Positions 1-64,000 of a stretch of DNA of 64,000 bases are shown piece by piece. A model generated the notes under the pieces. The model ran no database searches, was not told the origin of the DNA, and saw nothing but the letters and a program-made list of their open reading frames with translations. A program made the translations under genes and the position numbers. This DNA is from Acetobacter indonesiensis (GTDB lineage: Bacteria > Pseudomonadota > Alphaproteobacteria > Acetobacterales > Acetobacteraceae). The DNA lies in contig NZ_BAMW01000045.1 in the NCBI RefSeq assembly GCF_000963945.1, positions 1-64,000 of the forward strand. The letters run 5' to 3'. Position 1 is the first letter of the stretch. Every line of letters begins with the position of its first letter.

Positions 1-96
1 CTCAATCAATATTAGAGGATACGGAATCACCAACAGATACTCAAAATCCTTTATCTACTTCTACTGGCTGTCGCTCAGACCATACCGCCGCTTCAC
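1..96 (-). pseudogene. Decayed IS5-family transposase N-terminus
   Basis: From a GTG at 96 the minus strand reads V-K-R-R-Y-G-L-S-D-S-Q, the usual opening of IS5-family transposases, after a GGGCAGA ribosome-binding-like stretch. The next codon, where the family normally has Trp, is TAG (61-63). After one Lys another TAG follows (55-57), then I-K-D-F, again family-like. Two in-frame stops within four codons mean it cannot make a full transposase. The rest lies beyond the window start. A chance resemblance is possible because only about 15 codons can be compared. Confidence 0.4.
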
Positions 97-133
97 ACTC
101 TGCCCTAAAAACAGGAGAAAAATATCACAGATC

Positions 134-167
134 AAACGGGATTATAAGCCTCATAATCCTCCCGTTT
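134..167. repeat. Imperfect inverted repeat
   Basis: AAACGGGA (134-141) pairs with TCCCGTTT (160-167); inside, TTAT and ATAA extend the stem past a three-base bulge. It has no clean T-tract on either side, so it is more likely part of the IS end than the secDF terminator, although it lies just downstream of secF. Confidence 0.4.
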
Positions 168-220
168 AACTGACGACACGCCCTAGTATTGTGATGATTT
201 CGGGTGTGTGAACGTTAAAA

Positions 221-1153
221 TTATTTGTTATTTGTTTCCTCATTCCGATTCAACCGCCCTTCTCCCATAAACAGCAGTAGCGGCGCAGCGATGAAGATCG
301 AGGATGACGTTCCCACGACAATCCCAAACAGCATGGTCCAAGCGAAACCAGAGAGGGTACTGCCGCCAAAGAGGGCTAGGGGGAGGGCGGCCAGAAAGAC
401 CGTTGATGACGTGCCCAATGTGCGGTTGAGGGTCTCGTTGATGGAGAGGTCGATCAGTTCGCGCAGGGGCATGGTTCGGTATTTGCGCAGGTTTTCACGC
501 ACGCGGTCATACACGACCACTTTATCGTTTGTTGAGTAACCCAGAATGGTGAGGATGGCGGCAACCATCACCAGATCGAACTCAAAACCGGTAAGAACCA
601 GAAAGCCCATGGTTTTTGTGAGGTCGAGCACCAGGGTGATCACGGCGCTTAGGGCAAACTCCCACTCGAAACGGAACCAGATATAGCCCAGAATCATCGC
701 AAGGCTGAGGCCAAGGGCCAGCATACCGTTACGGAACAGTTCTGAGGAAACAGAAGCACCGACCGCGTCTGCGCGTAGAACAGTGGTGCCGGGCTGGGCT
801 TCGTCAACAGCGTGGCGCACGCTATCAACAATCTTGTTTGTTTCCTGGCCATCCCCTGCATCCAGTCGGATCAGCACGTCATCAGGGGAGCCGAACGACT
901 GGATCGAAGCGTGTGTAATGTTGTGTGCAGCCAAGGCCGTACGGAGTTTGGCGAAATCGGCCGGGCCGGATGTTTTGGCTTCAACAACAATGCCGCCGCG
1001 GAAATCAAGCCCCAGCGTCAAGCCGGGATAGAAGAAAAGCCCGATTGAGGCCAGAGACAGCACGGCAGAGGTGATCAGGCCAGCAAAGCGACCGCGCATG
1101 AAGTTGATGTGGGTATCCTTGCGTACAAAACGCAGGAGAGGACGTCCGAACAT
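221..1153 (-). CDS. secF: Protein translocase subunit SecF
   Basis: SecF works with SecD in the inner membrane, using the proton motive force to help pull proteins through SecYEG. The 310-residue length is typical. A first membrane helix (about 24-45) leads into the conserved GLDFRGG motif (48-54); a periplasmic domain follows, then five more hydrophobic segments. The family motif with G205, N209, D210, D216 and R217 lies in the fourth helix region. It sits 12 bases downstream of secD in the same direction, the standard operon order. Nothing looks damaged. Confidence 0.97.
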   Translation of the reverse strand: MFGRPLLRFVRKDTHINFMRGRFAGLITSAVLSLASIGLFFYPGLTLGLDFRGGIVVEAKTSGPADFAKLRTALAAHNITHASIQSFGSPDDVLIRLDAGDGQETNKIVDSVRHAVDEAQPGTTVLRADAVGASVSSELFRNGMLALGLSLAMILGYIWFRFEWEFALSAVITLVLDLTKTMGFLVLTGFEFDLVMVAAILTILGYSTNDKVVVYDRVRENLRKYRTMPLRELIDLSINETLNRTLGTSSTVFLAALPLALFGGSTLSGFAWTMLFGIVVGTSSSIFIAAPLLLFMGEGRLNRNEETNNK

Positions 1154-1165
1154 ATGCGCCTCGTC

Positions 1166-2740
1166 TTAAACTGGCAGGCTGGTTGGGCGTGTAAGCGCAT
1201 ACCAGCGGACCATAAGCAACCGGGAAAGAAGAAGGGTGGTGAACAGCGTTGTGACAATACCGATGGTGATTGTCAGCGCGAAGCCGCGAACCGGCCCTGT
1301 GCCAAACACAAACAGCATGACGTGAGCCAGCAAGGCTGTGGCGTTACTATCCACAATTGTGGAGGTGGCGCGTTCAAAACCAGCTTGCATGGCGGCCAGA
1401 GGCGTCCGACCGCGGGCAATTTCCTCGCGGATGCGTTCATTGATCAGAATGTTTGCATCGACGGCCATACCCAACGTCAGCAACATGCCGGCCATACCGG
1501 GGAGGGTAAGTGTCGCTTCAAAAAGCGACAGAATGGCTATCATCAGCACAAGGTTGGCCAGCAGCGCGACGTTGGCATACCAGCCAAAGCGGCCATAGAA
1601 CAGCGCCATGAACAGAATGACCATGACAAAGCCAGCGGCCAGACTGAGCATCCCAGCACGAATGGAATCTGCCCCCAATGACGGGCCGATGGTGCGCTGT
1701 TCAACAACGCTTAGCGGCGCGGGCAGGGCACCGGCACGGAGCATCAGGGCCAGGTCAGTTGCACGCTGGGCGTCAAAACCGCCTGTGATCTGACCGTTTC
1801 CACCCGTGATGGGAGAGCGAATGACAGGCGCTTCAATGACCTTGTTATCAAGGACGATAGCAAAGCGTTTGCCCACATTGGCCTGCGTAACAGTAGAGAA
1901 CGCATGGGTGCCAAGAGAGTCAAAGGAGAAAGAAACAGCCCATTCACCACTTTGCGAATCAATGGCGGCCCCTGCGTTGGTCAGATCCGTGCCATCGACA
2001 TCCACATGGTCATAAACCGGCAGTGGTGCACCTTCGGACGGGTTAGACATAGGCAGCAGGCTGACACCCGGTGGGGGGGCTGTCGCATGCATTGGGTTTG
2101 AATCCACCAGACGGAATGTCATTTTAGCGGTGGTACCCAGCAGATTCTTAATGCGCTCGGGATCGCTGACGCCAGGGAGTTCAACCACAATGCGGTCATC
2201 GCCCTGACGGGTGATTTCCGGATCAACGGCACCTGTGGCGTCAATACGACGGCGGACAATCTCAATTGACTGCGTTACGGCTTCACGCGCCCGGGCCTTG
2301 ACGGCGTCAGGTGAGAGCGTGAGCGTAATTGTGCCGTTATCCTGCTTTTTAACTGTAAATTCGTTAGCAACCGTGCGGGGTAGTTTTTCAAGTGCCGCCA
2401 CGTCTGCATCTGCTTCTGACGCGTCACGAGGGGAGAAAGAAACAGTGCCCGCCTCATCATTGGTGACAATGTTGCGATAGCCAAGCTGTGATTTCAACAG
2501 GGCATCGCGGGTGCTGTCAGCCAAGGTTTGCAGGCGATCATGCGTCAGGCTTTTCAGGTCGATCTGCATAAGCAGATAGGACCCGCCGCGCAGATCAAGC
2601 CCCAGATGGACCTGCCGCCAGGGAAGGGATGGGAAGGGGTTACGTAAGCCGTTGGGCAGGCAGAGCAACAGACCTAACAGGCATACACCCAATACCGAGG
2701 CCAACTTGAGGCGGCTGTAATACATTCTCACCTGAAACAT
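1166..2740 (-). CDS. secD: Protein translocase subunit SecD
   Basis: SecD is the large partner of SecF in the Sec accessory complex. The 524-residue protein has an N-terminal membrane helix (about 11-30), the GLDLRGG motif (47-53), a large periplasmic region, the LRAGALPAPL segment (334-343) before the second helix, and the conserved GMAVDAN stretch (424-430) with R436 and E439. The start is uncertain: an ATG at 2725 lies right behind AGGTGAGA, and the ATG at 2740 has no clear ribosome site. yajC, which often precedes secD, is not recognisable upstream. Confidence 0.96.
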   Translation of the reverse strand: MFQVRMYYSRLKLASVLGVCLLGLLLCLPNGLRNPFPSLPWRQVHLGLDLRGGSYLLMQIDLKSLTHDRLQTLADSTRDALLKSQLGYRNIVTNDEAGTVSFSPRDASEADADVAALEKLPRTVANEFTVKKQDNGTITLTLSPDAVKARAREAVTQSIEIVRRRIDATGAVDPEITRQGDDRIVVELPGVSDPERIKNLLGTTAKMTFRLVDSNPMHATAPPPGVSLLPMSNPSEGAPLPVYDHVDVDGTDLTNAGAAIDSQSGEWAVSFSFDSLGTHAFSTVTQANVGKRFAIVLDNKVIEAPVIRSPITGGNGQITGGFDAQRATDLALMLRAGALPAPLSVVEQRTIGPSLGADSIRAGMLSLAAGFVMVILFMALFYGRFGWYANVALLANLVLMIAILSLFEATLTLPGMAGMLLTLGMAVDANILINERIREEIARGRTPLAAMQAGFERATSTIVDSNATALLAHVMLFVFGTGPVRGFALTITIGIVTTLFTTLLLSRLLMVRWYALTRPTSLPV

Positions 2741-3108
2741 ACGGTTTTTGTCGCCGGGACCATGCCGCTCCCTTGCGTGTGATGCAACACTCCATGCGTA
2801 TTTAAGAGAGAGGCACCGGGTATTCCGCTAGAAAAAGTGGCACGGTTGCATCAGTGATCGGGCGCAGAAAGCCGCCAAAAGAGGGCGAAATCCTACGGGT
2901 AAGAAAATTTACTACGGATTCGGGACCTAAGGCCCACCGTTCGCAGGAAAACGGACAGAAACTGAACGGAAAGAAATCAGGCTGCTATAAAAATTAGGGT
3001 TTGCTGAAAGAAACAAAACGGGAACAATAAACGTGTATTTTGGGTTTGGCTTCAGGGCTGCTACCGCTGTGTGGAATAGAATTGGCACATAGCAAGAAGG
3101 GGTGGGTT
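2741..3108. other. Intergenic region between divergent secD and an oxidoreductase gene
   Basis: This 368-base gap separates two divergent genes and must hold both promoters. I see no tRNA, no coding frame with a convincing start and no strong hairpin. A long stretch near 2950-3030 is A-rich and may include the rightward promoter, but I could not place -35 and -10 boxes with confidence. Confidence 0.5.
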
Positions 3109-4107
3109 ATGCAGAACAGCTTACGTGTTGGCGTGATTGGAGCCGGACATTTTGGTCGTTACCATACCCTAAAAGTGCGCGATGTGCCGCGCGAGGTGCT
3201 GGTTGGTCTTTTTGACCCCGATCCCCGCCGCGCTGCGGATGTTGCGAAGGAAGCCGGTTGTCCGGTGATGGAATCAGTTGAAGACCTTCTTGCGGCCTGT
3301 GATGCCGTGGTGATTGCCGCCCCTGCAGAGTTTCATTTTGAATTGGCTGTGCAGGCCTTGCGGGCTGGCAAGCATGTTCTCGTCGAAAAGCCGGTCGCTG
3401 CGACGTTGGAGCAGGCAGATTTTTTGGTGACGCTGGCCGAGGAAACGGGGCTTGTCTGTCAGGTGGGACACCTGTTGCGTTATTCAGCTGAGCATGAGGC
3501 CATAACGCAGCGGATCAGTCGCCCCCTTTATATAGAAGCGACACGTATTGCGCCCTTTAAGCCAAGAGGCACGGATGTGTCGGTCATTCTCGACCTGATG
3601 ATTCATGATCTTGATCTGGTGCTGGCAATTGTTGATAGCCCGATTGCACAGGTTGATGCGCTGGGCGCTGCCGTCAGTTCTGCCCATGAAGATATAGCCA
3701 ACGCACGTGTGCGGTTTGAAAACGGATGTGTGGCGACAATTACAGCCAGCCGTATTTCCTTGAAGACTGAGCGGCGCATGCGTCTGTTTTCTGAGGAAGG
3801 GTATCTTTCTGCCGATTTTGGAAAGCGCGAACTGACCATGATTGGTCGGGAGCGTGGCATTCCGTTGCCAGGTACTGGTGGCTTCCGTCGGGAAGCGATC
3901 TCTTGGAAAGACCATGATTCTTTGCAGGCCGAGCATGTGGCGTTTGTTGCGGCGTGTCTGGATGGTGCCCCAGTTGTGGTGGATGTACGTGCTGGGCGGC
4001 GGGCACTGGCTGCAGCCTTGGCGGTTGCAGAAGGAATTGAAGACTCACGCCGGCGTATGGAGGCTTCGGGCCTGATTGCGGTTGGCCAAAAGGTTTTGGC
4101 CGACTGA
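3109..4107 (+). CDS. Gfo/Idh/MocA-family NAD(P)-dependent oxidoreductase
   Basis: The N-terminus is a Rossmann fold with GAGHFG (11-16), and the family's EKPVA motif lies at 93-97, where the lysine normally helps catalysis. A second conserved patch, with VGH near 119 and MIHDLD near 166, belongs to the C-terminal alpha/beta domain. Relatives oxidise or reduce sugars, inositols and other polyols; the substrate cannot be read from the sequence. The ATG at 3109 was chosen because AGAAGGGG sits just upstream, although the frame stays open to 3040; this gives 332 residues. It stands alone, with no sugar-pathway neighbours. Confidence 0.88.
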   Translation: MQNSLRVGVIGAGHFGRYHTLKVRDVPREVLVGLFDPDPRRAADVAKEAGCPVMESVEDLLAACDAVVIAAPAEFHFELAVQALRAGKHVLVEKPVAATLEQADFLVTLAEETGLVCQVGHLLRYSAEHEAITQRISRPLYIEATRIAPFKPRGTDVSVILDLMIHDLDLVLAIVDSPIAQVDALGAAVSSAHEDIANARVRFENGCVATITASRISLKTERRMRLFSEEGYLSADFGKRELTMIGRERGIPLPGTGGFRREAISWKDHDSLQAEHVAFVAACLDGAPVVVDVRAGRRALAAALAVAEGIEDSRRRMEASGLIAVGQKVLAD

Positions 4108-4179
4108 AATATTTTATGATCGCGGGAAACTGCGAAAAATGTGGATGCAAGCGTTTTTTCGGTTCAGATTGAAAAAAAA

Positions 4180-4195
4180 TCACTAGATATAGGGG
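4180..4195 (+). promoter_or_regulatory. Possible NrdR box 1 upstream of the ribonucleotide reductase genes
   Basis: TCACTAGATATAGGGG matches 12 of 16 positions of the NrdR box as I recall it (ACACTATATATAGTGT). NrdR represses ribonucleotide reductase genes, usually through two such boxes about three helical turns apart. A second candidate begins 32 bases downstream. No nrdR gene is visible in the window. Confidence 0.5.
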
Positions 4196-4211
4196 CGCTG
4201 ATAGCGCAGAA

Positions 4212-4227
4212 ACGCGACATATGGTGT
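4212..4227 (+). promoter_or_regulatory. Possible NrdR box 2
   Basis: ACGCGACATATGGTGT also matches 12 of 16 NrdR-box positions and starts exactly 32 bases after box 1, the usual tandem spacing. A caution: the same bases lie in a perfect inverted repeat, GCGACA-TATGG-TGTCGC (4214-4230), centred about three bases away from the box centre. That repeat could be a different operator or a 5' leader hairpin. Confidence 0.42.
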
Positions 4228-4291
4228 CGCCTTTCATGGCGCCCACACCCCTATTCAAAGATGCAGTTTAGCAAGCGGAGCAAGTGACGCC

Positions 4292-6226
4292 ATGAGTCTG
4301 GTCGACGTTCAGGAAAATGAAAGCCGCCGTTCTGAGTCACGGGAATCTGTGGTGGCAGACCTGTTCGAACCGGGCAAACTGGAAGATATGGTGCAGTTGC
4401 CGGGGCATCATCAGGTGCGGGTTGACCGCACACGCGATGCCTTGCTGACGCCGTTTGGTAAGGCAACGCTTGATAACCGCTATCTGCTACCAGACGAAAG
4501 TTATCAGGATCTGTTCGGTCGTGTTGCGTCCTACTACGGGGCGGATGCGGCGCATGCACAGCGTATTTATGACTATATGAGCCAGCATTGGTTTATGCCT
4601 GCTACGCCAGTTCTTTCAAACGGTGGCACGACCCGCGGCTTGCCTATTTCCTGCTTTTTGAATGAAGCCAGTGATAGTCTGGACGGCATTGTGGGGCTGT
4701 GGAACGAGAACGTCTGGCTGGCCAGCCGTGGCGGCGGGATTGGCTCTTACTGGGGCAACCTGCGCTCTATTGGCGAAAATGTTGGGCGTAACGGTAAAAC
4801 GTCAGGCGTTATTCCGTTTATCCGCGTGATGGACAGCCTGACGCTGGCGATCAGTCAGGGATCTCTGCGCCGTGGGTCTGCTGCGGTCTATCTGCCTGTC
4901 TGGCACCCGGAAATTGAAGAATTCATTGAAATCCGTCGCCCGACAGGTGGTGACCCTAACCGTAAGGCATTGAACCTGCATCATGGGGTGCTGGTGTCAG
5001 ATGCGTTTATGCGGGCAGTGGAAACGGATGAAGAATGGGGTCTGCTATCCCCCAAAGACGGTACCGTCATCCGTAAGGTGTCTGCGCGCGGGTTGTGGAT
5101 CCGTATTCTGACGGCGCGTATGGAACAGGGCGAGCCCTACATTGTGTATTCAGACCATGTGAACAACGCACGGCCCGAACACCACAAGCTTGCCGGTTTG
5201 GAAGTCAAGACGTCCAATCTGTGTGCTGAAATTACCTTGCCGACCGGGATTGACCAGCATGGCAAACAGCGCACTGCCGTTTGCTGCCTGTCGTCCCTGA
5301 ATCTGGAAACGTGGGATCAGTGGAAAGATAATCCGCAGTTCATTGAAGACGTGATGCTCTTCCTTGATAACGTCTTGCAGGACTTTATTGACCGCGCCCC
5401 CGAGGAAATGGAAAAGGCCGCTTATGCCGCCATGCGCGAGCGTTCGGTTGGTATGGGTGTCATGGGGTTCCATTCCTTCCTTCAGGCCAAAAACCTGCCG
5501 TTTGAAAGTGTGATGGCAAAGGTCTGGAATAAAAAGATTTTCCAGCATATTCGCACACAGGCTGATGCGGCTTCGCGTAAACTGGCTGACTTGCGTGGCC
5601 CATGCCCGGACGCTGCCGAATATGGCGTGCATGAGCGGTTTTCAAACAAGATGGCTATTGCGCCTACAGCGTCGATTTCCATTATTGCCGGGAACGCCAG
5701 CCCAGGCATCGAACCGATTGCGGCAAACGTCTTCCTGCAGAAAACATTGTCTGGTTCCTTCACGGTGCGTAACCGTCATCTGCAGAAGCTTTTGCAGGAA
5801 AAGGGAAAAGACACAGATGAAGTCTGGTCTCACATCACGCTGAACAAAGGCAGTGTGCAGGCTTTGGACTTCCTGACGCAGGATGAGAAAGACGTGTTCA
5901 AGACCGCGTTTGAGCTTGATCAGCGTTGGATTGTTGAGCATGCGGCTGACCGGCAGCCATTTGTCTGTCAGGCGCAGTCAGTCAATCTGTTCCTGCCAGC
6001 CGATGTGCATAAGCGTGATCTGCACCAGATTCACTACATGGCATGGAAGAAGGGGCTGAAGTCTCTGTACTACTGCCGTTCTCTGTCCATTCAGCGCGCA
6101 GACACCGTCAGTAACGTGCTGACAGCGGCTGACGTGCAGGCAGCGGAAAATGCCCAGCGTGGCGTGGCTGCGGCCCCAGCCGCTTCTACCAGCACGGACT
6201 ATGATGAATGTCTTTCCTGCCAGTAA
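4292..6226 (+). CDS. nrdA: Class I ribonucleoside-diphosphate reductase, alpha (catalytic) subunit
   Basis: Reduces ribonucleoside diphosphates to deoxynucleotides together with the beta subunit encoded next. Of the 644 residues, Cys121 (in PISCFLN) and a Cys at 331/332 are the redox pair, N309-C311-E313 form the NLCAE active site, Tyr593-Tyr594 continue the radical path, and Cys640/Cys643 form the C-terminal shuttle pair. E. coli NrdA is about 760 residues; here no ATP-cone is recognisable ahead of the catalytic domain, so dATP overall-activity control may be missing. Two possible NrdR boxes lie upstream, and a hairpin brackets the stop codon. Confidence 0.95.
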   Translation: MSLVDVQENESRRSESRESVVADLFEPGKLEDMVQLPGHHQVRVDRTRDALLTPFGKATLDNRYLLPDESYQDLFGRVASYYGADAAHAQRIYDYMSQHWFMPATPVLSNGGTTRGLPISCFLNEASDSLDGIVGLWNENVWLASRGGGIGSYWGNLRSIGENVGRNGKTSGVIPFIRVMDSLTLAISQGSLRRGSAAVYLPVWHPEIEEFIEIRRPTGGDPNRKALNLHHGVLVSDAFMRAVETDEEWGLLSPKDGTVIRKVSARGLWIRILTARMEQGEPYIVYSDHVNNARPEHHKLAGLEVKTSNLCAEITLPTGIDQHGKQRTAVCCLSSLNLETWDQWKDNPQFIEDVMLFLDNVLQDFIDRAPEEMEKAAYAAMRERSVGMGVMGFHSFLQAKNLPFESVMAKVWNKKIFQHIRTQADAASRKLADLRGPCPDAAEYGVHERFSNKMAIAPTASISIIAGNASPGIEPIAANVFLQKTLSGSFTVRNRHLQKLLQEKGKDTDEVWSHITLNKGSVQALDFLTQDEKDVFKTAFELDQRWIVEHAADRQPFVCQAQSVNLFLPADVHKRDLHQIHYMAWKKGLKSLYYCRSLSIQRADTVSNVLTAADVQAAENAQRGVAAAPAASTSTDYDECLSCQ

Positions 6227-6236
6227 ATGGCAGGAA
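6214..6236 (+). promoter_or_regulatory. Perfect hairpin enclosing the nrdA stop codon
   Basis: TTCCTGCCA (6214-6222) and TGGCAGGAA (6228-6236) form a perfect 9-base-pair stem with a five-base loop, GTAAA, which contains the TAA stop codon. The nearest T-tract is about 15 bases further on, so it is a poor intrinsic terminator. It may stabilise or help process the message between the alpha and beta cistrons. Confidence 0.5.
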
Positions 6237-6290
6237 TAGTCGTCATTTATTTGTTTTTTAAAGATTATTCCTTTTGTGAAGGGCGCTGTA

Positions 6291-7322
6291 ATGAGCGAAA
6301 GTCAGGCAGGAACACCGCAAGCCGGGACCAGCGAACAGGAACAGCATTTTGATTTGCTGACTGCAAACCCTGTTTATAAGCCGTTCCGCTATCCGTGGGC
6401 CTATGATGCATGGCTAACGCAGCAGCGCCTGCATTGGCTGCCTGAAGAAGTGCCTCTGGCTGACGATGTCAAAGACTGGCATCGTGTACTGAATGATACG
6501 GAACGTCATCTGGTAACCCAGATTTTCCGGTTCTTCACGCAGTCAGACGTTGAAGTGAACAACTGCTACATGAAGCATTACAGCCGGGTGTTCAAACCCA
6601 CTGAAGTGCTGATGATGCTGTCAGCTTTCTCCAACATCGAAACTATTCATATCGCAGCCTACAGCCATCTGCTTGATACGCTGGGCATGCCCGAGGAAGA
6701 GTATTCCGCATTCCTTAAATATAAGGAAATGAAGGATAAATACGATTACATGCAGGCGTTCTCTGTGGACAGCAAGCATGAGATCGCCAAGACTCTGGCC
6801 GCGTTTGGAGCATTCACCGAAGGCCTTCAGTTGTTTGCGTCCTTCGCAATTCTGCTGAACTTCCCGCGCTTTAATAAGCTCAAGGGTATGGGGCAGATTG
6901 TTTCATGGTCGGTGCGTGATGAAACACTGCACTGTCTGTCCATTATTCGTCTGTTCCGGGTGTTTGTGCATGAAAATCCGGAAATCTGGACGGACAAGCT
7001 TCAGAACGAACTGCGTGAAATCTGCGCCACCATTGTGGAGCATGAAGAAGCCTTTATTGATCTGGCATTTGAAATGGGGCCGGTTGAAGGGCTGGATGCG
7101 GCGCAGGTTAAAACCTACATCCACTTCATTGCGGATCGTCGCCTGATTCAGCTTGGTTTGGAACCCCTTTACAACACCACCAACAATCCGCTGCCATGGC
7201 TGGATGATATGCTGAATGCGGTGGAGCACACCAACTTCTTCGAAAATCGTGCCACCGAATATAGCCGCGCTTCTACAAGCGGCACATGGGAAGAAGCTTT
7301 TGAAGCTTCTATTTTCGAATAA
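6291..7322 (+). CDS. nrdB: Class I ribonucleotide reductase, beta (radical) subunit
   Basis: Houses the di-iron centre and tyrosyl radical that start catalysis in the alpha subunit. In 343 residues the ligands Asp86, Glu117, His120, Glu177, Glu211 and His214 and the radical Tyr124 reproduce the spacing of E. coli D84/E115/H118/Y122/E204/E238/H241 within each cluster. It therefore looks like a tyrosyl-radical enzyme and not a Phe-substituted class Ic form. There is no N-terminal ATP-cone here either. The ATG at 6291 follows GAAGGG; an in-frame GTG at 6276 is less likely. It lies 64 bases after nrdA and ends before a strong terminator. Confidence 0.95.
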   Translation: MSESQAGTPQAGTSEQEQHFDLLTANPVYKPFRYPWAYDAWLTQQRLHWLPEEVPLADDVKDWHRVLNDTERHLVTQIFRFFTQSDVEVNNCYMKHYSRVFKPTEVLMMLSAFSNIETIHIAAYSHLLDTLGMPEEEYSAFLKYKEMKDKYDYMQAFSVDSKHEIAKTLAAFGAFTEGLQLFASFAILLNFPRFNKLKGMGQIVSWSVRDETLHCLSIIRLFRVFVHENPEIWTDKLQNELREICATIVEHEEAFIDLAFEMGPVEGLDAAQVKTYIHFIADRRLIQLGLEPLYNTTNNPLPWLDDMLNAVEHTNFFENRATEYSRASTSGTWEEAFEASIFE

Positions 7323-7356
7323 GCTGTAAAAACATTACATTATACAGTTTTTCTGT

Positions 7357-7387
7357 GAAAAAGGCCGTCCCACGTGGCGGCCTTTTT
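7357..7387 (+). terminator. Strong, probably bidirectional terminator after nrdB
   Basis: AAAAAGGCCG and CGGCCTTTTT form a 10-base-pair stem around a short, partly self-complementary centre. The A-tract and T-tract allow it to work in both directions, serving nrdB from the left and the methyltransferase gene, which ends at 7430, from the right. Confidence 0.8.
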
Positions 7388-7429
7388 CATAATGAAAACG
7401 CCAAACAGCATGCCATAAAATCCACACGA

Positions 7430-8236
7430 CTAAGGCTGGTTTTCGAGGTGTACCAGTTTTTGAACGTTGGGCTGTGTTTTCTGCTGACGGTGGAGCACAA
7501 GCGGATTGCCGTCTTTCAGAATGAGGCGGCTTTCTGGGGTAAAGCCTCCGGCATCTTCATGTAACGTCAGGCCGGGCAGGATGCGCGATGGGTTTTTGAC
7601 GCCGTAGCGGGCTTGAACAAGCATCAGGCGCGCGGCGCGGCCACGCTTTGGCCATAGGGGGCAGAGAGCAATGTCTCCAAATCGGGCAACGGTTAGGGCT
7701 GTGCAGGCTGCTGCCAGTTGATCTGCCGGGAGCGCTAAGGTGAGGCTACCTTTGTGTCTAAGCAGTCTGCTGGCTCCTTTTATCCAGCTTTTCAATGTGT
7801 CAGGCAAAGCACGCCGTGCCAGATCGCGTCGCGCTGTGGGGGAAGAGCTGCTCTCTGCTTCATGCCAGGGTGGATTCGCAAAACAGTGGTCGAACTGACC
7901 AAACGGAACTTCCGGAGGCAGATCGGTCGGAAAGCTGGCGTTTACGAATGTGACTCCGGAATGGCCGTTGGCGTGCATATTTTGCTCTGCCAAGACGAGT
8001 GAGGCAGAATCCAGTTCGATGCCCCACAGGTTCAGTTCTGGTATGCGATGTGCCAGACACAACAGGCCAGCGCCTGCACCGCATCCGATTTCAGCCACAC
8101 GCTGGCCGGGACGGGCAGGGACCGCAGCAGCCATGAGCACAGGTTCAAGGCCGGTTCTGTTGCCTGTCTGGAATTGTGAGTACACAATTTTTCCGGCCAT
8201 GAGAGTGCCGGAAGAAAGCGGAGGAAAGTGAGACAT
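7430..8236 (-). CDS. Class I SAM-dependent methyltransferase, TrmN6-like
   Basis: A 268-residue Rossmann-like methyltransferase. The SAM loop EIGCGAGAG lies at 49-57, an acidic GIELD at 72-76, and NPPW at 121-124, the signature of enzymes methylating exocyclic amines of bases. The nearest family I recognise is the tRNA1(Val) A37 N6-methyltransferase group (TrmN6/YfiC), but the target is inferred from the motif alone. It is transcribed away from the polyprenyl synthase gene across a gap of 116 bases. The C-terminal part after about 210 resembles no known motif. Confidence 0.82.
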   Translation of the reverse strand: MSHFPPLSSGTLMAGKIVYSQFQTGNRTGLEPVLMAAAVPARPGQRVAEIGCGAGAGLLCLAHRIPELNLWGIELDSASLVLAEQNMHANGHSGVTFVNASFPTDLPPEVPFGQFDHCFANPPWHEAESSSSPTARRDLARRALPDTLKSWIKGASRLLRHKGSLTLALPADQLAAACTALTVARFGDIALCPLWPKRGRAARLMLVQARYGVKNPSRILPGLTLHEDAGGFTPESRLILKDGNPLVLHRQQKTQPNVQKLVHLENQP

Positions 8237-8352
8237 GACGGGCCTTAACAGAAAGTGTCTGGCTGTCTTGAGGCGGTTGACGCTTGACCGTTTTTCTGGT
8301 GCCCCGCATATGGGTTGGACGTCAACTCATCCCATGGCTGGGGGAATAGCGT

Positions 8353-9423
8353 TTGGATGTTGCAGTCAGTCTGCCAGACTCTGGCAAGGCCACAAGCCAG
8401 GATGGATCTAGTGTTTCTGTGAGTAAGCCAGGAGAAGCGGGCTTAAAAGCCCTGGCCGATTATCTCGCGCAGGATATGCGCGCCTGTAATCAGGTTATTA
8501 TTGACCGTATGCAAAGCCCCGTTGCGCTTATTCCGCAACTGGCTGCGCACCTTGTAGCCGCAGGGGGTAAACGCCTGCGCCCCTTACTGACCCTGGCTTC
8601 GGCCCGGATGTGTGGGTACGATAATCAGGACGGCAAGCTGCGGCATGTTGAAATTGCTGCCTGTGTCGAATTTATTCATACCGCCACATTGCTGCATGAT
8701 GATGTGGTTGATGACAGCCAGCTTCGGCGTGGGCTGGCCAGTGCCAATGCCATTTTTGGAAACAAAGCCTCGGTTCTGGTTGGGGATTTCCTGTTTGCGC
8801 GGGCTTTCCAGATTTTGACGGCGGATGCGTCACTGGATGTCATGGCGATTCTGTCTGCTGCCTCGGCCACGTTGGCTGAAGGCGAAGTGATGCAGATGAC
8901 CACGCAGAATGATCTTTCGACCTCGGTCGATCAGTATTTGCAGGTCATATACGGCAAAACGGCGGCTCTTTTTGCAGCGGCGTGTGAATCTGGTGCCGTT
9001 ATTGGTGAGACCGTGCCTGAAAAGCGTGAAGCTCTGCGGGTTTACGGGGCCAATCTGGGGATGGCGTTTCAGCTTGTGGATGACGCGCTTGATTACGCGG
9101 CAGATCAGGCTGTGCTGGGCAAGGAAGTCGGTGATGACTTCCGCGAAGGCAAGGTGACACTGCCCATTCTGGCAGCCTATGAGGCCGGGAGTGAGGAAGA
9201 CCGTGTCTTCTGGCGGCGCGTAATTGAAGAGTGTGACCAGACCCCGGAAGATCTGGACGCTGCCTTGGCCCGCATTGCGGAAACCAATGCCATTGCGGCA
9301 ACGCTGGCTAAGGCTGAAGACTATGCCGCCAAGGCACGTGAAGCCCTTTCCATTTTTGAGGATGGAGAAATCAAGTCTCTGCTGATTGAAACGGCAAGCT
9401 ATTCAGCCAGCCGCGCAAGCTAA
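8353..9423 (+). CDS. Polyprenyl diphosphate synthase (octaprenyl/decaprenyl type)
   Basis: A trans-prenyl chain elongation enzyme, probably making the ubiquinone side chain. GGKRLRP (71-77), the first aspartate-rich motif DDVVD (116-120) and the second, DDALD (243-247), are all intact. Residues before the first motif are not bulky enough to indicate a short product; chain length cannot be set by eye. The frame opens with TTG at 8353 (356 residues); a GTG at 8419 would give 334 residues and is a reasonable alternative. A terminator follows at 9455. Confidence 0.92.
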   Translation: MDVAVSLPDSGKATSQDGSSVSVSKPGEAGLKALADYLAQDMRACNQVIIDRMQSPVALIPQLAAHLVAAGGKRLRPLLTLASARMCGYDNQDGKLRHVEIAACVEFIHTATLLHDDVVDDSQLRRGLASANAIFGNKASVLVGDFLFARAFQILTADASLDVMAILSAASATLAEGEVMQMTTQNDLSTSVDQYLQVIYGKTAALFAAACESGAVIGETVPEKREALRVYGANLGMAFQLVDDALDYAADQAVLGKEVGDDFREGKVTLPILAAYEAGSEEDRVFWRRVIEECDQTPEDLDAALARIAETNAIAATLAKAEDYAAKAREALSIFEDGEIKSLLIETASYSASRAS

Positions 9424-9454
9424 GGATTGGCTTGAAACAGTAAGACAGGACGTG

Positions 9455-9489
9455 AGAGGTCAGACCCAGAAGGTCTGGCCTCTTTTTTT
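9455..9489 (+). terminator. Intrinsic terminator after the polyprenyl synthase gene
   Basis: GAGG-T-CAGACC pairs with GGTCTG-G-CCTC around a short loop, followed by seven T residues (9483-9489). Confidence 0.85.
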
Positions 9490-9491
9490 GT

Positions 9492-10736
9492 TCAGGCTGA
9501 AGGTGATGGGGGGACTGTCTTATCTGCCGCTTTCGGTTTGATATCGCGCAGATTGGGGAGAAAAGCCGTCAGCAGCCCGATAGCAGGCAGGTAAGCGCAG
9601 ACGTGATAGACAAATTCGATACTGGTATGGTCAGCCAGTTCGCCCAGAACAGCCGCACCTAATCCGCCCATACCGAAAGAAAACCCGAAAAAGAGCCCTG
9701 CCACAGTGCCCACCCGTCCGGGCATAAGTTCCTGTGCATACACCACAATGGCGGAGAAGGCGGAGGACAAGATAAGCCCGATAATAATGCTCAACCCAAT
9801 GGTGGCGTGAAGCCCCGCATAGGGCAGCATCAGGGTAAAAGGCAGCACGCCTAGAATGGAAATCCAGATTACCAGCTTTCGGCCAACTTTATCCCCGACA
9901 GGACCACCAATGATTGTGCCTGCGGCCGCTGCGGCCAGAAAAACAAACAGATAGGTCTGGGCAGAACGGACAGGCAGGCCGAAATGATGCATCAGGTAGA
10001 AAGTGTAATAGCTGGTGATACTGGCCAGATAGAAATATTTGGAAAAGACCAGTGCAATCAGAATGAACAGGGCCTTCCCCACTTGCGCACGGCTAAGATG
10101 CGCATGAATAGCCGCCAGAGACGGAGTTCCTGTCTGTGCCCGGCGCGTCTGTTCATACCAGCGGCCCAGAATAGTCAGCAGCGCAATTCCGCCAAGGGCG
10201 ACGAGTGCAAACCATGCCAGACTTTCCCGGCCACGCGGCACAACGAAGTAGGCGGCCAGCAGAGGACCCATTGCCGTGCCGAAATTGCCCCCGACCTGAA
10301 ACAGGGATTGCGCAAGACCGTGTGCTCCGCCTGACGCCATGCGGGCAATGCGCGAGGATTCCGGATGGAAAATGGAAGACCCGATACCAAGTAAAGCCGC
10401 CCCACAGACCAGAATGGCATAGGAAGGCGCATAAGCCAGCGTAACCAGCCCAATCAGGGTAAAGGCCATGCCAACGGGCAGGGAGTAAGGGCGAGGCTTT
10501 CGATCACTCACCAACCCGACCAGTGGTTGCAGCAGGGACGCCGTGATTTGGTAAGTGAGTGTCAGAAAGCCGATCTGCCCAAAATCGAGCGCGAAATTGC
10601 CTTTTAGAATCGGATAGAGGGCAGGCAGCAGAGACTGCATGGTGTCATTGAGGAAATGACAGAAGCTGATAGCCCCCAGAACAGGAAAAACGGTTGATGA
10701 CGTCCGGCTGGGGCGTCCGGCAACAGACTGGCTCAC
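9492..10736 (-). CDS. MFS exporter, fosmidomycin-resistance (Fsr) type
   Basis: A 414-residue membrane protein with about 12 hydrophobic segments in two halves separated by a cytoplasmic loop near 195-215. The opening, with FCHFLNDTMQSLLPALYP after a short soluble lead, is characteristic of the Fsr branch of the major facilitator superfamily, and so is the GLVSDRKPRP loop near 75-84. Members export fosmidomycin and other small molecules; the natural substrate is unknown. The gene stands alone, with 239 bases of non-coding DNA before it on its own strand. Confidence 0.85.
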   Translation of the reverse strand: MSQSVAGRPSRTSSTVFPVLGAISFCHFLNDTMQSLLPALYPILKGNFALDFGQIGFLTLTYQITASLLQPLVGLVSDRKPRPYSLPVGMAFTLIGLVTLAYAPSYAILVCGAALLGIGSSIFHPESSRIARMASGGAHGLAQSLFQVGGNFGTAMGPLLAAYFVVPRGRESLAWFALVALGGIALLTILGRWYEQTRRAQTGTPSLAAIHAHLSRAQVGKALFILIALVFSKYFYLASITSYYTFYLMHHFGLPVRSAQTYLFVFLAAAAAGTIIGGPVGDKVGRKLVIWISILGVLPFTLMLPYAGLHATIGLSIIIGLILSSAFSAIVVYAQELMPGRVGTVAGLFFGFSFGMGGLGAAVLGELADHTSIEFVYHVCAYLPAIGLLTAFLPNLRDIKPKAADKTVPPSPSA

Positions 10737-10975
10737 GAGGCAATCCTTGTTATTGTTTTGTATTTTGGAAAAGCTGAGCGACCGCCAGTGTCGCTAGGAC
10801 TATGTTTGGAGAAGCCTAGACCCGCAAGTCAGCCCTTGTCACGTCTGGATGTTATGACGAGGCAGTGAGGGCGGCCGCTGAAATGCCGTTGGAGGCGAGG
10901 TAGGCAGATTTGATGGTATTGAGATAGGGCTACGGGCAACTCTTTCGGCAAAGTATCATCCGAAAAAATGCGCGT

Positions 10976-11827
10976 TCAGGCTGTTTGCGGTTCTGTCGCA
11001 GTGGCGCTGGGCCAAAGGGTAATTTTCTGGAAACCGAACGCCGGTAGATGCTTTTCGAGTGCTTCAGGTTCTGGCGGCGTGGCGGTGAACCATGCTTGTG
11101 GTGTGCTGTGGGGTGCTGGGGCGTCTGACAGAGTATGCAACACGGTCAGGGTATGACGGGCAACGGCTTCGGCCGGGTCCAGCCACGTAATATGACGGGG
11201 GGCAACGGCGCGTATTTGCTCCAGCGCAAAGGTATAATGCGTGCAGCCCAGACCGACGGTGTCTAATTGCCCATCTGTGTCCCGCTCAAACAGCCCAGCT
11301 ATTTCCTGCTTAACAGTTTCAGCGGGCACGGTTTCACCGCGAAAGAGTCGTTCTGCGCATCCAGCAAGGCCGGTAGCGGCATGCGCAATCAGTCTACAGT
11401 CTGGGGCGTAGAGGGCCTGAAGCTGATTGAGGTAGGGGCGGCGGATGGTGGCGCGTGTTGCCAGCAGGCCAATGACGTGGGTTTTTGTGATGCGTGCTGC
11501 CCAGCGTATGGGGGGCACACAGCCAATAAATGGGATATCAGGCCACGCCGCACGAAGGGTATCAAGAGCAAGGGTGCTGGCCGTGTTACAGGCAATCACC
11601 ACAACCTGTGGTTGCAAGTGACGAATGGCCTGCGAAACAAGCGTGAGAATACGCTCAACAAGGAACGTATCGTCCTGTTCGCCATAAGGAAAAACGGCGG
11701 TATCGGCCAGATAATCGATCGAAAGGGTAGGGTCTAAAGCCCGTAACGCCCGCACAATGCCCAGCCCACCAATTCCGGAATCAAATGCCAGAATACGATG
11801 AGGAGCAGAGTGTGCGGGAATCGTCAT
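10976..11827 (-). CDS. murI: Glutamate racemase
   Basis: Interconverts L- and D-glutamate in the cytoplasm, supplying D-Glu for peptidoglycan. The 283-residue protein has Asp16 in the FDSGIGG loop, the first catalytic cysteine Cys80 in ACNTAST, and the second, Cys195, in GLGCTHY with His197. Both halves of the racemase are therefore complete. It begins 12 bases after pyrE ends, on the same strand, so the two are probably co-transcribed. Confidence 0.94.
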   Translation of the reverse strand: MTIPAHSAPHRILAFDSGIGGLGIVRALRALDPTLSIDYLADTAVFPYGEQDDTFLVERILTLVSQAIRHLQPQVVVIACNTASTLALDTLRAAWPDIPFIGCVPPIRWAARITKTHVIGLLATRATIRRPYLNQLQALYAPDCRLIAHAATGLAGCAERLFRGETVPAETVKQEIAGLFERDTDGQLDTVGLGCTHYTFALEQIRAVAPRHITWLDPAEAVARHTLTVLHTLSDAPAPHSTPQAWFTATPPEPEALEKHLPAFGFQKITLWPSATATEPQTA

Positions 11828-11839
11828 GGGTGGTAGAAA

Positions 11840-12592
11840 TCAGCCCTGTTTGGCCTTGAATTCAGCGGCTTCTTCAAGGCTGCCAACGCCGCCATGGCGG
11901 GCAGACCAGGCACATGGGTCTTCAAGGAAGCGACGTACTTCGGCTGCTGCGGATTCTGAGAAATAAGGGCGAGTGGAGCAAGCTTCCAGCACATCCCACC
12001 ATGTGCACAGAGAGTGCAGGGCCACGTTCATTTCTGTCAGCGTACGTTGTGCACCGGGGAAAACACCATAGTAGAAGACCACAAAAGCGTGGTTCACAAT
12101 GGCTCCGGCATCCCGTAGGGCGTTGGCGAAGCGTACTTTTGATGCGCCATCTGTGGTCAGATCTTCAACCAGCAGGGTGCGCATGCCTTCGGGGACGTCT
12201 CCTTCAATCTGGGCGTTCCGGCCAAACCCTTTGGGCTTTTTGCGTACATACGCCATGGGCAGCAGCATGCGGTCAGCCATCCAGGCTGCGAAAGGAATCC
12301 CAGCTGTTTCGCCCCCCACAACGGCATCCAGGCTTTCGTAGCCGACATGGCGGCCAATTTTTTCAACGCCAAGTTCAACAATTTTCTGACGCGCGCGCGG
12401 GAAGAAGATAATGCGGCGGCAGTCAATATAAACCGGAGACTTCCAACCAGACGTCAGCGTGTAGGGTTCTTCAGGGCGGAAGTTGACGGCTTTGATTTCC
12501 AGCAGCAGGCGTGCCGTGCTCAGAGCAGCATCGCGGTCCCAGTCGCTGGTCTGGCCAGAATGATGGGCGGCCAGGTTTGCGGGTGACGTCAT
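11840..12592 (-). CDS. pyrE: Orotate phosphoribosyltransferase
   Basis: Joins orotate to PRPP in pyrimidine synthesis. The PRPP-binding segment LLVEDLTTDGASK lies at 140-152, the flexible-loop lysine region YVRKKPKG at 115-122, and the VVGGETAGIP stretch at 91-100. At 250 residues it is longer than E. coli PyrE (about 213), with extra sequence at both ends. Downstream is murI, an odd functional pairing likely to be just shared transcription. The start ATG at 12592 is followed by a low-complexity lead, so a later start cannot be excluded. Confidence 0.92.
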   Translation of the reverse strand: MTSPANLAAHHSGQTSDWDRDAALSTARLLLEIKAVNFRPEEPYTLTSGWKSPVYIDCRRIIFFPRARQKIVELGVEKIGRHVGYESLDAVVGGETAGIPFAAWMADRMLLPMAYVRKKPKGFGRNAQIEGDVPEGMRTLLVEDLTTDGASKVRFANALRDAGAIVNHAFVVFYYGVFPGAQRTLTEMNVALHSLCTWWDVLEACSTRPYFSESAAAEVRRFLEDPCAWSARHGGVGSLEEAAEFKAKQG

Positions 12593-12659
12593 GAAGCGCT
12601 TCCTTGAATTTTGGCAGTTGAAATTTGCTTTGGCATAGCCTCCGGCGGCTTGAAAATCT

Positions 12660-13619
12660 ATGCTTCATCTCAGACTTCCGCGCTGGAATGAAAAAATGAT
12701 GTTGTCTGTAACGCAGTTGGCCCCCGTCTGGGTGGTTGAGAAAGCATCAGGGCGTGATCTGGGGCCAGCTTATGTGCTGGCTTCCCGGCTTGGCTGCCTG
12801 TTCCGGCGCGTGAGCATGGATGACCTGATACTCGATTCGCATCTGGAGGGGCGGCGCGCCCCCGGTCTGATTCTGACATCTGGTGTGCGGGGCGGTTACG
12901 CGGCGTTGCGGGCTGGTCGGCGGGCGCAATGCCCTGTGGTGTGGTGCGTGAAGGGGGAGACACGGTCAGCCCCCATGTTGCGGTCTCTGCCGTTTGATCT
13001 GGTGGTGGCGTCGTCTTCTGCTGCTGTTGCGCCAAAATTCTGTCCCACACTTGGCCCGCTGACTGCGGTTTCGCCTCATGTGCTGGCGCATGCCGGGCGT
13101 GCCTGGCAGGAGCGACTGGAGCACCTGCCGCACCCCCGTATTGCAGTTAATCTGGAAGAAGGGGCATTCCGCACGCCTGAAGAAGCATTGCTGCTAGGCA
13201 AAAAACTGGCGCTTATGGTGAACCGATATGGCGGCTCTGTGCTGTTGAGCGTGCGGGAAGATACGCACCCGGAGTTAACGGATGCTTTTATTGTCGGGCT
13301 GTCAGCGTCTTTTATTCTGGTCTGGCGCACAGGCGAACCTGATGAGGACCCAACGCTGGGATTTATGGCCTGTGCCGATACCGTTGTGGTGCTGGGTGGG
13401 AATGCGGTTGCATTGGTTGAAGCATGTGCCGTTGATGTGCCGGTATTTCTGATGGAGCGAGAACAGGATTTGCGGGGTGCAAGAGGGCGGCTGGTCAGGC
13501 GGTTGATAGAAGACCATCATCTGCGCCTGTTAGAGGATGACTTTGTCGCATGGCCGCGTCCGATCCTTGATGAAGCGGGGCGGATTGCCGATGTTATGAA
13601 GGCGCGATGGGTCTTGTAA
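12660..13619 (+). CDS. ELM1/GtrOC1-family protein (mitochondrial fission ELM1-like)
   Basis: The 319-residue protein matches the alphaproteobacterial family annotated after plant ELM1: an early GPAY segment, a central stretch with H-P-R-I-A-V-N, then G-G-S-V-L-L-S-V-R and a late V-V-L-G-G-N-A patch. The fold resembles GT-B glycosyltransferases, and the domain is common near cell-envelope genes, but its activity is not established. It is divergent from pyrE across only 67 bases. An ATG at 12696, closer to GGAATGA, is another possible start. Confidence 0.72.
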   Translation: MLHLRLPRWNEKMMLSVTQLAPVWVVEKASGRDLGPAYVLASRLGCLFRRVSMDDLILDSHLEGRRAPGLILTSGVRGGYAALRAGRRAQCPVVWCVKGETRSAPMLRSLPFDLVVASSSAAVAPKFCPTLGPLTAVSPHVLAHAGRAWQERLEHLPHPRIAVNLEEGAFRTPEEALLLGKKLALMVNRYGGSVLLSVREDTHPELTDAFIVGLSASFILVWRTGEPDEDPTLGFMACADTVVVLGGNAVALVEACAVDVPVFLMEREQDLRGARGRLVRRLIEDHHLRLLEDDFVAWPRPILDEAGRIADVMKARWVL

Positions 13620-13735
13620 AAATGTCACTGAAAAAACTTGTGATGTGCTGAAAAGGGCTTTCTGGCTTGCGCGGGATTATAAACAGGCGTTTAATCAGGG
13701 TCTGTTGAGATTGATTATTAATTGAGGGTGATGCT

Positions 13736-13975
13736 GTGGCTGTTGAACTAAGTCGGATCGCACGTAAATGCGAGCGAGCTGTCATCACGGCGTATCAGGA
13801 ACTGCGAGACGTTGGGACAGCAGATGTCACCGCATTTCATGCCTGCACAACCCTTTATCGTATTCATCATCCTGAAGCATCATTGAACGAAGCGCGTCGT
13901 CTGGTGTCTGAATGGATTGACCATCATGTTGTGCGCAAATCAGAAGCGCCGACCAAAGGCTGCGACTGCGACTGA
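13736..13975 (+). CDS. Small conserved-looking hypothetical protein
   Basis: A 79-residue helical protein starting with GTG behind GAGGG. It is rich in Arg, His and Ala, with RIHHPEASLNEARRLVSEW in the second half and a GCDCD tail holding both C-terminal cysteines apart by one residue. I do not recognise a family. The clean ribosome site, codon use like its neighbours and a terminator just after it (14019) support a real gene. The vicinal cysteines could bind a metal or be redox active; this is speculation. Confidence 0.6.
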   Translation: MAVELSRIARKCERAVITAYQELRDVGTADVTAFHACTTLYRIHHPEASLNEARRLVSEWIDHHVVRKSEAPTKGCDCD

Positions 13976-14018
13976 AAGCGGTAGCTGGGTTACAGTTTCT
14001 GTTCTGGAAATGCAGGGG

Positions 14019-14048
14019 CCAGATCGGGTAATCCGGTCTGGCTTTTTT
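14019..14048 (+). terminator. Intrinsic terminator after the 79-residue hypothetical gene
   Basis: CCAGATCGG pairs with CCGGTCTGG (one G-T pair) around GTAAT, followed by CTTTTTT. Confidence 0.8.
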
Positions 14049-14066
14049 GTTTGAACAGGGACCATC

Positions 14067-14465
14067 ATGGTGCAGCAGGATCGTTCATCCCTCACTGGCT
14101 TGTGGCACGGCCAGTTTACGTATCCGCGTAGTTTCAGGCCTGAATTTTTTACGGCCTCACTGCTCGACCAATCGGGCGCGCTTTCTGGCTCCATTACAGA
14201 AAAAGCAACAGAGACCACAGCGCAGCAAAGCATTTTATTCGCCACACTTAGCGGACGGCATAGCGGCAGTCTTGTCATGTTTGTGAAGCTTTATGAAGGC
14301 GGAAACCGCCAACATTCCGTACAGTATGAGGGTACCGTCAATGAAGATGGTACCGAAATAAGCGGAACGTGGTCCATTCCCGGTAACTGGTCTGGCCAGT
14401 TTTTAATGATACGGGAAGGTCAGGCAGAGCAGACAGAAGAGTTGCTCTGTGAAGCAGATATCTGA
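14067..14465 (+). CDS. Hypothetical protein, probable small beta-barrel fold
   Basis: A 132-residue soluble protein without a signal peptide. Alternating hydrophobic and polar residues with many Gly and Ser, and strand-like repeats (SLTGLWHGQFTY, SGSITEKA, EISGTWSIPGNWSGQF), suggest an antiparallel beta structure of the lipocalin/avidin sort. The G-x-W twice in the same setting (GLWHG and GTWSI) resembles internally repeated beta-barrel families. The ATG at 14067 follows CAGGGA. No named family is recognised and the neighbours do not hint at a role. Confidence 0.6.
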   Translation: MVQQDRSSLTGLWHGQFTYPRSFRPEFFTASLLDQSGALSGSITEKATETTAQQSILFATLSGRHSGSLVMFVKLYEGGNRQHSVQYEGTVNEDGTEISGTWSIPGNWSGQFLMIREGQAEQTEELLCEADI

Positions 14466-14490
14466 AGAAGCTGTTTTTTAACGATAATTA

Positions 14491-14520
14491 GAAAAATAGA
14501 GGGCGCATCGACGCGCCCTC
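14491..14520 (-). terminator. Intrinsic terminator of the citrate synthase gene
   Basis: On the minus strand GAGGGCGC pairs with GCGCCCTC (14513-14520 and 14499-14506) around a six-base loop and is followed by TATTTTTC. It sits 15 bases after the citrate synthase stop codon. It could also act on the plus strand for the gene ending at 14465, although T residues are lacking on that side. Confidence 0.82.
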
Positions 14521-14534
14521 CGTAAGTGTATGTT

Positions 14535-15845
14535 TTAGCGTTTTTCAATGCCGACGAAATCACGTTCCGGGGCACCAAGATAAAGCTGGCGGGGACGGCT
14601 GATGCGCTGACCCGGTTCTTCAATCATTTCCTTCCACTGGCTGACCCAGCCGGTGGTGCGGGCCACGGCAAACAGCACGGTGAACATGCTGGTTGGGATA
14701 CCCATGGCTTTCAGGATGATGCCTGAATAGAAGTCGACATTCGGATACAGCTTACGCTGAACGAAATATTCATCATTGATGGCGATTTTTTCGAGCTCGA
14801 TTGCCAAATCCAGCAGTGGATCATCCTTAATGCCTAGTTCGGTCAGAACTTCGTGGCAGGTCTGCTGCATAATCTTGGCGCGTGGGTCGAAATTCTTATA
14901 AACACGATGGCCGAAGCCCATCAGTTTCACGCCGCTTGTTTTGTCTTTTACCTTGGCAATGAAGTCAGGAATATTTTCTTTTTTGCCAATGGATGCCAGC
15001 ATTTTCAGCACGGCTTCGTTCGCACCGCCATGAGCAGGCCCCCACAGGGCGGCAATACCAGCAGCAATGCAAGCAAACGGATTTGCACCCGTAGACCCGG
15101 CCAGACGGACGGTTGAAGTCGATGCGTTCTGTTCGTGATCGGCGTGCAGAATAAGGATACGATTCATGGCGCGGGCCAGAACCGGGTTCACCTTGTATGG
15201 CTCTGAAACGCGCGCAAACATCATGGACAGGAAGTTTTCGGCGTAGTTCAGGTCATTCCGCGGGTAGATGAACGCTTCGCCCTGCGTATATTTATACGCC
15301 CATGCCGCAATGGTCGGGATTTTTGCAATCAATCGCATGGCTGCGAGGTCGCGGTTGGCCCCTACGGCAATGTCGCTGGCGTCTGGATAGAAGGCGGACA
15401 ACGCGCCGACTGTGCCACACAGAATGGCCATTGGGTGCGCATCACGACGGAAGCCATTGAAGAAGTTGCGAATCTGCTCATGCAGCAGAGTGTGGTTGGT
15501 CAGGGTGTGGGAGAATTTGTCAAATTCAGCCTTGTTGGGCAGTTCGCCATTCAGAAGCAGATAAATGACTTCTTCATAGGACGCATGTTCTGCCAGTTGG
15601 GCGATAGGATAGCCCCGATGCAGAAGGACGCCTTTGTCACCATCAATAAAGGTGATCTTGCTGTTGCACGATGCGGTTTCACCGTAGCCGGGGTCAAACG
15701 TGAAGACGTCCAGTTCAGCCGGGAGTTTACGGATATCGACAACGTCCGGACCCAGAGTGCCGGAAAGAACAGGGAATTCGGCAGTTTTGCCCCCGAGCGA
15801 GATGGTGGCAGTAGCCTGCTTACCTTCGTTCTGCGACGCGCTCAT
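14535..15845 (-). CDS. aarA: Citrate synthase, AarA type
   Basis: Condenses acetyl-CoA and oxaloacetate, the entry step of the citric acid cycle. The 436-residue protein has the catalytic trio His272 (in GPAHGG), His313 (in GFGHR) and Asp371, matching E. coli H264/H305/D362. Its sequence is very close to the A. aceti citrate synthase encoded by aarA, needed for acetic acid resistance (recalled, not searched). The ATG at 15845 was chosen because GAAGGAAA precedes it and the product then starts MSASQ, as in A. aceti; the frame stays open 18 codons further upstream. sixA lies downstream of it in the aar order known for A. aceti, here upstream on the strand. Confidence 0.97.
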
Positions 15846-15867
15846 GATGTTTCCTTCTGCATTATAA

Positions 15868-15888
15868 GACCGCAGCCCTGTTGCGGTC
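15868..15888 (-). promoter_or_regulatory. Hairpin in the citrate synthase leader
   Basis: GACCGCA and TGCGGTC form a perfect 7-base-pair stem with a seven-base loop, 23 to 43 bases before the start codon. There is no T-tract on the minus strand. It may affect translation or message stability. Confidence 0.4.
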
Positions 15889-15994
15889 TGCTCTGTCACT
15901 GTTGTCTCCGATCCCGTCTGAAACAGGAAGAAGCGCGCTGATAAACCGCTCGTTATCTGGGGCGCGATTGGGCAGAAAACCGCGGTTTTTTTGC

Positions 15995-16525
15995 TTAGGG
16001 TCGCGAGAATGTGTCCAAAGTCAGGCTTTGATGGTCACAGCCTTGCCAGCTTGAAGCATCATTTTCGGCGTCAGAACCCCACATATGAAAGACTGCAAGA
16101 GACCCAGTTGCGAATCCCTGATCAAGCACGGCGGCCTGATTATCCATAAGGCTGGCGAGGGCGGATATTCCGGGGTTGTGACCAACCAATAGTACAGTGC
16201 GAGCCTGTACAGGGGCCAATCTGATCTGCGCTAGCAAGGCCTCAACTGTAGCTTCGTAAATCGCGTCACAGAAGCGCGTGGGAAATAAGGAGGGTGTGTG
16301 GAGAAAGGGCTGCAAGCCCTCAAGAGTCTCCCGCGTGCGGCGTGCCGGGCTGCACAGCACAAGATCAGGTGAGAGTGCGTGCGTCCTTAGCCAGTCACCA
16401 CAGCGAATTGCGGCAGTGCGTCCTGCTGCTGTCAGCGGGCGGGCGAGGTCAGCGTGCTCGCTAAAATCACCTGCGGGGGCAGAGGCTGCTTCCGCGTGCC
16501 GAAGCAGCAGCAGACGGCGCGTCAT
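15995..16525 (-). CDS. sixA: Phosphohistidine phosphatase SixA
   Basis: A 176-residue histidine phosphatase: R9-H10 in LLLRHAEAA is the nucleophile motif and His116 in VGHNPG the second catalytic histidine. In E. coli SixA removes phosphate from phosphohistidine proteins; in A. aceti the gene formerly called aarB was reassigned to sixA and proposed to favour citric acid cycle flux, which fits its place beside citrate synthase here. Its start overlaps the chorismate mutase stop by four bases, so translation is probably coupled. Confidence 0.85.
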
Positions 16526-16839
16526 GTTGCAGAAGTATCAGTCGATTTTTTGGCAATCGCTTCGTGATGCCGAATGACTTCATGAATAATGAAGTTCAGG
16601 AACTTTTCAGCAAAATCCGGATCAAGATGCGCGTCTTCAGCCAGAGTGCGCAGTCGGGTAATCTGCCGCGCTTCTCGGGCCGGGTCTGCCGGGGGCATGC
16701 CGTAACGGGCCTTCAGCGCCCCCACGGCCTTTGTGCACCGGAAGCGTTCAGCCAGCATGGCCACAAGGGCTGCATCAATATTGTCAATGCTGCGGCGAAG
16801 ATCCTGAAGGGCATCGGTCGGGGAAGGCTGGTCAGTCAC
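16522..16839 (-). CDS. Chorismate mutase, AroQ class
   Basis: Rearranges chorismate to prephenate for phenylalanine and tyrosine synthesis. The 105-residue all-helical protein has the family's opening helix (LRRSIDNIDAALVAMLAERF with its conserved Arg and Asp), a middle KAxGxLKARYG segment and a terminal HHEAIAKK. The length is that of the free-standing monofunctional enzyme, not a fusion to prephenate dehydratase. Its stop codon overlaps the sixA start. Confidence 0.9.
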   Translation of the reverse strand: MTDQPSPTDALQDLRRSIDNIDAALVAMLAERFRCTKAVGALKARYGMPPADPAREARQITRLRTLAEDAHLDPDFAEKFLNFIIHEVIRHHEAIAKKSTDTSAT

Positions 16840-16908
16840 GGTGGTTCTGTTTCTCTGGTTAGGGGCAGTGGGATTTAGAGTAGTTTGTAGCCTGTTACGG
16901 GCGCGTTG

Positions 16909-17739
16909 TTACTCTTCCATAAAATCGGGCGGCAGGTCCAGCCACGCCAGATGGCCGCCTTTCCCGGCACCGGTATCGGTAAAAATGGCTTGTCCGCCCG
17001 TACGGCCTGGAATGGTCAGCGGGCAGCCGTTGGTTGAGCGCTGATCATGCCCGCAATAGACGGTGTATCCCGTTGGAATATGGTTGACCCAGTTAAGGCA
17101 CCGTTCCGGGTATCCGTCTTTCTGCATGCGGTTTGTGGTTTCCCCGAACAGCGCGCGGGAGAGCAGGAACGTGACCCGACCAAGAGCCGGAGGCGGAGGC
17201 TCCATCAGCATACGTATATCAAAAGCCCCATGCACAAACACCTTGCGGCCGAGCACCACCCATGCCGGTGCTGCTTCAAGGTATGGAAGGATTGTTTGCA
17301 GAACGTCAGTATTTTCAGGCTGGAACAGTTGGGTCAGTGTGGCTTCTAACGGAGGGTCAGGGCGTAATTTACGCCCCAACAACGCACGGCCCAGTTTGCG
17401 GTCATGGTTACCGATAAGAAACAAACCCCGCCCGCGTTGCATGACATCCATCATCAGGCGTAAGACGCCCGCGCTGTCGGGCCCGTAATCGACCAGATCC
17501 CCTAGTTGGATAATGAAGCGGTCTGTTGCGATGGCATGACGAAAGGCCTGCAGATCCCCATGCACATCCCCCACAACACGGAGTCCTTTCCGCATTGCGT
17601 TTTTCACGTTTTCGTCAAGGAAGAAGCCTTCGAGCATCCGCGTTTGTCCACCATTCCTTCCTTCCATGTAGGCTTCACTGGTCCAGACAGGAAAGGGCAA
17701 GGGACTATTTTTTTGCATCAGGGGTTTGTGCACAACCAT
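16909..17739 (-). CDS. PPP-type serine/threonine protein phosphatase (metallophosphoesterase)
   Basis: A two-metal phosphatase with GDVHG (57-61), GDLVDYG (80-86) and GNHD (110-113), plus a late histidine in YCGHDQRS. These are the ordered metal-binding motifs of bacterial PPP phosphatases such as PrpA/PrpB. The substrate is unknown. The first 50 residues hold no motif, and internal ATGs at residues 25 and 35 might be the true start. It is divergent from the aarC gene and lies upstream of chorismate mutase and sixA, with a 69-base gap before them. Confidence 0.85.
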   Translation of the reverse strand: MVVHKPLMQKNSPLPFPVWTSEAYMEGRNGGQTRMLEGFFLDENVKNAMRKGLRVVGDVHGDLQAFRHAIATDRFIIQLGDLVDYGPDSAGVLRLMMDVMQRGRGLFLIGNHDRKLGRALLGRKLRPDPPLEATLTQLFQPENTDVLQTILPYLEAAPAWVVLGRKVFVHGAFDIRMLMEPPPPALGRVTFLLSRALFGETTNRMQKDGYPERCLNWVNHIPTGYTVYCGHDQRSTNGCPLTIPGRTGGQAIFTDTGAGKGGHLAWLDLPPDFMEE

Positions 17740-17838
17740 GTGACAGGCCAGAGCGCAGTTTTTCTGCCTAGGTATAGCCCATCACCCAGCGCCGGAATGG
17801 CGTTGGTGGGAAAAAGGCAGGATGAGAGAGGGCTGTAG

Positions 17839-19443
<1,605 letters not shown>

Positions 19444-19464
19444 TTACCTCGGCTGACTAACAAG

Positions 19465-19501
19465 AATGGAGGTTAAGGCTTCAAGCCTTCCTCCATTTTT
19501 T
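19465..19501 (+). terminator. Strong terminator after aarC
   Basis: AATGGAGG pairs with CCTCCATT; inside, AAGGC pairs with GCCTT. A T-run of six follows (19496-19501). Confidence 0.87.
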
Positions 19502-19608
19502 ATTTCTGGAAATCGATAGGAATGTTTTGAGGCAGCACGCGTGCCGCCCAGAAAGCTATACGCTGGGCTTGCCTGCGGACTTTCGCCTTTGCATAGCAAG
19601 AGGGGAAA

Positions 19609-20367
19609 TTAGTTCCCCTGTGTCAGCGCCTGTGTGAACTGCGCTGGCTGTTCTGTCACCACGATATCAACCGGGCGTTCAGCCAAAAACTCTGCGGTTG
19701 AAAAATGGGCTGACCTTGGATTTTCCGTAATGATGGCTTCTGCATCCCGGTGCACCAGTGCGAATAGATCAGGCGCTGCGGTGGGGGAGAGATAAGCTGC
19801 GTACGGATGATGTCCGGCCATACGGTGCGCGGCATACGCATCGCGCGTGGAATTGATGGGGATGGCGACCATCATGGCAGAATCAGCCTGCAAAGCAGCT
19901 TCAACCCCGTCATGATCCTGAGCCACCAGCACCACACGGTCCCGCATTCTTGCTTTGCGCACCAGCTGGGCAACGTCTGTCGGGTTGGTGTCATTCAGAT
20001 CAAGCATCAGCAGGGTATGTGCGCGGCGGGATGAGGCCAGCACTTCGCTTAACTGATTGGAACCGGGCACAACAATAACGCGGCCATCGGCCTGTGTGGC
20101 CAGTTCAAGCCGCAGCATGGCGGGCGAGGATGAGCCGCTAAGCAGCCCGGTTGATGCGGGTGTCATGCTCAGGCCGGTTCCGGGCGCACAGACCACCAAT
20201 CCGTGGTGGATGCGGGCCATAATGCCATAAGCTTTTGACTGGTGTAACGCGAGCCCAAAGCCAGTCAACGCACAGACGCCAATAGCCAAGGCAGCTTTGC
20301 CGAGGCAGCGTTTGAGCGGATTGGCGTGTGGTTTCTGGGCATCCATTGTAAGTTCAGGATGCGACAT
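19609..20367 (-). CDS. Membrane-anchored hypothetical protein downstream of smc
   Basis: 252 residues: a basic, hydrophilic start, one hydrophobic helix (about 25-43) and a soluble domain likely to lie in the periplasm. The middle, LLMLDLND near 125 followed by alternating alpha/beta segments and RDAEAIITENP near 215, loosely recalls the barrel of glycerophosphodiester phosphodiesterases, but the catalytic His-Arg and Glu motifs are not visible, so I do not assign a function. The ATG at 20367 sits behind AGGGAAA and overlaps the smc stop region by 14 bases. It is probably co-translated with smc. Confidence 0.62.
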   Translation of the reverse strand: MSHPELTMDAQKPHANPLKRCLGKAALAIGVCALTGFGLALHQSKAYGIMARIHHGLVVCAPGTGLSMTPASTGLLSGSSSPAMLRLELATQADGRVIVVPGSNQLSEVLASSRRAHTLLMLDLNDTNPTDVAQLVRKARMRDRVVLVAQDHDGVEAALQADSAMMVAIPINSTRDAYAAHRMAGHHPYAAYLSPTAAPDLFALVHRDAEAIITENPRSAHFSTAEFLAERPVDIVVTEQPAQFTQALTQGN

Positions 20368-23300
20368 CTGATGTTTCCCTGTCCTGCTGGCCTGCCATGG
20401 CCGCTGCACGCGCAAGATCAACCGACAGAACACGGCTTACACCGCGTTCCTGCATGGTCACGCCAAAAAGGTGGTCCATATGGGCCATTGTCAATTGATG
20501 ATGCGTCACAACCAGAAAGCGAGTCCCTGCTTCTGTTACCATGTCGCCAAGAAGAGCACTGAAGCGTCCAACATTGGCATCGTCAAGAGGTGCGTCAACT
20601 TCGTCGAGCACACAAACGGGTGCCGGGTTACAGCGAAAGACTGCAAAAATCAACGAAAGAGCGGTTAAAGCTTGTTCACCCCCCGAAAGCAGCGAGAGTG
20701 TTGCCAGTTTCTTACCTGGGGGCTGCGCGTAGATTTCCAAGCCTGCTTCAAGCGGATCATCACTGCCGACCAGCCCGAGATGCGCCCGGCCACCGCCGAA
20801 CATGCGTGAAAAGAGCGATTGAAAATGATGATCGACCTGTGTGAAAACGGCCATTAACCGCTCTCTGCCTTCTTTGTTCAACGCACCAATGGAGCCACGC
20901 AGGCGCGCTATGGCGGCTTCAAGGTCTGCAATTTCTGCAGCCAAGGTATTTGCGTGAGTTGAGGCTTCTTCAGCCTCGATTTCCGCACGCAGGTTGACTG
21001 GCCCCATATCATCGCGCTCACGCGTCAGGCGGGCAATCTTGCGACGGAGCGATGTTTCGGCGGCTTCTGTCAGGTCGCCCATAGGGGGGCGCGGTGGGGC
21101 GGGTGTTTCGGTCAGAAGCTGATCAAGAATAGCCTGTGCCTGTTCGCTCTTGGCTTCCGCTTTTAGCAGGTTTTCACGGGCAGTCGCTAGCTCGCCCTCT
21201 GTTTTGCGGCGCTGTTCGTTCGCGGCGGCAAGAGCGGCTTCAGCGTCTGCCCGCGCTTTGTCTGCTGCTGCGTAATTTTCTTCGGCTTCCGTCAGGGCGC
21301 GCAGTGTATCTTTTTTCTGGCGTTCTGCTTCGGCTGGGAGTTCCGAGACTGTTTCATGATCAGTCCGGGCTGTTTCAAGCCGGATTTTGGCGTGTTCCAG
21401 TTCCGTGCGGGCCGCCGTGGCGCGTGCTGTCCATTCTTCCAGACTGGAGAGGAGTGTTGCCTGCCGACTGGCCAGTGTTGATTTTTCGGCCAGCAGGGCG
21501 GCGCGCTGTTCGCGCACCTGCTCCAGCTGCGTGGCGAGTTCGGCTTTCTGCTCCTGATGCAATGCAACATCAGCCTCGCCATCTTCCGGGATGGAAGCTG
21601 TGGCGGCATCAAGGGCTGCTATGGCCTGCGCAAGGAGGGTATCTCGTTCCGCTTTTTCAGCCGTGAGTTCCTGAAGACGCGGTGAGAGGGCTTCGAGCCG
21701 CGAGCGGAGTTCAAGCGCCTGCTGCTGAAGCTGCTGATGCGTAACACGGGCCTGCTGCGCTGCTTTTTCGGCTGTTGCGGCGTCCTGTTCTGCTTGGCGG
21801 AAAGCAGCTTCAGACTCGGTCTGATGACTCTGGGCCGCTTGCAGGGCCGCTTCAAACTGCTTGTTGGCTTGTGCGGCAGTGACGCGGCTTTCGAGTTCGG
21901 AAACGGTGTTTTCTTCCGTCGCCACGTCATGGCGCAGCCGGTCACGTTCAGGCAGCAGAGTTTCTAGCCGGGCACTGGCGGATGCTTGCTGATTTTCAGC
22001 CCGTGTCAGTGCCTCGTTAGCGGCACGAAGTGTCTGTTCTGCCAGTTTAAGGGCCGAGCGAGCTTTCTGTTCTGCATCCTGCGCCGCGGCGTCCTGTTTG
22101 CGGGCGTCATCAAGAGCCGTACGCAGGCTTTCAGCCGAAGGCAGGGCATCGCTTGCGGTCTTGGCGGCGGCAAGAGCGGTTTCTGCATCGGCGCGGGCAC
22201 CGGCGGCACGCTCCTGCTGGGGGCGGAGACCATCAAGCCGTGCGCGCGATGCAGCATGTCGGCGCTCAACATCGGCTTCCTGCGTGCGGGCCTGTTGGAG
22301 CGTTTGTTCAAGACGAGCTCGCTGGTTGCGGTGTTCTGCGGCCTGACGTTCTAGAACCTGCACGGCGTCAACAGCAGTGCGTACGGCCTGTTCTGCTGCC
22401 GGGGCATCCTGTTCCAGCACAGTAATGCGCTGCTCGGTTTCTTTCAGGATGCGCCGTTGGCCAAGACGGCGCGTGGCGGCATCGGGCTCGCCCGCACGTG
22501 TGTAAAATCCGTCCCAGCGCCACAGATCGCCTTTTAGAGAAACAAGGCTCTGGCCCGGTTGCAGGGTCGATTGAAGCGGCGTGCCCTCTACGCCGTCAGG
22601 CAGCAGACCGATAAAACCAAGCAGACGATCAAGAACAGCCGGGGCTTTAATATGATCTTTAAGGGGTGAGGCAGAACTGGGAAGGTGGGGTAGCGAACCA
22701 GAGGCATGAGTGAGCAGATGCCAGCCGCGTGGCTGTCCATCAGCCGCCGGAGCATCCAACCCCTCTGCCAAGGCGGCTGCCAGAGCGGCTTCATAGCCTT
22801 CGGGCACCTCAATTTGGGCAGAAACAGGCTCAGCACTGGCGGCTTCATCTTGCCCCAGAGCCTGCGCCAACCCTTCAGCCTGCGCTTTCAGGCGTGTCAG
22901 TTCTGTTCGCAGAGCATCATGTTTGCCCAGAGCATCAGCCTGTGTGGCTTTCAGGTCCGTCAGACGCGACTCTGCATCACTCAGAGATGCTGTAACGGTT
23001 TGTAGATCGGCTTCAAGCGTTGCGCGTTTCTGCTGCGCTTCCTGCAAAATTGAATCGGACAAAGCGTCTTTCATGGCCTGTTCCAGGCCACGGGTCAGCG
23101 TTGCTTCTTCCTGCTGTGCTCTTTGCAAGGCTGTTTCGGCCGCCCGCTTTGCCTCGGCAACGTTTTTGCGCTGGGCTTCATCAGCCTGAAAATTACGGCT
23201 GGCCTCGGTCAGGGCTGTACTGGATGTCCGTCTTTGGGCTTCGCTTTCTTCCAGTATGCGCGCTGCGACCTGATGGCTTGTGCTGGCCTCGGCTGCTTTA

Positions 23301-24907
23301 GTGCGGAGCGTCTGAAGAGCGTCGTCCTGAAGCAAGGAGGCATTGGTTTCAGCGTGCCGCTTTTCAAGCTGCGCCAGATCATTGCGCAACGTCGCCAGCC
23401 GAGAACGGGCTCTTTCTAATGCCTTGGTTGCTTCAGCCTGTGTCTGACGCGCATTTTCTGCATCATTTTTGGCAATAGATAACGCAACACTCGCTTGGGA
23501 CCGTGTGCGCTCAGCGTCTTCAAGCGTTATACGGGCAGCCGCTTGTGCCTTGGTCGCGACGTCTACAGCATTTTCTGCCGCAGCCTGCGCCTCATCCGAT
23601 GGCATACGGCTTTGCAGGCCGTCCAGTTCAGTCTGGAGGGCTGTCACGGCCTCTGTTGTGCGGGCGTGGAGCGCTTTGGCTGTCTCCAGCTCTTCCGTGG
23701 CACGGTCTCGACGGGCGCGTGCTGTGGTCAGAGCTTCCGTCAGACGACTCAGCGTCTGATCTGCTTCAGCCAGATCTGCCGTCAGCTTGGTCTGTTGGGC
23801 TTCAGCCTCGGCCATGCGAGATGGCAGAGACGTTGTGGCGGCTTCCGCCTCCGCTTGCTCGGTTTTAAGGCGTTCTAGCGTTGCTTCGGCATCATCCGCA
23901 CGGGTCTGGGCCGCTGTGAAGTCGGCTTCGTGTTGGCTCAGCCGTTCAGTCGCTGCCTGTGCCTGTGCTGTGGCGCGTTGTTCCTCACGCGCCATCCCTT
24001 CAGCCGTGACGCGGCAACGTTCCAGAATGGTGCGGGCGGTATCAGCTTTTTCCCGAATGGCGGGCAGGGCCTGATTGGCTTCAAATTCGCCAATAACAGC
24101 GGTTTCAGCCGCCTCCTCATGCTCTGTCAGGGTTGTGCGGGCACGGGCGGCCAGATCAATCGCGCGTTCAACCGCCAGTCGTGCCCGTGCGTGCAACACG
24201 GCCAGCAATTCCGTTTCTGACTCGCGCAAGGCGGCCGAGATTTCGCGGTAGCGTCCTGCTTCCTTTGACTGTTCGGCCAGACCATCCAACCGCGTGGCCA
24301 GTTGCTGGCGTAGGTCTTCTGCACGGGTCAGGTTGTTTTCGGTGGCACGCAGTTTCAGTTCTGCTTCATGCCGACGGGCGTGAAGCCCTGTGATGCCGGC
24401 TGCTTCTTCCAGAATGCTGCGGCGTTCTTCGGGCCGTGCGCCCACCAGCATGGCCACGCGGCCCTGACTGACCATGGCGGAAGAGCGTGCGCCAGAAGCA
24501 AGGTCAGCAAACAGGGTCTGCACGTCACGGGCGCGGACCGTTTTGCCGTTGATGCGGTAATCACTGCCTGAGCCACGTTCTGCACGGCGGCTGATCTGAA
24601 GTTCGTCCAGATCAGCAAAGGCAGCAGGGCCGAGACCTTTGGTGCCTTCCAGCGTAACCGTGACTTCTGCGAGGGAACGTGCGGCGCGCCCTGTGGTGCC
24701 AGCAAAAATCAGATCATCAAGCTCACCACCACGCAGGGAGCGGGCGGAAGATTCGCCCATCACCCAGCGCAGGGCTTCAACAACGTTGGATTTTCCGCAG
24801 CCGTTTGGCCCCACAATACCGGTAAGACCGGGCAGGATTTCCACGGTTACAGGATCAGCAAAGCTTTTGAAGCCAGCAATCCGCAAACGGACGAAACGAA
24901 CTGTCAT
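20354..24907 (-). CDS. smc: Chromosome segregation protein SMC, long-arm form
   Basis: The core ATPase of the bacterial condensin. Walker A GPNGCGKS lies at 33-40, the ABC signature LSGGEQ at 1407-1412, and Walker B with DEVDAPLDD near 1435; the two halves meet in the folded protein. Between them are two Ala/Gln/Glu-rich coiled coils and a central hinge at about 700-820. The total of 1517 residues is well above the usual 1150-1200; each arm is close to 500 residues against roughly 330 in B. subtilis. dsbA is upstream on the same strand. Confidence 0.96.
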   Translation of the reverse strand: MTVRFVRLRIAGFKSFADPVTVEILPGLTGIVGPNGCGKSNVVEALRWVMGESSARSLRGGELDDLIFAGTTGRAARSLAEVTVTLEGTKGLGPAAFADLDELQISRRAERGSGSDYRINGKTVRARDVQTLFADLASGARSSAMVSQGRVAMLVGARPEERRSILEEAAGITGLHARRHEAELKLRATENNLTRAEDLRQQLATRLDGLAEQSKEAGRYREISAALRESETELLAVLHARARLAVERAIDLAARARTTLTEHEEAAETAVIGEFEANQALPAIREKADTARTILERCRVTAEGMAREEQRATAQAQAATERLSQHEADFTAAQTRADDAEATLERLKTEQAEAEAATTSLPSRMAEAEAQQTKLTADLAEADQTLSRLTEALTTARARRDRATEELETAKALHARTTEAVTALQTELDGLQSRMPSDEAQAAAENAVDVATKAQAAARITLEDAERTRSQASVALSIAKNDAENARQTQAEATKALERARSRLATLRNDLAQLEKRHAETNASLLQDDALQTLRTKAAEASTSHQVAARILEESEAQRRTSSTALTEASRNFQADEAQRKNVAEAKRAAETALQRAQQEEATLTRGLEQAMKDALSDSILQEAQQKRATLEADLQTVTASLSDAESRLTDLKATQADALGKHDALRTELTRLKAQAEGLAQALGQDEAASAEPVSAQIEVPEGYEAALAAALAEGLDAPAADGQPRGWHLLTHASGSLPHLPSSASPLKDHIKAPAVLDRLLGFIGLLPDGVEGTPLQSTLQPGQSLVSLKGDLWRWDGFYTRAGEPDAATRRLGQRRILKETEQRITVLEQDAPAAEQAVRTAVDAVQVLERQAAEHRNQRARLEQTLQQARTQEADVERRHAASRARLDGLRPQQERAAGARADAETALAAAKTASDALPSAESLRTALDDARKQDAAAQDAEQKARSALKLAEQTLRAANEALTRAENQQASASARLETLLPERDRLRHDVATEENTVSELESRVTAAQANKQFEAALQAAQSHQTESEAAFRQAEQDAATAEKAAQQARVTHQQLQQQALELRSRLEALSPRLQELTAEKAERDTLLAQAIAALDAATASIPEDGEADVALHQEQKAELATQLEQVREQRAALLAEKSTLASRQATLLSSLEEWTARATAARTELEHAKIRLETARTDHETVSELPAEAERQKKDTLRALTEAEENYAAADKARADAEAALAAANEQRRKTEGELATARENLLKAEAKSEQAQAILDQLLTETPAPPRPPMGDLTEAAETSLRRKIARLTRERDDMGPVNLRAEIEAEEASTHANTLAAEIADLEAAIARLRGSIGALNKEGRERLMAVFTQVDHHFQSLFSRMFGGGRAHLGLVGSDDPLEAGLEIYAQPPGKKLATLSLLSGGEQALTALSLIFAVFRCNPAPVCVLDEVDAPLDDANVGRFSALLGDMVTEAGTRFLVVTHHQLTMAHMDHLFGVTMQERGVSRVLSVDLARAAAMAGQQDRETSDVAS

Positions 24908-24948
24908 TTAAACCTGAAACAGGGGGCAGCTATAGGGCGTTGCCGCTG

Positions 24949-25572
24949 TTAGCTGGCTTCCGTCACATGTTTTGCAAAGGTTTCGTAGTCCATGTCGTTT
25001 GAAACCTGGACCTTGTTATTAAACCGGAAGGTCGGTGTGGAATCGAAGTGGTATTTATCCTGTGCGTCTGTCTGTTGCGTCAGGATGAATTGCATCAACT
25101 GCTGGTCGGCTACCGTTTTATCAAACGTATCACCCGGCATACCTGCAAAGGCAGCCATTTTCTTCAGGGATTCGAGTGGCGGTGCGCTCTGGTTGTAAGC
25201 CCAACGGTCAAGGCTGGACAGCAGGGAGACCGCAAAAGCTTCATACCGTTCGGGCGGCAGGGTGCGTGCCACCATGGCGGCAACCGTTGCAAGCTGATCG
25301 GTCGGGAAATCATGGAAGACGTAGCGGATTTTGCCCGTATCAATCAGGTTTTTCTTGACCAGCGGAAAGGTATTTTCTGCGAAATGGGCGCAGTGGATGC
25401 AGGTCAGGGAGAACCATTCTTCAACCACAATCTTGGCATTCGGGTTGCCAAGTTCACGCGGGGTCATGCGCGGATCCGTGCCTGTGCTCTGGGCGTGTGC
25501 CAAACCACCAGCCGCACTGCTGATAAGTGCTGTGCCTGCGGTGACAAGAAGTGAGCGGCGAGAAAAGGCCAT
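24949..25572 (-). CDS. DsbA-family thiol:disulfide oxidoreductase, Tat-type signal
   Basis: A thioredoxin-fold protein with active-site Cys58-Ile-His-Cys61, like the C-P-H-C of DsbA, and a helical insert after it. The first residues, SRRSLLV, followed by a hydrophobic stretch and a cleavage-like AHA (25-27), resemble a twin-arginine signal peptide, so the enzyme probably works in the periplasm. The ATG at 25572 gives 207 residues; the frame is open 17 codons earlier but would bury the signal. It precedes smc by 41 bases, a gene order common in Alphaproteobacteria. Confidence 0.88.
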   Translation of the reverse strand: MAFSRRSLLVTAGTALISSAAGGLAHAQSTGTDPRMTPRELGNPNAKIVVEEWFSLTCIHCAHFAENTFPLVKKNLIDTGKIRYVFHDFPTDQLATVAAMVARTLPPERYEAFAVSLLSSLDRWAYNQSAPPLESLKKMAAFAGMPGDTFDKTVADQQLMQFILTQQTDAQDKYHFDSTPTFRFNNKVQVSNDMDYETFAKHVTEAS

Positions 25573-25623
25573 GGAAATCCGGGCTCCGTGACTGGTTGGG
25601 ACTAATCCAAGAAAAATAGGCAT

Positions 25624-25646
25624 GACGGCAGAACCATGCTGCCGTC
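25624..25646 (-). terminator. Possible terminator after corC
   Basis: GACGGCAG and CTGCCGTC form an 8-base-pair stem with a seven-base loop right after the corC stop. On the minus strand a short T-tract (TATTTTT) follows about five bases later, so termination is plausible but not certain. It separates the miaB-corC group from dsbA-smc. Confidence 0.5.
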
Positions 25647-25656
25647 AACCCGTTCT

Positions 25657-26586
25657 TTATTCTTGCGCTGTGTTCTGACTGCTGCTTGCAGGCGTTTCCG
25701 GTGCGTTTGGTAGCTTTCGCAACCTTACGCGGCGGATGTGCCGTGCATCCGCATCCAGCACACGGAAGACGTAGCCGTTTTCATGGGTCAGAACTTCCCC
25801 GCGGGTGGGGACGTGGCCTGCCATACGGAAAACAAGGCCGCCAATCGTCTCGATTTCAGCTTCTTTTTCAGAGGGGGTTAGAATCGGGCCGATCTTGCGT
25901 TCAAATTCTTCAACAGGGCAGCGGGCATCCACATCAAACGACCCATCGGGGCGTTCAGCAATCAGCGTTGCTGCGGGTTCATCATGTTCGTCGGAAATAT
26001 CGCCGACAATGGTTTCAATCAGATCCTCAATGGTAACCAGCCCATCGATGCCGCCATATTCGTCAATGACCAGCGCCATATGGGTTTGCCGCTGACGCAT
26101 TTGCAGCATCAGGTCAAGCACCGGAATTTGAGGCGCAACCATCAGCGGCTGGCGCAGCAGCGCTTCCAGATTGAAGGCTTCACTGGTGCCGACATAGGCA
26201 ATCAGATCCTTGACGTGGATCATGCCGACAATGTCATCCAGTTGCTCACGATAGACCGGCATGCGGGAGTGGTTTTCACGCCGCATCATTGCCAGGGCGT
26301 CATCCAGACTAATTGCCACGGACATGGCCACAATATCTGGACGCGGCACCATGACGTCATCTGCTGAAATATTGCGCAGACGCAGGATGTTAGCGATTAG
26401 CGCGCGTTCCTGCCGATCAAGCTCCGGCTTTTCTCCGTCGGCTGTTTCTTCAGATTCATCAGCAGCCTGTTGCACAAGGGCGGCAATGGAACTACGCAGG
26501 CCGGGCGTGTTCTTCTTCCGGTTGAAGAAGGAAAACAGGCCGCTGCGGGGCTGTTGAGGGTCCTGCGTGGAATCGTATTCGCTCAT
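25657..26586 (-). CDS. corC: CBS-domain protein of the CorC/HlyC family (YbeX)
   Basis: A 309-residue soluble protein: an acidic lead, a CBS pair at about 70-195 ([14 protein letters not shown] opens it, and [19 protein letters not shown] closes it) and the C-terminal CorC/HlyC transporter-associated domain. The membrane DUF21 domain is absent, as expected for YbeX-type CorC. The family is linked to magnesium/cobalt efflux and to ribosome-related processes. The ATG at 26586 overlaps the ybeY stop (ATGA), so the two are coupled. Confidence 0.9.
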
Positions 26587-27122
26587 GATCGCGGTTTCCA
26601 TGGGTTGGGAACGCCCAGCCGGGATAACAAGCGGGCTTCCAGCATTTCCATTTCACGCGCTTCACCAGCGTGATGGTGGTCATAACCTGCCAGATGCAGG
26701 CTGCCATGAACAATAAGATGCGCCAGATGGTGGCTGACAGGGCGGCCAGCCTTTTGTGCTTCCCGCACAACGGTTTCAAGCGCCAGAATGATATCACCCC
26801 CCGGCAGACCCGGTGGGGGATCAAATGTCAGCACATTGGTGGGGCGGTGTTTGCCGCGGTGCACCCCGTTCAGCCGTTTGACAACGCGATCTGTGGAAAG
26901 AACCACGCTACCGGGCTGCCTGCCGTAATCCGTGCAGGCGGCCAACGCGCGCCAGACCAGTTTTTCGGGTGCTGTGACATGGCTGCGCCAGCGCCAGTCC
27001 TCAACAAGGACTTCGGGTGCTTCGTCAAAGGCGGAGGATGGGAAAGACTCTGCAAAAACAGAGCTTTCCTGGTAAGCCACGTTCTGTTCCTGAACGTGGC
27101 TACTACTACTGGGCGGTTCCAT
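26583..27122 (-). CDS. ybeY: Endoribonuclease YbeY
   Basis: A metal-dependent ribonuclease for 16S rRNA maturation and ribosome quality control. The zinc site is the HGxLHLxGYDH motif, His139, His143 and His149 in the 179-residue form. The ATG at 27122 was preferred because AGGAG stands about eight bases ahead and it overlaps the phoH end by 17 bases; the open frame extends 23 codons further. About 20 unstructured, Ser-rich residues precede the domain. It lies between phoH and corC, the standard order. Confidence 0.92.
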   Translation of the reverse strand: MEPPSSSSHVQEQNVAYQESSVFAESFPSSAFDEAPEVLVEDWRWRSHVTAPEKLVWRALAACTDYGRQPGSVVLSTDRVVKRLNGVHRGKHRPTNVLTFDPPPGLPGGDIILALETVVREAQKAGRPVSHHLAHLIVHGSLHLAGYDHHHAGEAREMEMLEARLLSRLGVPNPWKPRS

Positions 27123-28215
27123 TGTTCTCCTGACGGCCCTTGCTGCGGGAGGTCTCCCTTTTAGCCGTCGCTTTCGCATCATACGCTTCAACTATGCGGG
27201 CGACCAGTCTGTGGCGCACAACATCTGTTGCATCAAAGCGCGAGATGGTGACACCGCGCACATGTGCAAGCGTTTCGATGGCGTCCCTCAACCCTGATGT
27301 GGTGCCCGATGGCAGGTCAATCTGGGTCAGGTCACCCGTGACAACCATGCGTGACCCCGGGCCCAGACGGGTCAGAAACATTTTCATCTGCGCAATAGTG
27401 GTGTTCTGGGCTTCATCCAGAATGACAAAGGCGTGGGACAGGGTGCGGCCACGCATGAAGGCCAAGGGGGCAACTTCAATATCGCCCGCCGCCATGCGGC
27501 GCATCACCTGATCACCCGGCAGCATGTCATGCAGGGCATCATACAGGGGACGCAGATACGGGTCGATCTTGTCTTTCATATCCCCCGGCAGGAAGCCCAG
27601 ACGTTCACCTGCTTCTACCGCCGGGCGGGAGAGGATAATCCGGTCAACTGAGCCCGCCTGAAGCATGGCGACAGCCTGTGCGACGGCAAGATAGGTTTTG
27701 CCTGTGCCGGCTGGGCCAATGCCAAAAACCAGTTCCTTGCTGGCCAGCGCCTGCATGTAGGTTGCCTGCCCAGCCGAACGCGGTTCAATAACGCCATGGC
27801 GCATTTTTAGGGCGGGAAGGCCTTCTGTGGGAATGAAGGCAGGGGCAACAGGATCGGAAGCAGACGGCCGCATATCGGTTTGCCTTATGGTTGCCTGTAG
27901 TCGGGTCATGCGGATGGCCGCATCGACAGCGCTGATATCAACCACGCCACCGTTGGCCAGTTTCTGGTAAAGAGTGCTCAGCGCCGTACGGGCCAGCGCC
28001 GTTTCTGTGGCTGCACCTTTTATGGAAATACGATTGCCGCGTCGCGCGACCTGAACCTCCAGCCCTTCTTCCAGATGCCGCAAATGACGATCATGGTCTC
28101 CTACCAGTTTGGCCAGCAATGTGTTGTTTTCAAACAACAATGTGACGGGTTTTTCCGTGTCGAGCGGCACGGAGGGAAAGGATGGAGCGGGAAGGGGCTG
28201 TCGTGTTGTGGTCAA
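27106..28215 (-). CDS. PhoH-family ATPase (YbeZ)
   Basis: A cytoplasmic P-loop ATPase, thought to act with YbeY on RNA. Walker A is GPAGTGKT (167-174) and Walker [11 protein letters not shown] (264-273); a KH-like N-terminal region precedes them. The start is a TTG at 28215 that overlaps the miaB stop as TTGA, with GGAGA about 12 bases upstream. Such coupling by a rare start codon may keep its level below that of MiaB. Length 369 residues, normal for the family. Confidence 0.92.
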
Positions 28216-29597
28216 GCGTACACGGTCTCCTCTACCAAAATGCCTCCCAACGAATTGGTCAGGCGTTCAGTGATTCTGACAGGCAGTTCCTGCCCGATCA
28301 GATGACGGGGGCCGGAAACATGCACGGGCTGCAACCACGGGGAACGCCCCGTGATCTGACCCGGTTTACGGCCCTCACCAGTGAACAGAACCGGAATGGT
28401 CTGCCCAACCAGCGTATCATTGAAGGCATCCTGCTGTTCACGCAGCAGGGCCTGAAGCGCTTGCAGGCGTGCATCCTTCACATCCTCGGGCACCTGGAAC
28501 GGGGCACCTGCCGCCGGGGTGCCGGGGCGCTGCGAGTATTTGAAAGAATAGGCCAGCGCAAAGCGCACATCGCGCACCAGTTGCATTGTGGCTTCAAAAT
28601 CCTCATCCGTTTCACCCGGATGGCCGACAATGAAGTCGGAGGACAAAGCAAGGTCTGGCCGGACCTCACGCAGGCGGCGCACAATGTCACGGTAGTCATC
28701 TGCGGTATGGCCACGGTTCATGGCTTGCAGAATACGGTCAGAGCCTGCCTGAACCGGCAGATGCAGGAATGGCATCAGGGCAGGCAGATCACGGTGCGCA
28801 GTAATCAGGCTGTCATCCATGTCTCGTGGGTGCGAGGTCATGTATCGGATACGCAGGATACCCGGTATGTCAGCCAGTGTGGCCGCCAGACGGGCCAGCG
28901 TCCACACCTGCCCATCAGGGCCTTCACCGTGATAGGCGTTCACGTTCTGACCCAGCAGGCAGATTTCCCGCACACCGCTATCAGCCATACGCTGGGCTTC
29001 CGCCAGAACGGACGCGACGGAACGGCTGCTTTCAGCACCACGGGTATAAGGCACCACGCAGAAGGAGCAGAATTTGTCGCACCCTTCCTGAATGGTCAGA
29101 AAAGCGGTGTAGTTGCCCGGCGTCTGGGGGGCGGCGGTATCGGGCAGAAAATCAAATTTCTGCTCTGCCGGGAATTCCGTATCAATCACAGCACCGCCTG
29201 CACGGGCCGCACGGGCCACCATTTCAGGCAGACGGTGATAGGTCTGCGGGCCAAGCACAATATCAACATAGGGGGCGCGGGTCAGGATTTCCTGCCCTTC
29301 GGCCTGCGCCACACAGCCTGCGACGGCAATAATGGTCTGCTCGCCGTTTTCTTTCCGCGCTTCCTTGATTTTGCGCAGACGGCCGAGTTCGGAGAACACT
29401 TTCTCTGCCGCTTTGTCGCGAATGTGGCAGGTGTTCAGAATAATCATATCCGCGCTGTCAGGAAGATCGACCGGCTGGTAGCCCAGCGGGCGCAGCACGT
29501 CGCTCATTCTGGCGCTGTCATACACGTTCATCTGGCAGCCCCATGTGATGACATGCAGGCCTCGGCGAGAGGAAGACGGGGCGTTTGATACAGTCAT
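28212..29597 (-). CDS. miaB: tRNA-2-methylthio-N6-dimethylallyladenosine synthase MiaB
   Basis: A radical-SAM enzyme that adds a methylthio group to i6A37 of tRNAs. In the 461-residue form the auxiliary 4Fe-4S cysteines are Cys21, Cys57 and Cys95, and the radical-SAM cluster cysteines are Cys173, Cys177 and Cys180 (C-x3-C-x2-C). A TRAM domain ends the protein. The ATG at 29597 follows a weak GGAG; the frame continues 11 codons upstream. It heads the miaB-phoH-ybeY-corC run of overlapping genes. Confidence 0.95.
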
Positions 29598-29792
29598 GAT
29601 GGCAGGGGCTCCGGCATGCCGCAGGCCCATTCCGTGCGGCAGGAGGAGGAAATCAGGCGGACAGAGCCTGAGGTCAAGCCTCTTTTCTCACATCATGTGT
29701 ATTCATGGCGTGGTCCTGTATCCTGAAAGCTGGCAGAGCAGGCCTCCTTAACAGGGCGGATGTCTTGAAAATACGGAACCGTTCCCGTGTTT

Positions 29793-30872
29793 TCAGCGCC
29801 TCTGTCTGTATGAAGCAAAAACTGAGGCCACTCTGTCAAGCAAGCGTTTTGTTGCTCCCGGTTTGTTGCACGGCAACTCGGCGGCGTCGAAGCGTCCGGG
29901 CTGGATGGTGCCGGGTTCATTCTGGCGGAGTTCTGCGGCTCCCTGCGCCACGGCATGCCATGCAGCCTGCGCAAGCGCCTTTCTGCTGGGGAAAAGGTCA
30001 GGGTCAAGCGGTTCATGGAAAATCACGGCGGCCTGAAGCGATTTCCACTGCACCATCTGCCAAAGGTGCGGCCCCAGATCCATGTCTCCATACCATGAAA
30101 ACACTGGCCGACGCAGGCGCTGCACGGGCAGGCCTTCCAGTTTGTCATAGGAAATGGAAATGGGTTGGATCAGGGGTGTCATGCCCGGTTCGTAACTGAC
30201 TGGCAGCAGGGCCGGGTCCATGCCGTCACGCAGCTTAGGCAGCTTGGCGATGGCAAAAAAGGCAGACATGAACGGTAACACGCGGGAACCGTCGGACGAT
30301 GTGCCCTCGGGGAAGAGGATGAGGTTGTCACCGCCAACCATGCGGCGAATCATTTCATCGCGCTCGCGGCCCGTTGTGCTGCGCTGGCGGCTGACAAAAA
30401 TGGTTCGACCAATTTTGGAGACCAGCCCCATGACCGGCCAGTTTTCAATATCACCCTTCGCAACAAAGACTGATGGCAGAAGGGTGCCCAGAATAGGAAC
30501 ATCCAGCCAGGAGCAATGGTTGGAAATATAAATGACAGGCCGTTCGCCCCGCTGACGGGCTTTCAGGCCACCCACGGTGCCAACCCGTTTGCCAACCACA
30601 CGGATATTGACGCCCAGCAGCTTGCACAGGCCGCCCCAGATAACACGCGTCCATCTTATTTTTGCGGTGCCGGGCACAACCAGAAGGCAGGCTTCAAACC
30701 CGACGGAAAGCGGCACCCAGAACAGAATCCCGCCAAGGCGGATACCGCCACGGATCTGTGCAGACAACGTGCAGAGACGTTCCATCCACGCAGGGAGAGG
30801 CGAGAACCTGTCCGGTTTTGTCAGGTTATCTGTAGCGGACGGCCGCTGCGGGGCCGGGCGGGCGCGGGTCAT
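29793..30872 (-). CDS. plsC: 1-acyl-sn-glycerol-3-phosphate acyltransferase (PlsC family)
   Basis: An inner-membrane lysophospholipid acyltransferase for phosphatidic acid synthesis. The catalytic H-x4-D is His119 to Asp124, and the glycerol-phosphate-binding FPEGTSSDG is at 187-195. A hydrophobic helix at about 46-67 anchors it. At 359 residues it is longer than E. coli PlsC (245), with an added tail past about 290. It precedes miaB by 195 bases, an arrangement common in Alphaproteobacteria. Confidence 0.88.
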   Translation of the reverse strand: MTRARPAPQRPSATDNLTKPDRFSPLPAWMERLCTLSAQIRGGIRLGGILFWVPLSVGFEACLLVVPGTAKIRWTRVIWGGLCKLLGVNIRVVGKRVGTVGGLKARQRGERPVIYISNHCSWLDVPILGTLLPSVFVAKGDIENWPVMGLVSKIGRTIFVSRQRSTTGRERDEMIRRMVGGDNLILFPEGTSSDGSRVLPFMSAFFAIAKLPKLRDGMDPALLPVSYEPGMTPLIQPISISYDKLEGLPVQRLRRPVFSWYGDMDLGPHLWQMVQWKSLQAAVIFHEPLDPDLFPSRKALAQAAWHAVAQGAAELRQNEPGTIQPGRFDAAELPCNKPGATKRLLDRVASVFASYRQRR

Positions 30873-31145
30873 GTTCTTGCCACTGCCTTGGGCTGGCAGG
30901 CTTTACTCTGGCGACAGGAATGAGAAACCATACGCCCTCATAACGCGAAGTTGTGCGGCTGGACAATCTTGCTTCGCATTCCGTGGCTGAGGTGGCAGAA
31001 GGAAAGAAAGAGTAAATATCCCTTCATGTTGTGCCTGATTGACCGTATTTTGGTCATGGTGATGCGGCATGGAGCAAAGCAGACCTTTAAAAAACACGGG
31101 CAGGAAAGCGGTAAGATCGGTGCAACCACAGGCGGAACAAAACGG

Positions 31146-33092
31146 GTGAGGGTGAGCGGAAAAGGCATCCTGAACGGACTCGTGCTGACGGCGAATCGTG
31201 TTGTTGCCGGTTTTTCGTTGTGGAGCGTCGCTGCGGGTGGCTGGGCCCTTGCCGCTGAATCGCAGGCTTATGTGACAAACCTGAAACCGACCGGGCAGGC
31301 CGATCTAGATGCTGCGCTGAAATCGTCCTCTGACCTGTTGAGCCTTCAGGCAACGCACGCCGTGGGGCCGTTTGCATTATCTGGCCGTATCAGAAACGAC
31401 TATGACCGCCTGAAAACCGCGTTGGAAAGTTATGGCTATTACGAAGGCACGGTAAAAATCACGCTGCATCGCGACAAAAGCAAGGATGCGGTGCAGATGG
31501 ACGGCCTGTCGCCAGCACTTTCAAGCTGGATTGAATCCGTGCCGGATAAAGAAAAAATCACAGCCGATATTTCGGTTGAGAAGGGGCCACTTTATCACAT
31601 TGGCTCAGTCAAACTGGTTGACGATAAGAACAATGGCGTTGTTGACCTGACACCCAAGCAAAAAGCCGCTTTTACCCTGAAGCCGGGTGATACCGCTGTT
31701 GCGGAAACCGTGCTTGGTGCAGGCGGCACACTGTTAGATGCCCTTCGTGAAGATGGTCATGCCTTGGCAAAGGTTGAAAAGCCCCAAGCCTATCTGCGTC
31801 CACAAACCCGCACACTTGATGTAGTTTATCCAGTGACGCCCGGCCCGGTACTGAATATCGGGGCAATTGATATTTCCGGGCTCAAACGTGTGCATGAACC
31901 GTTTGTGCGTCGGCAACTCACCGTCAAGGAAGGGCAGCTTTACCAGCCCTCCAAAATTGATGCCGCGCGGCAGGATCTGTCCGGGCTTGGTGTTTTTTCA
32001 AATGTGGGCGTGAAGGATGGCTCGACCGAGCCGGTAAACGGCACCATGCCGCTGGATTTTACATTCAAGGAAGCCAAGCGCAGGGCTATTGGGGCCGAAG
32101 CGGGCTATTCAACAGATCTGGGTGTGCGTGGGGGTGTAACCTGGACTCATTATAACCTGCTGGGCAATGCTGAACGCTTGAAGCTGACTGCACTGGTTAC
32201 CGGGCTTGGTGGGTCCGCCCAGCAAGGGCTGGGCTATGACGTGTACGCTGATTTCTTCAAGCCCGGCTTTTATAGCCGCAAGCAGAATCTGAGTGTGCGT
32301 GTTGAAGGGCTGCGGCAGTTGTTCTGGTCATACCGTCAGACAGCCATTCTGGTTCGTGCCGGGCTGACGCGCCAGATTGGCAAATATTGGAACGTGAACT
32401 TCGGCGTTTCTGGCGAGCAGGAAGAGATTGAACAGTTTGGCGTGACTCGCGATTACACCATTGGCTCCATTCCATTGGGGGCGACCTTTGATAATACGGG
32501 GCTTGGTAACCCGATTGAGCCTGCCACACATGGCATCAGGGCCAACGTGAACGTGGCGCCCTCAATCTCACTGGGAAACAAAGGCAGCGGGACGTCTTTC
32601 TTCGCCATTATGAATGCGACGGCGTCTTACTATTTTGACCTCAAACATCTGGGCATCAGCAAGCCGGGGCGCAGTATTCTGGCTATTCGTGGCACGGTTG
32701 GCAGTATTCAGGGTGCGACGACCTATGACATTCCGCCTGACCAGCGCCTGTATGCTGGTGGTAGTGCAACGGTGCGCGGGTATCGTTGGCAGGGCGTTGG
32801 GCCGCAATATGGCCGCACACGCTACGCTATTGGTGGCACGTCACTGGATGCGGGGACGATTGAATACCGTCAGCGGCTGTTCAAAAGCTTCGGCATGGCC
32901 GGGTTTGTCGATGCCGGGCAGGTTGGCAGCAGCAGTTCGCCCTTTACCGGCACGTTGCGGGTCGGTGCCGGTGGCGGTGTGCGTTATTACACGCCTATCG
33001 GGCCGGTGCGGATAGACGTTGCCGTACCGCTAAACCGTGCCCCACGCGGTGATAAGTGGGATCTGTATATTGGGCTTGGAGAAACATTCTGA
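31146..33092 (+). CDS. tamA: TamA, outer-membrane BamA-family protein
   Basis: TamA and TamB form a trans-envelope machine that helps outer-membrane assembly and lipid transport. After a signal peptide come POTRA-like repeats (roughly to 310) and a 16-strand-type barrel ending in Phe, as barrel proteins do; GGSATVRGYRWQG late in the protein is the family's loop motif. The start is uncertain: the frame opens at 30951. I chose the GTG at 31146 because AGGCGGA lies nine bases ahead and the signal peptide follows directly; this gives 648 residues. Its stop overlaps the tamB start. Confidence 0.88.
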   Translation: MRVSGKGILNGLVLTANRVVAGFSLWSVAAGGWALAAESQAYVTNLKPTGQADLDAALKSSSDLLSLQATHAVGPFALSGRIRNDYDRLKTALESYGYYEGTVKITLHRDKSKDAVQMDGLSPALSSWIESVPDKEKITADISVEKGPLYHIGSVKLVDDKNNGVVDLTPKQKAAFTLKPGDTAVAETVLGAGGTLLDALREDGHALAKVEKPQAYLRPQTRTLDVVYPVTPGPVLNIGAIDISGLKRVHEPFVRRQLTVKEGQLYQPSKIDAARQDLSGLGVFSNVGVKDGSTEPVNGTMPLDFTFKEAKRRAIGAEAGYSTDLGVRGGVTWTHYNLLGNAERLKLTALVTGLGGSAQQGLGYDVYADFFKPGFYSRKQNLSVRVEGLRQLFWSYRQTAILVRAGLTRQIGKYWNVNFGVSGEQEEIEQFGVTRDYTIGSIPLGATFDNTGLGNPIEPATHGIRANVNVAPSISLGNKGSGTSFFAIMNATASYYFDLKHLGISKPGRSILAIRGTVGSIQGATTYDIPPDQRLYAGGSATVRGYRWQGVGPQYGRTRYAIGGTSLDAGTIEYRQRLFKSFGMAGFVDAGQVGSSSSPFTGTLRVGAGGGVRYYTPIGPVRIDVAVPLNRAPRGDKWDLYIGLGETF

Positions 33093-36000
33093 TGGCGGCG
33101 CATGACGAGGATACAGCACCGCGCCGCCGTTCTGTTCTGCGCCGTACAGGCCGTATTGCTGGGTTAACGGTTGGTGTTCTGGCAGGTGTGGCCGGGTTGG
33201 CCGTGGGTGTTATTCTGGTCGGGGCAAATACGGGGCCGGGCCGCAGGGTATTAATGCAGCAGACCACGGCGCTGACGGGCGGCATGGTCAATATTACCGG
33301 GCTTACCGGGCGGTTTCCTGACAAGTTTCATCTGGACTCAATTGCCCTGAAAGACAAACAGGGTGTCTGGCTGTCCCTGACCAATATTGACCTGAACTGG
33401 TCCCCGCTTAGTCTGGTTGCGCGGACGGCGCGTATTTACGCCATCACGGCTGATCAGTTGGCTATTCCGCGCTTGCCTGTGTCAGACAGCACGGCTGCGC
33501 CTTCGACCCCGTCAAACAGCAAATCCAATCTGGGTATCGGTATTGATATTCAGAAGCTGGCTGTGAAGCGTATTGATGTCGGGGCTCCGTTAGCGGGGGT
33601 GCCTGCTAGCTTCTCCCTTGGTGGTCATGGGCGTCTTTCCTCTATTGACCCCGTCATGAATGGGCTGACGCTGCCATCGTTGCCGAAATCTGACATTGCG
33701 CTGACCGTAAAGCGGCTTGATGCGGAGGGCCTGATTGATCTGGCAACCACCACAGGAGGTGGCAAGCTGGGCCTGCATCTGGATGCCAAAGAAGGGAATG
33801 ACGGGTTTGCAGCCTCCAAGCTGCAAATGTCGCAACTGACACCTTTAGCGCTTTCTCTGGATATCAAAGGGCCTACTAACGCGGCCGTTCTGGCATTTTC
33901 TGCTGGGGCGGGGTCAATTACCGCTAAAGCCAATGGCGTGCTTGATCTGTTAGGCGAAAAACTTGGTAGCCTGACTGCACAGCTTGATGCGCCGAAAATG
34001 GCCCTGCGGCCTGATCTGGGGTGGGATGCGATTCATCTGGTGGCCCAGCTAAAAGGCAAGATGACGCAGCCGGATGGCACTGGCAGTTTACAGATTGATC
34101 GACTGTCGGCTTCGGGCGCGGGTGTGGGTTCTCTTAAAGCTACATTTGACGGGCAGAGCGGTCGTCCCGGCGTGGCCGATCTGTTGCACCTGGTCATGAC
34201 GGCTGACGGAATTCGTCTGCCCGGTTCTGCGCCAACCCTGCTGGCGAGTGCCCCGCTTCAGTTGGATGCCAAACTTGCCCCGCAGGAAGCGGGAAAGCCT
34301 TTGGTGCTGGATGTATCACATCCGCTGTTGCATCTGACAGGCAACGTGCAGACGGCGGCACCGCAACGGGGCACCTTGGCCTTGACGCTGGCTGACCTGC
34401 GACCATTCGGCCAGATGGGGAACACGCCCCTGCAAGGCCAGATGGGTCTGAACGCCAAGTTCGATCTACCCGCCAAGCCAGAGGGCGACACCCATGTCAG
34501 TGCTGATGGCACGTTGGCCATCACGGGTGGCCAGCCGCAGGCAGTCGGGCTGATTGGCCCGAAGGGCACGTTCTCGCTTGTGACGACCCTTCGTCCGCTA
34601 GCGCCCAGCAAAGAAGCAAGCGTGGCCCAACCTGCGAAGGAAACGGCTGAAAACCATCAGACTGCGCCAACAAAAAGCCTCCCGAGTGCGCAGCCTACGG
34701 CAGAAAACGGCGGTAAAACCTCTCCGGCACCGGTGAAAGTGGCGGCGCAGGCCTCTTCAGGTGGGCAGCAAGTCGATATCACCAAACTGGCAGTTGATGG
34801 TCAGGCGCTGCATCTGGCTGCGCATGGGCAGGTCAATACCGGGCGCGATATGGATGTGGCCTCGACCCTTGCTCTGCCTGACCTGAGCAAGGCGCTGCCC
34901 ACACTCCGGGGTGGCCTGACGCTGGCCCTGAATGCAAAGGGGCTGATGCAGGATTTTGCTGCAACCTTGCATCTTGAGGGAGACCCCGGCACCGCAACAA
35001 TGCCGCGTGGCCCGGTTGTGCTTGATGCCGCTTTGGAGCATCTGCCCTCCGCACCGGCAGGTACACTTGATGCACATGGCTCGGTCGATAAAGCGCCATT
35101 ATTGCTGAATGCCGCCTTTGCTCAGGATGAAAAAGGTGCCCGTCAGATTGACCTGAAAAAGCTGTCTTGGAACAGCGTTCAGGGTGAGGGAGCGTTATCC
35201 CTGCCACAGGGTGAAGTGGTGCCGCTTGGAAATCTGAGCCTGAAAATTGGCCGTTTGGCTGACTTCCGCAATCTGATTGGTCAGCAGATTGCAGGCGCGC
35301 TTACTGCCTCCGTTCAGACAACACAAGTTGAGGGAAAGCCGCAGGTTTCCCTTAAACTGGACGGCAATGTTGCCACGGCGCAGGCAAAAGTCGGGTCTTT
35401 GTCTCTCGCAGGTACAGTGCGTGACCCGGCAGCTCATCCCAGCCCGGATCTGACCTTGAAGCTGGCAGGTCTTTCTGCTGGAGGTGTAACCGGGCAAGCG
35501 CGTGTGACGGCCAAAGGGCCGGATAACGCCATGGCGCTGACGGCGCAGGTTGGCCCGGCAAGCTGGTCTGGTAGCCCGTTGATGCTGGATACCGCCGCTG
35601 TGCTTGATTTGCCTGCCAAGCAGGTCAAAGTGCAGAAGCTGACGGCGACAGCCAAGGAAGAAAGCCTGAAACTGCTGGCCCCAGCACTTGTCTCATTTGG
35701 GGAGACAATGGGTGTAGACCGGCTGCGGGCCACCCTGATTACACGCGGCGCGCAACCTGCGACAATTGACGTTGCCGGGCGTATGAAGCCCACTTTGTCG
35801 GTTACGGCAGATATCCGCAATGTAACGCCAGCTTTGGCTCGGCCTTTTGCGCCAGATCTGCATGCGCAGGGTGATTTGTCCTTACAGGCCAAGGTGGCTG
35901 GCAGCATGGAGCGGCCAACCGGGCAGGCACATCTGGTTGGGCATGGCCTGCGGCTGGAGGGCAGCACAGCCATGGCGTCAATCCCCGCTCTGAATGTGGA

Positions 36001-37441
36001 TGCTCTGGCTGATCTGGCAGGCACGTCGGCCAAGGTGAATGTGAAAGCCGCCGCCGGGCCCAAACTGGCTTTGACTGTGGCAGGGACGGCTCCGCTCGCA
36101 AAAACAGGGCCGATCAATCTGCGGACAGATGGGCATCTTGATCTGGCGATTGCCAATGGTGTGCTGGGGGCACAGGCGCGACAGGCCAAGGGACAGGTTC
36201 AGCTTGCCATGCAGGTTGCTGGTACTCTGGCTGCGCCAAATGTGACCGGCACGGTTGATCTGCACGACGCAGATTTTCAGGATTTTGCACAAGGTGTGCA
36301 TCTGGCCGACATCAACGGTCGGGTTGTGGGCGCACGTGACAGCGTCCTGATACAAAACCTGACGGCGAAGGCAGGTGATGGCTCATTGGGCGTCAGTGGG
36401 TCTGTGGGGGTCATGGCCCCCGGCATGCCCATAGACATGCACATAACGGCTAAAAATGCCCGTCCGATTTCAAGTGATCTGCTGACGGCCATCATGAATG
36501 CTGACATTGCCATCCGTGGGCAGGTGAGCACACGCATGGATGTTGTGGGCGGTATTGATCTACCGCGTGTGGAAATCAACATTCCCAACTCCATGCCGTC
36601 GTCTGTAGCCCAACTGGATGTCATTCGTCCCGGTGACAAGGTTCCGGACAAAAAAGCAGCAGAAGCCAATACCAAAGCCGCTGTCATCAATCTTGATCTC
36701 AGCGTGACCTCGCCGGGCAAATTCTATGTCCGTGGACATGGGCTTGATGCAGAAATGGCAGGCAAGCTGAAGGTCAAGGGTACATCCCAGGCCCCATTGG
36801 TCAGCGGTGGGTTTGACCTCAAGCGTGGTAATTTTGATCTGGCCGGTATCTCGCTCAACTTCACCAAAGGACGTGTGGCGTTTGACGGAAGCGGCGTAAG
36901 CCACAAGTTGGACCCCACACTCGACTTTGAAGCAGACCGTGTTGTAAGCGGCCAGACCGCCATGCTGAAGGTAGGTGGCTATGCCAGCGCGCCCAAGATC
37001 AGCTTTGTTTCTAACCCGCCGCTGCCGCAGGATCAGGTGCTGGCCATGCTGCTGTTTGGCACGGACGCGCATTCTCTGTCCTCGACCCAGATGGTGGAGT
37101 TGGGGACGGCTTTGGCAACCTTAACCGGCATGACTACTTTTGACCCAATGGGCACTTTGCGCAAAACCCTGCACCTTGACCGTCTGGCTATTGGTGGCGG
37201 GTCTGGGGTGGGTAACGGCGGCACGACCGTTGAAGCCGGGAAATACGTGATGAAAGGCGTGTATGTGGGGGCCAAACAGGCCACATCAGGCTCTGGCACG
37301 CAGGCGCAGGTTCAGGTTGATCTGATGAAAAACCTGAAACTCAACACGACGGTGGGCACTGGGGGGAATGTGACCGGCTTTACAACACCAGAGAACGATC
37401 CGGGCAGCAGTATCGGCTTGCTGTGGCAGCACCGTTATTAA
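33092..37441 (+). CDS. tamB: TamB, translocation and assembly module subunit
   Basis: A very long periplasmic bridging protein, 1449 residues. One hydrophobic helix (about 18-40) anchors it in the inner membrane; the rest consists of repeated beta-strand segments with a hydrophobic groove, and the last 350 or so residues form the TamB (DUF490) domain, with the tail DPGSSIGLLWQHRY ending in an aromatic residue. A Pro/Ala/Lys-rich, low-complexity stretch at about 505-560 looks like a flexible insert. The ATG at 33092 is fused with the tamA stop as TGATG, so translation is coupled. Confidence 0.93.
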   Translation: MAAHDEDTAPRRRSVLRRTGRIAGLTVGVLAGVAGLAVGVILVGANTGPGRRVLMQQTTALTGGMVNITGLTGRFPDKFHLDSIALKDKQGVWLSLTNIDLNWSPLSLVARTARIYAITADQLAIPRLPVSDSTAAPSTPSNSKSNLGIGIDIQKLAVKRIDVGAPLAGVPASFSLGGHGRLSSIDPVMNGLTLPSLPKSDIALTVKRLDAEGLIDLATTTGGGKLGLHLDAKEGNDGFAASKLQMSQLTPLALSLDIKGPTNAAVLAFSAGAGSITAKANGVLDLLGEKLGSLTAQLDAPKMALRPDLGWDAIHLVAQLKGKMTQPDGTGSLQIDRLSASGAGVGSLKATFDGQSGRPGVADLLHLVMTADGIRLPGSAPTLLASAPLQLDAKLAPQEAGKPLVLDVSHPLLHLTGNVQTAAPQRGTLALTLADLRPFGQMGNTPLQGQMGLNAKFDLPAKPEGDTHVSADGTLAITGGQPQAVGLIGPKGTFSLVTTLRPLAPSKEASVAQPAKETAENHQTAPTKSLPSAQPTAENGGKTSPAPVKVAAQASSGGQQVDITKLAVDGQALHLAAHGQVNTGRDMDVASTLALPDLSKALPTLRGGLTLALNAKGLMQDFAATLHLEGDPGTATMPRGPVVLDAALEHLPSAPAGTLDAHGSVDKAPLLLNAAFAQDEKGARQIDLKKLSWNSVQGEGALSLPQGEVVPLGNLSLKIGRLADFRNLIGQQIAGALTASVQTTQVEGKPQVSLKLDGNVATAQAKVGSLSLAGTVRDPAAHPSPDLTLKLAGLSAGGVTGQARVTAKGPDNAMALTAQVGPASWSGSPLMLDTAAVLDLPAKQVKVQKLTATAKEESLKLLAPALVSFGETMGVDRLRATLITRGAQPATIDVAGRMKPTLSVTADIRNVTPALARPFAPDLHAQGDLSLQAKVAGSMERPTGQAHLVGHGLRLEGSTAMASIPALNVDALADLAGTSAKVNVKAAAGPKLALTVAGTAPLAKTGPINLRTDGHLDLAIANGVLGAQARQAKGQVQLAMQVAGTLAAPNVTGTVDLHDADFQDFAQGVHLADINGRVVGARDSVLIQNLTAKAGDGSLGVSGSVGVMAPGMPIDMHITAKNARPISSDLLTAIMNADIAIRGQVSTRMDVVGGIDLPRVEINIPNSMPSSVAQLDVIRPGDKVPDKKAAEANTKAAVINLDLSVTSPGKFYVRGHGLDAEMAGKLKVKGTSQAPLVSGGFDLKRGNFDLAGISLNFTKGRVAFDGSGVSHKLDPTLDFEADRVVSGQTAMLKVGGYASAPKISFVSNPPLPQDQVLAMLLFGTDAHSLSSTQMVELGTALATLTGMTTFDPMGTLRKTLHLDRLAIGGGSGVGNGGTTVEAGKYVMKGVYVGAKQATSGSGTQAQVQVDLMKNLKLNTTVGTGGNVTGFTTPENDPGSSIGLLWQHRY

Positions 37442-37594
37442 GGCTTGATTAACGTAAGCCCTAATAACGTCTAGCAAGAGCATGTTTTCTTGAGCGCGTG
37501 CTCATTGTTTCTCCCCGCTTTTGGGCAGAAATGGCTAATGCCGGGATAATCTTTCGTTAGCCCAGCAGAGGTAGTTCAGCGACCGTGCGCCCCA

Positions 37595-38392
37595 TTATGA
37601 GAAGCTGAAATCGACCACTACGGGCACATGGTCAGATGGTTTTTCCCAATCGCGGGCTTCGCGCACCACGGTCATGCCGCTTAAGTCTGCGACCAGATCG
37701 GGCGTGACCCATACATGATCCAGGCGACGGCCACGGTTGGACTTTTTCCAGTCCTGATTCCGATAAGACCACCATGTATAAAGCTTTTCATCTGCCGGGA
37801 TAAAGTGACGCATGGCATCAACAAAACCGACATCCAGCCACTTTGTCAGACGCTCGGTTTCAGGGGGCGTGTGACTGACAACGTTCAGAAGTTGTTTGTG
37901 GCTCCAAACGTCATGTTCCAACGGGGCAATGTTGAAGTCTCCCACCAGAACGCTGCGTTCGCGTTTGCGGGTGGTGAACCACTCTGTCACTTCCTCCACA
38001 AACGCGAGTTTGTGGGCAAACTTTGGGTTGGTTTCGATATCTGGAATATCGCCCCCTGCGGGCACGTAGAAATCGTGCAGTTCAAGCGGGCCGCTTGGCA
38101 GATGCACCAGCGCCCCGACATGCCGACAGTCTTCCTTGCCGTGCCAGTCAGGCAGTTGTTCCAGCGGGGTGACCGGATGGCGTGAAAGAATAGCCACGCC
38201 GTTATAGCTCTTCATGCCTTTGTAGTGCAGGTGTTCGTAGCCCATTGCCCGGACTGCATCAGCCGGGAAGAGGGGATCAGGCACCTTGGTTTCCTGCAGG
38301 CAGATGATATCTGGCAGCAGATGCGCTGCCAGTTTTTCAAGGCTGGGCAGACGCAGGCGGAGGGAGTTGATGTTCCAGGTCACAAGTCGCAT
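37595..38392 (-). CDS. xthA: Exodeoxyribonuclease III
   Basis: An apurinic/apyrimidinic endonuclease and 3'-exonuclease for base excision repair. Asn7 (in TWNINS), Glu34 (in LQETK), the GDFNIAP loop near 150 and the C-terminal SDHVPV with its catalytic Asp-His are in place. The ATG at 38392 gives 265 residues; a longer frame to 38596 adds 68 codons with no homologous sequence and is not used. It is convergent with tamB. Confidence 0.93.
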   Translation of the reverse strand: MRLVTWNINSLRLRLPSLEKLAAHLLPDIICLQETKVPDPLFPADAVRAMGYEHLHYKGMKSYNGVAILSRHPVTPLEQLPDWHGKEDCRHVGALVHLPSGPLELHDFYVPAGGDIPDIETNPKFAHKLAFVEEVTEWFTTRKRERSVLVGDFNIAPLEHDVWSHKQLLNVVSHTPPETERLTKWLDVGFVDAMRHFIPADEKLYTWWSYRNQDWKKSNRGRRLDHVWVTPDLVADLSGMTVVREARDWEKPSDHVPVVVDFSFS

Positions 38393-38503
38393 GGGCAGGG
38401 CATCGCGCATCCGGGTTTGCGGGGCAAGTGAAATTCGGCACATAAGACAGAACGGGCAGGGTGTATGCCTTGAATTTACCGCATACGGGACCATTTTTGC
38501 AGC

Positions 38504-39586
38504 ATGACGCTTTCTCCTTCGGCTCAGGCGAGCCAGCCTCAGGTTTCTTCCGCAGCGCGTGCGTTGCATGACGCTTTGTTCACGCTTGATAGCCACATCG
38601 ATATTCCGTGGCCGGATCAGGATGACGCGTTTGTGGACACGACAACACGGCGCGTTGACCTGCCTAAAATGCAGCAGGGCGGCATGTCAGCCGGGTGTTT
38701 CGTGGCCTATATTGGTCAGGGGCCCGTAACGGAAAAAGGCCACAGTGACGCCCAGGCACAATGTCTGGCCATGCTGGATACCATTAACCGCATGCAGGGG
38801 ACTCGCAATGGACTGACTGCGCGCGTGTGCCCCACCGTGGCGGAGATGCTGGCCGCTCAGGCTGCTGGGGATCTGGCCGTGGTGCCTGCCGTTGAAAATG
38901 GCTACGCCATGGGTGATGACCCGGCTTTGCTGGCGCAGTTTCGGGCCAAAGGAGCGCGTTATGTGACGCTGACCCATAACGGACATAATGCGCTGGCGGA
39001 TGCTGCCGTGCACCGGCCAAGTTTGGGTGACAAACCGGAGCGGCATGGCGGCCTGTCAGATCTGGGGCGTGAAGCGATTGCCCATATGAACCGGTTGGGC
39101 ATGCTGGTGGATGTTTCTCATTCAGCCAAATCGACCATGTTGCAGGCCACCAAGGTTTCGCGGGTGCCTGTCGTAGCCAGTCATTCCTGTGTGCGAACAC
39201 TGTGTGATCACCCGCGTAATCTGGACGATGAGCAACTGGATGCCTTGAAGGAAACCGGCGGCGTCATTCAGATTACCGCCATGCCCGCTTTTCTGAAGCC
39301 GCGTGACGGCGATGGCCCGCGGTCTGCCAATGTGGCGGATTTTGTGGACCACATTGATTACGTCGTGAAGCGTATTGGTGTGGAGCATGTCGGGATTTCA
39401 TCAGACTTTGATGGCGGGGGTGCCATTGATGGTTGGCAGAATGCCACGCAAGGCGTCAACCTGACGGAAGAACTGCTGCATCGTGGTTATGACCGCAGTG
39501 AAATTGCGGCCTTCTGGGGCGGTAACTTCATGCGTCTTTTGAAAGCGGCAGAAGCCGCAGCGGAACAAACCGCGACCAAGGTCTGA
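38504..39586 (+). CDS. Membrane dipeptidase, peptidase family M19
   Basis: A 360-residue zinc dipeptidase of the renal-dipeptidase family. DSHIDIPW near 29-36 carries the first metal ligands, E129 region VVPAVENGYA the bridging glutamate, and the paired histidines in VDVSHSAKS and VASHSCVR complete the dinuclear site; GISSDFDGGG near 301 is the final conserved stretch. No signal peptide is visible, so the enzyme is likely cytoplasmic. Bacterial relatives cleave dipeptides including D-amino acid ones. Alone in its transcript, divergent from xthA. Confidence 0.9.
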   Translation: MTLSPSAQASQPQVSSAARALHDALFTLDSHIDIPWPDQDDAFVDTTTRRVDLPKMQQGGMSAGCFVAYIGQGPVTEKGHSDAQAQCLAMLDTINRMQGTRNGLTARVCPTVAEMLAAQAAGDLAVVPAVENGYAMGDDPALLAQFRAKGARYVTLTHNGHNALADAAVHRPSLGDKPERHGGLSDLGREAIAHMNRLGMLVDVSHSAKSTMLQATKVSRVPVVASHSCVRTLCDHPRNLDDEQLDALKETGGVIQITAMPAFLKPRDGDGPRSANVADFVDHIDYVVKRIGVEHVGISSDFDGGGAIDGWQNATQGVNLTEELLHRGYDRSEIAAFWGGNFMRLLKAAEAAAEQTATKV

Positions 39587-39855
39587 AAAACACGGTGGGC
39601 AGATTTTCGTTGAATTTGTCCACTTCCTCTCTTGACTTCCTTTATTTTCAAAGAAATCTCCGAAACTGCCTTTATCGGGCAAAGCTCTGCTTTTATAAAA
39701 TCCATATAAATCAATAACTTGATATGTATGGCTAAAAAATATGCAAAGCGTTGAGGAGGGGGGAAATCTGCGGATTTCAGGAGAGATAAGGTGGTTATTC
39801 CACAAACTTATCCACAAGATCGGTGGATGAAATTGTTTTCTCGGAAGAGCGCTTG
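39587..39855. other. AT-rich intergenic region upstream of uvrC with DnaA-box-like sites
   Basis: This 269-base gap is strikingly AT-rich at about 39640-39750. Its right side has a perfect DnaA-box 9-mer, TTATCCACA (39808-39816), next to TTATTCCACA (39795-39804, one extra base). Weaker matches are TTGTCCACT (39616-39624) and, on the minus strand, TCATCCACC (39822-39830). It may be a DnaA-controlled uvrC promoter or an origin-like element; one perfect box is too few to call oriC. Confidence 0.4.
39808..39816 (+). promoter_or_regulatory. Perfect DnaA box
   Basis: TTATCCACA, the canonical high-affinity DnaA-binding 9-mer, located 40 bases ahead of the uvrC start within an AT-rich gap. Confidence 0.45.
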
Positions 39856-41769
39856 ATGACATCTGACATTTCTTCAACTGACGTCTCGGTCAGCACATCC
39901 GGGGATGCGCCCGCGTGTGTGCCCAAAGGCGTGGAAGTGATCAGGGAAGCATTGAAGACCATGCCTCTTTCCCCCGGTGTCTATCGGATGATTGGGGAGA
40001 AGGGAGATGTGCTGTACGTAGGTAAGGCGCTGGCGCTGAAAAAGCGCGTCACGTCCTATACACAGGTTGCACGCCTGCCTGAGCGGCTGCGGCGCATGGT
40101 GTCCGAGACAGTCTCGATGGAGATTGTCACGACGCATACTGAAGCTGAGGCTCTGCTGCTTGAGGCCAATTATATCAAGCGCATGAAGCCTCGCTTCAAC
40201 ATCTTGCTGCGGGACGATAAAAGTTACCCTTGGCTGATGCTGACGGATGGGCACCCCTTTCCGCAGGTGGCCAAACATCGGGGCAAGCCGGTCAAAGGGG
40301 CCAGTTTGTGGGGGCCGTTTGCGTCAGCTTGGGCCGTCAATCAGACGTTGAATTTGTTGCAGCGTGTGTTTCTGCTGCGGTCCTGCACAGATGCCGTGTT
40401 CAATAGTCGGACGCGCCCCTGCCTGCTGTATCAGATCAAGCGGTGTTCCGGCCCGTGTGTGGATCGCATTGACCAGTCATCTTACGCCAAACTGGTTGAG
40501 CAGGCGCGTGAGTTTCTGTCAGGCAAGGACATGGCCTTACGTGAAGAGATGAGCACGGAGATGCACAAAGCCGCTGAGGGCATGGAATTCGAACGCGCAG
40601 CCACCCTGCGTGACCGTATCCGTGCGCTCGCGCAGATGCAGGATTCGAATGTTATCAATCCGTCTTCTTTGCATGATGCAGATGTATTCGGCATCTGGCA
40701 GGAAGCCGGACAGGCCTGCATTCAGGTCTTTTTCATTCGTGGGGGGCGGAATAATGGTAATCGCTCCTTCTTCCCTGCACACACAAAGGATGAAGAACCG
40801 GGAGACGTGCTGTCAGCGTTCATCGCGCAATTTTATGATGATAAGCCGTGCCCAGCACAGGTGCTGGTCAACCACGCGCTTTCTGAAGAGGCGCTACTGG
40901 GTGAGGCTCTCTCGCTCAAACGTGGGCGCAAGGTGGAGATTCTTTCTCCGCAACGGGGGGAAAAACGGCAGGTTCTTGACCATGCGGTTGCCAATGCACG
41001 GGATGCCCTGCACCGAAAACTGGCGGAGACGGCCGGGCAAGCCAAACTGCTGGAAGGTGTGGCCACAGTCTTTGGGCTGGATGCGCCCCCACAGCGTATT
41101 GAAGTCTATGACAACAGCCACATCATGGGATCACATGCGTATGGTGTGATGATTGTTGGCGGCCCGGAAGGGTTTGACAGGCGAGCGTACCGCAAGTTTC
41201 TGATCAAAGGCCCGGTCACGCCCGGAGATGACTTTGCGATGATGCGTGAAGTGTTGGAACGTCGGTTTGGCCGTGCGTTGAAGGAAGTGGCCGAGGGTGA
41301 TGTGTCAAACTGGCCGGATGTTCTGCTGATTGACGGTGGGGCAGGCCAGTATTCAGCCGTAAAAACTGTTCTGGATGATCTGGGCGTAACGGGTGTGAAG
41401 CTGGTTGGTATTGCCAAAGGGCCAGACCGCGATGCTGGTCGTGAGTGGTTTCATACAGGGCAGGCTCCTGCCTTTCAGCTCGATCCGCGAGATCCGGTTT
41501 TATACTATCTTCAGCGTTTGCGGGACGAGGCGCATCGATTTGCCATTACAACCCATCGTGCCGGGCGGTCTAAAACGCTGGTGACATCAGAACTGGACGA
41601 TATTCCGGGCGTGGGGCCTGCCCGTAAGAAGATGCTGCTGAACGTGTTCGGGTCAGCCCGTGGGGTGAAGCAGGCGGGGCTGGCCGAACTCGAATCGGCA
41701 CCGGGTATTAATCGGGAAACGGCGCGGGCCGTGTATGGGCATTTTCACCCGGATTGGACGCCGGGATAA
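39856..41769 (+). CDS. uvrC: Excinuclease ABC subunit C
   Basis: Makes both incisions in nucleotide excision repair with UvrB. Of the 637 residues, the GIY-YIG-type nuclease (PGVYRM...VLYVGKA, about 38-58) comes first, then a cysteine-bearing linker (VFLLRSC...[15 protein letters not shown]), a UVR helix near 220, the RNase H-like C-terminal nuclease and a final helix-hairpin-helix ([10 protein letters not shown]). The ATG at 39856 follows GGAAGAGC. Its upstream gap has DnaA-box-like motifs, and I see no GTTC-N7-GTTC SOS box there. Confidence 0.95.
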
Positions 41770-41868
41770 GGCTGTGAGCCAGACCTGCACTGCATTTCTG
41801 GGTGAGTGGCAACAAGTGGTGGTCAGAAACCATTTCAGAGCACTGGGAAATAGGTTAGGCTCCCGACA

Positions 41869-42438
41869 ATGCTGACAGATTTGCCGAATGTTCTGACATT
41901 GTCACGGATCGTGGCTATTCCGATTGTGGTGGTTTTCGCTGCATGGGGTACGCCGCAAACCGACGCTGCGGCGTGTGTTCTGTTCATTCTGGCGGGGATT
42001 ACCGACTATTTTGACGGCAAGCTGGCGCGGTCTCGGCATCAGCTTTCAGACTTCGGCCGCATGTTTGATTCGATTGCTGACAAATTGCTGGTCGGGGCCT
42101 GCCTGATGGTGCTCGCTGGCTTTCTGCGGCTGCCTTATCAGAGCCTGTGGCCGGCGATTATTATCCTGTGCCGGGAAATTCTGGTTTCGGGCATGCGCGA
42201 ATATCTGGCTGAACGTCAGGCACGGTTGCCCGTGACCCGCTTGGCAAAATGGAAAACCGGCTTTCAGATGACGGCCATTGGGTTTTTGCTGGCAGGGGAC
42301 GGTACCGGCATTCTGCTGGGTATGCCGTGGTTGCCCGTGGCCTTGATTGGGGCCGTGCTGCTGTGGATTTCTGCGGTGCTGACACTGATTACCGGTTGGG
42401 ATTATCTGACCACCGGTCTGCGGCATGTTGATTTATAA
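41869..42438 (+). CDS. pgsA: CDP-diacylglycerol-glycerol-3-phosphate 3-phosphatidyltransferase
   Basis: Makes phosphatidylglycerol-phosphate from CDP-diacylglycerol, the committed step to PG and cardiolipin. The 189-residue membrane protein carries the complete CDP-alcohol phosphotransferase motif: D49-G50-x2-A53-R54-x8-G63-x3-D67-x3-D71. About five or six hydrophobic helices surround it. It sits 99 bases after uvrC, a conserved pairing in many bacteria, and 182 bases before the next gene. Confidence 0.94.
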   Translation: MLTDLPNVLTLSRIVAIPIVVVFAAWGTPQTDAAACVLFILAGITDYFDGKLARSRHQLSDFGRMFDSIADKLLVGACLMVLAGFLRLPYQSLWPAIIILCREILVSGMREYLAERQARLPVTRLAKWKTGFQMTAIGFLLAGDGTGILLGMPWLPVALIGAVLLWISAVLTLITGWDYLTTGLRHVDL

Positions 42439-42620
42439 GCAGTTGAAACGCTGGTGAAATCTGCCCTAACTACGCTTGGTGTGTGGCAGAAAAGCCCCAA
42501 AGTGGTGGCTTTGGGTTGTGTCCCCCCCGTAAACCGTTATTTAGCTTTGTGGTGGCACATTGTCGCTACAGCAGGCATTGCTGATTCGCCTGCATATGTC
42601 ATGGTTAGCGGAGTCAGGTG

Positions 42621-43151
42621 ATGCGGAAAGCTGCTCTATTGGGAGCATGTCTGGTTTTAGGCGGGTGTTCAGGGTTTGGGAAATATATTTCCGACACAGC
42701 CACTCTGCCCGGGGAAAATCCGAATGCACCGTCAGGGTCAGACCTGAATATGCGGCGTATTCACGGATATTCCACAGCCGAAACACCGATTCTGCCACAG
42801 GGTGGGGACATCTGGCCGGGGCCACCTGCGCCACTGCCGACTCTTGAAGATGTGGAAAAAGACCGCATTGGTACCGTTCTGGGTGGGGCTGGCGGCCAGT
42901 CTGGCGTACCTGAATTGCAGGATGGTGGCGAAATGAGCGTCAACGGCCCGTCCGAACAGCCTGTGTCGAAAGAGCCTATGGGCAAGCTGCCCGATGCCGA
43001 ACCAGATGTTGCCAACAAATATGGGGTGCAGCGCGGTAATGCTTCGACAATCGAAATTCCGAATGGCGATGGCACTGTTACTCTGATTCACCCCGATGGG
43101 TCTGTCACCACTTCCCAGCCGCCACGAAAGGCAGCCGCACCCAAGCAGTGA
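42621..43151 (+). CDS. Predicted lipoprotein of unknown function
   Basis: The protein starts MRKAALLGACLVLGGC, with a lipobox LGGC ending at Cys16, so it should be lipidated and placed on the inner or outer membrane. The rest of the 176 residues are Pro/Gly/Glu-rich and low in regular structure, with a repeat-poor middle (EDGGEMSVNGPSEQ-like) and a terminal VTLIHPDGSVTTSQPP. I do not recognise a family. The ATG at 42621 was chosen after GGAGTCAGG; a GTG three bases earlier is equally possible. It lies 39 bases before moaD and may share its transcript. Confidence 0.72.
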   Translation: MRKAALLGACLVLGGCSGFGKYISDTATLPGENPNAPSGSDLNMRRIHGYSTAETPILPQGGDIWPGPPAPLPTLEDVEKDRIGTVLGGAGGQSGVPELQDGGEMSVNGPSEQPVSKEPMGKLPDAEPDVANKYGVQRGNASTIEIPNGDGTVTLIHPDGSVTTSQPPRKAAAPKQ

Positions 43152-43190
43152 GGGGTGTGGATTTCAGAATTTTTTCCTCAAGGAGTGCTC

Positions 43191-43454
43191 ATGCAGGGCA
43201 GGGTCACTATTCTCTATTTCGCTTCCTTGCGTGAGCAGTTGGGGCGTGAGTGTGAGGATGTTTCCCTGACTGATGGTCAGGTCCCGGTTCAGACGCTGGT
43301 GTCTGACCTGCGCAGCCGGGACAAGGCACTTGATGGCGTGTTCGCCGCCATGCCGCGTATTCGCGTAGCTATTAATCAGGAACTGGCCAGTTTTCAGGAC
43401 ACTGTGAAAGCGGGCGACGAAGTCGCCTTCTTTCCGCCCATGACAGGCGGCTGA
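43191..43454 (+). CDS. moaD: Molybdopterin synthase sulfur-carrier subunit
   Basis: A ubiquitin-like small protein (87 residues) that delivers sulfur to precursor Z in molybdopterin synthesis. It ends in PMTGG, the C-terminal Gly-Gly that becomes a thiocarboxylate. The ATG at 43191 stands behind AAGGAG; an upstream in-frame start at 43155 lacks such a site. Its partner moaE begins five bases after the stop codon. Confidence 0.93.
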   Translation: MQGRVTILYFASLREQLGRECEDVSLTDGQVPVQTLVSDLRSRDKALDGVFAAMPRIRVAINQELASFQDTVKAGDEVAFFPPMTGG

Positions 43455-43459
43455 CGGCC

Positions 43460-43927
43460 ATGATCCGCGTTCAGGTTCAGCAGGACGAGTTTGATATGGG
43501 CGCAGAAATGGCTGCTCTGTCCCGTATCTCGGGCGCTGTTGGCGGGATGAGTGTGTTTATGGGGCAGGTCCGCGGGAATCAGGGCGATGGGCTAGAAAGC
43601 CTGACGCTTGAACATTACCCGGGCATGACCGAAAAAATGCTGATGGGTTTGGCTGAGGAAGCGTTCAGCCGGTTTCATTTGTTGGGCTGCACTGTCATCC
43701 ATCGGGTCGGCATCATGTATGTGGGGGACCCAATTGTTTTTGTCGGTACAGCAGCCAGCCATCGTGCAGCAGCCTTACAAGCCACAGCCTTTCTGATCGA
43801 CCGCCTTAAAACCGGCGCTCCGTTCTGGAAGCTTGAACGCTTTACAGATGGCCGCAGTCACTGGGTGGATGCGCGTGAGACAGATGATGCCGCAGCCGCC
43901 GCGTGGGACGATCCAAGCAAAGACTAA
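43460..43927 (+). CDS. moaE: Molybdopterin synthase catalytic subunit
   Basis: The large subunit (155 residues) of the MoaD-MoaE complex, which turns precursor Z into molybdopterin in the cytoplasm. The conserved tail segment DRLKTGAPFWKLE holds the active-site lysines, and HRVGIMYVGD with AASHRAAA lies before it. moaA, moaB and moaC are not in the window; moeA lies 7.4 kb away on the other strand. The gene is convergent with bioA across a 198-base gap. Confidence 0.95.
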   Translation: MIRVQVQQDEFDMGAEMAALSRISGAVGGMSVFMGQVRGNQGDGLESLTLEHYPGMTEKMLMGLAEEAFSRFHLLGCTVIHRVGIMYVGDPIVFVGTAASHRAAALQATAFLIDRLKTGAPFWKLERFTDGRSHWVDARETDDAAAAAWDDPSKD

Positions 43928-44003
43928 GAACGGTTCTTCACGCTGGGTGGCGTGAAGCTTAAACCGATGCTTTCAGAAATCTGGTTGGATTTTCTCTCTG
44001 AAT

Positions 44004-44039
44004 GTGATGCCGTTTGAAGGTAAAATTCCTCGGCATCAC
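44004..44039. repeat. Inverted repeat between convergent moaE and bioA
   Basis: GTGATGCCG (44004-44012) and CGGCATCAC (44031-44039) form a perfect 9-base-pair stem; inside, AGG and CCT can extend it. A second perfect stem, CTTCACGC/GCGTGAAG, lies at 43936-43957. Neither has a clear T-tract, so a termination role between the two converging genes is possible but not shown. Confidence 0.45.
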
Positions 44040-44125
44040 GATGATAGTCGCTTTTTATCTGTAAAAGACCTTTACGCGCTTTCCTCTGCCAGCTTTCGCA
44101 CCGGTCCCTGATTTTCCCAGAATCA

Positions 44126-45421
44126 TCAGGATGAAAGCACTCGATAAATGGTGTTTGCCAGTGTCTTCAAATCGTCAGGTGTGATGGTGAACGCAGGGGT
44201 CAGGTAAACAATATTCCGGAAGGGACGGATCCATACGCCTTCTGCAATAAATTTCTGACGCAGTGCGTCCGGATTGGAGATTTTTTCAAGCTCCACCACG
44301 CCAATAGCCCCCAAAGTTCTGACATCCTTGACGCCCGGTAGCGCTCTGCACGGTTCCAGCGTTTCGGTCAGAATGGCGTTGATTGTCTGCACCTGGTGCA
44401 GGCGGGGTTCGCTTTCAAACAGGTCAAGTGATGCATTGGCGCAGGCACAGGCCAAGGGGTTGGCCATGAATGTGGGGCCGTGCATCAAAGCGTGTTCGGG
44501 GTTATCGGACAGGAAAGCGTCAAACACGTGGCGGCGTGCCACTGTTGCCGCCAGCGCCATTGTGCCGCCCGTTAGCGCTTTAGACAGCGTGACAATATCG
44601 GGCACGATCTCTGCCTGTTCGTAGGCGAACAGCGTGCCAGTGCGTCCAAAGCCGGTAAAAATTTCATCCAGAATAAGCAAAAGCCCGTATTCGTCAGCTG
44701 CCTTGCGCAGTATGCGCAGAACATCAGGGCTATGAAACAGCATGCCGCCAGCGCCCTGCACCAGAGGTTCTGTCAGAATAGCCGTTAGCTCATGGGCATG
44801 CTGGGCCAGAAGGCGGAGAAATTCGGCTGTGCTGGCATCATCAACTGGCAGGGGGGCAATGACGTGCTGAGCCAGGACCGTGCCATACAGGTGATGCATC
44901 CCTTCTTCCGGGTCGCACACGGCCATGGTGGCCAGAGTGTCTCCATGATAGCCGCCTTTGAAGGCCAGCATTTTTGTGCGTCCGGTCTCCCCTTTGTTCA
45001 GACGGTATTGAATGGCCATTTTCATGGCAACCTCAACAGAAACCGAACCAGAATCGGTGAAGAATACGCGCTCCAGATCACCGGGCAGCATGGCACACAG
45101 GCGGGCGGCCAAGCGAAGAGCCGGTTCATGCACCGTGCCGCCAAACATAATGTGCGGCATGGTGGCAAGCTGGGCTTCTACAGCTTTTCGAATATGTGGG
45201 TGGTTGTAGCCGTGGCAGGCTGTCCACCACGCGGCGACACCATCTATCAGCTCGCGACCGTCAGCCAGTTCAATACGTGTGTCGTGTGTTCGCACGGCCG
45301 CCAAAGGAGGCGAGGCCGTTTTCATCTGTGAATATGGGAGCCAGATATGTGGCAGCCCTTTTTCATACCAGTCTGGGGCAGTCTGACGGGACGTCATTAG
45401 GCTGGGTGAGGGGGCTGACAT
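44126..45421 (-). CDS. bioA: Adenosylmethionine-8-amino-7-oxononanoate aminotransferase
   Basis: Transfers an amino group from SAM to KAPA, giving DAPA in biotin synthesis. A class III PLP aminotransferase of 431 residues: the cofactor lysine is Lys281 in LSKALTGG, the ring-stacking Asp252 is in LDEIFTGFGRTG, and WTACHGYNHP lies at 67-76. It is transcribed away from bioF across only 62 bases, so both operons share one control region; I see no palindrome for BioR or a BirA-type repressor there. Confidence 0.95.
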   Translation of the reverse strand: MSAPSPSLMTSRQTAPDWYEKGLPHIWLPYSQMKTASPPLAAVRTHDTRIELADGRELIDGVAAWWTACHGYNHPHIRKAVEAQLATMPHIMFGGTVHEPALRLAARLCAMLPGDLERVFFTDSGSVSVEVAMKMAIQYRLNKGETGRTKMLAFKGGYHGDTLATMAVCDPEEGMHHLYGTVLAQHVIAPLPVDDASTAEFLRLLAQHAHELTAILTEPLVQGAGGMLFHSPDVLRILRKAADEYGLLLILDEIFTGFGRTGTLFAYEQAEIVPDIVTLSKALTGGTMALAATVARRHVFDAFLSDNPEHALMHGPTFMANPLACACANASLDLFESEPRLHQVQTINAILTETLEPCRALPGVKDVRTLGAIGVVELEKISNPDALRQKFIAEGVWIRPFRNIVYLTPAFTITPDDLKTLANTIYRVLSS

Positions 45422-45483
45422 TCTGGCTCTTCTCCTGCTTCGGTGATTGACCGGCGACGCGGCCTACGGCACCTACTCTGTTC

Positions 45484-46677
45484 ATGACGCGGTTTGATCA
45501 TCTTTTCCAGCAGGGGCTGGAGAGATTGGCGGAACAGGGGCGTCTTCGCACGCCACGCTCGTTGAACCCTGTAGGCCATGGCCTGCTGCAACGGGAAGAC
45601 GGCACTGCTCTGGTTGATTTCTCCTCAAATGACTATCTGGGGTTGCGGCAACACACCCGATTGGTGCAGTGCGCCAATGAATGGGGGCGGCGATATGGTG
45701 CAGGCTCTGGTGCCTCGCGCCTGGTAACGGGCACCAATTCTGCCATGCAGACCTTGGAGGCACGGTTGGCCGCGCTGAAGGGGATGGAGGCAGCTTGTAT
45801 TCTGTCTTCTGGGTGGCAGGCAAACGCAACGCTTGTGCCTGCTTTGGCGCGTCTTTCTGTAGAAGTGACGGGCGAACCGCCGGTGGTGCTGGTTGATAAA
45901 CTGATTCATGCAAGCCTGTATCATGGATGCGCCGCGGCTGGTGTCAGGCCCGTGCGGTTCAGGCACAATGATGTCCAGCATTTGCGTGCGCTTCTTCAGA
46001 AAGAGGCGGACACGCCCGGTCTGAAAATTGTTCTGACAGAAAGCGTGTTCAGCATGGATGGGGACCGTGCGGACATGGTTGCACTTTCAGAACTTTGCCG
46101 AGAGCACGACGCTTTTCTCTGTGTGGATGAAGCCCATGCAACGGGTATTTTGGGTAAAAACGGCAAAGGGCTGGCGGATGGGCTGGCCGATCTGGTTATT
46201 GGCACATTCAGCAAAGCGTTGGGTAGTATGGGGGCGTTTGTGGCGTCGTCCTCCGCCGTGTGTCGCTGGCTGGTGACAAGCGGTTCGGGGTATATTTATT
46301 CTACAGCGCCCTCGCCAATGGTGTTGGGGGCAGTAGAGGCTGCTCTTGACCTTTTGCCCACGGCTGACATGGAAGAGGCCAGACAGCGTGTTGCATTTTT
46401 AGCCGAACGGTTCAGGCAGAAAATGCACGCGGCAGGCTTGGATACAGGGCCGTCATCTACCCAGATTGTTCCTGTTGTGGTGGGGGCCGAGCAAACGGCT
46501 TTGTATCTCTCCCATCTAGTTGAAAACGCTGGTTTTCTGGCGGTTGCCATTCGTCCTCCCACTGTTCCGCCGGGGGCGTGCCGTTTGCGGGTTGTCATGC
46601 ATGCCCAGCATACTGTTAAGCAGGTGGACAAGCTGGCAGATGCAGTGTGCACTGCGATTGGTCAGGTAGCCCAATGA
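45484..46677 (+). CDS. bioF: 8-amino-7-oxononanoate synthase
   Basis: Condenses pimeloyl-ACP with L-alanine, the first ring-assembly step of biotin synthesis. The alpha-oxoamine synthase fold is shown by YGAGSGASR (71-79), DEAHATG (215-221) and the PLP lysine Lys244 in GTFSKALGS. The 397 residues are a normal length. The stop codon overlaps the start of the next gene as ATGA, indicating coupling with the BioH-like hydrolase. Confidence 0.95.
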   Translation: MTRFDHLFQQGLERLAEQGRLRTPRSLNPVGHGLLQREDGTALVDFSSNDYLGLRQHTRLVQCANEWGRRYGAGSGASRLVTGTNSAMQTLEARLAALKGMEAACILSSGWQANATLVPALARLSVEVTGEPPVVLVDKLIHASLYHGCAAAGVRPVRFRHNDVQHLRALLQKEADTPGLKIVLTESVFSMDGDRADMVALSELCREHDAFLCVDEAHATGILGKNGKGLADGLADLVIGTFSKALGSMGAFVASSSAVCRWLVTSGSGYIYSTAPSPMVLGAVEAALDLLPTADMEEARQRVAFLAERFRQKMHAAGLDTGPSSTQIVPVVVGAEQTALYLSHLVENAGFLAVAIRPPTVPPGACRLRVVMHAQHTVKQVDKLADAVCTAIGQVAQ

Positions 46678-47360
46678 CGCTCCAACCCGTTTTTGTGCAT
46701 GGATGGGCGTGTGGTGTGGATGTGTGGCAGCCACTGTCTGCTTTGTTGCCTGCTGATTCCGCCTGCTTTGTCGATTTAGGGTATTTTACTTTTTCTGACA
46801 CAGTGCCTCTCGGCTCGAAGTGTCTGGAGCAGATTGAGGCTGACCGTCCCATTTTGGGGATTGGCCATTCTCTGGGGTTGATGTGGCTTCTTGCGCAGCG
46901 GAAGTGGCCAGAGGGTAGCCGCTTTATTGGCATCAATGCTTTCTCGCGTTTCACGCAAGATGAGGGTTTTGCTCAAGGCGTAGCCCCACGGGTTTTGGCC
47001 CGTATGGCAACCGGACTTCAGCGAGCCCCTGAAGATGTGGTGAATAATTTTCGTGAGCGCTGTGGTTTGCAGCCTGTTGAAGGGGCATCACTCCAGATCA
47101 GTGCTCTGCAAGATGGTTTGCAGATGCTTATGACCGGTGACGTGCGCTGTTCGGCGCAGGAGCTTACCCAGCATAGGCAGCGTGATTTGCTGGTCCTAGC
47201 CGGGGCGGCAGACCCTATTGTCAGTCCGGCCATGACGAGGGCTGCTTTTGCGCCAGAAACACTTATCGTGTGGGAGCAGGGTGGTGGTCATATGTTGCCT
47301 TTGACCCATACCCGATTTTGCGCGGATCAGATCCGCCAGTTTATGAACGAGACGTCCTGA
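46674..47360 (+). CDS. BioH-like pimeloyl-ACP methyl ester esterase
   Basis: A 228-residue alpha/beta hydrolase placed to release pimeloyl-ACP from its methyl ester after BioC-primed elongation. The HGWACGVDVW start, nucleophile Ser66 in GHSLG, Asp180 in GAADPIV and His206 in GGGHMLP form the expected triad, and DGLQMLMTGDVR matches BioH's late helix. BioG, BioK, BioJ and BioV do the same job in other lineages; the sequence is closest to BioH by eye, but no search was possible. It sits between bioF and the bioCD fusion with an overlap of four bases and a gap of one. Confidence 0.8.
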   Translation: MTLQPVFVHGWACGVDVWQPLSALLPADSACFVDLGYFTFSDTVPLGSKCLEQIEADRPILGIGHSLGLMWLLAQRKWPEGSRFIGINAFSRFTQDEGFAQGVAPRVLARMATGLQRAPEDVVNNFRERCGLQPVEGASLQISALQDGLQMLMTGDVRCSAQELTQHRQRDLLVLAGAADPIVSPAMTRAAFAPETLIVWEQGGGHMLPLTHTRFCADQIRQFMNETS

Positions 47361-47361
47361 T

Positions 47362-48789
47362 ATGACGCAGATTACTTCGCGACAAATCCGTGTGCGAGAC
47401 GCATTTGATCATGCTGTCGATTATGAGGCTGCTGCAACCGTGCAGCGTATTGCCGCGCGACACCTGTTTGAACGTCTTCAGGCTCGGTTGGCGGCGCGTA
47501 AACCGGCGCGTATTCTTGAATTAGGATGTGGCACAGGGTTTCTGACGGAAAAGTTGCGTGCAGCGTGGCCGGATGCCGAAATTGTTGCCACAGATATTGC
47601 CCCATCCATGCTGGAACGCGCGCGACGCCGTGTTGGTGGAGGCGTCACTTTTAGAGTGATGAATGCTGCTGCCATTGAGGATGAACTTGGGGCGTTTGAT
47701 GTTGTCTGTGGCAATCTGGTGTTTCAGTGGCTGGAGCAGCCGCAACTAGCGCTTGCGCACTGGGGCGATAGACTGAAAGCCGGTGGCATTGTTGCGTTAT
47801 CCACCTTGTTGGACGGTACATTTCGGGAGTGGCAGGCAGCGTGTGCGCCCGAAAAATCGGGAAGCGGGCTTTCCCCTTATCCAGAACACTCACAAATAGA
47901 GGCGTGGCGACCTGCCTTGTTTAGTGGCGAGTGGAGTGTTGAAAGCTGTGTGCAGACTTTTCCAAATGGCGCACAGTTTCTTCGGCATCTAAAGCAAACG
48001 GGAGCCTTTATCCCGCGCCGCGATCATACCCCTATGCCGGTCGGAGCGTTGAAGCGCAGTCTGGCACGCTTTGATGCTGGGGACAGCTTTGTTACGTGGC
48101 ATCTGGCGTATGGCTGCTTTCAGAAGCCGCCACGCGCAGGGGTATTTGTTACGGGTACGGACACAGGGGTTGGGAAGACTTTTGTTTCTGCGTGTCTGGT
48201 TAAGGCATGGAGTGCGCTTTATTGGAAACCGCTTCAAAGCGGACTGGCTGATGAAGCTGGTGATACACCGACAGTTCAAATCCTGACGGGAAGCAGCGAA
48301 AGGGACTGTCTGCCACCAGCGGGTGCATTTCAGGCTCCGTTATCACCAGAAGCCGCAGCAGATGCGGAAGGTGTGGTCATTGACCCAGCTGATCTTGAAT
48401 TGCGCATGCAGCAGCCTGACCGCCCCATGGTAGTGGAGGGGGCAGGTGGTCTGATGGTGCCTGTTACAGAGAAAGTGATGATGAGTGACCTTGCTGTGGA
48501 ATGGGGGCTGCCCGTGGTGCTGGTCGCGCGAAGCGGTTTGGGCACTTTGAACCATACGCTGCTTAGTCTTGAGGCACTGCGTCGGCGGGGTGTGGCTATT
48601 GCCGGCGTTGTATTGAACGGGCCGCTAAATCCTGCAAACCGTCAAACAATCGAGCAAAAAGGGAAGGTGCGTATTCTTGCGGAAATACCGCATCAACCTG
48701 ACGTGTCAGCAAAAACTGTGGCTGAAATTGCCAAGATGTTGCCCTCATGGGAACTCTTGACTGAAAAGTCTCGGGGAGAGCGGGAGTAG
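47362..48789 (+). CDS. BioC-BioD fusion: malonyl-ACP O-methyltransferase plus dethiobiotin synthetase
   Basis: One 475-residue frame carries two full biotin enzymes. Residues 1-250 are BioC: VRDAFDHAVDYE, the SAM loop ILELGCGTGF (51-60) and FLRHLKQTGA near 206. Residues 256-475 are BioD: P-loop GTDTGVGKT (265-273), lysine in YWKPLQSG (289), SPEAAAD near 328 and EGAGG (359-363). Each half has the length of a free-standing enzyme and no stop or frameshift separates them. BioC starts pimelate synthesis while BioD acts two steps before biotin, so the fusion links the first and penultimate steps. bioB is not in the window. Confidence 0.9.
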   Translation: MTQITSRQIRVRDAFDHAVDYEAAATVQRIAARHLFERLQARLAARKPARILELGCGTGFLTEKLRAAWPDAEIVATDIAPSMLERARRRVGGGVTFRVMNAAAIEDELGAFDVVCGNLVFQWLEQPQLALAHWGDRLKAGGIVALSTLLDGTFREWQAACAPEKSGSGLSPYPEHSQIEAWRPALFSGEWSVESCVQTFPNGAQFLRHLKQTGAFIPRRDHTPMPVGALKRSLARFDAGDSFVTWHLAYGCFQKPPRAGVFVTGTDTGVGKTFVSACLVKAWSALYWKPLQSGLADEAGDTPTVQILTGSSERDCLPPAGAFQAPLSPEAAADAEGVVIDPADLELRMQQPDRPMVVEGAGGLMVPVTEKVMMSDLAVEWGLPVVLVARSGLGTLNHTLLSLEALRRRGVAIAGVVLNGPLNPANRQTIEQKGKVRILAEIPHQPDVSAKTVAEIAKMLPSWELLTEKSRGERE

Positions 48790-49024
48790 TTTTAAGGCCT
48801 GCAGAAGGAGTTCATGTTTGCCCTAAAAAGGTAGGTTGAGACGTTTCAAAACCTGAACACCATAGGGCCTGCATGACACAGGAATATCTGCGTCTAACTC
48901 GGAATGTTGTGGGCGTAATGCCGGAATAAGTGGGCAAAGCCCGAATTGTTCCGGCCAGAAATGGCTTACAGGTCTAATCTGACAAGCGTTCAGGCAGCCT
49001 TTTGTGGAGGAGATTTCGTTACAG

Positions 49025-49693
49025 TCAGTGATAACGGCGGATAAGTCCTGCTAGCTTGCCCTGAATTTTCAGGCGTTCTGCCGGAACAATCCGTGTTTCG
49101 TAATTTGGGTTGGCTGGTTCCAGAGCAATTGTATTGCCCTTACGGCGCAGACGTTTGAGTGTCACATCATTATCGTCAATTAGCGCGACAATAATCTGGC
49201 CATTTTCCACGCTTTCTGTGCGACGGATAACGACATAATCTCCGTCCATGATGCCCGCATCAATCATGGAATCACCTGTTACTTCCAACGCATAATAATC
49301 GCCGGTGCCAACCAGTGTCATCGGGATATCAAGGAAAGAATCGGTATCTGCCATTGCCTCAATAGGCAAACCCGCAGCGATACGCCCATAAAGCGGTACT
49401 TTGAGTGTCTGTGCGTTCGCGCGGGAGAAGTCCGCTCGGACGACATTGGACGGCAATGTTTCCGGTGTAGCCTGAGCCATTTCAGGAAGCTGGATGACTT
49501 CGAGCGCACGGGCGCGATGATGGTGGCGACGCAGAAAGCCACGTTCTTCAAGGCCGGAAATAAGACGATGGATACCTGATTTGGAGCGGAGCCCCATGGC
49601 TTCCTTCATTTCATCAAACGAAGGAGAGAAGCCGGTCTGCTTAAGGTGCGAATCAATAAAGAGCAGAAGTTTGTGCTGTTTACGTGTCAGCAT
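49025..49693 (-). CDS. lexA: LexA repressor
   Basis: Represses SOS genes and cleaves itself when RecA is activated. In 222 residues the winged helix-turn-helix comes first (TRKQHKLL...SPSFDEM), the cleavage site is Ala107-Gly108, and the catalytic pair is Ser142 (in GDSM) and Lys180. The ATG at 49693 gives the usual MLTRKQ opening; a longer start at 49702 adds only three residues. Its own promoter carries an SOS box (49737-49751), so it is probably autoregulated. It converges with bioCD. Confidence 0.96.
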
Positions 49694-49736
49694 CAGGGGC
49701 ACCTCGGGGCAGGATTAAGCGATTTATTTTGTATTT

Positions 49737-49751
49737 GTTCTATATAGGTTC
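49737..49751 (-). promoter_or_regulatory. LexA (SOS) box in the lexA promoter
   Basis: GTTC-TATATAG-GTTC on the plus strand (GAAC-N7-GAAC on the coding strand) is the alphaproteobacterial SOS box, 4+7+4 with both halves perfect. It lies 44 bases before the lexA start and covers the promoter's -10 hexamer, so binding would block polymerase. Confidence 0.85.
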
Positions 49752-49765
49752 TCTTTTTGGGTCAA
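49737..49765 (-). promoter_or_regulatory. Probable lexA promoter
   Basis: On the minus strand TTGACC (49765-49760) and TAGAAC (49742-49737) are separated by exactly 17 bases, a good sigma-70-type spacing. The -10 overlaps the SOS box. Confidence 0.6.
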
Positions 49766-49941
49766 GGAGTTATTCATCATTGATGGCCGATTTTCAGGTC
49801 GTGAAGAGAAAGGTTTACGCACGTAGTCTTCAGCTTCGGGGCTGCATCCGGCTCCTGTCTGTTTTCGCATCATGCTTTTCGGGTTAAGGCTTTGCACGAT
49901 CAAAAACCAATTCGCTGCTGATTAGCCGGTTTAGTCGGTTC

Positions 49942-51273
49942 ATGAAGGCTGGTCTGCGGAGAGAAATGATTTTCTGTAACAGCATCTTCTGGGGGCGGCT
50001 TTCTGCTTTTGCTGCATTTGCGCTCTCGGCATCGGGTCTTGTTATTCAGGCTGCTTATGCAGAAGAAAATTCCTTTGCTGACAAATTGACGGGCCAGTGG
50101 GGCGGGTGGCGAACAACGCTTTTCAATCAGGGGCTTGATCTGGAAATCAATGACCAGAATGAATTCTGGGGTGTGCCGGTGGGTGGAAGTGAACCCACAC
50201 AGACTTATATCGGTGTGACCACGGCCGAACTTTCTTTTAATTTGAAGAAACTGACCGGTTTAACCTTAGGCACACTCACTATCAGCGGCGTGGATATCAG
50301 AGGAAGGCCGTTCAGCAATAAGCCACTTTATGTATTTAATCAGGTCTCAGGGATTGAGGCGGACGACAACCTCAGGTTGTATGAAGTGTCATATGATCAA
50401 AAATTTTATCATGATCGATTGGATGTTCGGGTAGGAAAGCTGGATCTTAGCCGTGATTTTATGGGGAGCGAGACGGCGCAGAACTTTCTGAATGCATCAT
50501 TTTCCTGGCCAATGCTGCCAGATAATAACCTTTATGATCAAGGGCCTGCGTCGCCTTTGGCCACGCCAGCAATAAGAGTGAAATACCAGCCAAGCACCAG
50601 ATGGTCGGTTTTCGCAGCAGTGGGGGATGATAACCCGATAGGGGCCGGGTTCATCAATGAAGGTGATCCATGGAACCAGAATCAGGACCCAAGCGGCACA
50701 CGGTTCCATTTTGGGACAGGCACATTGATGTTTTTGGAAGCCCAGTATCGCAGGGACGACGTCGCTTACCCCGGCACGTTTAAGGTGGGAGGCTTTGGTG
50801 ATACCGGGCGCTTCCCTGATCAGGCGTCGCTTGAAATGCGCCACAAGGGAAACTGGGCGCTATATGGCATAGCAGATCAGATGCTCGCGAAGTTTTCTGA
50901 CACGCAAAACCTGACGGTTTTTGTCCGGGCTACAGGCACGGGGTTGGCTGACCGTAATCAGATTGTATACGCAGTTGATGCTGGCATTGTGCTGAACGCC
51001 CCCTTTCGCCGTGCAAATGATTCGGTGGGGTTAGGTTTTGGTGTCGGTGCGCCCAGTGGCGTTCTGGCGCGTTCTGAACGGCGCTCGCATGAAATTCCCC
51101 AAGGAAACGAATATCACCTTGAACTGACATATCAGTGGCAGGCTTGTCCTTGGCTGCTAATACAGCCCGATATTCAGGGTATTTTGTCACCTAGTGGGGG
51201 CGTGGTGGATGATGATGGGCGCCGTGTGCATGACGAAGCGATTTTCGGCATGCACTCAAGCGTATCTTTTTAG
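49942..51273 (+). CDS. Carbohydrate-selective porin, OprB family
   Basis: An outer-membrane channel of 443 residues, probably for sugar uptake. A signal peptide ends near AAYA|EENS; after it comes the family's opening GQWGGWRTTLFNQGLDLE, then beta-rich segments with many aromatic residues, and a final Phe (SSVSF) typical of barrel termini. The ATG at 49942 gives a longer N-terminus; an ATG at 49966 close behind GGAGAG is also likely. It shares its upstream gap with lexA. No sugar-metabolism genes adjoin it. Confidence 0.88.
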   Translation: MKAGLRREMIFCNSIFWGRLSAFAAFALSASGLVIQAAYAEENSFADKLTGQWGGWRTTLFNQGLDLEINDQNEFWGVPVGGSEPTQTYIGVTTAELSFNLKKLTGLTLGTLTISGVDIRGRPFSNKPLYVFNQVSGIEADDNLRLYEVSYDQKFYHDRLDVRVGKLDLSRDFMGSETAQNFLNASFSWPMLPDNNLYDQGPASPLATPAIRVKYQPSTRWSVFAAVGDDNPIGAGFINEGDPWNQNQDPSGTRFHFGTGTLMFLEAQYRRDDVAYPGTFKVGGFGDTGRFPDQASLEMRHKGNWALYGIADQMLAKFSDTQNLTVFVRATGTGLADRNQIVYAVDAGIVLNAPFRRANDSVGLGFGVGAPSGVLARSERRSHEIPQGNEYHLELTYQWQACPWLLIQPDIQGILSPSGGVVDDDGRRVHDEAIFGMHSSVSF

Positions 51274-51292
51274 TATTTGATTATAAAGTATT

Positions 51293-52492
51293 TTAGGGAA
51301 GACGCATGATGTTGCATACCGTGCCAGCCTTAACGGCTGGTGCATGGGGAGCGCGAATAAGCAGCGCATTGCTTTTGGCCAGAATATTCAATTGGGCCGA
51401 ATCTTGAGACGCAAACGGTGTGGCAAGTGGAAGCTGACCATCGGGTTGCGGCGTTAGTGTGCACCGTAAAAAATCCTGCCTTTGATCATTCTGCTTCAGG
51501 TCACTCCCTAGAATGGCTGTTTCAGTTTCCAGTTTTTCACTGACCTTCTGGCCTATCAGGGCGCGGATGGCTGCCTGAACAAACACGAGCGAACACACCA
51601 TGGCAGCCACAGGGTTGCCGGGCAGGCCGATCATAGGGGTTTTGCCCAGTTGGCCTGACATAAGTGGTCGGCCCGGACGCATGGCAATTTTCCAGAAATC
51701 GAGTTCAAGTCCATGCGGCTTGAATGCGTCGCGCACCAAATCATAAGTGCCTACGCTGGCTCCGCCGATGGTGACCAGTAGATCAAGGTGGCTGGCGTGT
51801 TCTATGGCAGCAGAAAGAGACTCACCGTTATCACGTGCCACAGGAAGCAGGATGGCGTCCGCGCCCAGTGAATTAAGATAAGCCGTGACCATAAAGGCAC
51901 CGGAGTTGACGATGGAATCGGGTTGCGCAGGGTCCCCGGGTAAAATGATTTCATCTCCAGTGGCCAGAATGCCCACACGTGGACGGCGTGAGACCGTCAA
52001 CCACACATGGCCAGCTGCTGCGGCCAGCCCGATATCACGAGCAGTCAGCAAGTGACCGGCGGGAAGCACTGTTTCTCCCCGCTGAAAATCCTGCCCCTGT
52101 TTGCGAATGAATTGACCCTGTTGGCCATCTGCCAGCAGCGTGACGGTGTTTCCATCGCGTTGCATGTTTTCCTGGATCAGCACGGTATCAGCCCCGGTAG
52201 GGATCTGGCTGCCGGTAAATAGCCGGATACAGTGGCCTTTTGTGACGGTCAGGCTGGAGGGATGCCCGGCAGGGGCTTCCCCAATAATGGTGAGCGTCGC
52301 ACCCTTTTGTGCGTCTTCAGCGCAGACGGCGTATCCGTCCATTGAGGATACGGAAACGGGTGGATTTGAAAGGCGCGCGAGAAGCGGAGACGCAAGAACC
52401 CGACCACAGGCAGAGGCGATTGAAACCGTTTCCTGACCACAGGGGGCAAGTTTTTCAAGGATTCGGGCACGCGCAACTGCCACATCCAGCAT
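51293..52492 (-). CDS. moeA: Molybdopterin molybdenumtransferase
   Basis: Inserts molybdate into adenylated molybdopterin, the last step of basic cofactor synthesis. The 399 residues show the MoeA order: an N-terminal region with PVSVSSMDGYAV near 43-54, the LFTGSQIPTGADTV core near 90-103, a MoCF domain with GILATGDE and SGAFM, then GGASVGTYD and LPGNPVAAM, and a small C-terminal beta domain. It is convergent with the OprB porin gene (19 bases) and divergent from rpmG. Confidence 0.94.
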   Translation of the reverse strand: MLDVAVARARILEKLAPCGQETVSIASACGRVLASPLLARLSNPPVSVSSMDGYAVCAEDAQKGATLTIIGEAPAGHPSSLTVTKGHCIRLFTGSQIPTGADTVLIQENMQRDGNTVTLLADGQQGQFIRKQGQDFQRGETVLPAGHLLTARDIGLAAAAGHVWLTVSRRPRVGILATGDEIILPGDPAQPDSIVNSGAFMVTAYLNSLGADAILLPVARDNGESLSAAIEHASHLDLLVTIGGASVGTYDLVRDAFKPHGLELDFWKIAMRPGRPLMSGQLGKTPMIGLPGNPVAAMVCSLVFVQAAIRALIGQKVSEKLETETAILGSDLKQNDQRQDFLRCTLTPQPDGQLPLATPFASQDSAQLNILAKSNALLIRAPHAPAVKAGTVCNIMRLP

Positions 52493-52590
52493 GTTTTTTT
52501 ACTCCTTTTGGCAATTCCCACGCCAGAATGATGCAAGAATGCTTGACCTTTGGCTCTTGTATGCGCATTTTGCGCTCACTTGAACACCAC

Positions 52591-52607
52591 CCGGGCCTTT
52601 TGCCCGG
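52591..52607 (+). promoter_or_regulatory. Leader hairpin ahead of rpmG
   Basis: CCGGGC and GCCCGG form a six-base-pair stem with a CTTTT loop, about 27 bases before the rpmG start. It is followed by no T-tract. It may be a leader structure for L33 or a short attenuator. Confidence 0.35.
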
Positions 52608-52633
52608 ACTCATGATGCTCTGCTGAGGAAGCC

Positions 52634-52801
52634 ATGGCCAAGACCAATGTTATCAAGATCCGTCTCGTTTCCACGGCGGACACTGGTTATTTCTACGTCA
52701 CGAAGAAGAACGCTCGTGCGCATACCGGTAAAATGGAACTGAAGAAGTACGATCCCGTTGCGCGCAAGCACGTTGTGTTCCGCGAAGCGAAGATCAAATA
52801 A
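52634..52801 (+). CDS. rpmG: 50S ribosomal protein L33
   Basis: A 55-residue basic ribosomal protein, [18 protein letters not shown] at the start, ending VVFREAKIK. The sequence contains [10 protein letters not shown], a firm family signature, and lacks the zinc-binding Cys pairs, so it is the zinc-free type. The ATG at 52634 follows GAGGAAG. A terminator stands 30 bases after the stop, so it is a single-gene unit. Confidence 0.96.
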
Positions 52802-52831
52802 TCATCTGCATTTTTGTGGATGATACAAATG

Positions 52832-52855
52832 CGGCACCCTCGGGTGCCGTTTTTT
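52832..52855 (+). terminator. Intrinsic terminator after rpmG
   Basis: CGGCACCC pairs with GGGTGCCG around a short TC loop, followed by a run of six T residues. Confidence 0.88.
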
Positions 52856-53029
52856 GTTGGTAAGCTTTGTTGATGTGATCATGGCCGCCACCCATGACGG
52901 CGTTTTCTTACGCAATAGAAAACCCCAGTGGACAGGCGCGGCTGCGCTGCCAACATCATGCCTGAACGCGCGTTTCCAGGATATTGGTAACAACTGCCAG
53001 AGAGTATGGTACTCGGTGAATCTTTCGCT

Positions 53030-53359
53030 TTAGTAAAGCGGGTCGCGCCGATCATACGGTACGACGATATCATTCTTGTCTGCCAGATTGAGCATGGCGC
53101 GGGCGCGCTCATCCAGCGTGTCTTTGTCGAGTGATTGTTCGTGGAGTCCATTAACGCGGCGACGCCACGCGGCCTGTTCAGCTAAAGAATCCTGCTGGGC
53201 CTGCTTGGCCTGATCAAGCAAAACAAGCTGCTGCTTGTAGGCTTTCATGCCATGGTCGCCCTGTGTGGCGTTCCAGCCGAAATACCCGGCAATGCCAAGA
53301 AAAACCAAAGGGGGAACAACAGCCCGCACTGTACGTCTGATGATACGACCTATCTGCAC
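53030..53359 (-). CDS. ftsB: Septum formation initiator protein FtsB (DivIC family)
   Basis: A small bitopic division protein that joins FtsL and FtsQ in the divisome. The 109 residues hold one membrane helix (about 14-29), then a coiled coil rich in Gln/Lys/Ala (about 40-70) and a short C-terminal region, DERARAMLNLADKNDIVVPYD, with the family's ARxxL-like pattern. It lies downstream of eno on the same strand, as in other Proteobacteria, but a terminator stands between them, so ftsB may have its own promoter. Confidence 0.85.
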   Translation of the reverse strand: MQIGRIIRRTVRAVVPPLVFLGIAGYFGWNATQGDHGMKAYKQQLVLLDQAKQAQQDSLAEQAAWRRRVNGLHEQSLDKDTLDERARAMLNLADKNDIVVPYDRRDPLY

Positions 53360-53460
53360 GCTGTTCCTGTCCTTTTCTGATCTGTCACATCAGGTTGCCA
53401 CGTCTCTATGTCTAAACCATGAACTGCTTGTCAGAAAAGCAAAAGCCTATGGGTAAGAGG

Positions 53461-53492
53461 CAAAAAAAGCCGCATGGATGTCCATGCGGCTT
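53461..53492 (-). terminator. Intrinsic terminator after the enolase gene
   Basis: AGCCGCATGGA and TCCATGCGGCT form an 11-base-pair stem with a very short loop; on the minus strand a T-run of seven follows. It lies 40 bases past the eno stop codon. Confidence 0.88.
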
Positions 53493-53531
53493 CTGGCGGT
53501 CTGGTGTCAGACCGTTTTGACGTAAGAAAAA

Positions 53532-54917
<1,386 letters not shown>

Positions 54918-54994
54918 CTAGTGGCAGCCTGTTGGGCTTTTCTGTCAACCAATCTATTGCAGGAAAGCGTGCAGAGGAGGCACACCGAACGCTC

Positions 54995-55471
54995 ATGAAA
55001 AGACTTCCGTTTGTGGCCGTCGTGCTGACAATGGCCGGATTACTGCCCTTTCTATTTGGTGCGTGCTGTATTGTTTTCTTCAATTCAGGGGTGCCGGTGC
55101 CCAATCTGCTAATGGGCTTTGTGTTTTACGGTGCGGTGTGCCTCACATTCTGGGGGGCGGTGCAGTGGGGGCTGGCGCTTGATCCGTCGCCCTCCATCAT
55201 CACGGCAGGGGCAGATCGGGTTGATACCATGCGCTTGGTGTTGGGAATTTTCCCCGCGCTGGCAGGGTGGGTGGCCGCCTATCTGGCGTTTGCATGGCAG
55301 CCTGTTGCGGGCGTGGCGGCTCTGGCCGTGGCCATGCCTGTGCTGGCTTTGGTTGAACGTGAAGGCTGGCGGCGGGGGGCCTTGCCTACCGGTTATATGG
55401 GCCTGCGCTGGATTGCGACGGCTGTGATGGAGTGCAGCCTGATTATTGTGCTGGTAGCCCGCGCGTTCTGA
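54995..55471 (+). CDS. DUF3429 membrane protein
   Basis: A 158-residue integral membrane protein with about five hydrophobic segments. The opening LPFVAVVLTMAGLLPF and the GAVQWG motif in the second half of helix two to three match the DUF3429 family, whose function is unknown. The ATG at 54995 is preceded by GGAGG at 14 bases; the frame runs 51 codons further up but without membrane-like sequence. Divergent from eno. Confidence 0.75.
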   Translation: MKRLPFVAVVLTMAGLLPFLFGACCIVFFNSGVPVPNLLMGFVFYGAVCLTFWGAVQWGLALDPSPSIITAGADRVDTMRLVLGIFPALAGWVAAYLAFAWQPVAGVAALAVAMPVLALVEREGWRRGALPTGYMGLRWIATAVMECSLIIVLVARAF

Positions 55472-55495
55472 CGGGGTAGTGAATGCGCCGGGGTG

Positions 55496-55512
55496 GCGTA
55501 TAACCTATACGC
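55496..55512. promoter_or_regulatory. Perfect inverted repeat upstream of thiO
   Basis: GCGTATA-ACC-TATACGC, seven-base arms with a three-base spacer, 75 bases before thiO. The palindrome GTTATAAC follows within a few bases (55513-55520). The layout suggests an operator or a promoter-proximal hairpin; no match to a TPP riboswitch was found in this gap. Confidence 0.45.
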
Positions 55513-55586
55513 GTTATAACAAACCAGCTTGAGTTTGAGATGCCCGATAGCGACCGCAAGGCAGGGTGTGAAAGGGGCAATGCACC

Positions 55587-56561
55587 ATGAGCAATAAGCC
55601 GCACATACTGGTAAAAGGGGCTGGCGTTGCTGGCATGACGGCAGCCGTCACGCTGGCAGAACGTGGCGGGGTGGTCACGCTGTATGACTCTGGTGGCCGT
55701 GTAGGAGCCGGAGCGTCCTGGATGGCGGGCGGAATGTTGGCCCCGTGGTGTGAAGCCGAATCAGCCCCGCCGGAAGTGACGGAGCAATCGATTGAGTCGG
55801 TGGACTGGTGGGCCGCCCATGTAACGGATGTCACGCGGGCAGGCAGCCTTGTGCTGGCCCCCGCACGTGACGTGGGCGAGATTGCCCGGTTTGGCCGCCG
55901 CACATCCCATTTTGAAACCATTGATGGTGCTGAAATTGCGCGTCTGGAACCAGACCTTGCTGGACGGTTTCATAAAGGTTTGTTTTTTACTGATGAAGGG
56001 CATGTTGACCCCCGCAAGGCACTGGTCGCTTTGCTGGCCCGCTTGGAAGCCCTAGGGGGAAAAGCCGTATTTTCTGCCGCGAATGAACCTGATGAAACTG
56101 GCTTTGACTGGGTGGTTGATTGCACAGGGCTGAACGTCAGGCAGGATTTACCAACCCTGCGCGGCGTACGCGGTGAAATGCTGCTACTCCGCTGCCCGGA
56201 TGTAGAGCTTCATCGTCCTGTCAGAATGCTGCACCCGCGTATTCCCATTTATATTGTGCCACGGGCGGATCATGTGTTCATGGTGGGTGCAACCATGATT
56301 GAGAGCGAAAATGCGGGCGGCATGACGGTGCGGTCCATGACGGAACTGCTGAATGCAGCGTGGACGCTGCATCCGGGTTTTGCCGAAGCTGAAATTCTGG
56401 AAATGGGCACCGGCTTGCGTCCGTCTTATCCGGATAACATGCCTCGTGTGGTGCAGGATGGCAGGCGCGTATTTGTTAACGGCATGTATCGGCATGGTTT
56501 TCTGCTTTCGCCAGCGCGGGCGCGTGAAGCGGCGGATATTATCTTCGGGCGGGCAGCCTAA
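55587..56561 (+). CDS. thiO: Glycine oxidase ThiO
   Basis: An FAD enzyme oxidising glycine to the imine used in thiazole synthesis. A dinucleotide-binding start, VKGAGVAGMTAAV with GAGVAG, an ASWMAGGMLAPW segment near 46-57 (characteristic of ThiO) and a late GLRPSYPDNMPRV and VNGMYRHGFLLSP identify it. At 324 residues it is a little short of the usual 370. It is the first gene of thiO-thiS-thiG-thiE; thiC, normally ahead of it, is absent. Confidence 0.9.
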   Translation: MSNKPHILVKGAGVAGMTAAVTLAERGGVVTLYDSGGRVGAGASWMAGGMLAPWCEAESAPPEVTEQSIESVDWWAAHVTDVTRAGSLVLAPARDVGEIARFGRRTSHFETIDGAEIARLEPDLAGRFHKGLFFTDEGHVDPRKALVALLARLEALGGKAVFSAANEPDETGFDWVVDCTGLNVRQDLPTLRGVRGEMLLLRCPDVELHRPVRMLHPRIPIYIVPRADHVFMVGATMIESENAGGMTVRSMTELLNAAWTLHPGFAEAEILEMGTGLRPSYPDNMPRVVQDGRRVFVNGMYRHGFLLSPARAREAADIIFGRAA

Positions 56562-56622
56562 AAGGTTGCACACCGACCATGCTGTGCTTACGTGCCGGGG
56601 ATGAGAAGGGGAGAATACCCGT

Positions 56623-56820
56623 ATGAAGATCATGGTGAATGATGAGGTTCATGAAGTTTCAGCCAGAACGCTGGCCGCGCTGATTGATGAACTCGGCTAT
56701 AGCGGCGCACGGATTGCCACAGCCATGAACGGGGATTTTGTTCCTGTACCACTGCGAGAAAAAACCGATCTGCGCGATGGTGCAAAAGTGGAAATTGTTG
56801 CCCCGATGCAGGGAGGCTGA
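56623..56820 (+). CDS. thiS: Sulfur-carrier protein ThiS
   Basis: A ubiquitin-like sulfur carrier for the thiazole of thiamine. It is 65 residues long, as usual for the family, and ends in the Gly-Gly (PMQGG) that is thiocarboxylated. ThiF, its activating enzyme, is not in the window. It lies three bases before thiG, and 61 after thiO. Confidence 0.93.
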   Translation: MKIMVNDEVHEVSARTLAALIDELGYSGARIATAMNGDFVPVPLREKTDLRDGAKVEIVAPMQGG

Positions 56821-56823
56821 GGC

Positions 56824-57600
56824 ATGACAGCCTTATTTTACGGTGTTGAACTCTCATCCCCTTTGATGCTGGGCACGGCGCAGTACCCCTCGCCCGATAT
56901 TTTGCGCGATGCGGTGCTGGCTGCCGAACCGGGTGTGGTGACGGTATCGCTGCGCCGCGAATCTGCGGGTGAACGGGCAGGGCAGGCATTCTGGACCCTG
57001 ATTCGGGATTTGGGTGTGCCAGTGCTGCCAAATACCGCCGGGTGCCATACGGTGAAGGAAGCTGTAACCACGGCCCATATGGCGCGTGAAGTGTTCGGCA
57101 CGGACTGGGTGAAGCTGGAAGTTATTGGCGAACTGGATACCCTTCAGCCAGACGTATTCGGTTTGGTTGAGGCAGCCCGTATTCTGACAGAAGACGGCTT
57201 CAAGGTGTTTCCCTATACCACGGAAGATCTGGTGGTGGCTGAGCGTCTGCTGGCTGCTGGCTGCGAAGTGCTGATGCCGTGGGGCGCGCCGATTGGGTCG
57301 GGTAAAGGGTTAAATAACGTGTTCGGCCTGCGTGCCCTACGCGCCCATTTCCCGGATGTGCCGTTGGTGGTGGATGCGGGTATTGGGGTGCCGTCCCACG
57401 CAGCGCAGGCGCTTGAACTTGGCTATGATGCTGTTCTGATTAACACCGCAGTAGCCAAGGCGGGAGACCCAGCCGTTATGGCGCGCGCCTTCCGGTTGGC
57501 GGTCGAGGCAGGTTCTCTGGCCCGAAAAGCTGACCCGATGGAGGAGCGTGACATGGCGGCTCCCTCTACCCCTGTTGTTGGAAAGGCCATGTTGGCATGA
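56824..57600 (+). CDS. thiG: Thiazole synthase
   Basis: Forms the thiazole phosphate from deoxyxylulose phosphate, ThiS-thiocarboxylate and dehydroglycine. A TIM barrel of 258 residues: the Schiff-base lysine lies in WVKLEVIGE near 98, and [12 protein letters not shown] near 154 plus [14 protein letters not shown] near 182 are the phosphate/substrate loops. The stop overlaps the thiE start by four bases. Confidence 0.96.
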
Positions 57601-58217
57601 GCGCACTCCCCCAGAAAATTTACCCGGTTGTGGATACGGCAGAATGGGTCAACCGTCTGGGTGCGGCCGGTGCACGGTTTATTCAGTTGCGCGTCAAGGA
57701 TTACGCGCCAGATAAGTTGCTGGCTGAAATCAGACAGGCACACCAGTACGCTAAGCAGCATGGCGTCTGTCTGGTTTTGAATGACTACTGGCAGATTGCG
57801 CTGGATGAAGGAATTGATTACCTGCATCTGGGGCAGGAAGATCTGGATACAGCAGATCTGGCTGCTATTCGCAAGGCTGGTATCAGATTGGGTCTGAGCA
57901 CCCATAGCCACGAAGAACTTGACCGTGCGTTGGCCTGCAACCCTGACTATGTGGCGCTGGGCCCCATCTGGCCAACACGCCTGAAAAAAATGGCATTTGG
58001 GCCGCAGGGCGTGGAAAAGCTGACAGAGTGGAAAAAGCTGATTGGGGATCTGCCTTTGGTGGCAATCGGTGGTATCAGCTTTGACCGACTGCCGGCCTGT
58101 CTGGATGCTGGCGCAGATAGTGTCGCGGCTGTTTCAGACTTCACACAACATGCTGACCCTGAAGGGCAGGTCAAACGGTGGCTGGCGGAAGCTGACGGCG
58201 GCCTGACACAGCCTTAG
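57597..58217 (+). CDS. thiE: Thiamine phosphate synthase
   Basis: Couples the pyrimidine pyrophosphate to thiazole phosphate. The 206-residue barrel shows FIQLRVKD near 23-30, VLNDYWQIA near 58, LHLGQEDL near 77 and ALGPIWPT near 120. Compared with E. coli ThiE it is slightly shorter. The stop codon region overlaps the recG end by four bases in a convergent arrangement. Confidence 0.92.
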
Positions 58218-60403
58218 CCGCCCGCAAAAATACGGGCGGCATCGGTTTTGTTGAACAAAGTCAGCAAGGTCTGCGCGGCGGGCGGTAAAGGCTGATTTTG
58301 ATCGGGTGCGGTATCGGGCAGGATGTGCTCTGCTTCCTCGTGCGCGGCATCTAACAGCATATCCACCAATATTTCTGACGCCATGCGGTAATCGGGCAGG
58401 CCAGATTGTCGGCGGCCTGTGACATCTCCCCCACCCCGCAGGCGGAAATCTTCATCAGCAATCAGAAAGCCGTCTTCTGTTTCCCGCAGACAGGTCAGAC
58501 GGCGGCGGGCTGTGTGCCCCAGCCCATCATCATGCAGCATCAGGCAGTAGGAGGCAGCAGCCCCCCGCCCAACGCGGCCACGTAACTGATGAAGCTGCGC
58601 CAGCCCGAATCGTTCAGCATGTTCAATCACCATGATGGTTGCGGTGGGGACGTCAACACCGACTTCAATGACCGTGGTGGCCACCAGCATACGTGTCTGG
58701 CCTTGGGCAAAGGCGCCTAGTGCTTCCTCACGCACTGCGGCGTCCTGTCGGCCATGGGCCAGCCCGGCTATTGGGCCAAATCGTTCTGTCAGTTCAGCAT
58801 GGCGGGCTTCTGCTGCGGCAATATCAAGGGCTTCACTTTCAGAAACGAGCGGGCATACCCAGAAAATCTGCGCCCCTTTGGCCAGAGCCCGGTCAAGACC
58901 AGCCAGAACCTCATCCATCGTGCCGATGCTATGCAGGGACGTTCGCACAGGTTGCCTGCCAGCGGGTTTTCCCTCCAGCTTGCTGATCTGCATATCGCCA
59001 AAACGGGTCAGCAATAACGTGCGGGGAATGGGGGTGGCCGTCATGACCAGCATGTCGGCGCTGTGCCCTTTTTCTACCAGTGCAAGGCGCTGCTCGACCC
59101 CGAAGCGGTGCTGTTCATCAATGACTGCCAGCCCCAAGTCTGCAAACTGCACGGTTTCCTGCACCAGTGCATGGGTGCCGACCACAAGCGGGGCTGTGCC
59201 ATCAGCAATGGCCTGAAGCACCTGTTTGCGGGCTTTGCCTTTGACCGAACTTGAAAGATACACCACCGGCACGGGGGAGAGGCGTTCAAACGTCGTAGCG
59301 TGCTGGCGCGCCAGAATTTCGGTCGGGGCCATGATGGCGGCCTGCGTCCCGGCTTCAACCGCACGCAACATAGATAGAAGCGCGACCAGCGTTTTCCCCG
59401 CGCCCACATCTCCTTGTAACAGGCGGCTCATCCGATACGGGGCGGCCATATCGGCTTCAATTTCAAACAGGGCTTTTTTCTGCCCTGTGGTGGGGGTGTG
59501 CCCAAACCGGGCGAGTGCCTGACGTTGCAGGTGCCCGTCTCCGGTCAGAGATCGACCCAGCCTGCTGCGGGATGCCCTTTGTGCAATACGGGTGGCAAGC
59601 TGGTCTGCAAGAAGTTCATCAAACGCCAGACGCGCCTGTGCGCGGGTTTGTTCGGCCCGCCAGTCTTCCCCTGTGTCACTACCTGGTATGCGGTCGGGAA
59701 ACTGCATCCATGTCAGGGCGGTGAGAAAATCCGGCCAGCGGCGACGCTTCAAGGTGGCAGCTGCATGCCATTCAGGCAGCGACGCGGGGAGGCGTTCCAG
59801 TGCTGCGGTCATGGCCTGCCGCACTTGTCCCGTAAACAGACCCGCTGTCAGGGGCCAGACCGGGTCTAATTTTGGAATACGGTCAGCGGAACGGGCGGGA
59901 AGCAGATAATCGGGACTGGTGATGGTCAGACGGTCATGAAACCGCTCGACTTTGCCAGAAGCGACTATGGATTCGCCCACCACAACCTGTTTGGCCTGCC
60001 ATGGCGAGAAGAAGGCCAGTTCAATGCGGCCGGTCTCATCTTCTATTGTCACGCGCCACGGCTGGCGGGTGCGTGGGGCCGGTGCGCGGATATCAAGAAC
60101 CACACCCGTTACCGTAGCAATTGTATCGGGGCTGAGTTGCGCCAGAAGCGGGCGGGCGCGTCGGTCAGTCACGCTTTCAGGCAGGCAGAACAGCAGGTCA
60201 AGCACGCGGGAACCCCCGGCAATGCGGCTGAGCAGCTTTGCGCGGGCCACGCTGACGCCGGGTAGGCTGTCAAGGGGAGCCAGAACGGCAGCAAGGGCTG
60301 AAAGATCAGCTTGCCCCGTAACCGGAGAGGATGTGATGGAGAAGGGACTGGACACCGGAGATGCAGAAGCCTCTGTTTGACGGCTGACAGACAGGAACGC
60401 CAA
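58214..60403 (-). CDS. recG: ATP-dependent DNA helicase RecG
   Basis: Remodels stalled replication forks and recombination intermediates. In 729 residues, an N-terminal wedge (OB-fold) domain (about 80-165) precedes the superfamily 2 helicase: GDVGAGKT (331-338), a DEQH box in VIDEQHRFGV, then VVSE-like motifs, and QLRGRVGRG near 590. All motifs are complete. The start at 60403 is 20 bases from the divergent sdhE gene. Confidence 0.95.
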   Translation of the reverse strand: MAFLSVSRQTEASASPVSSPFSITSSPVTGQADLSALAAVLAPLDSLPGVSVARAKLLSRIAGGSRVLDLLFCLPESVTDRRARPLLAQLSPDTIATVTGVVLDIRAPAPRTRQPWRVTIEDETGRIELAFFSPWQAKQVVVGESIVASGKVERFHDRLTITSPDYLLPARSADRIPKLDPVWPLTAGLFTGQVRQAMTAALERLPASLPEWHAAATLKRRRWPDFLTALTWMQFPDRIPGSDTGEDWRAEQTRAQARLAFDELLADQLATRIAQRASRSRLGRSLTGDGHLQRQALARFGHTPTTGQKKALFEIEADMAAPYRMSRLLQGDVGAGKTLVALLSMLRAVEAGTQAAIMAPTEILARQHATTFERLSPVPVVYLSSSVKGKARKQVLQAIADGTAPLVVGTHALVQETVQFADLGLAVIDEQHRFGVEQRLALVEKGHSADMLVMTATPIPRTLLLTRFGDMQISKLEGKPAGRQPVRTSLHSIGTMDEVLAGLDRALAKGAQIFWVCPLVSESEALDIAAAEARHAELTERFGPIAGLAHGRQDAAVREEALGAFAQGQTRMLVATTVIEVGVDVPTATIMVIEHAERFGLAQLHQLRGRVGRGAAASYCLMLHDDGLGHTARRRLTCLRETEDGFLIADEDFRLRGGGDVTGRRQSGLPDYRMASEILVDMLLDAAHEEAEHILPDTAPDQNQPLPPAAQTLLTLFNKTDAARIFAGG

Positions 60404-60423
60404 GGCTATAGGACAGCTACGCC

Positions 60424-60744
60424 ATGCAAGACAATTTTAGTGCCCCCACCGCCGATACTTCAGAAGAAGATCCGCTTGCCGCCCGTCGCCGCAGGCTGGT
60501 GTTCCGTGCCAACCATCGTGGCACGTTTGAGACCGACATTCTGATTGGTGGGTTTGTCGAAGCCAATGTAGGCACCATGACAGCGGCCGAGCTGGACGAC
60601 ATGGATGCCATTATGCAGATGCCAGACCCGGAACTGACAGACTGGCTGTTTGGCCGCCTGCCATTGCCTGAGGAAAAAGCAACCCCCATGTTACGCCGCA
60701 TGGTTGAAGCCTGCCGCGCAAAAGGAGCCGGGAAAACGGAATGA
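60424..60744 (+). CDS. sdhE: Succinate dehydrogenase flavinylation factor SdhE
   Basis: A small helical protein (106 residues) that helps attach FAD to succinate dehydrogenase in the cytoplasm. The NHRGTFETD segment corresponds to the family's RGxxE motif, and WLFGR with PLPEE near the end is typical. The stop overlaps the mfd start (ATGA), so the pair is translationally coupled; divergent with recG. Its presence fits the citric-acid-cycle theme of the window, but the linkage is also common elsewhere. Confidence 0.9.
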   Translation: MQDNFSAPTADTSEEDPLAARRRRLVFRANHRGTFETDILIGGFVEANVGTMTAAELDDMDAIMQMPDPELTDWLFGRLPLPEEKATPMLRRMVEACRAKGAGKTE

Positions 60745-63700
60745 CGGGAGACACGCGTGTTGAGGGGCGCATAGCGCCAGTCTGGGGCGTTGCAGATGGG
60801 TATGATGCCTTTCTGCTGGCACGTCGTGCCCGTGAACATAACGGGCCAGTTGTGCATATTGCCCGTGATGATGCCTCAACCGCGCGGCTGGCAGATTTGC
60901 TGGCCTATGTTGCGGCAGATGTGGAGACACTTCGCTTCCCCGCGTGGGATTGCCTGCCGTATGACCGTGTTTCCCCTAATCCGGCCATTGTGGCGGAACG
61001 TGTTGCCACGCTGACGCGCCTGCTGGAACCCAGCAATGGCAAACCCCGGCTTGTGCTGACAACTGTCGCTGCCGTTGTGCAGCGTGTCTCCCCACGCAAG
61101 ACATTTGAGGGGCAATCCCTGACGATCCGTCAGGGCGAGAGTCTGGATCAGGCTTTTCTGATCGAACTGCTGGTGGCCAACGGTTACACCCGCACGGATA
61201 CAGTTATGGAAGCTGGTGAGTTCGCCAGCAGGGGCGGGATATTCGACCTGTATCCCGCCGGTGCTGCTGAGCCGGTTCGGCTTGATCTGTTTGGGGACGA
61301 AGTTGAAAATATCCGTGCGTTTGACCCGGGCTCCCAACGGTCAACGGATAAACTGACAGAACTGACCTTGCGTCCTGTGTCTGAGTTTTCGCTCGACCCG
61401 GAGAGTATTTCGCGCTTCCGCTCTGGGTGGCGTGATGTGTTTGGACCTGCTGCGGCAAGTGATCCGCTCTACGAGCATGTCAGCGATGGACGGCGTTATC
61501 CGGGGTTGGAGCACTGGCTACCTTTGTTCCATACCCAGATGGAAACACTGTTCGACTATATGCCCAAGGCCTCGGTCTCGCTTGATTATCAGGCGGAGGA
61601 GGTTCTGAAGACCCGGCTTGAAATGATCGAGGATCATTATCAGGCCCGCCGTCAGCCACCGCGTGAAGGCGAGACCCCTTATCGCGCTCTGCCGCCGCAT
61701 TTGTTGTATCTGGATGCCAAGGGATGGGATGCCATTCTTGCACGTCTACCGGTGGTGGCGTTTAGCCCATATGCAAAGCCGGACGGGGCTAGCGGAATGG
61801 ATGTGGGTGGCCGTCCGGGCAAGATGTTCGCCAAAATTGTCCCCAATGCTCAGCGTGAGCAGGTTTTCACCCTGCTGGGTGAACAGGTACGGGACTGGGG
61901 GCAGGTTAATCGGCGCGCATACGTTACCGCGTGGAGCAAGGGCTCGCGTGAGCGTATTGGAACTTTGTTGCGTGAAAACGGCGTTGCGACCCAAAGCTAT
62001 GATAGTTGGGAGCAGGCTAAAAAGGCCAAACCCGGCTCGGTGGGGCTTCTGACACTTGGCCTTGAACGTGGCTTTGTGGCTGAAGATATGGCGTTTGTGT
62101 CCGAGCAGGATCTGCTGGGCGAACGGATTGGCCGACCACCGCGCCGCCGCCGCCGTGCGGATGAACTGATTGCCGAAGCTGGAGAAATAACAGCGGGTGA
62201 TCTGGTGGTGCATCAGGATTACGGTATTGGCCGCTACGATGGGCTTGAAACAGTCAGCGTTGGGGTGGCCCCGCATGATTGTTTGCGGCTGCTGTATGAC
62301 GGTAATGAAAAGCTGTATCTGCCCGTCGAAAATATCGAGCTTCTAAGCCGTTTTGGGTCTGATCAGGCTGGTGTGCCGCTGGATAAGTTGGGCGGCGTTG
62401 CGTGGCAGGGCCGCAAGGCGCGGATGAAGCAGCGCATCCGTGATATGGCTTCCGAACTGATCAGGACAGCAGCGGCGCGCGCCTTGAAAGAGGCTCCGGT
62501 TCTGGCCCCGGCGGAGGGGCTGTGGGACGAATTCTGTGCCCGCTTCCCGTTTGTCGAGACCGATGATCAGGCCCGTGCGATTGCCGATGTGCTGGAGGAT
62601 ATGGGGTCTGGCCGTCCGATGGACCGGCTGGTCTGCGGGGATGTCGGGTTTGGTAAAACCGAAGTCGCGCTGCGTGCTGCGTTTGTCGCGGCAATGTCAG
62701 GTGGGCAGGTAGCGGTGGTGGTGCCAACAACATTGTTGGCACGTCAGCATTACCGCACGTTTGCCGCACGGTTTGAGGGCTTTCCCATAAAATTTGCCCA
62801 GCTTTCCCGCATGGTAACGGCCAAGGACGCCACGGCCGTGCGCAAGGGTATGGAAGACGGTTCGGTCAACGTTGTGATCGGAACCCATGCGCTGCTGGCG
62901 AAAACCGTGAAGTTTGCTGCGCTCGAATTGCTGATTATTGATGAAGAACAGCATTTTGGCGTGAAGCATAAAGAAAAGCTGAAGGCACTGCGTGAAGACG
63001 TGCATGTGCTGACCCTTTCGGCCACCCCGCTGCCCCGAACCTTGCAGCTTTCCCTGTCCGGGGTGCGGGAAATGAGCCTGATTGCTACTCCGCCCACAGA
63101 CAGGCTGGCCGTTCGCACGTTCATCATGCCATTTGATAGTGTGGTGATTCGTGAGGCTATTCAGCGTGAGCGCTTCCGTGGGGGGCAGATTTTCTGCGTG
63201 GCCCCCCGCATTGAAGACCTTGATCGTCTGGCAGAGCGTTTGGCCGCCATTGTGCCGGATGCCAAACTGGTGCAGGCACATGGCAGGCTGACACCGACTG
63301 AACTTGAACGTGTCATGACCGAGTTTTCGGACGGCAAATATGACATCCTGCTGTCCACCAATATTGTGGAAAGCGGTCTGGATATGCCAGCCGTAAACAC
63401 CCTGATTATCCATCGGGCCGATATGTTCGGCCTTGGGCAGTTGTATCAGCTTCGTGGGCGTGTGGGGCGTGGCAAACAGCGTGGCTACGCTTATCTGACA
63501 TGGCCGCAAACGCATGTTTTATCGGCATCAGCCCAGAAGCGGCTTGAGGTCATGCAGACGCTCGACACATTGGGGGCGGGCTTTACACTTGCGTCTCATG
63601 ATCTGGATTTGCGTGGTGCGGGTAATCTGCTGGGTGACCAGCAGTCGGGCCATGTGCGTGAAGTCGGGATTGAGCTTTATCAGCAGATGCTGGAAGACGC

Positions 63701-64000
63701 TGTGGCTGATCTGCGCGCCGATGCTAGCCGCAGACGTGCGGAAGACAGGGACTGGACGCCCAACATTATTGTCGGGTTGCCAGTGCTTATTCCGGTTGAT
63801 TACGTGCCAGACCTGCCCGTCAGGTTGGGCCTTTATCGGCGTATCAGCGGTTTGGCATCAGATGCTGAACTTGAAGCAATGGAAGCTGAACTGGTGGACC
63901 GCTTCGGCGCTGTGCCGCCAGAAGTCAAAAACCTTCTGGATATTGTTGATCTTAAAAGATTATGCCGCGCATCGGGTATTGAGCGGCTGGAGGCTGGGCC
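60741..64000 (+). CDS. mfd: Transcription-repair coupling factor Mfd (partial, cut by the window end)
   Basis: Releases stalled RNA polymerase and recruits UvrA. The first 1086 residues are visible, and about 60-80 more are expected. The UvrB-like N-terminus comes first (a degenerate ATPase half with YDRVSPNPAI), then the RNA-polymerase-binding CarD/RID-like region near 485-545 (GDLVVHQDYGIGRY), the helicase with Walker A GDVGFGKT (about 633-640), the DEEQ box (734-737) and QLRGRVGRG. The frame is open to the last base. Confidence 0.96.
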   Translation, partial: MTGDTRVEGRIAPVWGVADGYDAFLLARRAREHNGPVVHIARDDASTARLADLLAYVAADVETLRFPAWDCLPYDRVSPNPAIVAERVATLTRLLEPSNGKPRLVLTTVAAVVQRVSPRKTFEGQSLTIRQGESLDQAFLIELLVANGYTRTDTVMEAGEFASRGGIFDLYPAGAAEPVRLDLFGDEVENIRAFDPGSQRSTDKLTELTLRPVSEFSLDPESISRFRSGWRDVFGPAAASDPLYEHVSDGRRYPGLEHWLPLFHTQMETLFDYMPKASVSLDYQAEEVLKTRLEMIEDHYQARRQPPREGETPYRALPPHLLYLDAKGWDAILARLPVVAFSPYAKPDGASGMDVGGRPGKMFAKIVPNAQREQVFTLLGEQVRDWGQVNRRAYVTAWSKGSRERIGTLLRENGVATQSYDSWEQAKKAKPGSVGLLTLGLERGFVAEDMAFVSEQDLLGERIGRPPRRRRRADELIAEAGEITAGDLVVHQDYGIGRYDGLETVSVGVAPHDCLRLLYDGNEKLYLPVENIELLSRFGSDQAGVPLDKLGGVAWQGRKARMKQRIRDMASELIRTAAARALKEAPVLAPAEGLWDEFCARFPFVETDDQARAIADVLEDMGSGRPMDRLVCGDVGFGKTEVALRAAFVAAMSGGQVAVVVPTTLLARQHYRTFAARFEGFPIKFAQLSRMVTAKDATAVRKGMEDGSVNVVIGTHALLAKTVKFAALELLIIDEEQHFGVKHKEKLKALREDVHVLTLSATPLPRTLQLSLSGVREMSLIATPPTDRLAVRTFIMPFDSVVIREAIQRERFRGGQIFCVAPRIEDLDRLAERLAAIVPDAKLVQAHGRLTPTELERVMTEFSDGKYDILLSTNIVESGLDMPAVNTLIIHRADMFGLGQLYQLRGRVGRGKQRGYAYLTWPQTHVLSASAQKRLEVMQTLDTLGAGFTLASHDLDLRGAGNLLGDQQSGHVREVGIELYQQMLEDAVADLRADASRRRAEDRDWTPNIIVGLPVLIPVDYVPDLPVRLGLYRRISGLASDAELEAMEAELVDRFGAVPPEVKNLLDIVDLKRLCRASGIERLEAG

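Follow-up and report, generated by a model that had tools for sequence, protein, structure and literature searches.

A fused BioC-BioD gene in a biotin locus of Acetobacter indonesiensis and its probable history of fusion and fission in acetic-acid bacteria

A stretch of 64,000 nucleotides from contig NZ_BAMW01000045.1 of Acetobacter indonesiensis (the window) carries a biotin locus in which one gene, bioCD, appears to encode two enzymes. BioC converts malonyl-ACP to its methyl ester, whereas the dimeric BioD adds a carboxyl group to its substrate and forms the ureido ring. The locus raises the question of whether bioCD is a real and working fusion, and how and why it came about. An earlier note, made from the letters of the sequence, had described a single 475-codon frame with a BioC domain to about residue 250 and a BioD domain from about residue 256. 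The frame is open from start to stop, NCBIfam and Pfam models place two full-length domains on it, and the spans of these models agree with the proposed borders (Table 1). The bioCD gene is very probably a true bifunctional biotin enzyme that arose by an early fusion in acetic-acid bacteria and was later split again in some lineages. The N-terminal domain would methylate malonyl-ACP and start pimelate synthesis, and the C-terminal domain would close the ureido ring to give dethiobiotin. The most likely arrangement is two independent active sites at a 1:1 ratio with no channel between them. From the sequence we infer both catalytic activities, and likewise the oligomeric state and the absence of channelling. 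A search of the genome itself with bioCD gave three matching places; among the matches listed, the other one matches at 28% over residues 45-149. The nearest named relative is from A. senegalensis (70% identity), and all seven named relatives found are from Acetobacter. AlphaFold2 models of the window protein with seven Acetobacter relatives reached a mean pLDDT of 62.6 and a pTM of 0.42, with the junction (residues 243-259) below 50, which is too weak for domain packing.

Table 1. Features of the biotin locus, with positions in the window
Feature	Position	Strand	Evidence
bioA, divergent	44126..45421	-	TIGR00508 532.4 bits, above cut-off 405; 62-bp gap to bioF
bioF	45484..46677	+	TIGR00858 383.7 bits, best model, below cut-off 426.45
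BioH-like alpha/beta hydrolase gene	46674..47360	+	PF12697; TIGR01738 50.9 bits, far below cut-off 206.95
bioCD, fused BioC-BioD gene, 475 codons	47362..48789	+	ATG 47362 to TAG 48789, no internal stop
BioC domain (predicted malonyl-ACP O-methyltransferase), residues 1-255	47362..48126	+	TIGR02072 over 15-255; profile match to 8x8i
LELGCGTG motif, residues 52-59	47515..47538	+	six of eight positions invariant in 32 rows
Junction FQKPPRA, residues 253-259	48118..48138	+	none of ATG, GTG and TTG occurs in frame over the 20 codons preceding the P-loop
BioD domain (predicted dethiobiotin synthetase), residues 260-475	48139..48786	+	TIGR00347, AAA_26, solved BioDs
GTDTGVGKT motif, residues 265-273	48154..48180	+	conserved across BioD rows

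The gene row runs bioF, BioH-like gene, bioCD, with bioCD last and bioA divergent. The start of the BioH-like gene at ATG 46674, which gives a 4-nt overlap with bioF, was chosen by inference, and the longest frame begins at GTG 46647; its end is separated from bioCD by a single base. By eye, the hydrolase retains a GHSLG serine motif and the late Asp and His. The earlier description of a compact operon stands for bioF, the BioH-like gene, bioCD and the divergent bioA, and fails for bioB, which lies on the same contig at 112156-113070, about 63 kb from bioCD. The BioH-like hydrolase is likely a pimeloyl-ACP methyl ester esterase and probably belongs to an unnamed branch of these enzymes. By Pfam, lexA (49025-49702) is convergent with bioCD and lies 235 bp downstream of it, and the molybdopterin synthesis genes moaE (43460-43927) and moeA (51293-52492) flank the biotin region. 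Promoter-like sites between 45300 and 49100 number 2 against 2.1 expected, and Rfam at gathering scores gave no match in the window.

The BioC half matches model TIGR02072 over residues 15-255 (model positions 2-244 of 244) with 158.1 bits. This is the best model for the N-terminal half despite a score below the cut-off of 184.95, and the half is labelled BioC-type because that cut-off is missed. The same model matches all 32 scanned members (the window and 31 relatives). Six free BioCs of relatives, scored on trimmed stretches, also fall below the cut-off (144.5-176.2 bits), so the low score of the fused half is no sign of decay. A profile of these BioC domains searched against the PDB has its best match, over nearly the whole length, in 8x8i, a solved malonyl-ACP O-methyltransferase (E 2.4e-27). 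The LELGCGTG sequence is taken here to be the SAM-binding motif. Residues E53, G55, C56, G57, G59, D78, Q122 and W123 are invariant in the 32 BioC rows, and the half lies together with bioF, an esterase-type gene and the BioD domain, a gene context taken as a mark of BioC. It diverges faster than the BioD half (dN 0.33-0.46 versus 0.15-0.28, with dS saturated), and dN is well below dS in six of seven pairs, those with a computable dS.

The BioD half is recognized by TIGR00347 over residues 262-419 with 149.5 bits, above the cut-off of 83.3, and by Pfam AAA_26 over residues 260-451. Solved dethiobiotin synthetases match it with a best E of 2.3e-19. Across the 32 rows, aligned with the solved BioDs, most positions of the P-loop, KP-Q-[ST]G, EGAGG and LGT-NH motifs are invariant or nearly so. 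GTDTGVGKT is presumed to be the P-loop, and a catalytic role is assumed for it and for the other three motifs. Both domains are full length and have conserved motifs. A chain in which one half only is active, for instance a working BioD joined to a decaying BioC, would fit the sub-cut-off score and faster evolution of the BioC part and the RefSeq name of the Azospirillum homologue, which is dethiobiotin synthase only. This is highly improbable in view of the constraint on BioC (dN against dS), its invariant motif residues, the equally low scores of free BioCs and the BioH-like esterase gene, the expected partner of BioC, directly upstream. With the BioC half below its cut-off and the BioD half above, the name given to the protein is dethiobiotin synthase, and its genome can seem to lack bioC. 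This mismatch suggests a reason why databases may hide bioCD.

The fused gene is found well beyond this genome, in genome samples that are partial, and fusions may also exist outside the groups named below. In Acetobacter, 47 of the 49 genomes searched have one full-span bioCD match; three of the 47 have a stop flagged inside the match, and their ORFs show both domains in one frame. In the remaining two genomes the halves match on separate contigs. Among the matches listed, a full-span match occurs in 80 of 397 Acetobacteraceae genomes. Three of the 80 (G355, G377 and G413) have a stop between the halves and are not fused, and the unbroken fusion is present in 77 of 397 genomes from 17 genera, again among the matches listed. 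Six of the 77 had a flagged stop, and all six proved intact on reading. Fused loci established by ORF reading number 76: 66 from Acetobacteraceae, 3 from Azospirillum and 7 named Acetobacter records that are apparent repeats of others. The frame lengths reported for genome matches seem to read through stops and were excluded as evidence.

In the order sample (150 genomes) only Acetobacteraceae rows occur among the matches listed. The class sample (385 genomes) contains six suspect cases outside Acetobacteraceae, none of which is a single frame: G079, with a reported frame of 471 aa, and the full-span matches with stops in G536, G643, G548, G572 and G540. In G572 a separate BioD ORF is present, with no BioC ORF at E 1e-5. 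Family f155 contributed nine loci, some of them reported with long frames, and these were likewise rejected: bioC and bioD are separate ORFs in eight, and the ninth (L190) yielded no BioC. The phylum sample (398 genomes) gave no stop-free full-span match outside Acetobacteraceae among the matches listed, in a search that could have overlooked fusions with a weak BioC half, and in many of these genomes the halves match at different places.

In the plasmid collection 198 records matched; ten of them, seven from Azospirillum and three from Acinetobacter, span 80% or more of the query at a single place. The one annotated record among the Acinetobacter matches shows separate bioC and bioD. In the seven Azospirillum records the match is a single piece, and the annotation reads "bioD: dethiobiotin synthase", which names the BioD half alone. 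Three of the seven loci (L179-L181) were read; each has bioCD as one CDS with bioF and a hydrolase gene before it and bioA and bioB after it, all in one row, and a longer junction, e.g. FRKDDARPRGVF. The suspicion that the fusion might be standard in Acetobacteraceae and annotated as such is half confirmed: the fusion is common among the acetic-acid bacteria within the family and is therefore not special to this genome, and the annotations seen, those of the seven Azospirillum records, give the second half only. Other gene contents were also observed in Acetobacteraceae. Five loci (L078-L082) have bioD and no BioC match in the fetched stretch, with bioF beside bioD in four of the five; their pimelate may come by another route. 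Three loci of genus g108 (L075, L076 and L166) have bioF, a hydrolase gene and bioC without an adjoining bioD, and L166 has a Hint-domain protein past bioC.

Fused genes share a common plan at the junction, in which the last BioC strand (e.g. AYGCFQK) leads through a few residues into GVFVTGTDTG, where BioD starts. A blastp-based count puts the length of the junction at about 4-7 residues, with variation among fused genes. The window has no candidate start codon for BioD near the border (Table 1), and in the 76 fused loci an ATG occurs within 20 codons before the P-loop in 9 and a GTG, as the valine codon just before the P-loop, in 51. Over 12 junction codons the window differs from seven congeners at 0-2 first, 0-2 second and 6-9 third positions per pair. 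This third-position bias shows that the reading frame is translated across the junction and is under constraint there. A frameshift in the linker, introduced by sequencing or assembly, had been named as the finding that would undo the fusion. That explanation has nothing in its favour and is practically inconceivable given the codon pattern and the intact frame in the 47 Acetobacter genomes, in the 77 family genomes of 17 genera (among the matches listed) and in the seven named Acetobacter records, and a BioC-then-BioD fusion in a biotin gene cluster is supported. In split relatives the two genes are often closely packed. Among the 27 split loci that entered the trees, 14 have a candidate start of BioD placed 4 nt ahead of the bioC terminus; the putative start is a few to some tens of bases off in the others and farther in L093. 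Fusion from such an overlap is a small step. In L058 and L059 bioC and bioD share a frame and are parted by one TAA, with a new ATG three bases on; their BioD carries a proline-rich N-terminal extension of about 15 residues.

The history of the gene was examined with one operon and one marker gene. The biotin-protein tree (BioF, BioC, BioD and BioH; 56 loci, eight of them non-family loci used as outgroup) needs four changes between fused and split states, of which starred branches force two. A single clade of all fused rows is rejected (p 5e-5), and in-family split rows held together are not (p 0.057). With six more loci there are still four changes, starred branches force three, and holding the in-family split rows together is weakly rejected (p 0.022). 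The RpoB tree (59 genomes, a quick method with SH-aLRT support only, three genomes without a bioC-bioD pair being outside the change count) also needs four changes, with three forced by starred branches, and rejects a single fused clade (p 3e-65). In both trees a clade of 17 split genomes (L058-L067, L069-L072, L074, L077 and L083) and two singles (L068; L073) are nested within fused lineages. With a split root, a two-rate model that includes fission beats a fusion-only model (2dlnL 37.9 for RpoB and 14.3 for the biotin tree). Deep branches are weak, and the placement of L043 and of Azospirillum is unsure; the latter attaches close to the root at weakly supported positions (38/50 and 55/94).

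Repeated independent fusions of bioC and bioD in several lineages, never split again, would be easy between adjacent and often overlapping genes and would fit the variation of junction length from 4 to 7 residues. Azospirillum, with its longer junction and unsure place, may hold a second fusion or have acquired the gene by transfer. A history of repeated fusions without fission is unlikely, since it requires nine fusions on the RpoB tree or seven on the biotin tree (five or six with branches below 90 collapsed), against one fusion and three fissions, and its model is the worse one on both trees. The history that fits bioCD best is one early fusion with some three later fissions, or possibly a single one. 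In the fusion, a pair of adjacent and in many cases overlapping genes would have lost the stop of bioC and the start of bioD early in the acetic-acid-bacterial lineage; fission would have followed once at the minimum and, more probably, about three times. The fission may have been a single one because grouping the in-family split rows is not rejected or only weakly so.

Why the two domains were joined is a separate matter. The BioC and BioD steps are far apart and non-consecutive, which makes channelling or a hand-over of substrate unlikely, and channelling was set aside for this reason. A more plausible benefit than hand-over is that the two domains share one dose or that BioD stabilises BioC, and there may be no benefit. 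As a refinement of the bifunctional enzyme, and no alternative to it, BioD could serve as a folding or solubility partner and a dosage cap for an aggregation-prone, potentially toxic BioC. In the text available of a review (PMC11089781), BioC is described as having a strong tendency to form inclusion bodies on overexpression, and an active Bacillus cereus BioC as blocking fatty-acid synthesis. The accessible part of the BioGC paper (PMC3494674) makes the case that the amount of esterase relative to BioC and BioF is set by translational coupling, and cites the B. cereus BioC as a monomer. Split relatives manage without the fusion, and this purpose is rather unlikely. It is also doubtful that dimeric BioD maintains the fusion by keeping BioC folded and capped at 1:1, with re-split lineages having first altered BioC or its expression. 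If BioD does stabilise BioC, the Acetobacteraceae would offer a natural series in which one pair of enzymes was fused and parted again. Relatives with the fused gene, and those in which it was apparently re-split, are in any case a ready set for testing the use of fusing non-consecutive enzymes.

Fusions of BioC to an operon neighbour exist in the form of BioH-BioC, in which the partner is an esterase and not BioD. No description of a BioC-BioD fusion was found in the literature searched, which includes few subscription papers. In the passages available, "bioCD" denotes what are called "two genes" in PMC11264691 and primer names, at two occurrences, in PMC7026016, and PMC10715153 contains no mention of biotin. 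According to the portion seen of PMC9544090, the natural fusions of biotin enzymes identified are few. The closest comparison is BioG-BioC of Bacteroides fragilis, which was shown to work in E. coli (PMC3494674, in part). Like bioCD, it is a natural fusion of BioC with a bio-operon neighbour of a non-consecutive step, and related species have separate genes; unlike bioCD, its partner is the esterase BioG, joined by a ten-residue flexible linker rather than by about 4-7 residues, and the spread of bioCD over 17 sampled genera (among the matches listed) also sets the two apart as far as that text goes. BioWF likewise joins two biotin enzymes in one chain, but these catalyse consecutive steps of the pimeloyl-CoA route, with a proposed tunnel, and Arabidopsis BioA-BioD resembles bioCD as a bifunctional enzyme of biotin synthesis that includes BioD, but is eukaryotic and has as partner BioA, which catalyses the step just before BioD (both from the part available of PMC9544090). 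The E. coli bioBFCD operon resembles the locus in that bioC and bioD are neighbours and bioA is divergent, whereas its polypeptides are separate, bioB is in the row and bioH is elsewhere (PMC11089781, in part). BioC-BioD thus lengthens the short list of biotin enzyme fusions, as an architecture that is distinct from BioGC, BioWF and BioAD, is widespread in acetic-acid bacteria and, where its annotation was seen, goes by the name of the BioD half in public genomes.
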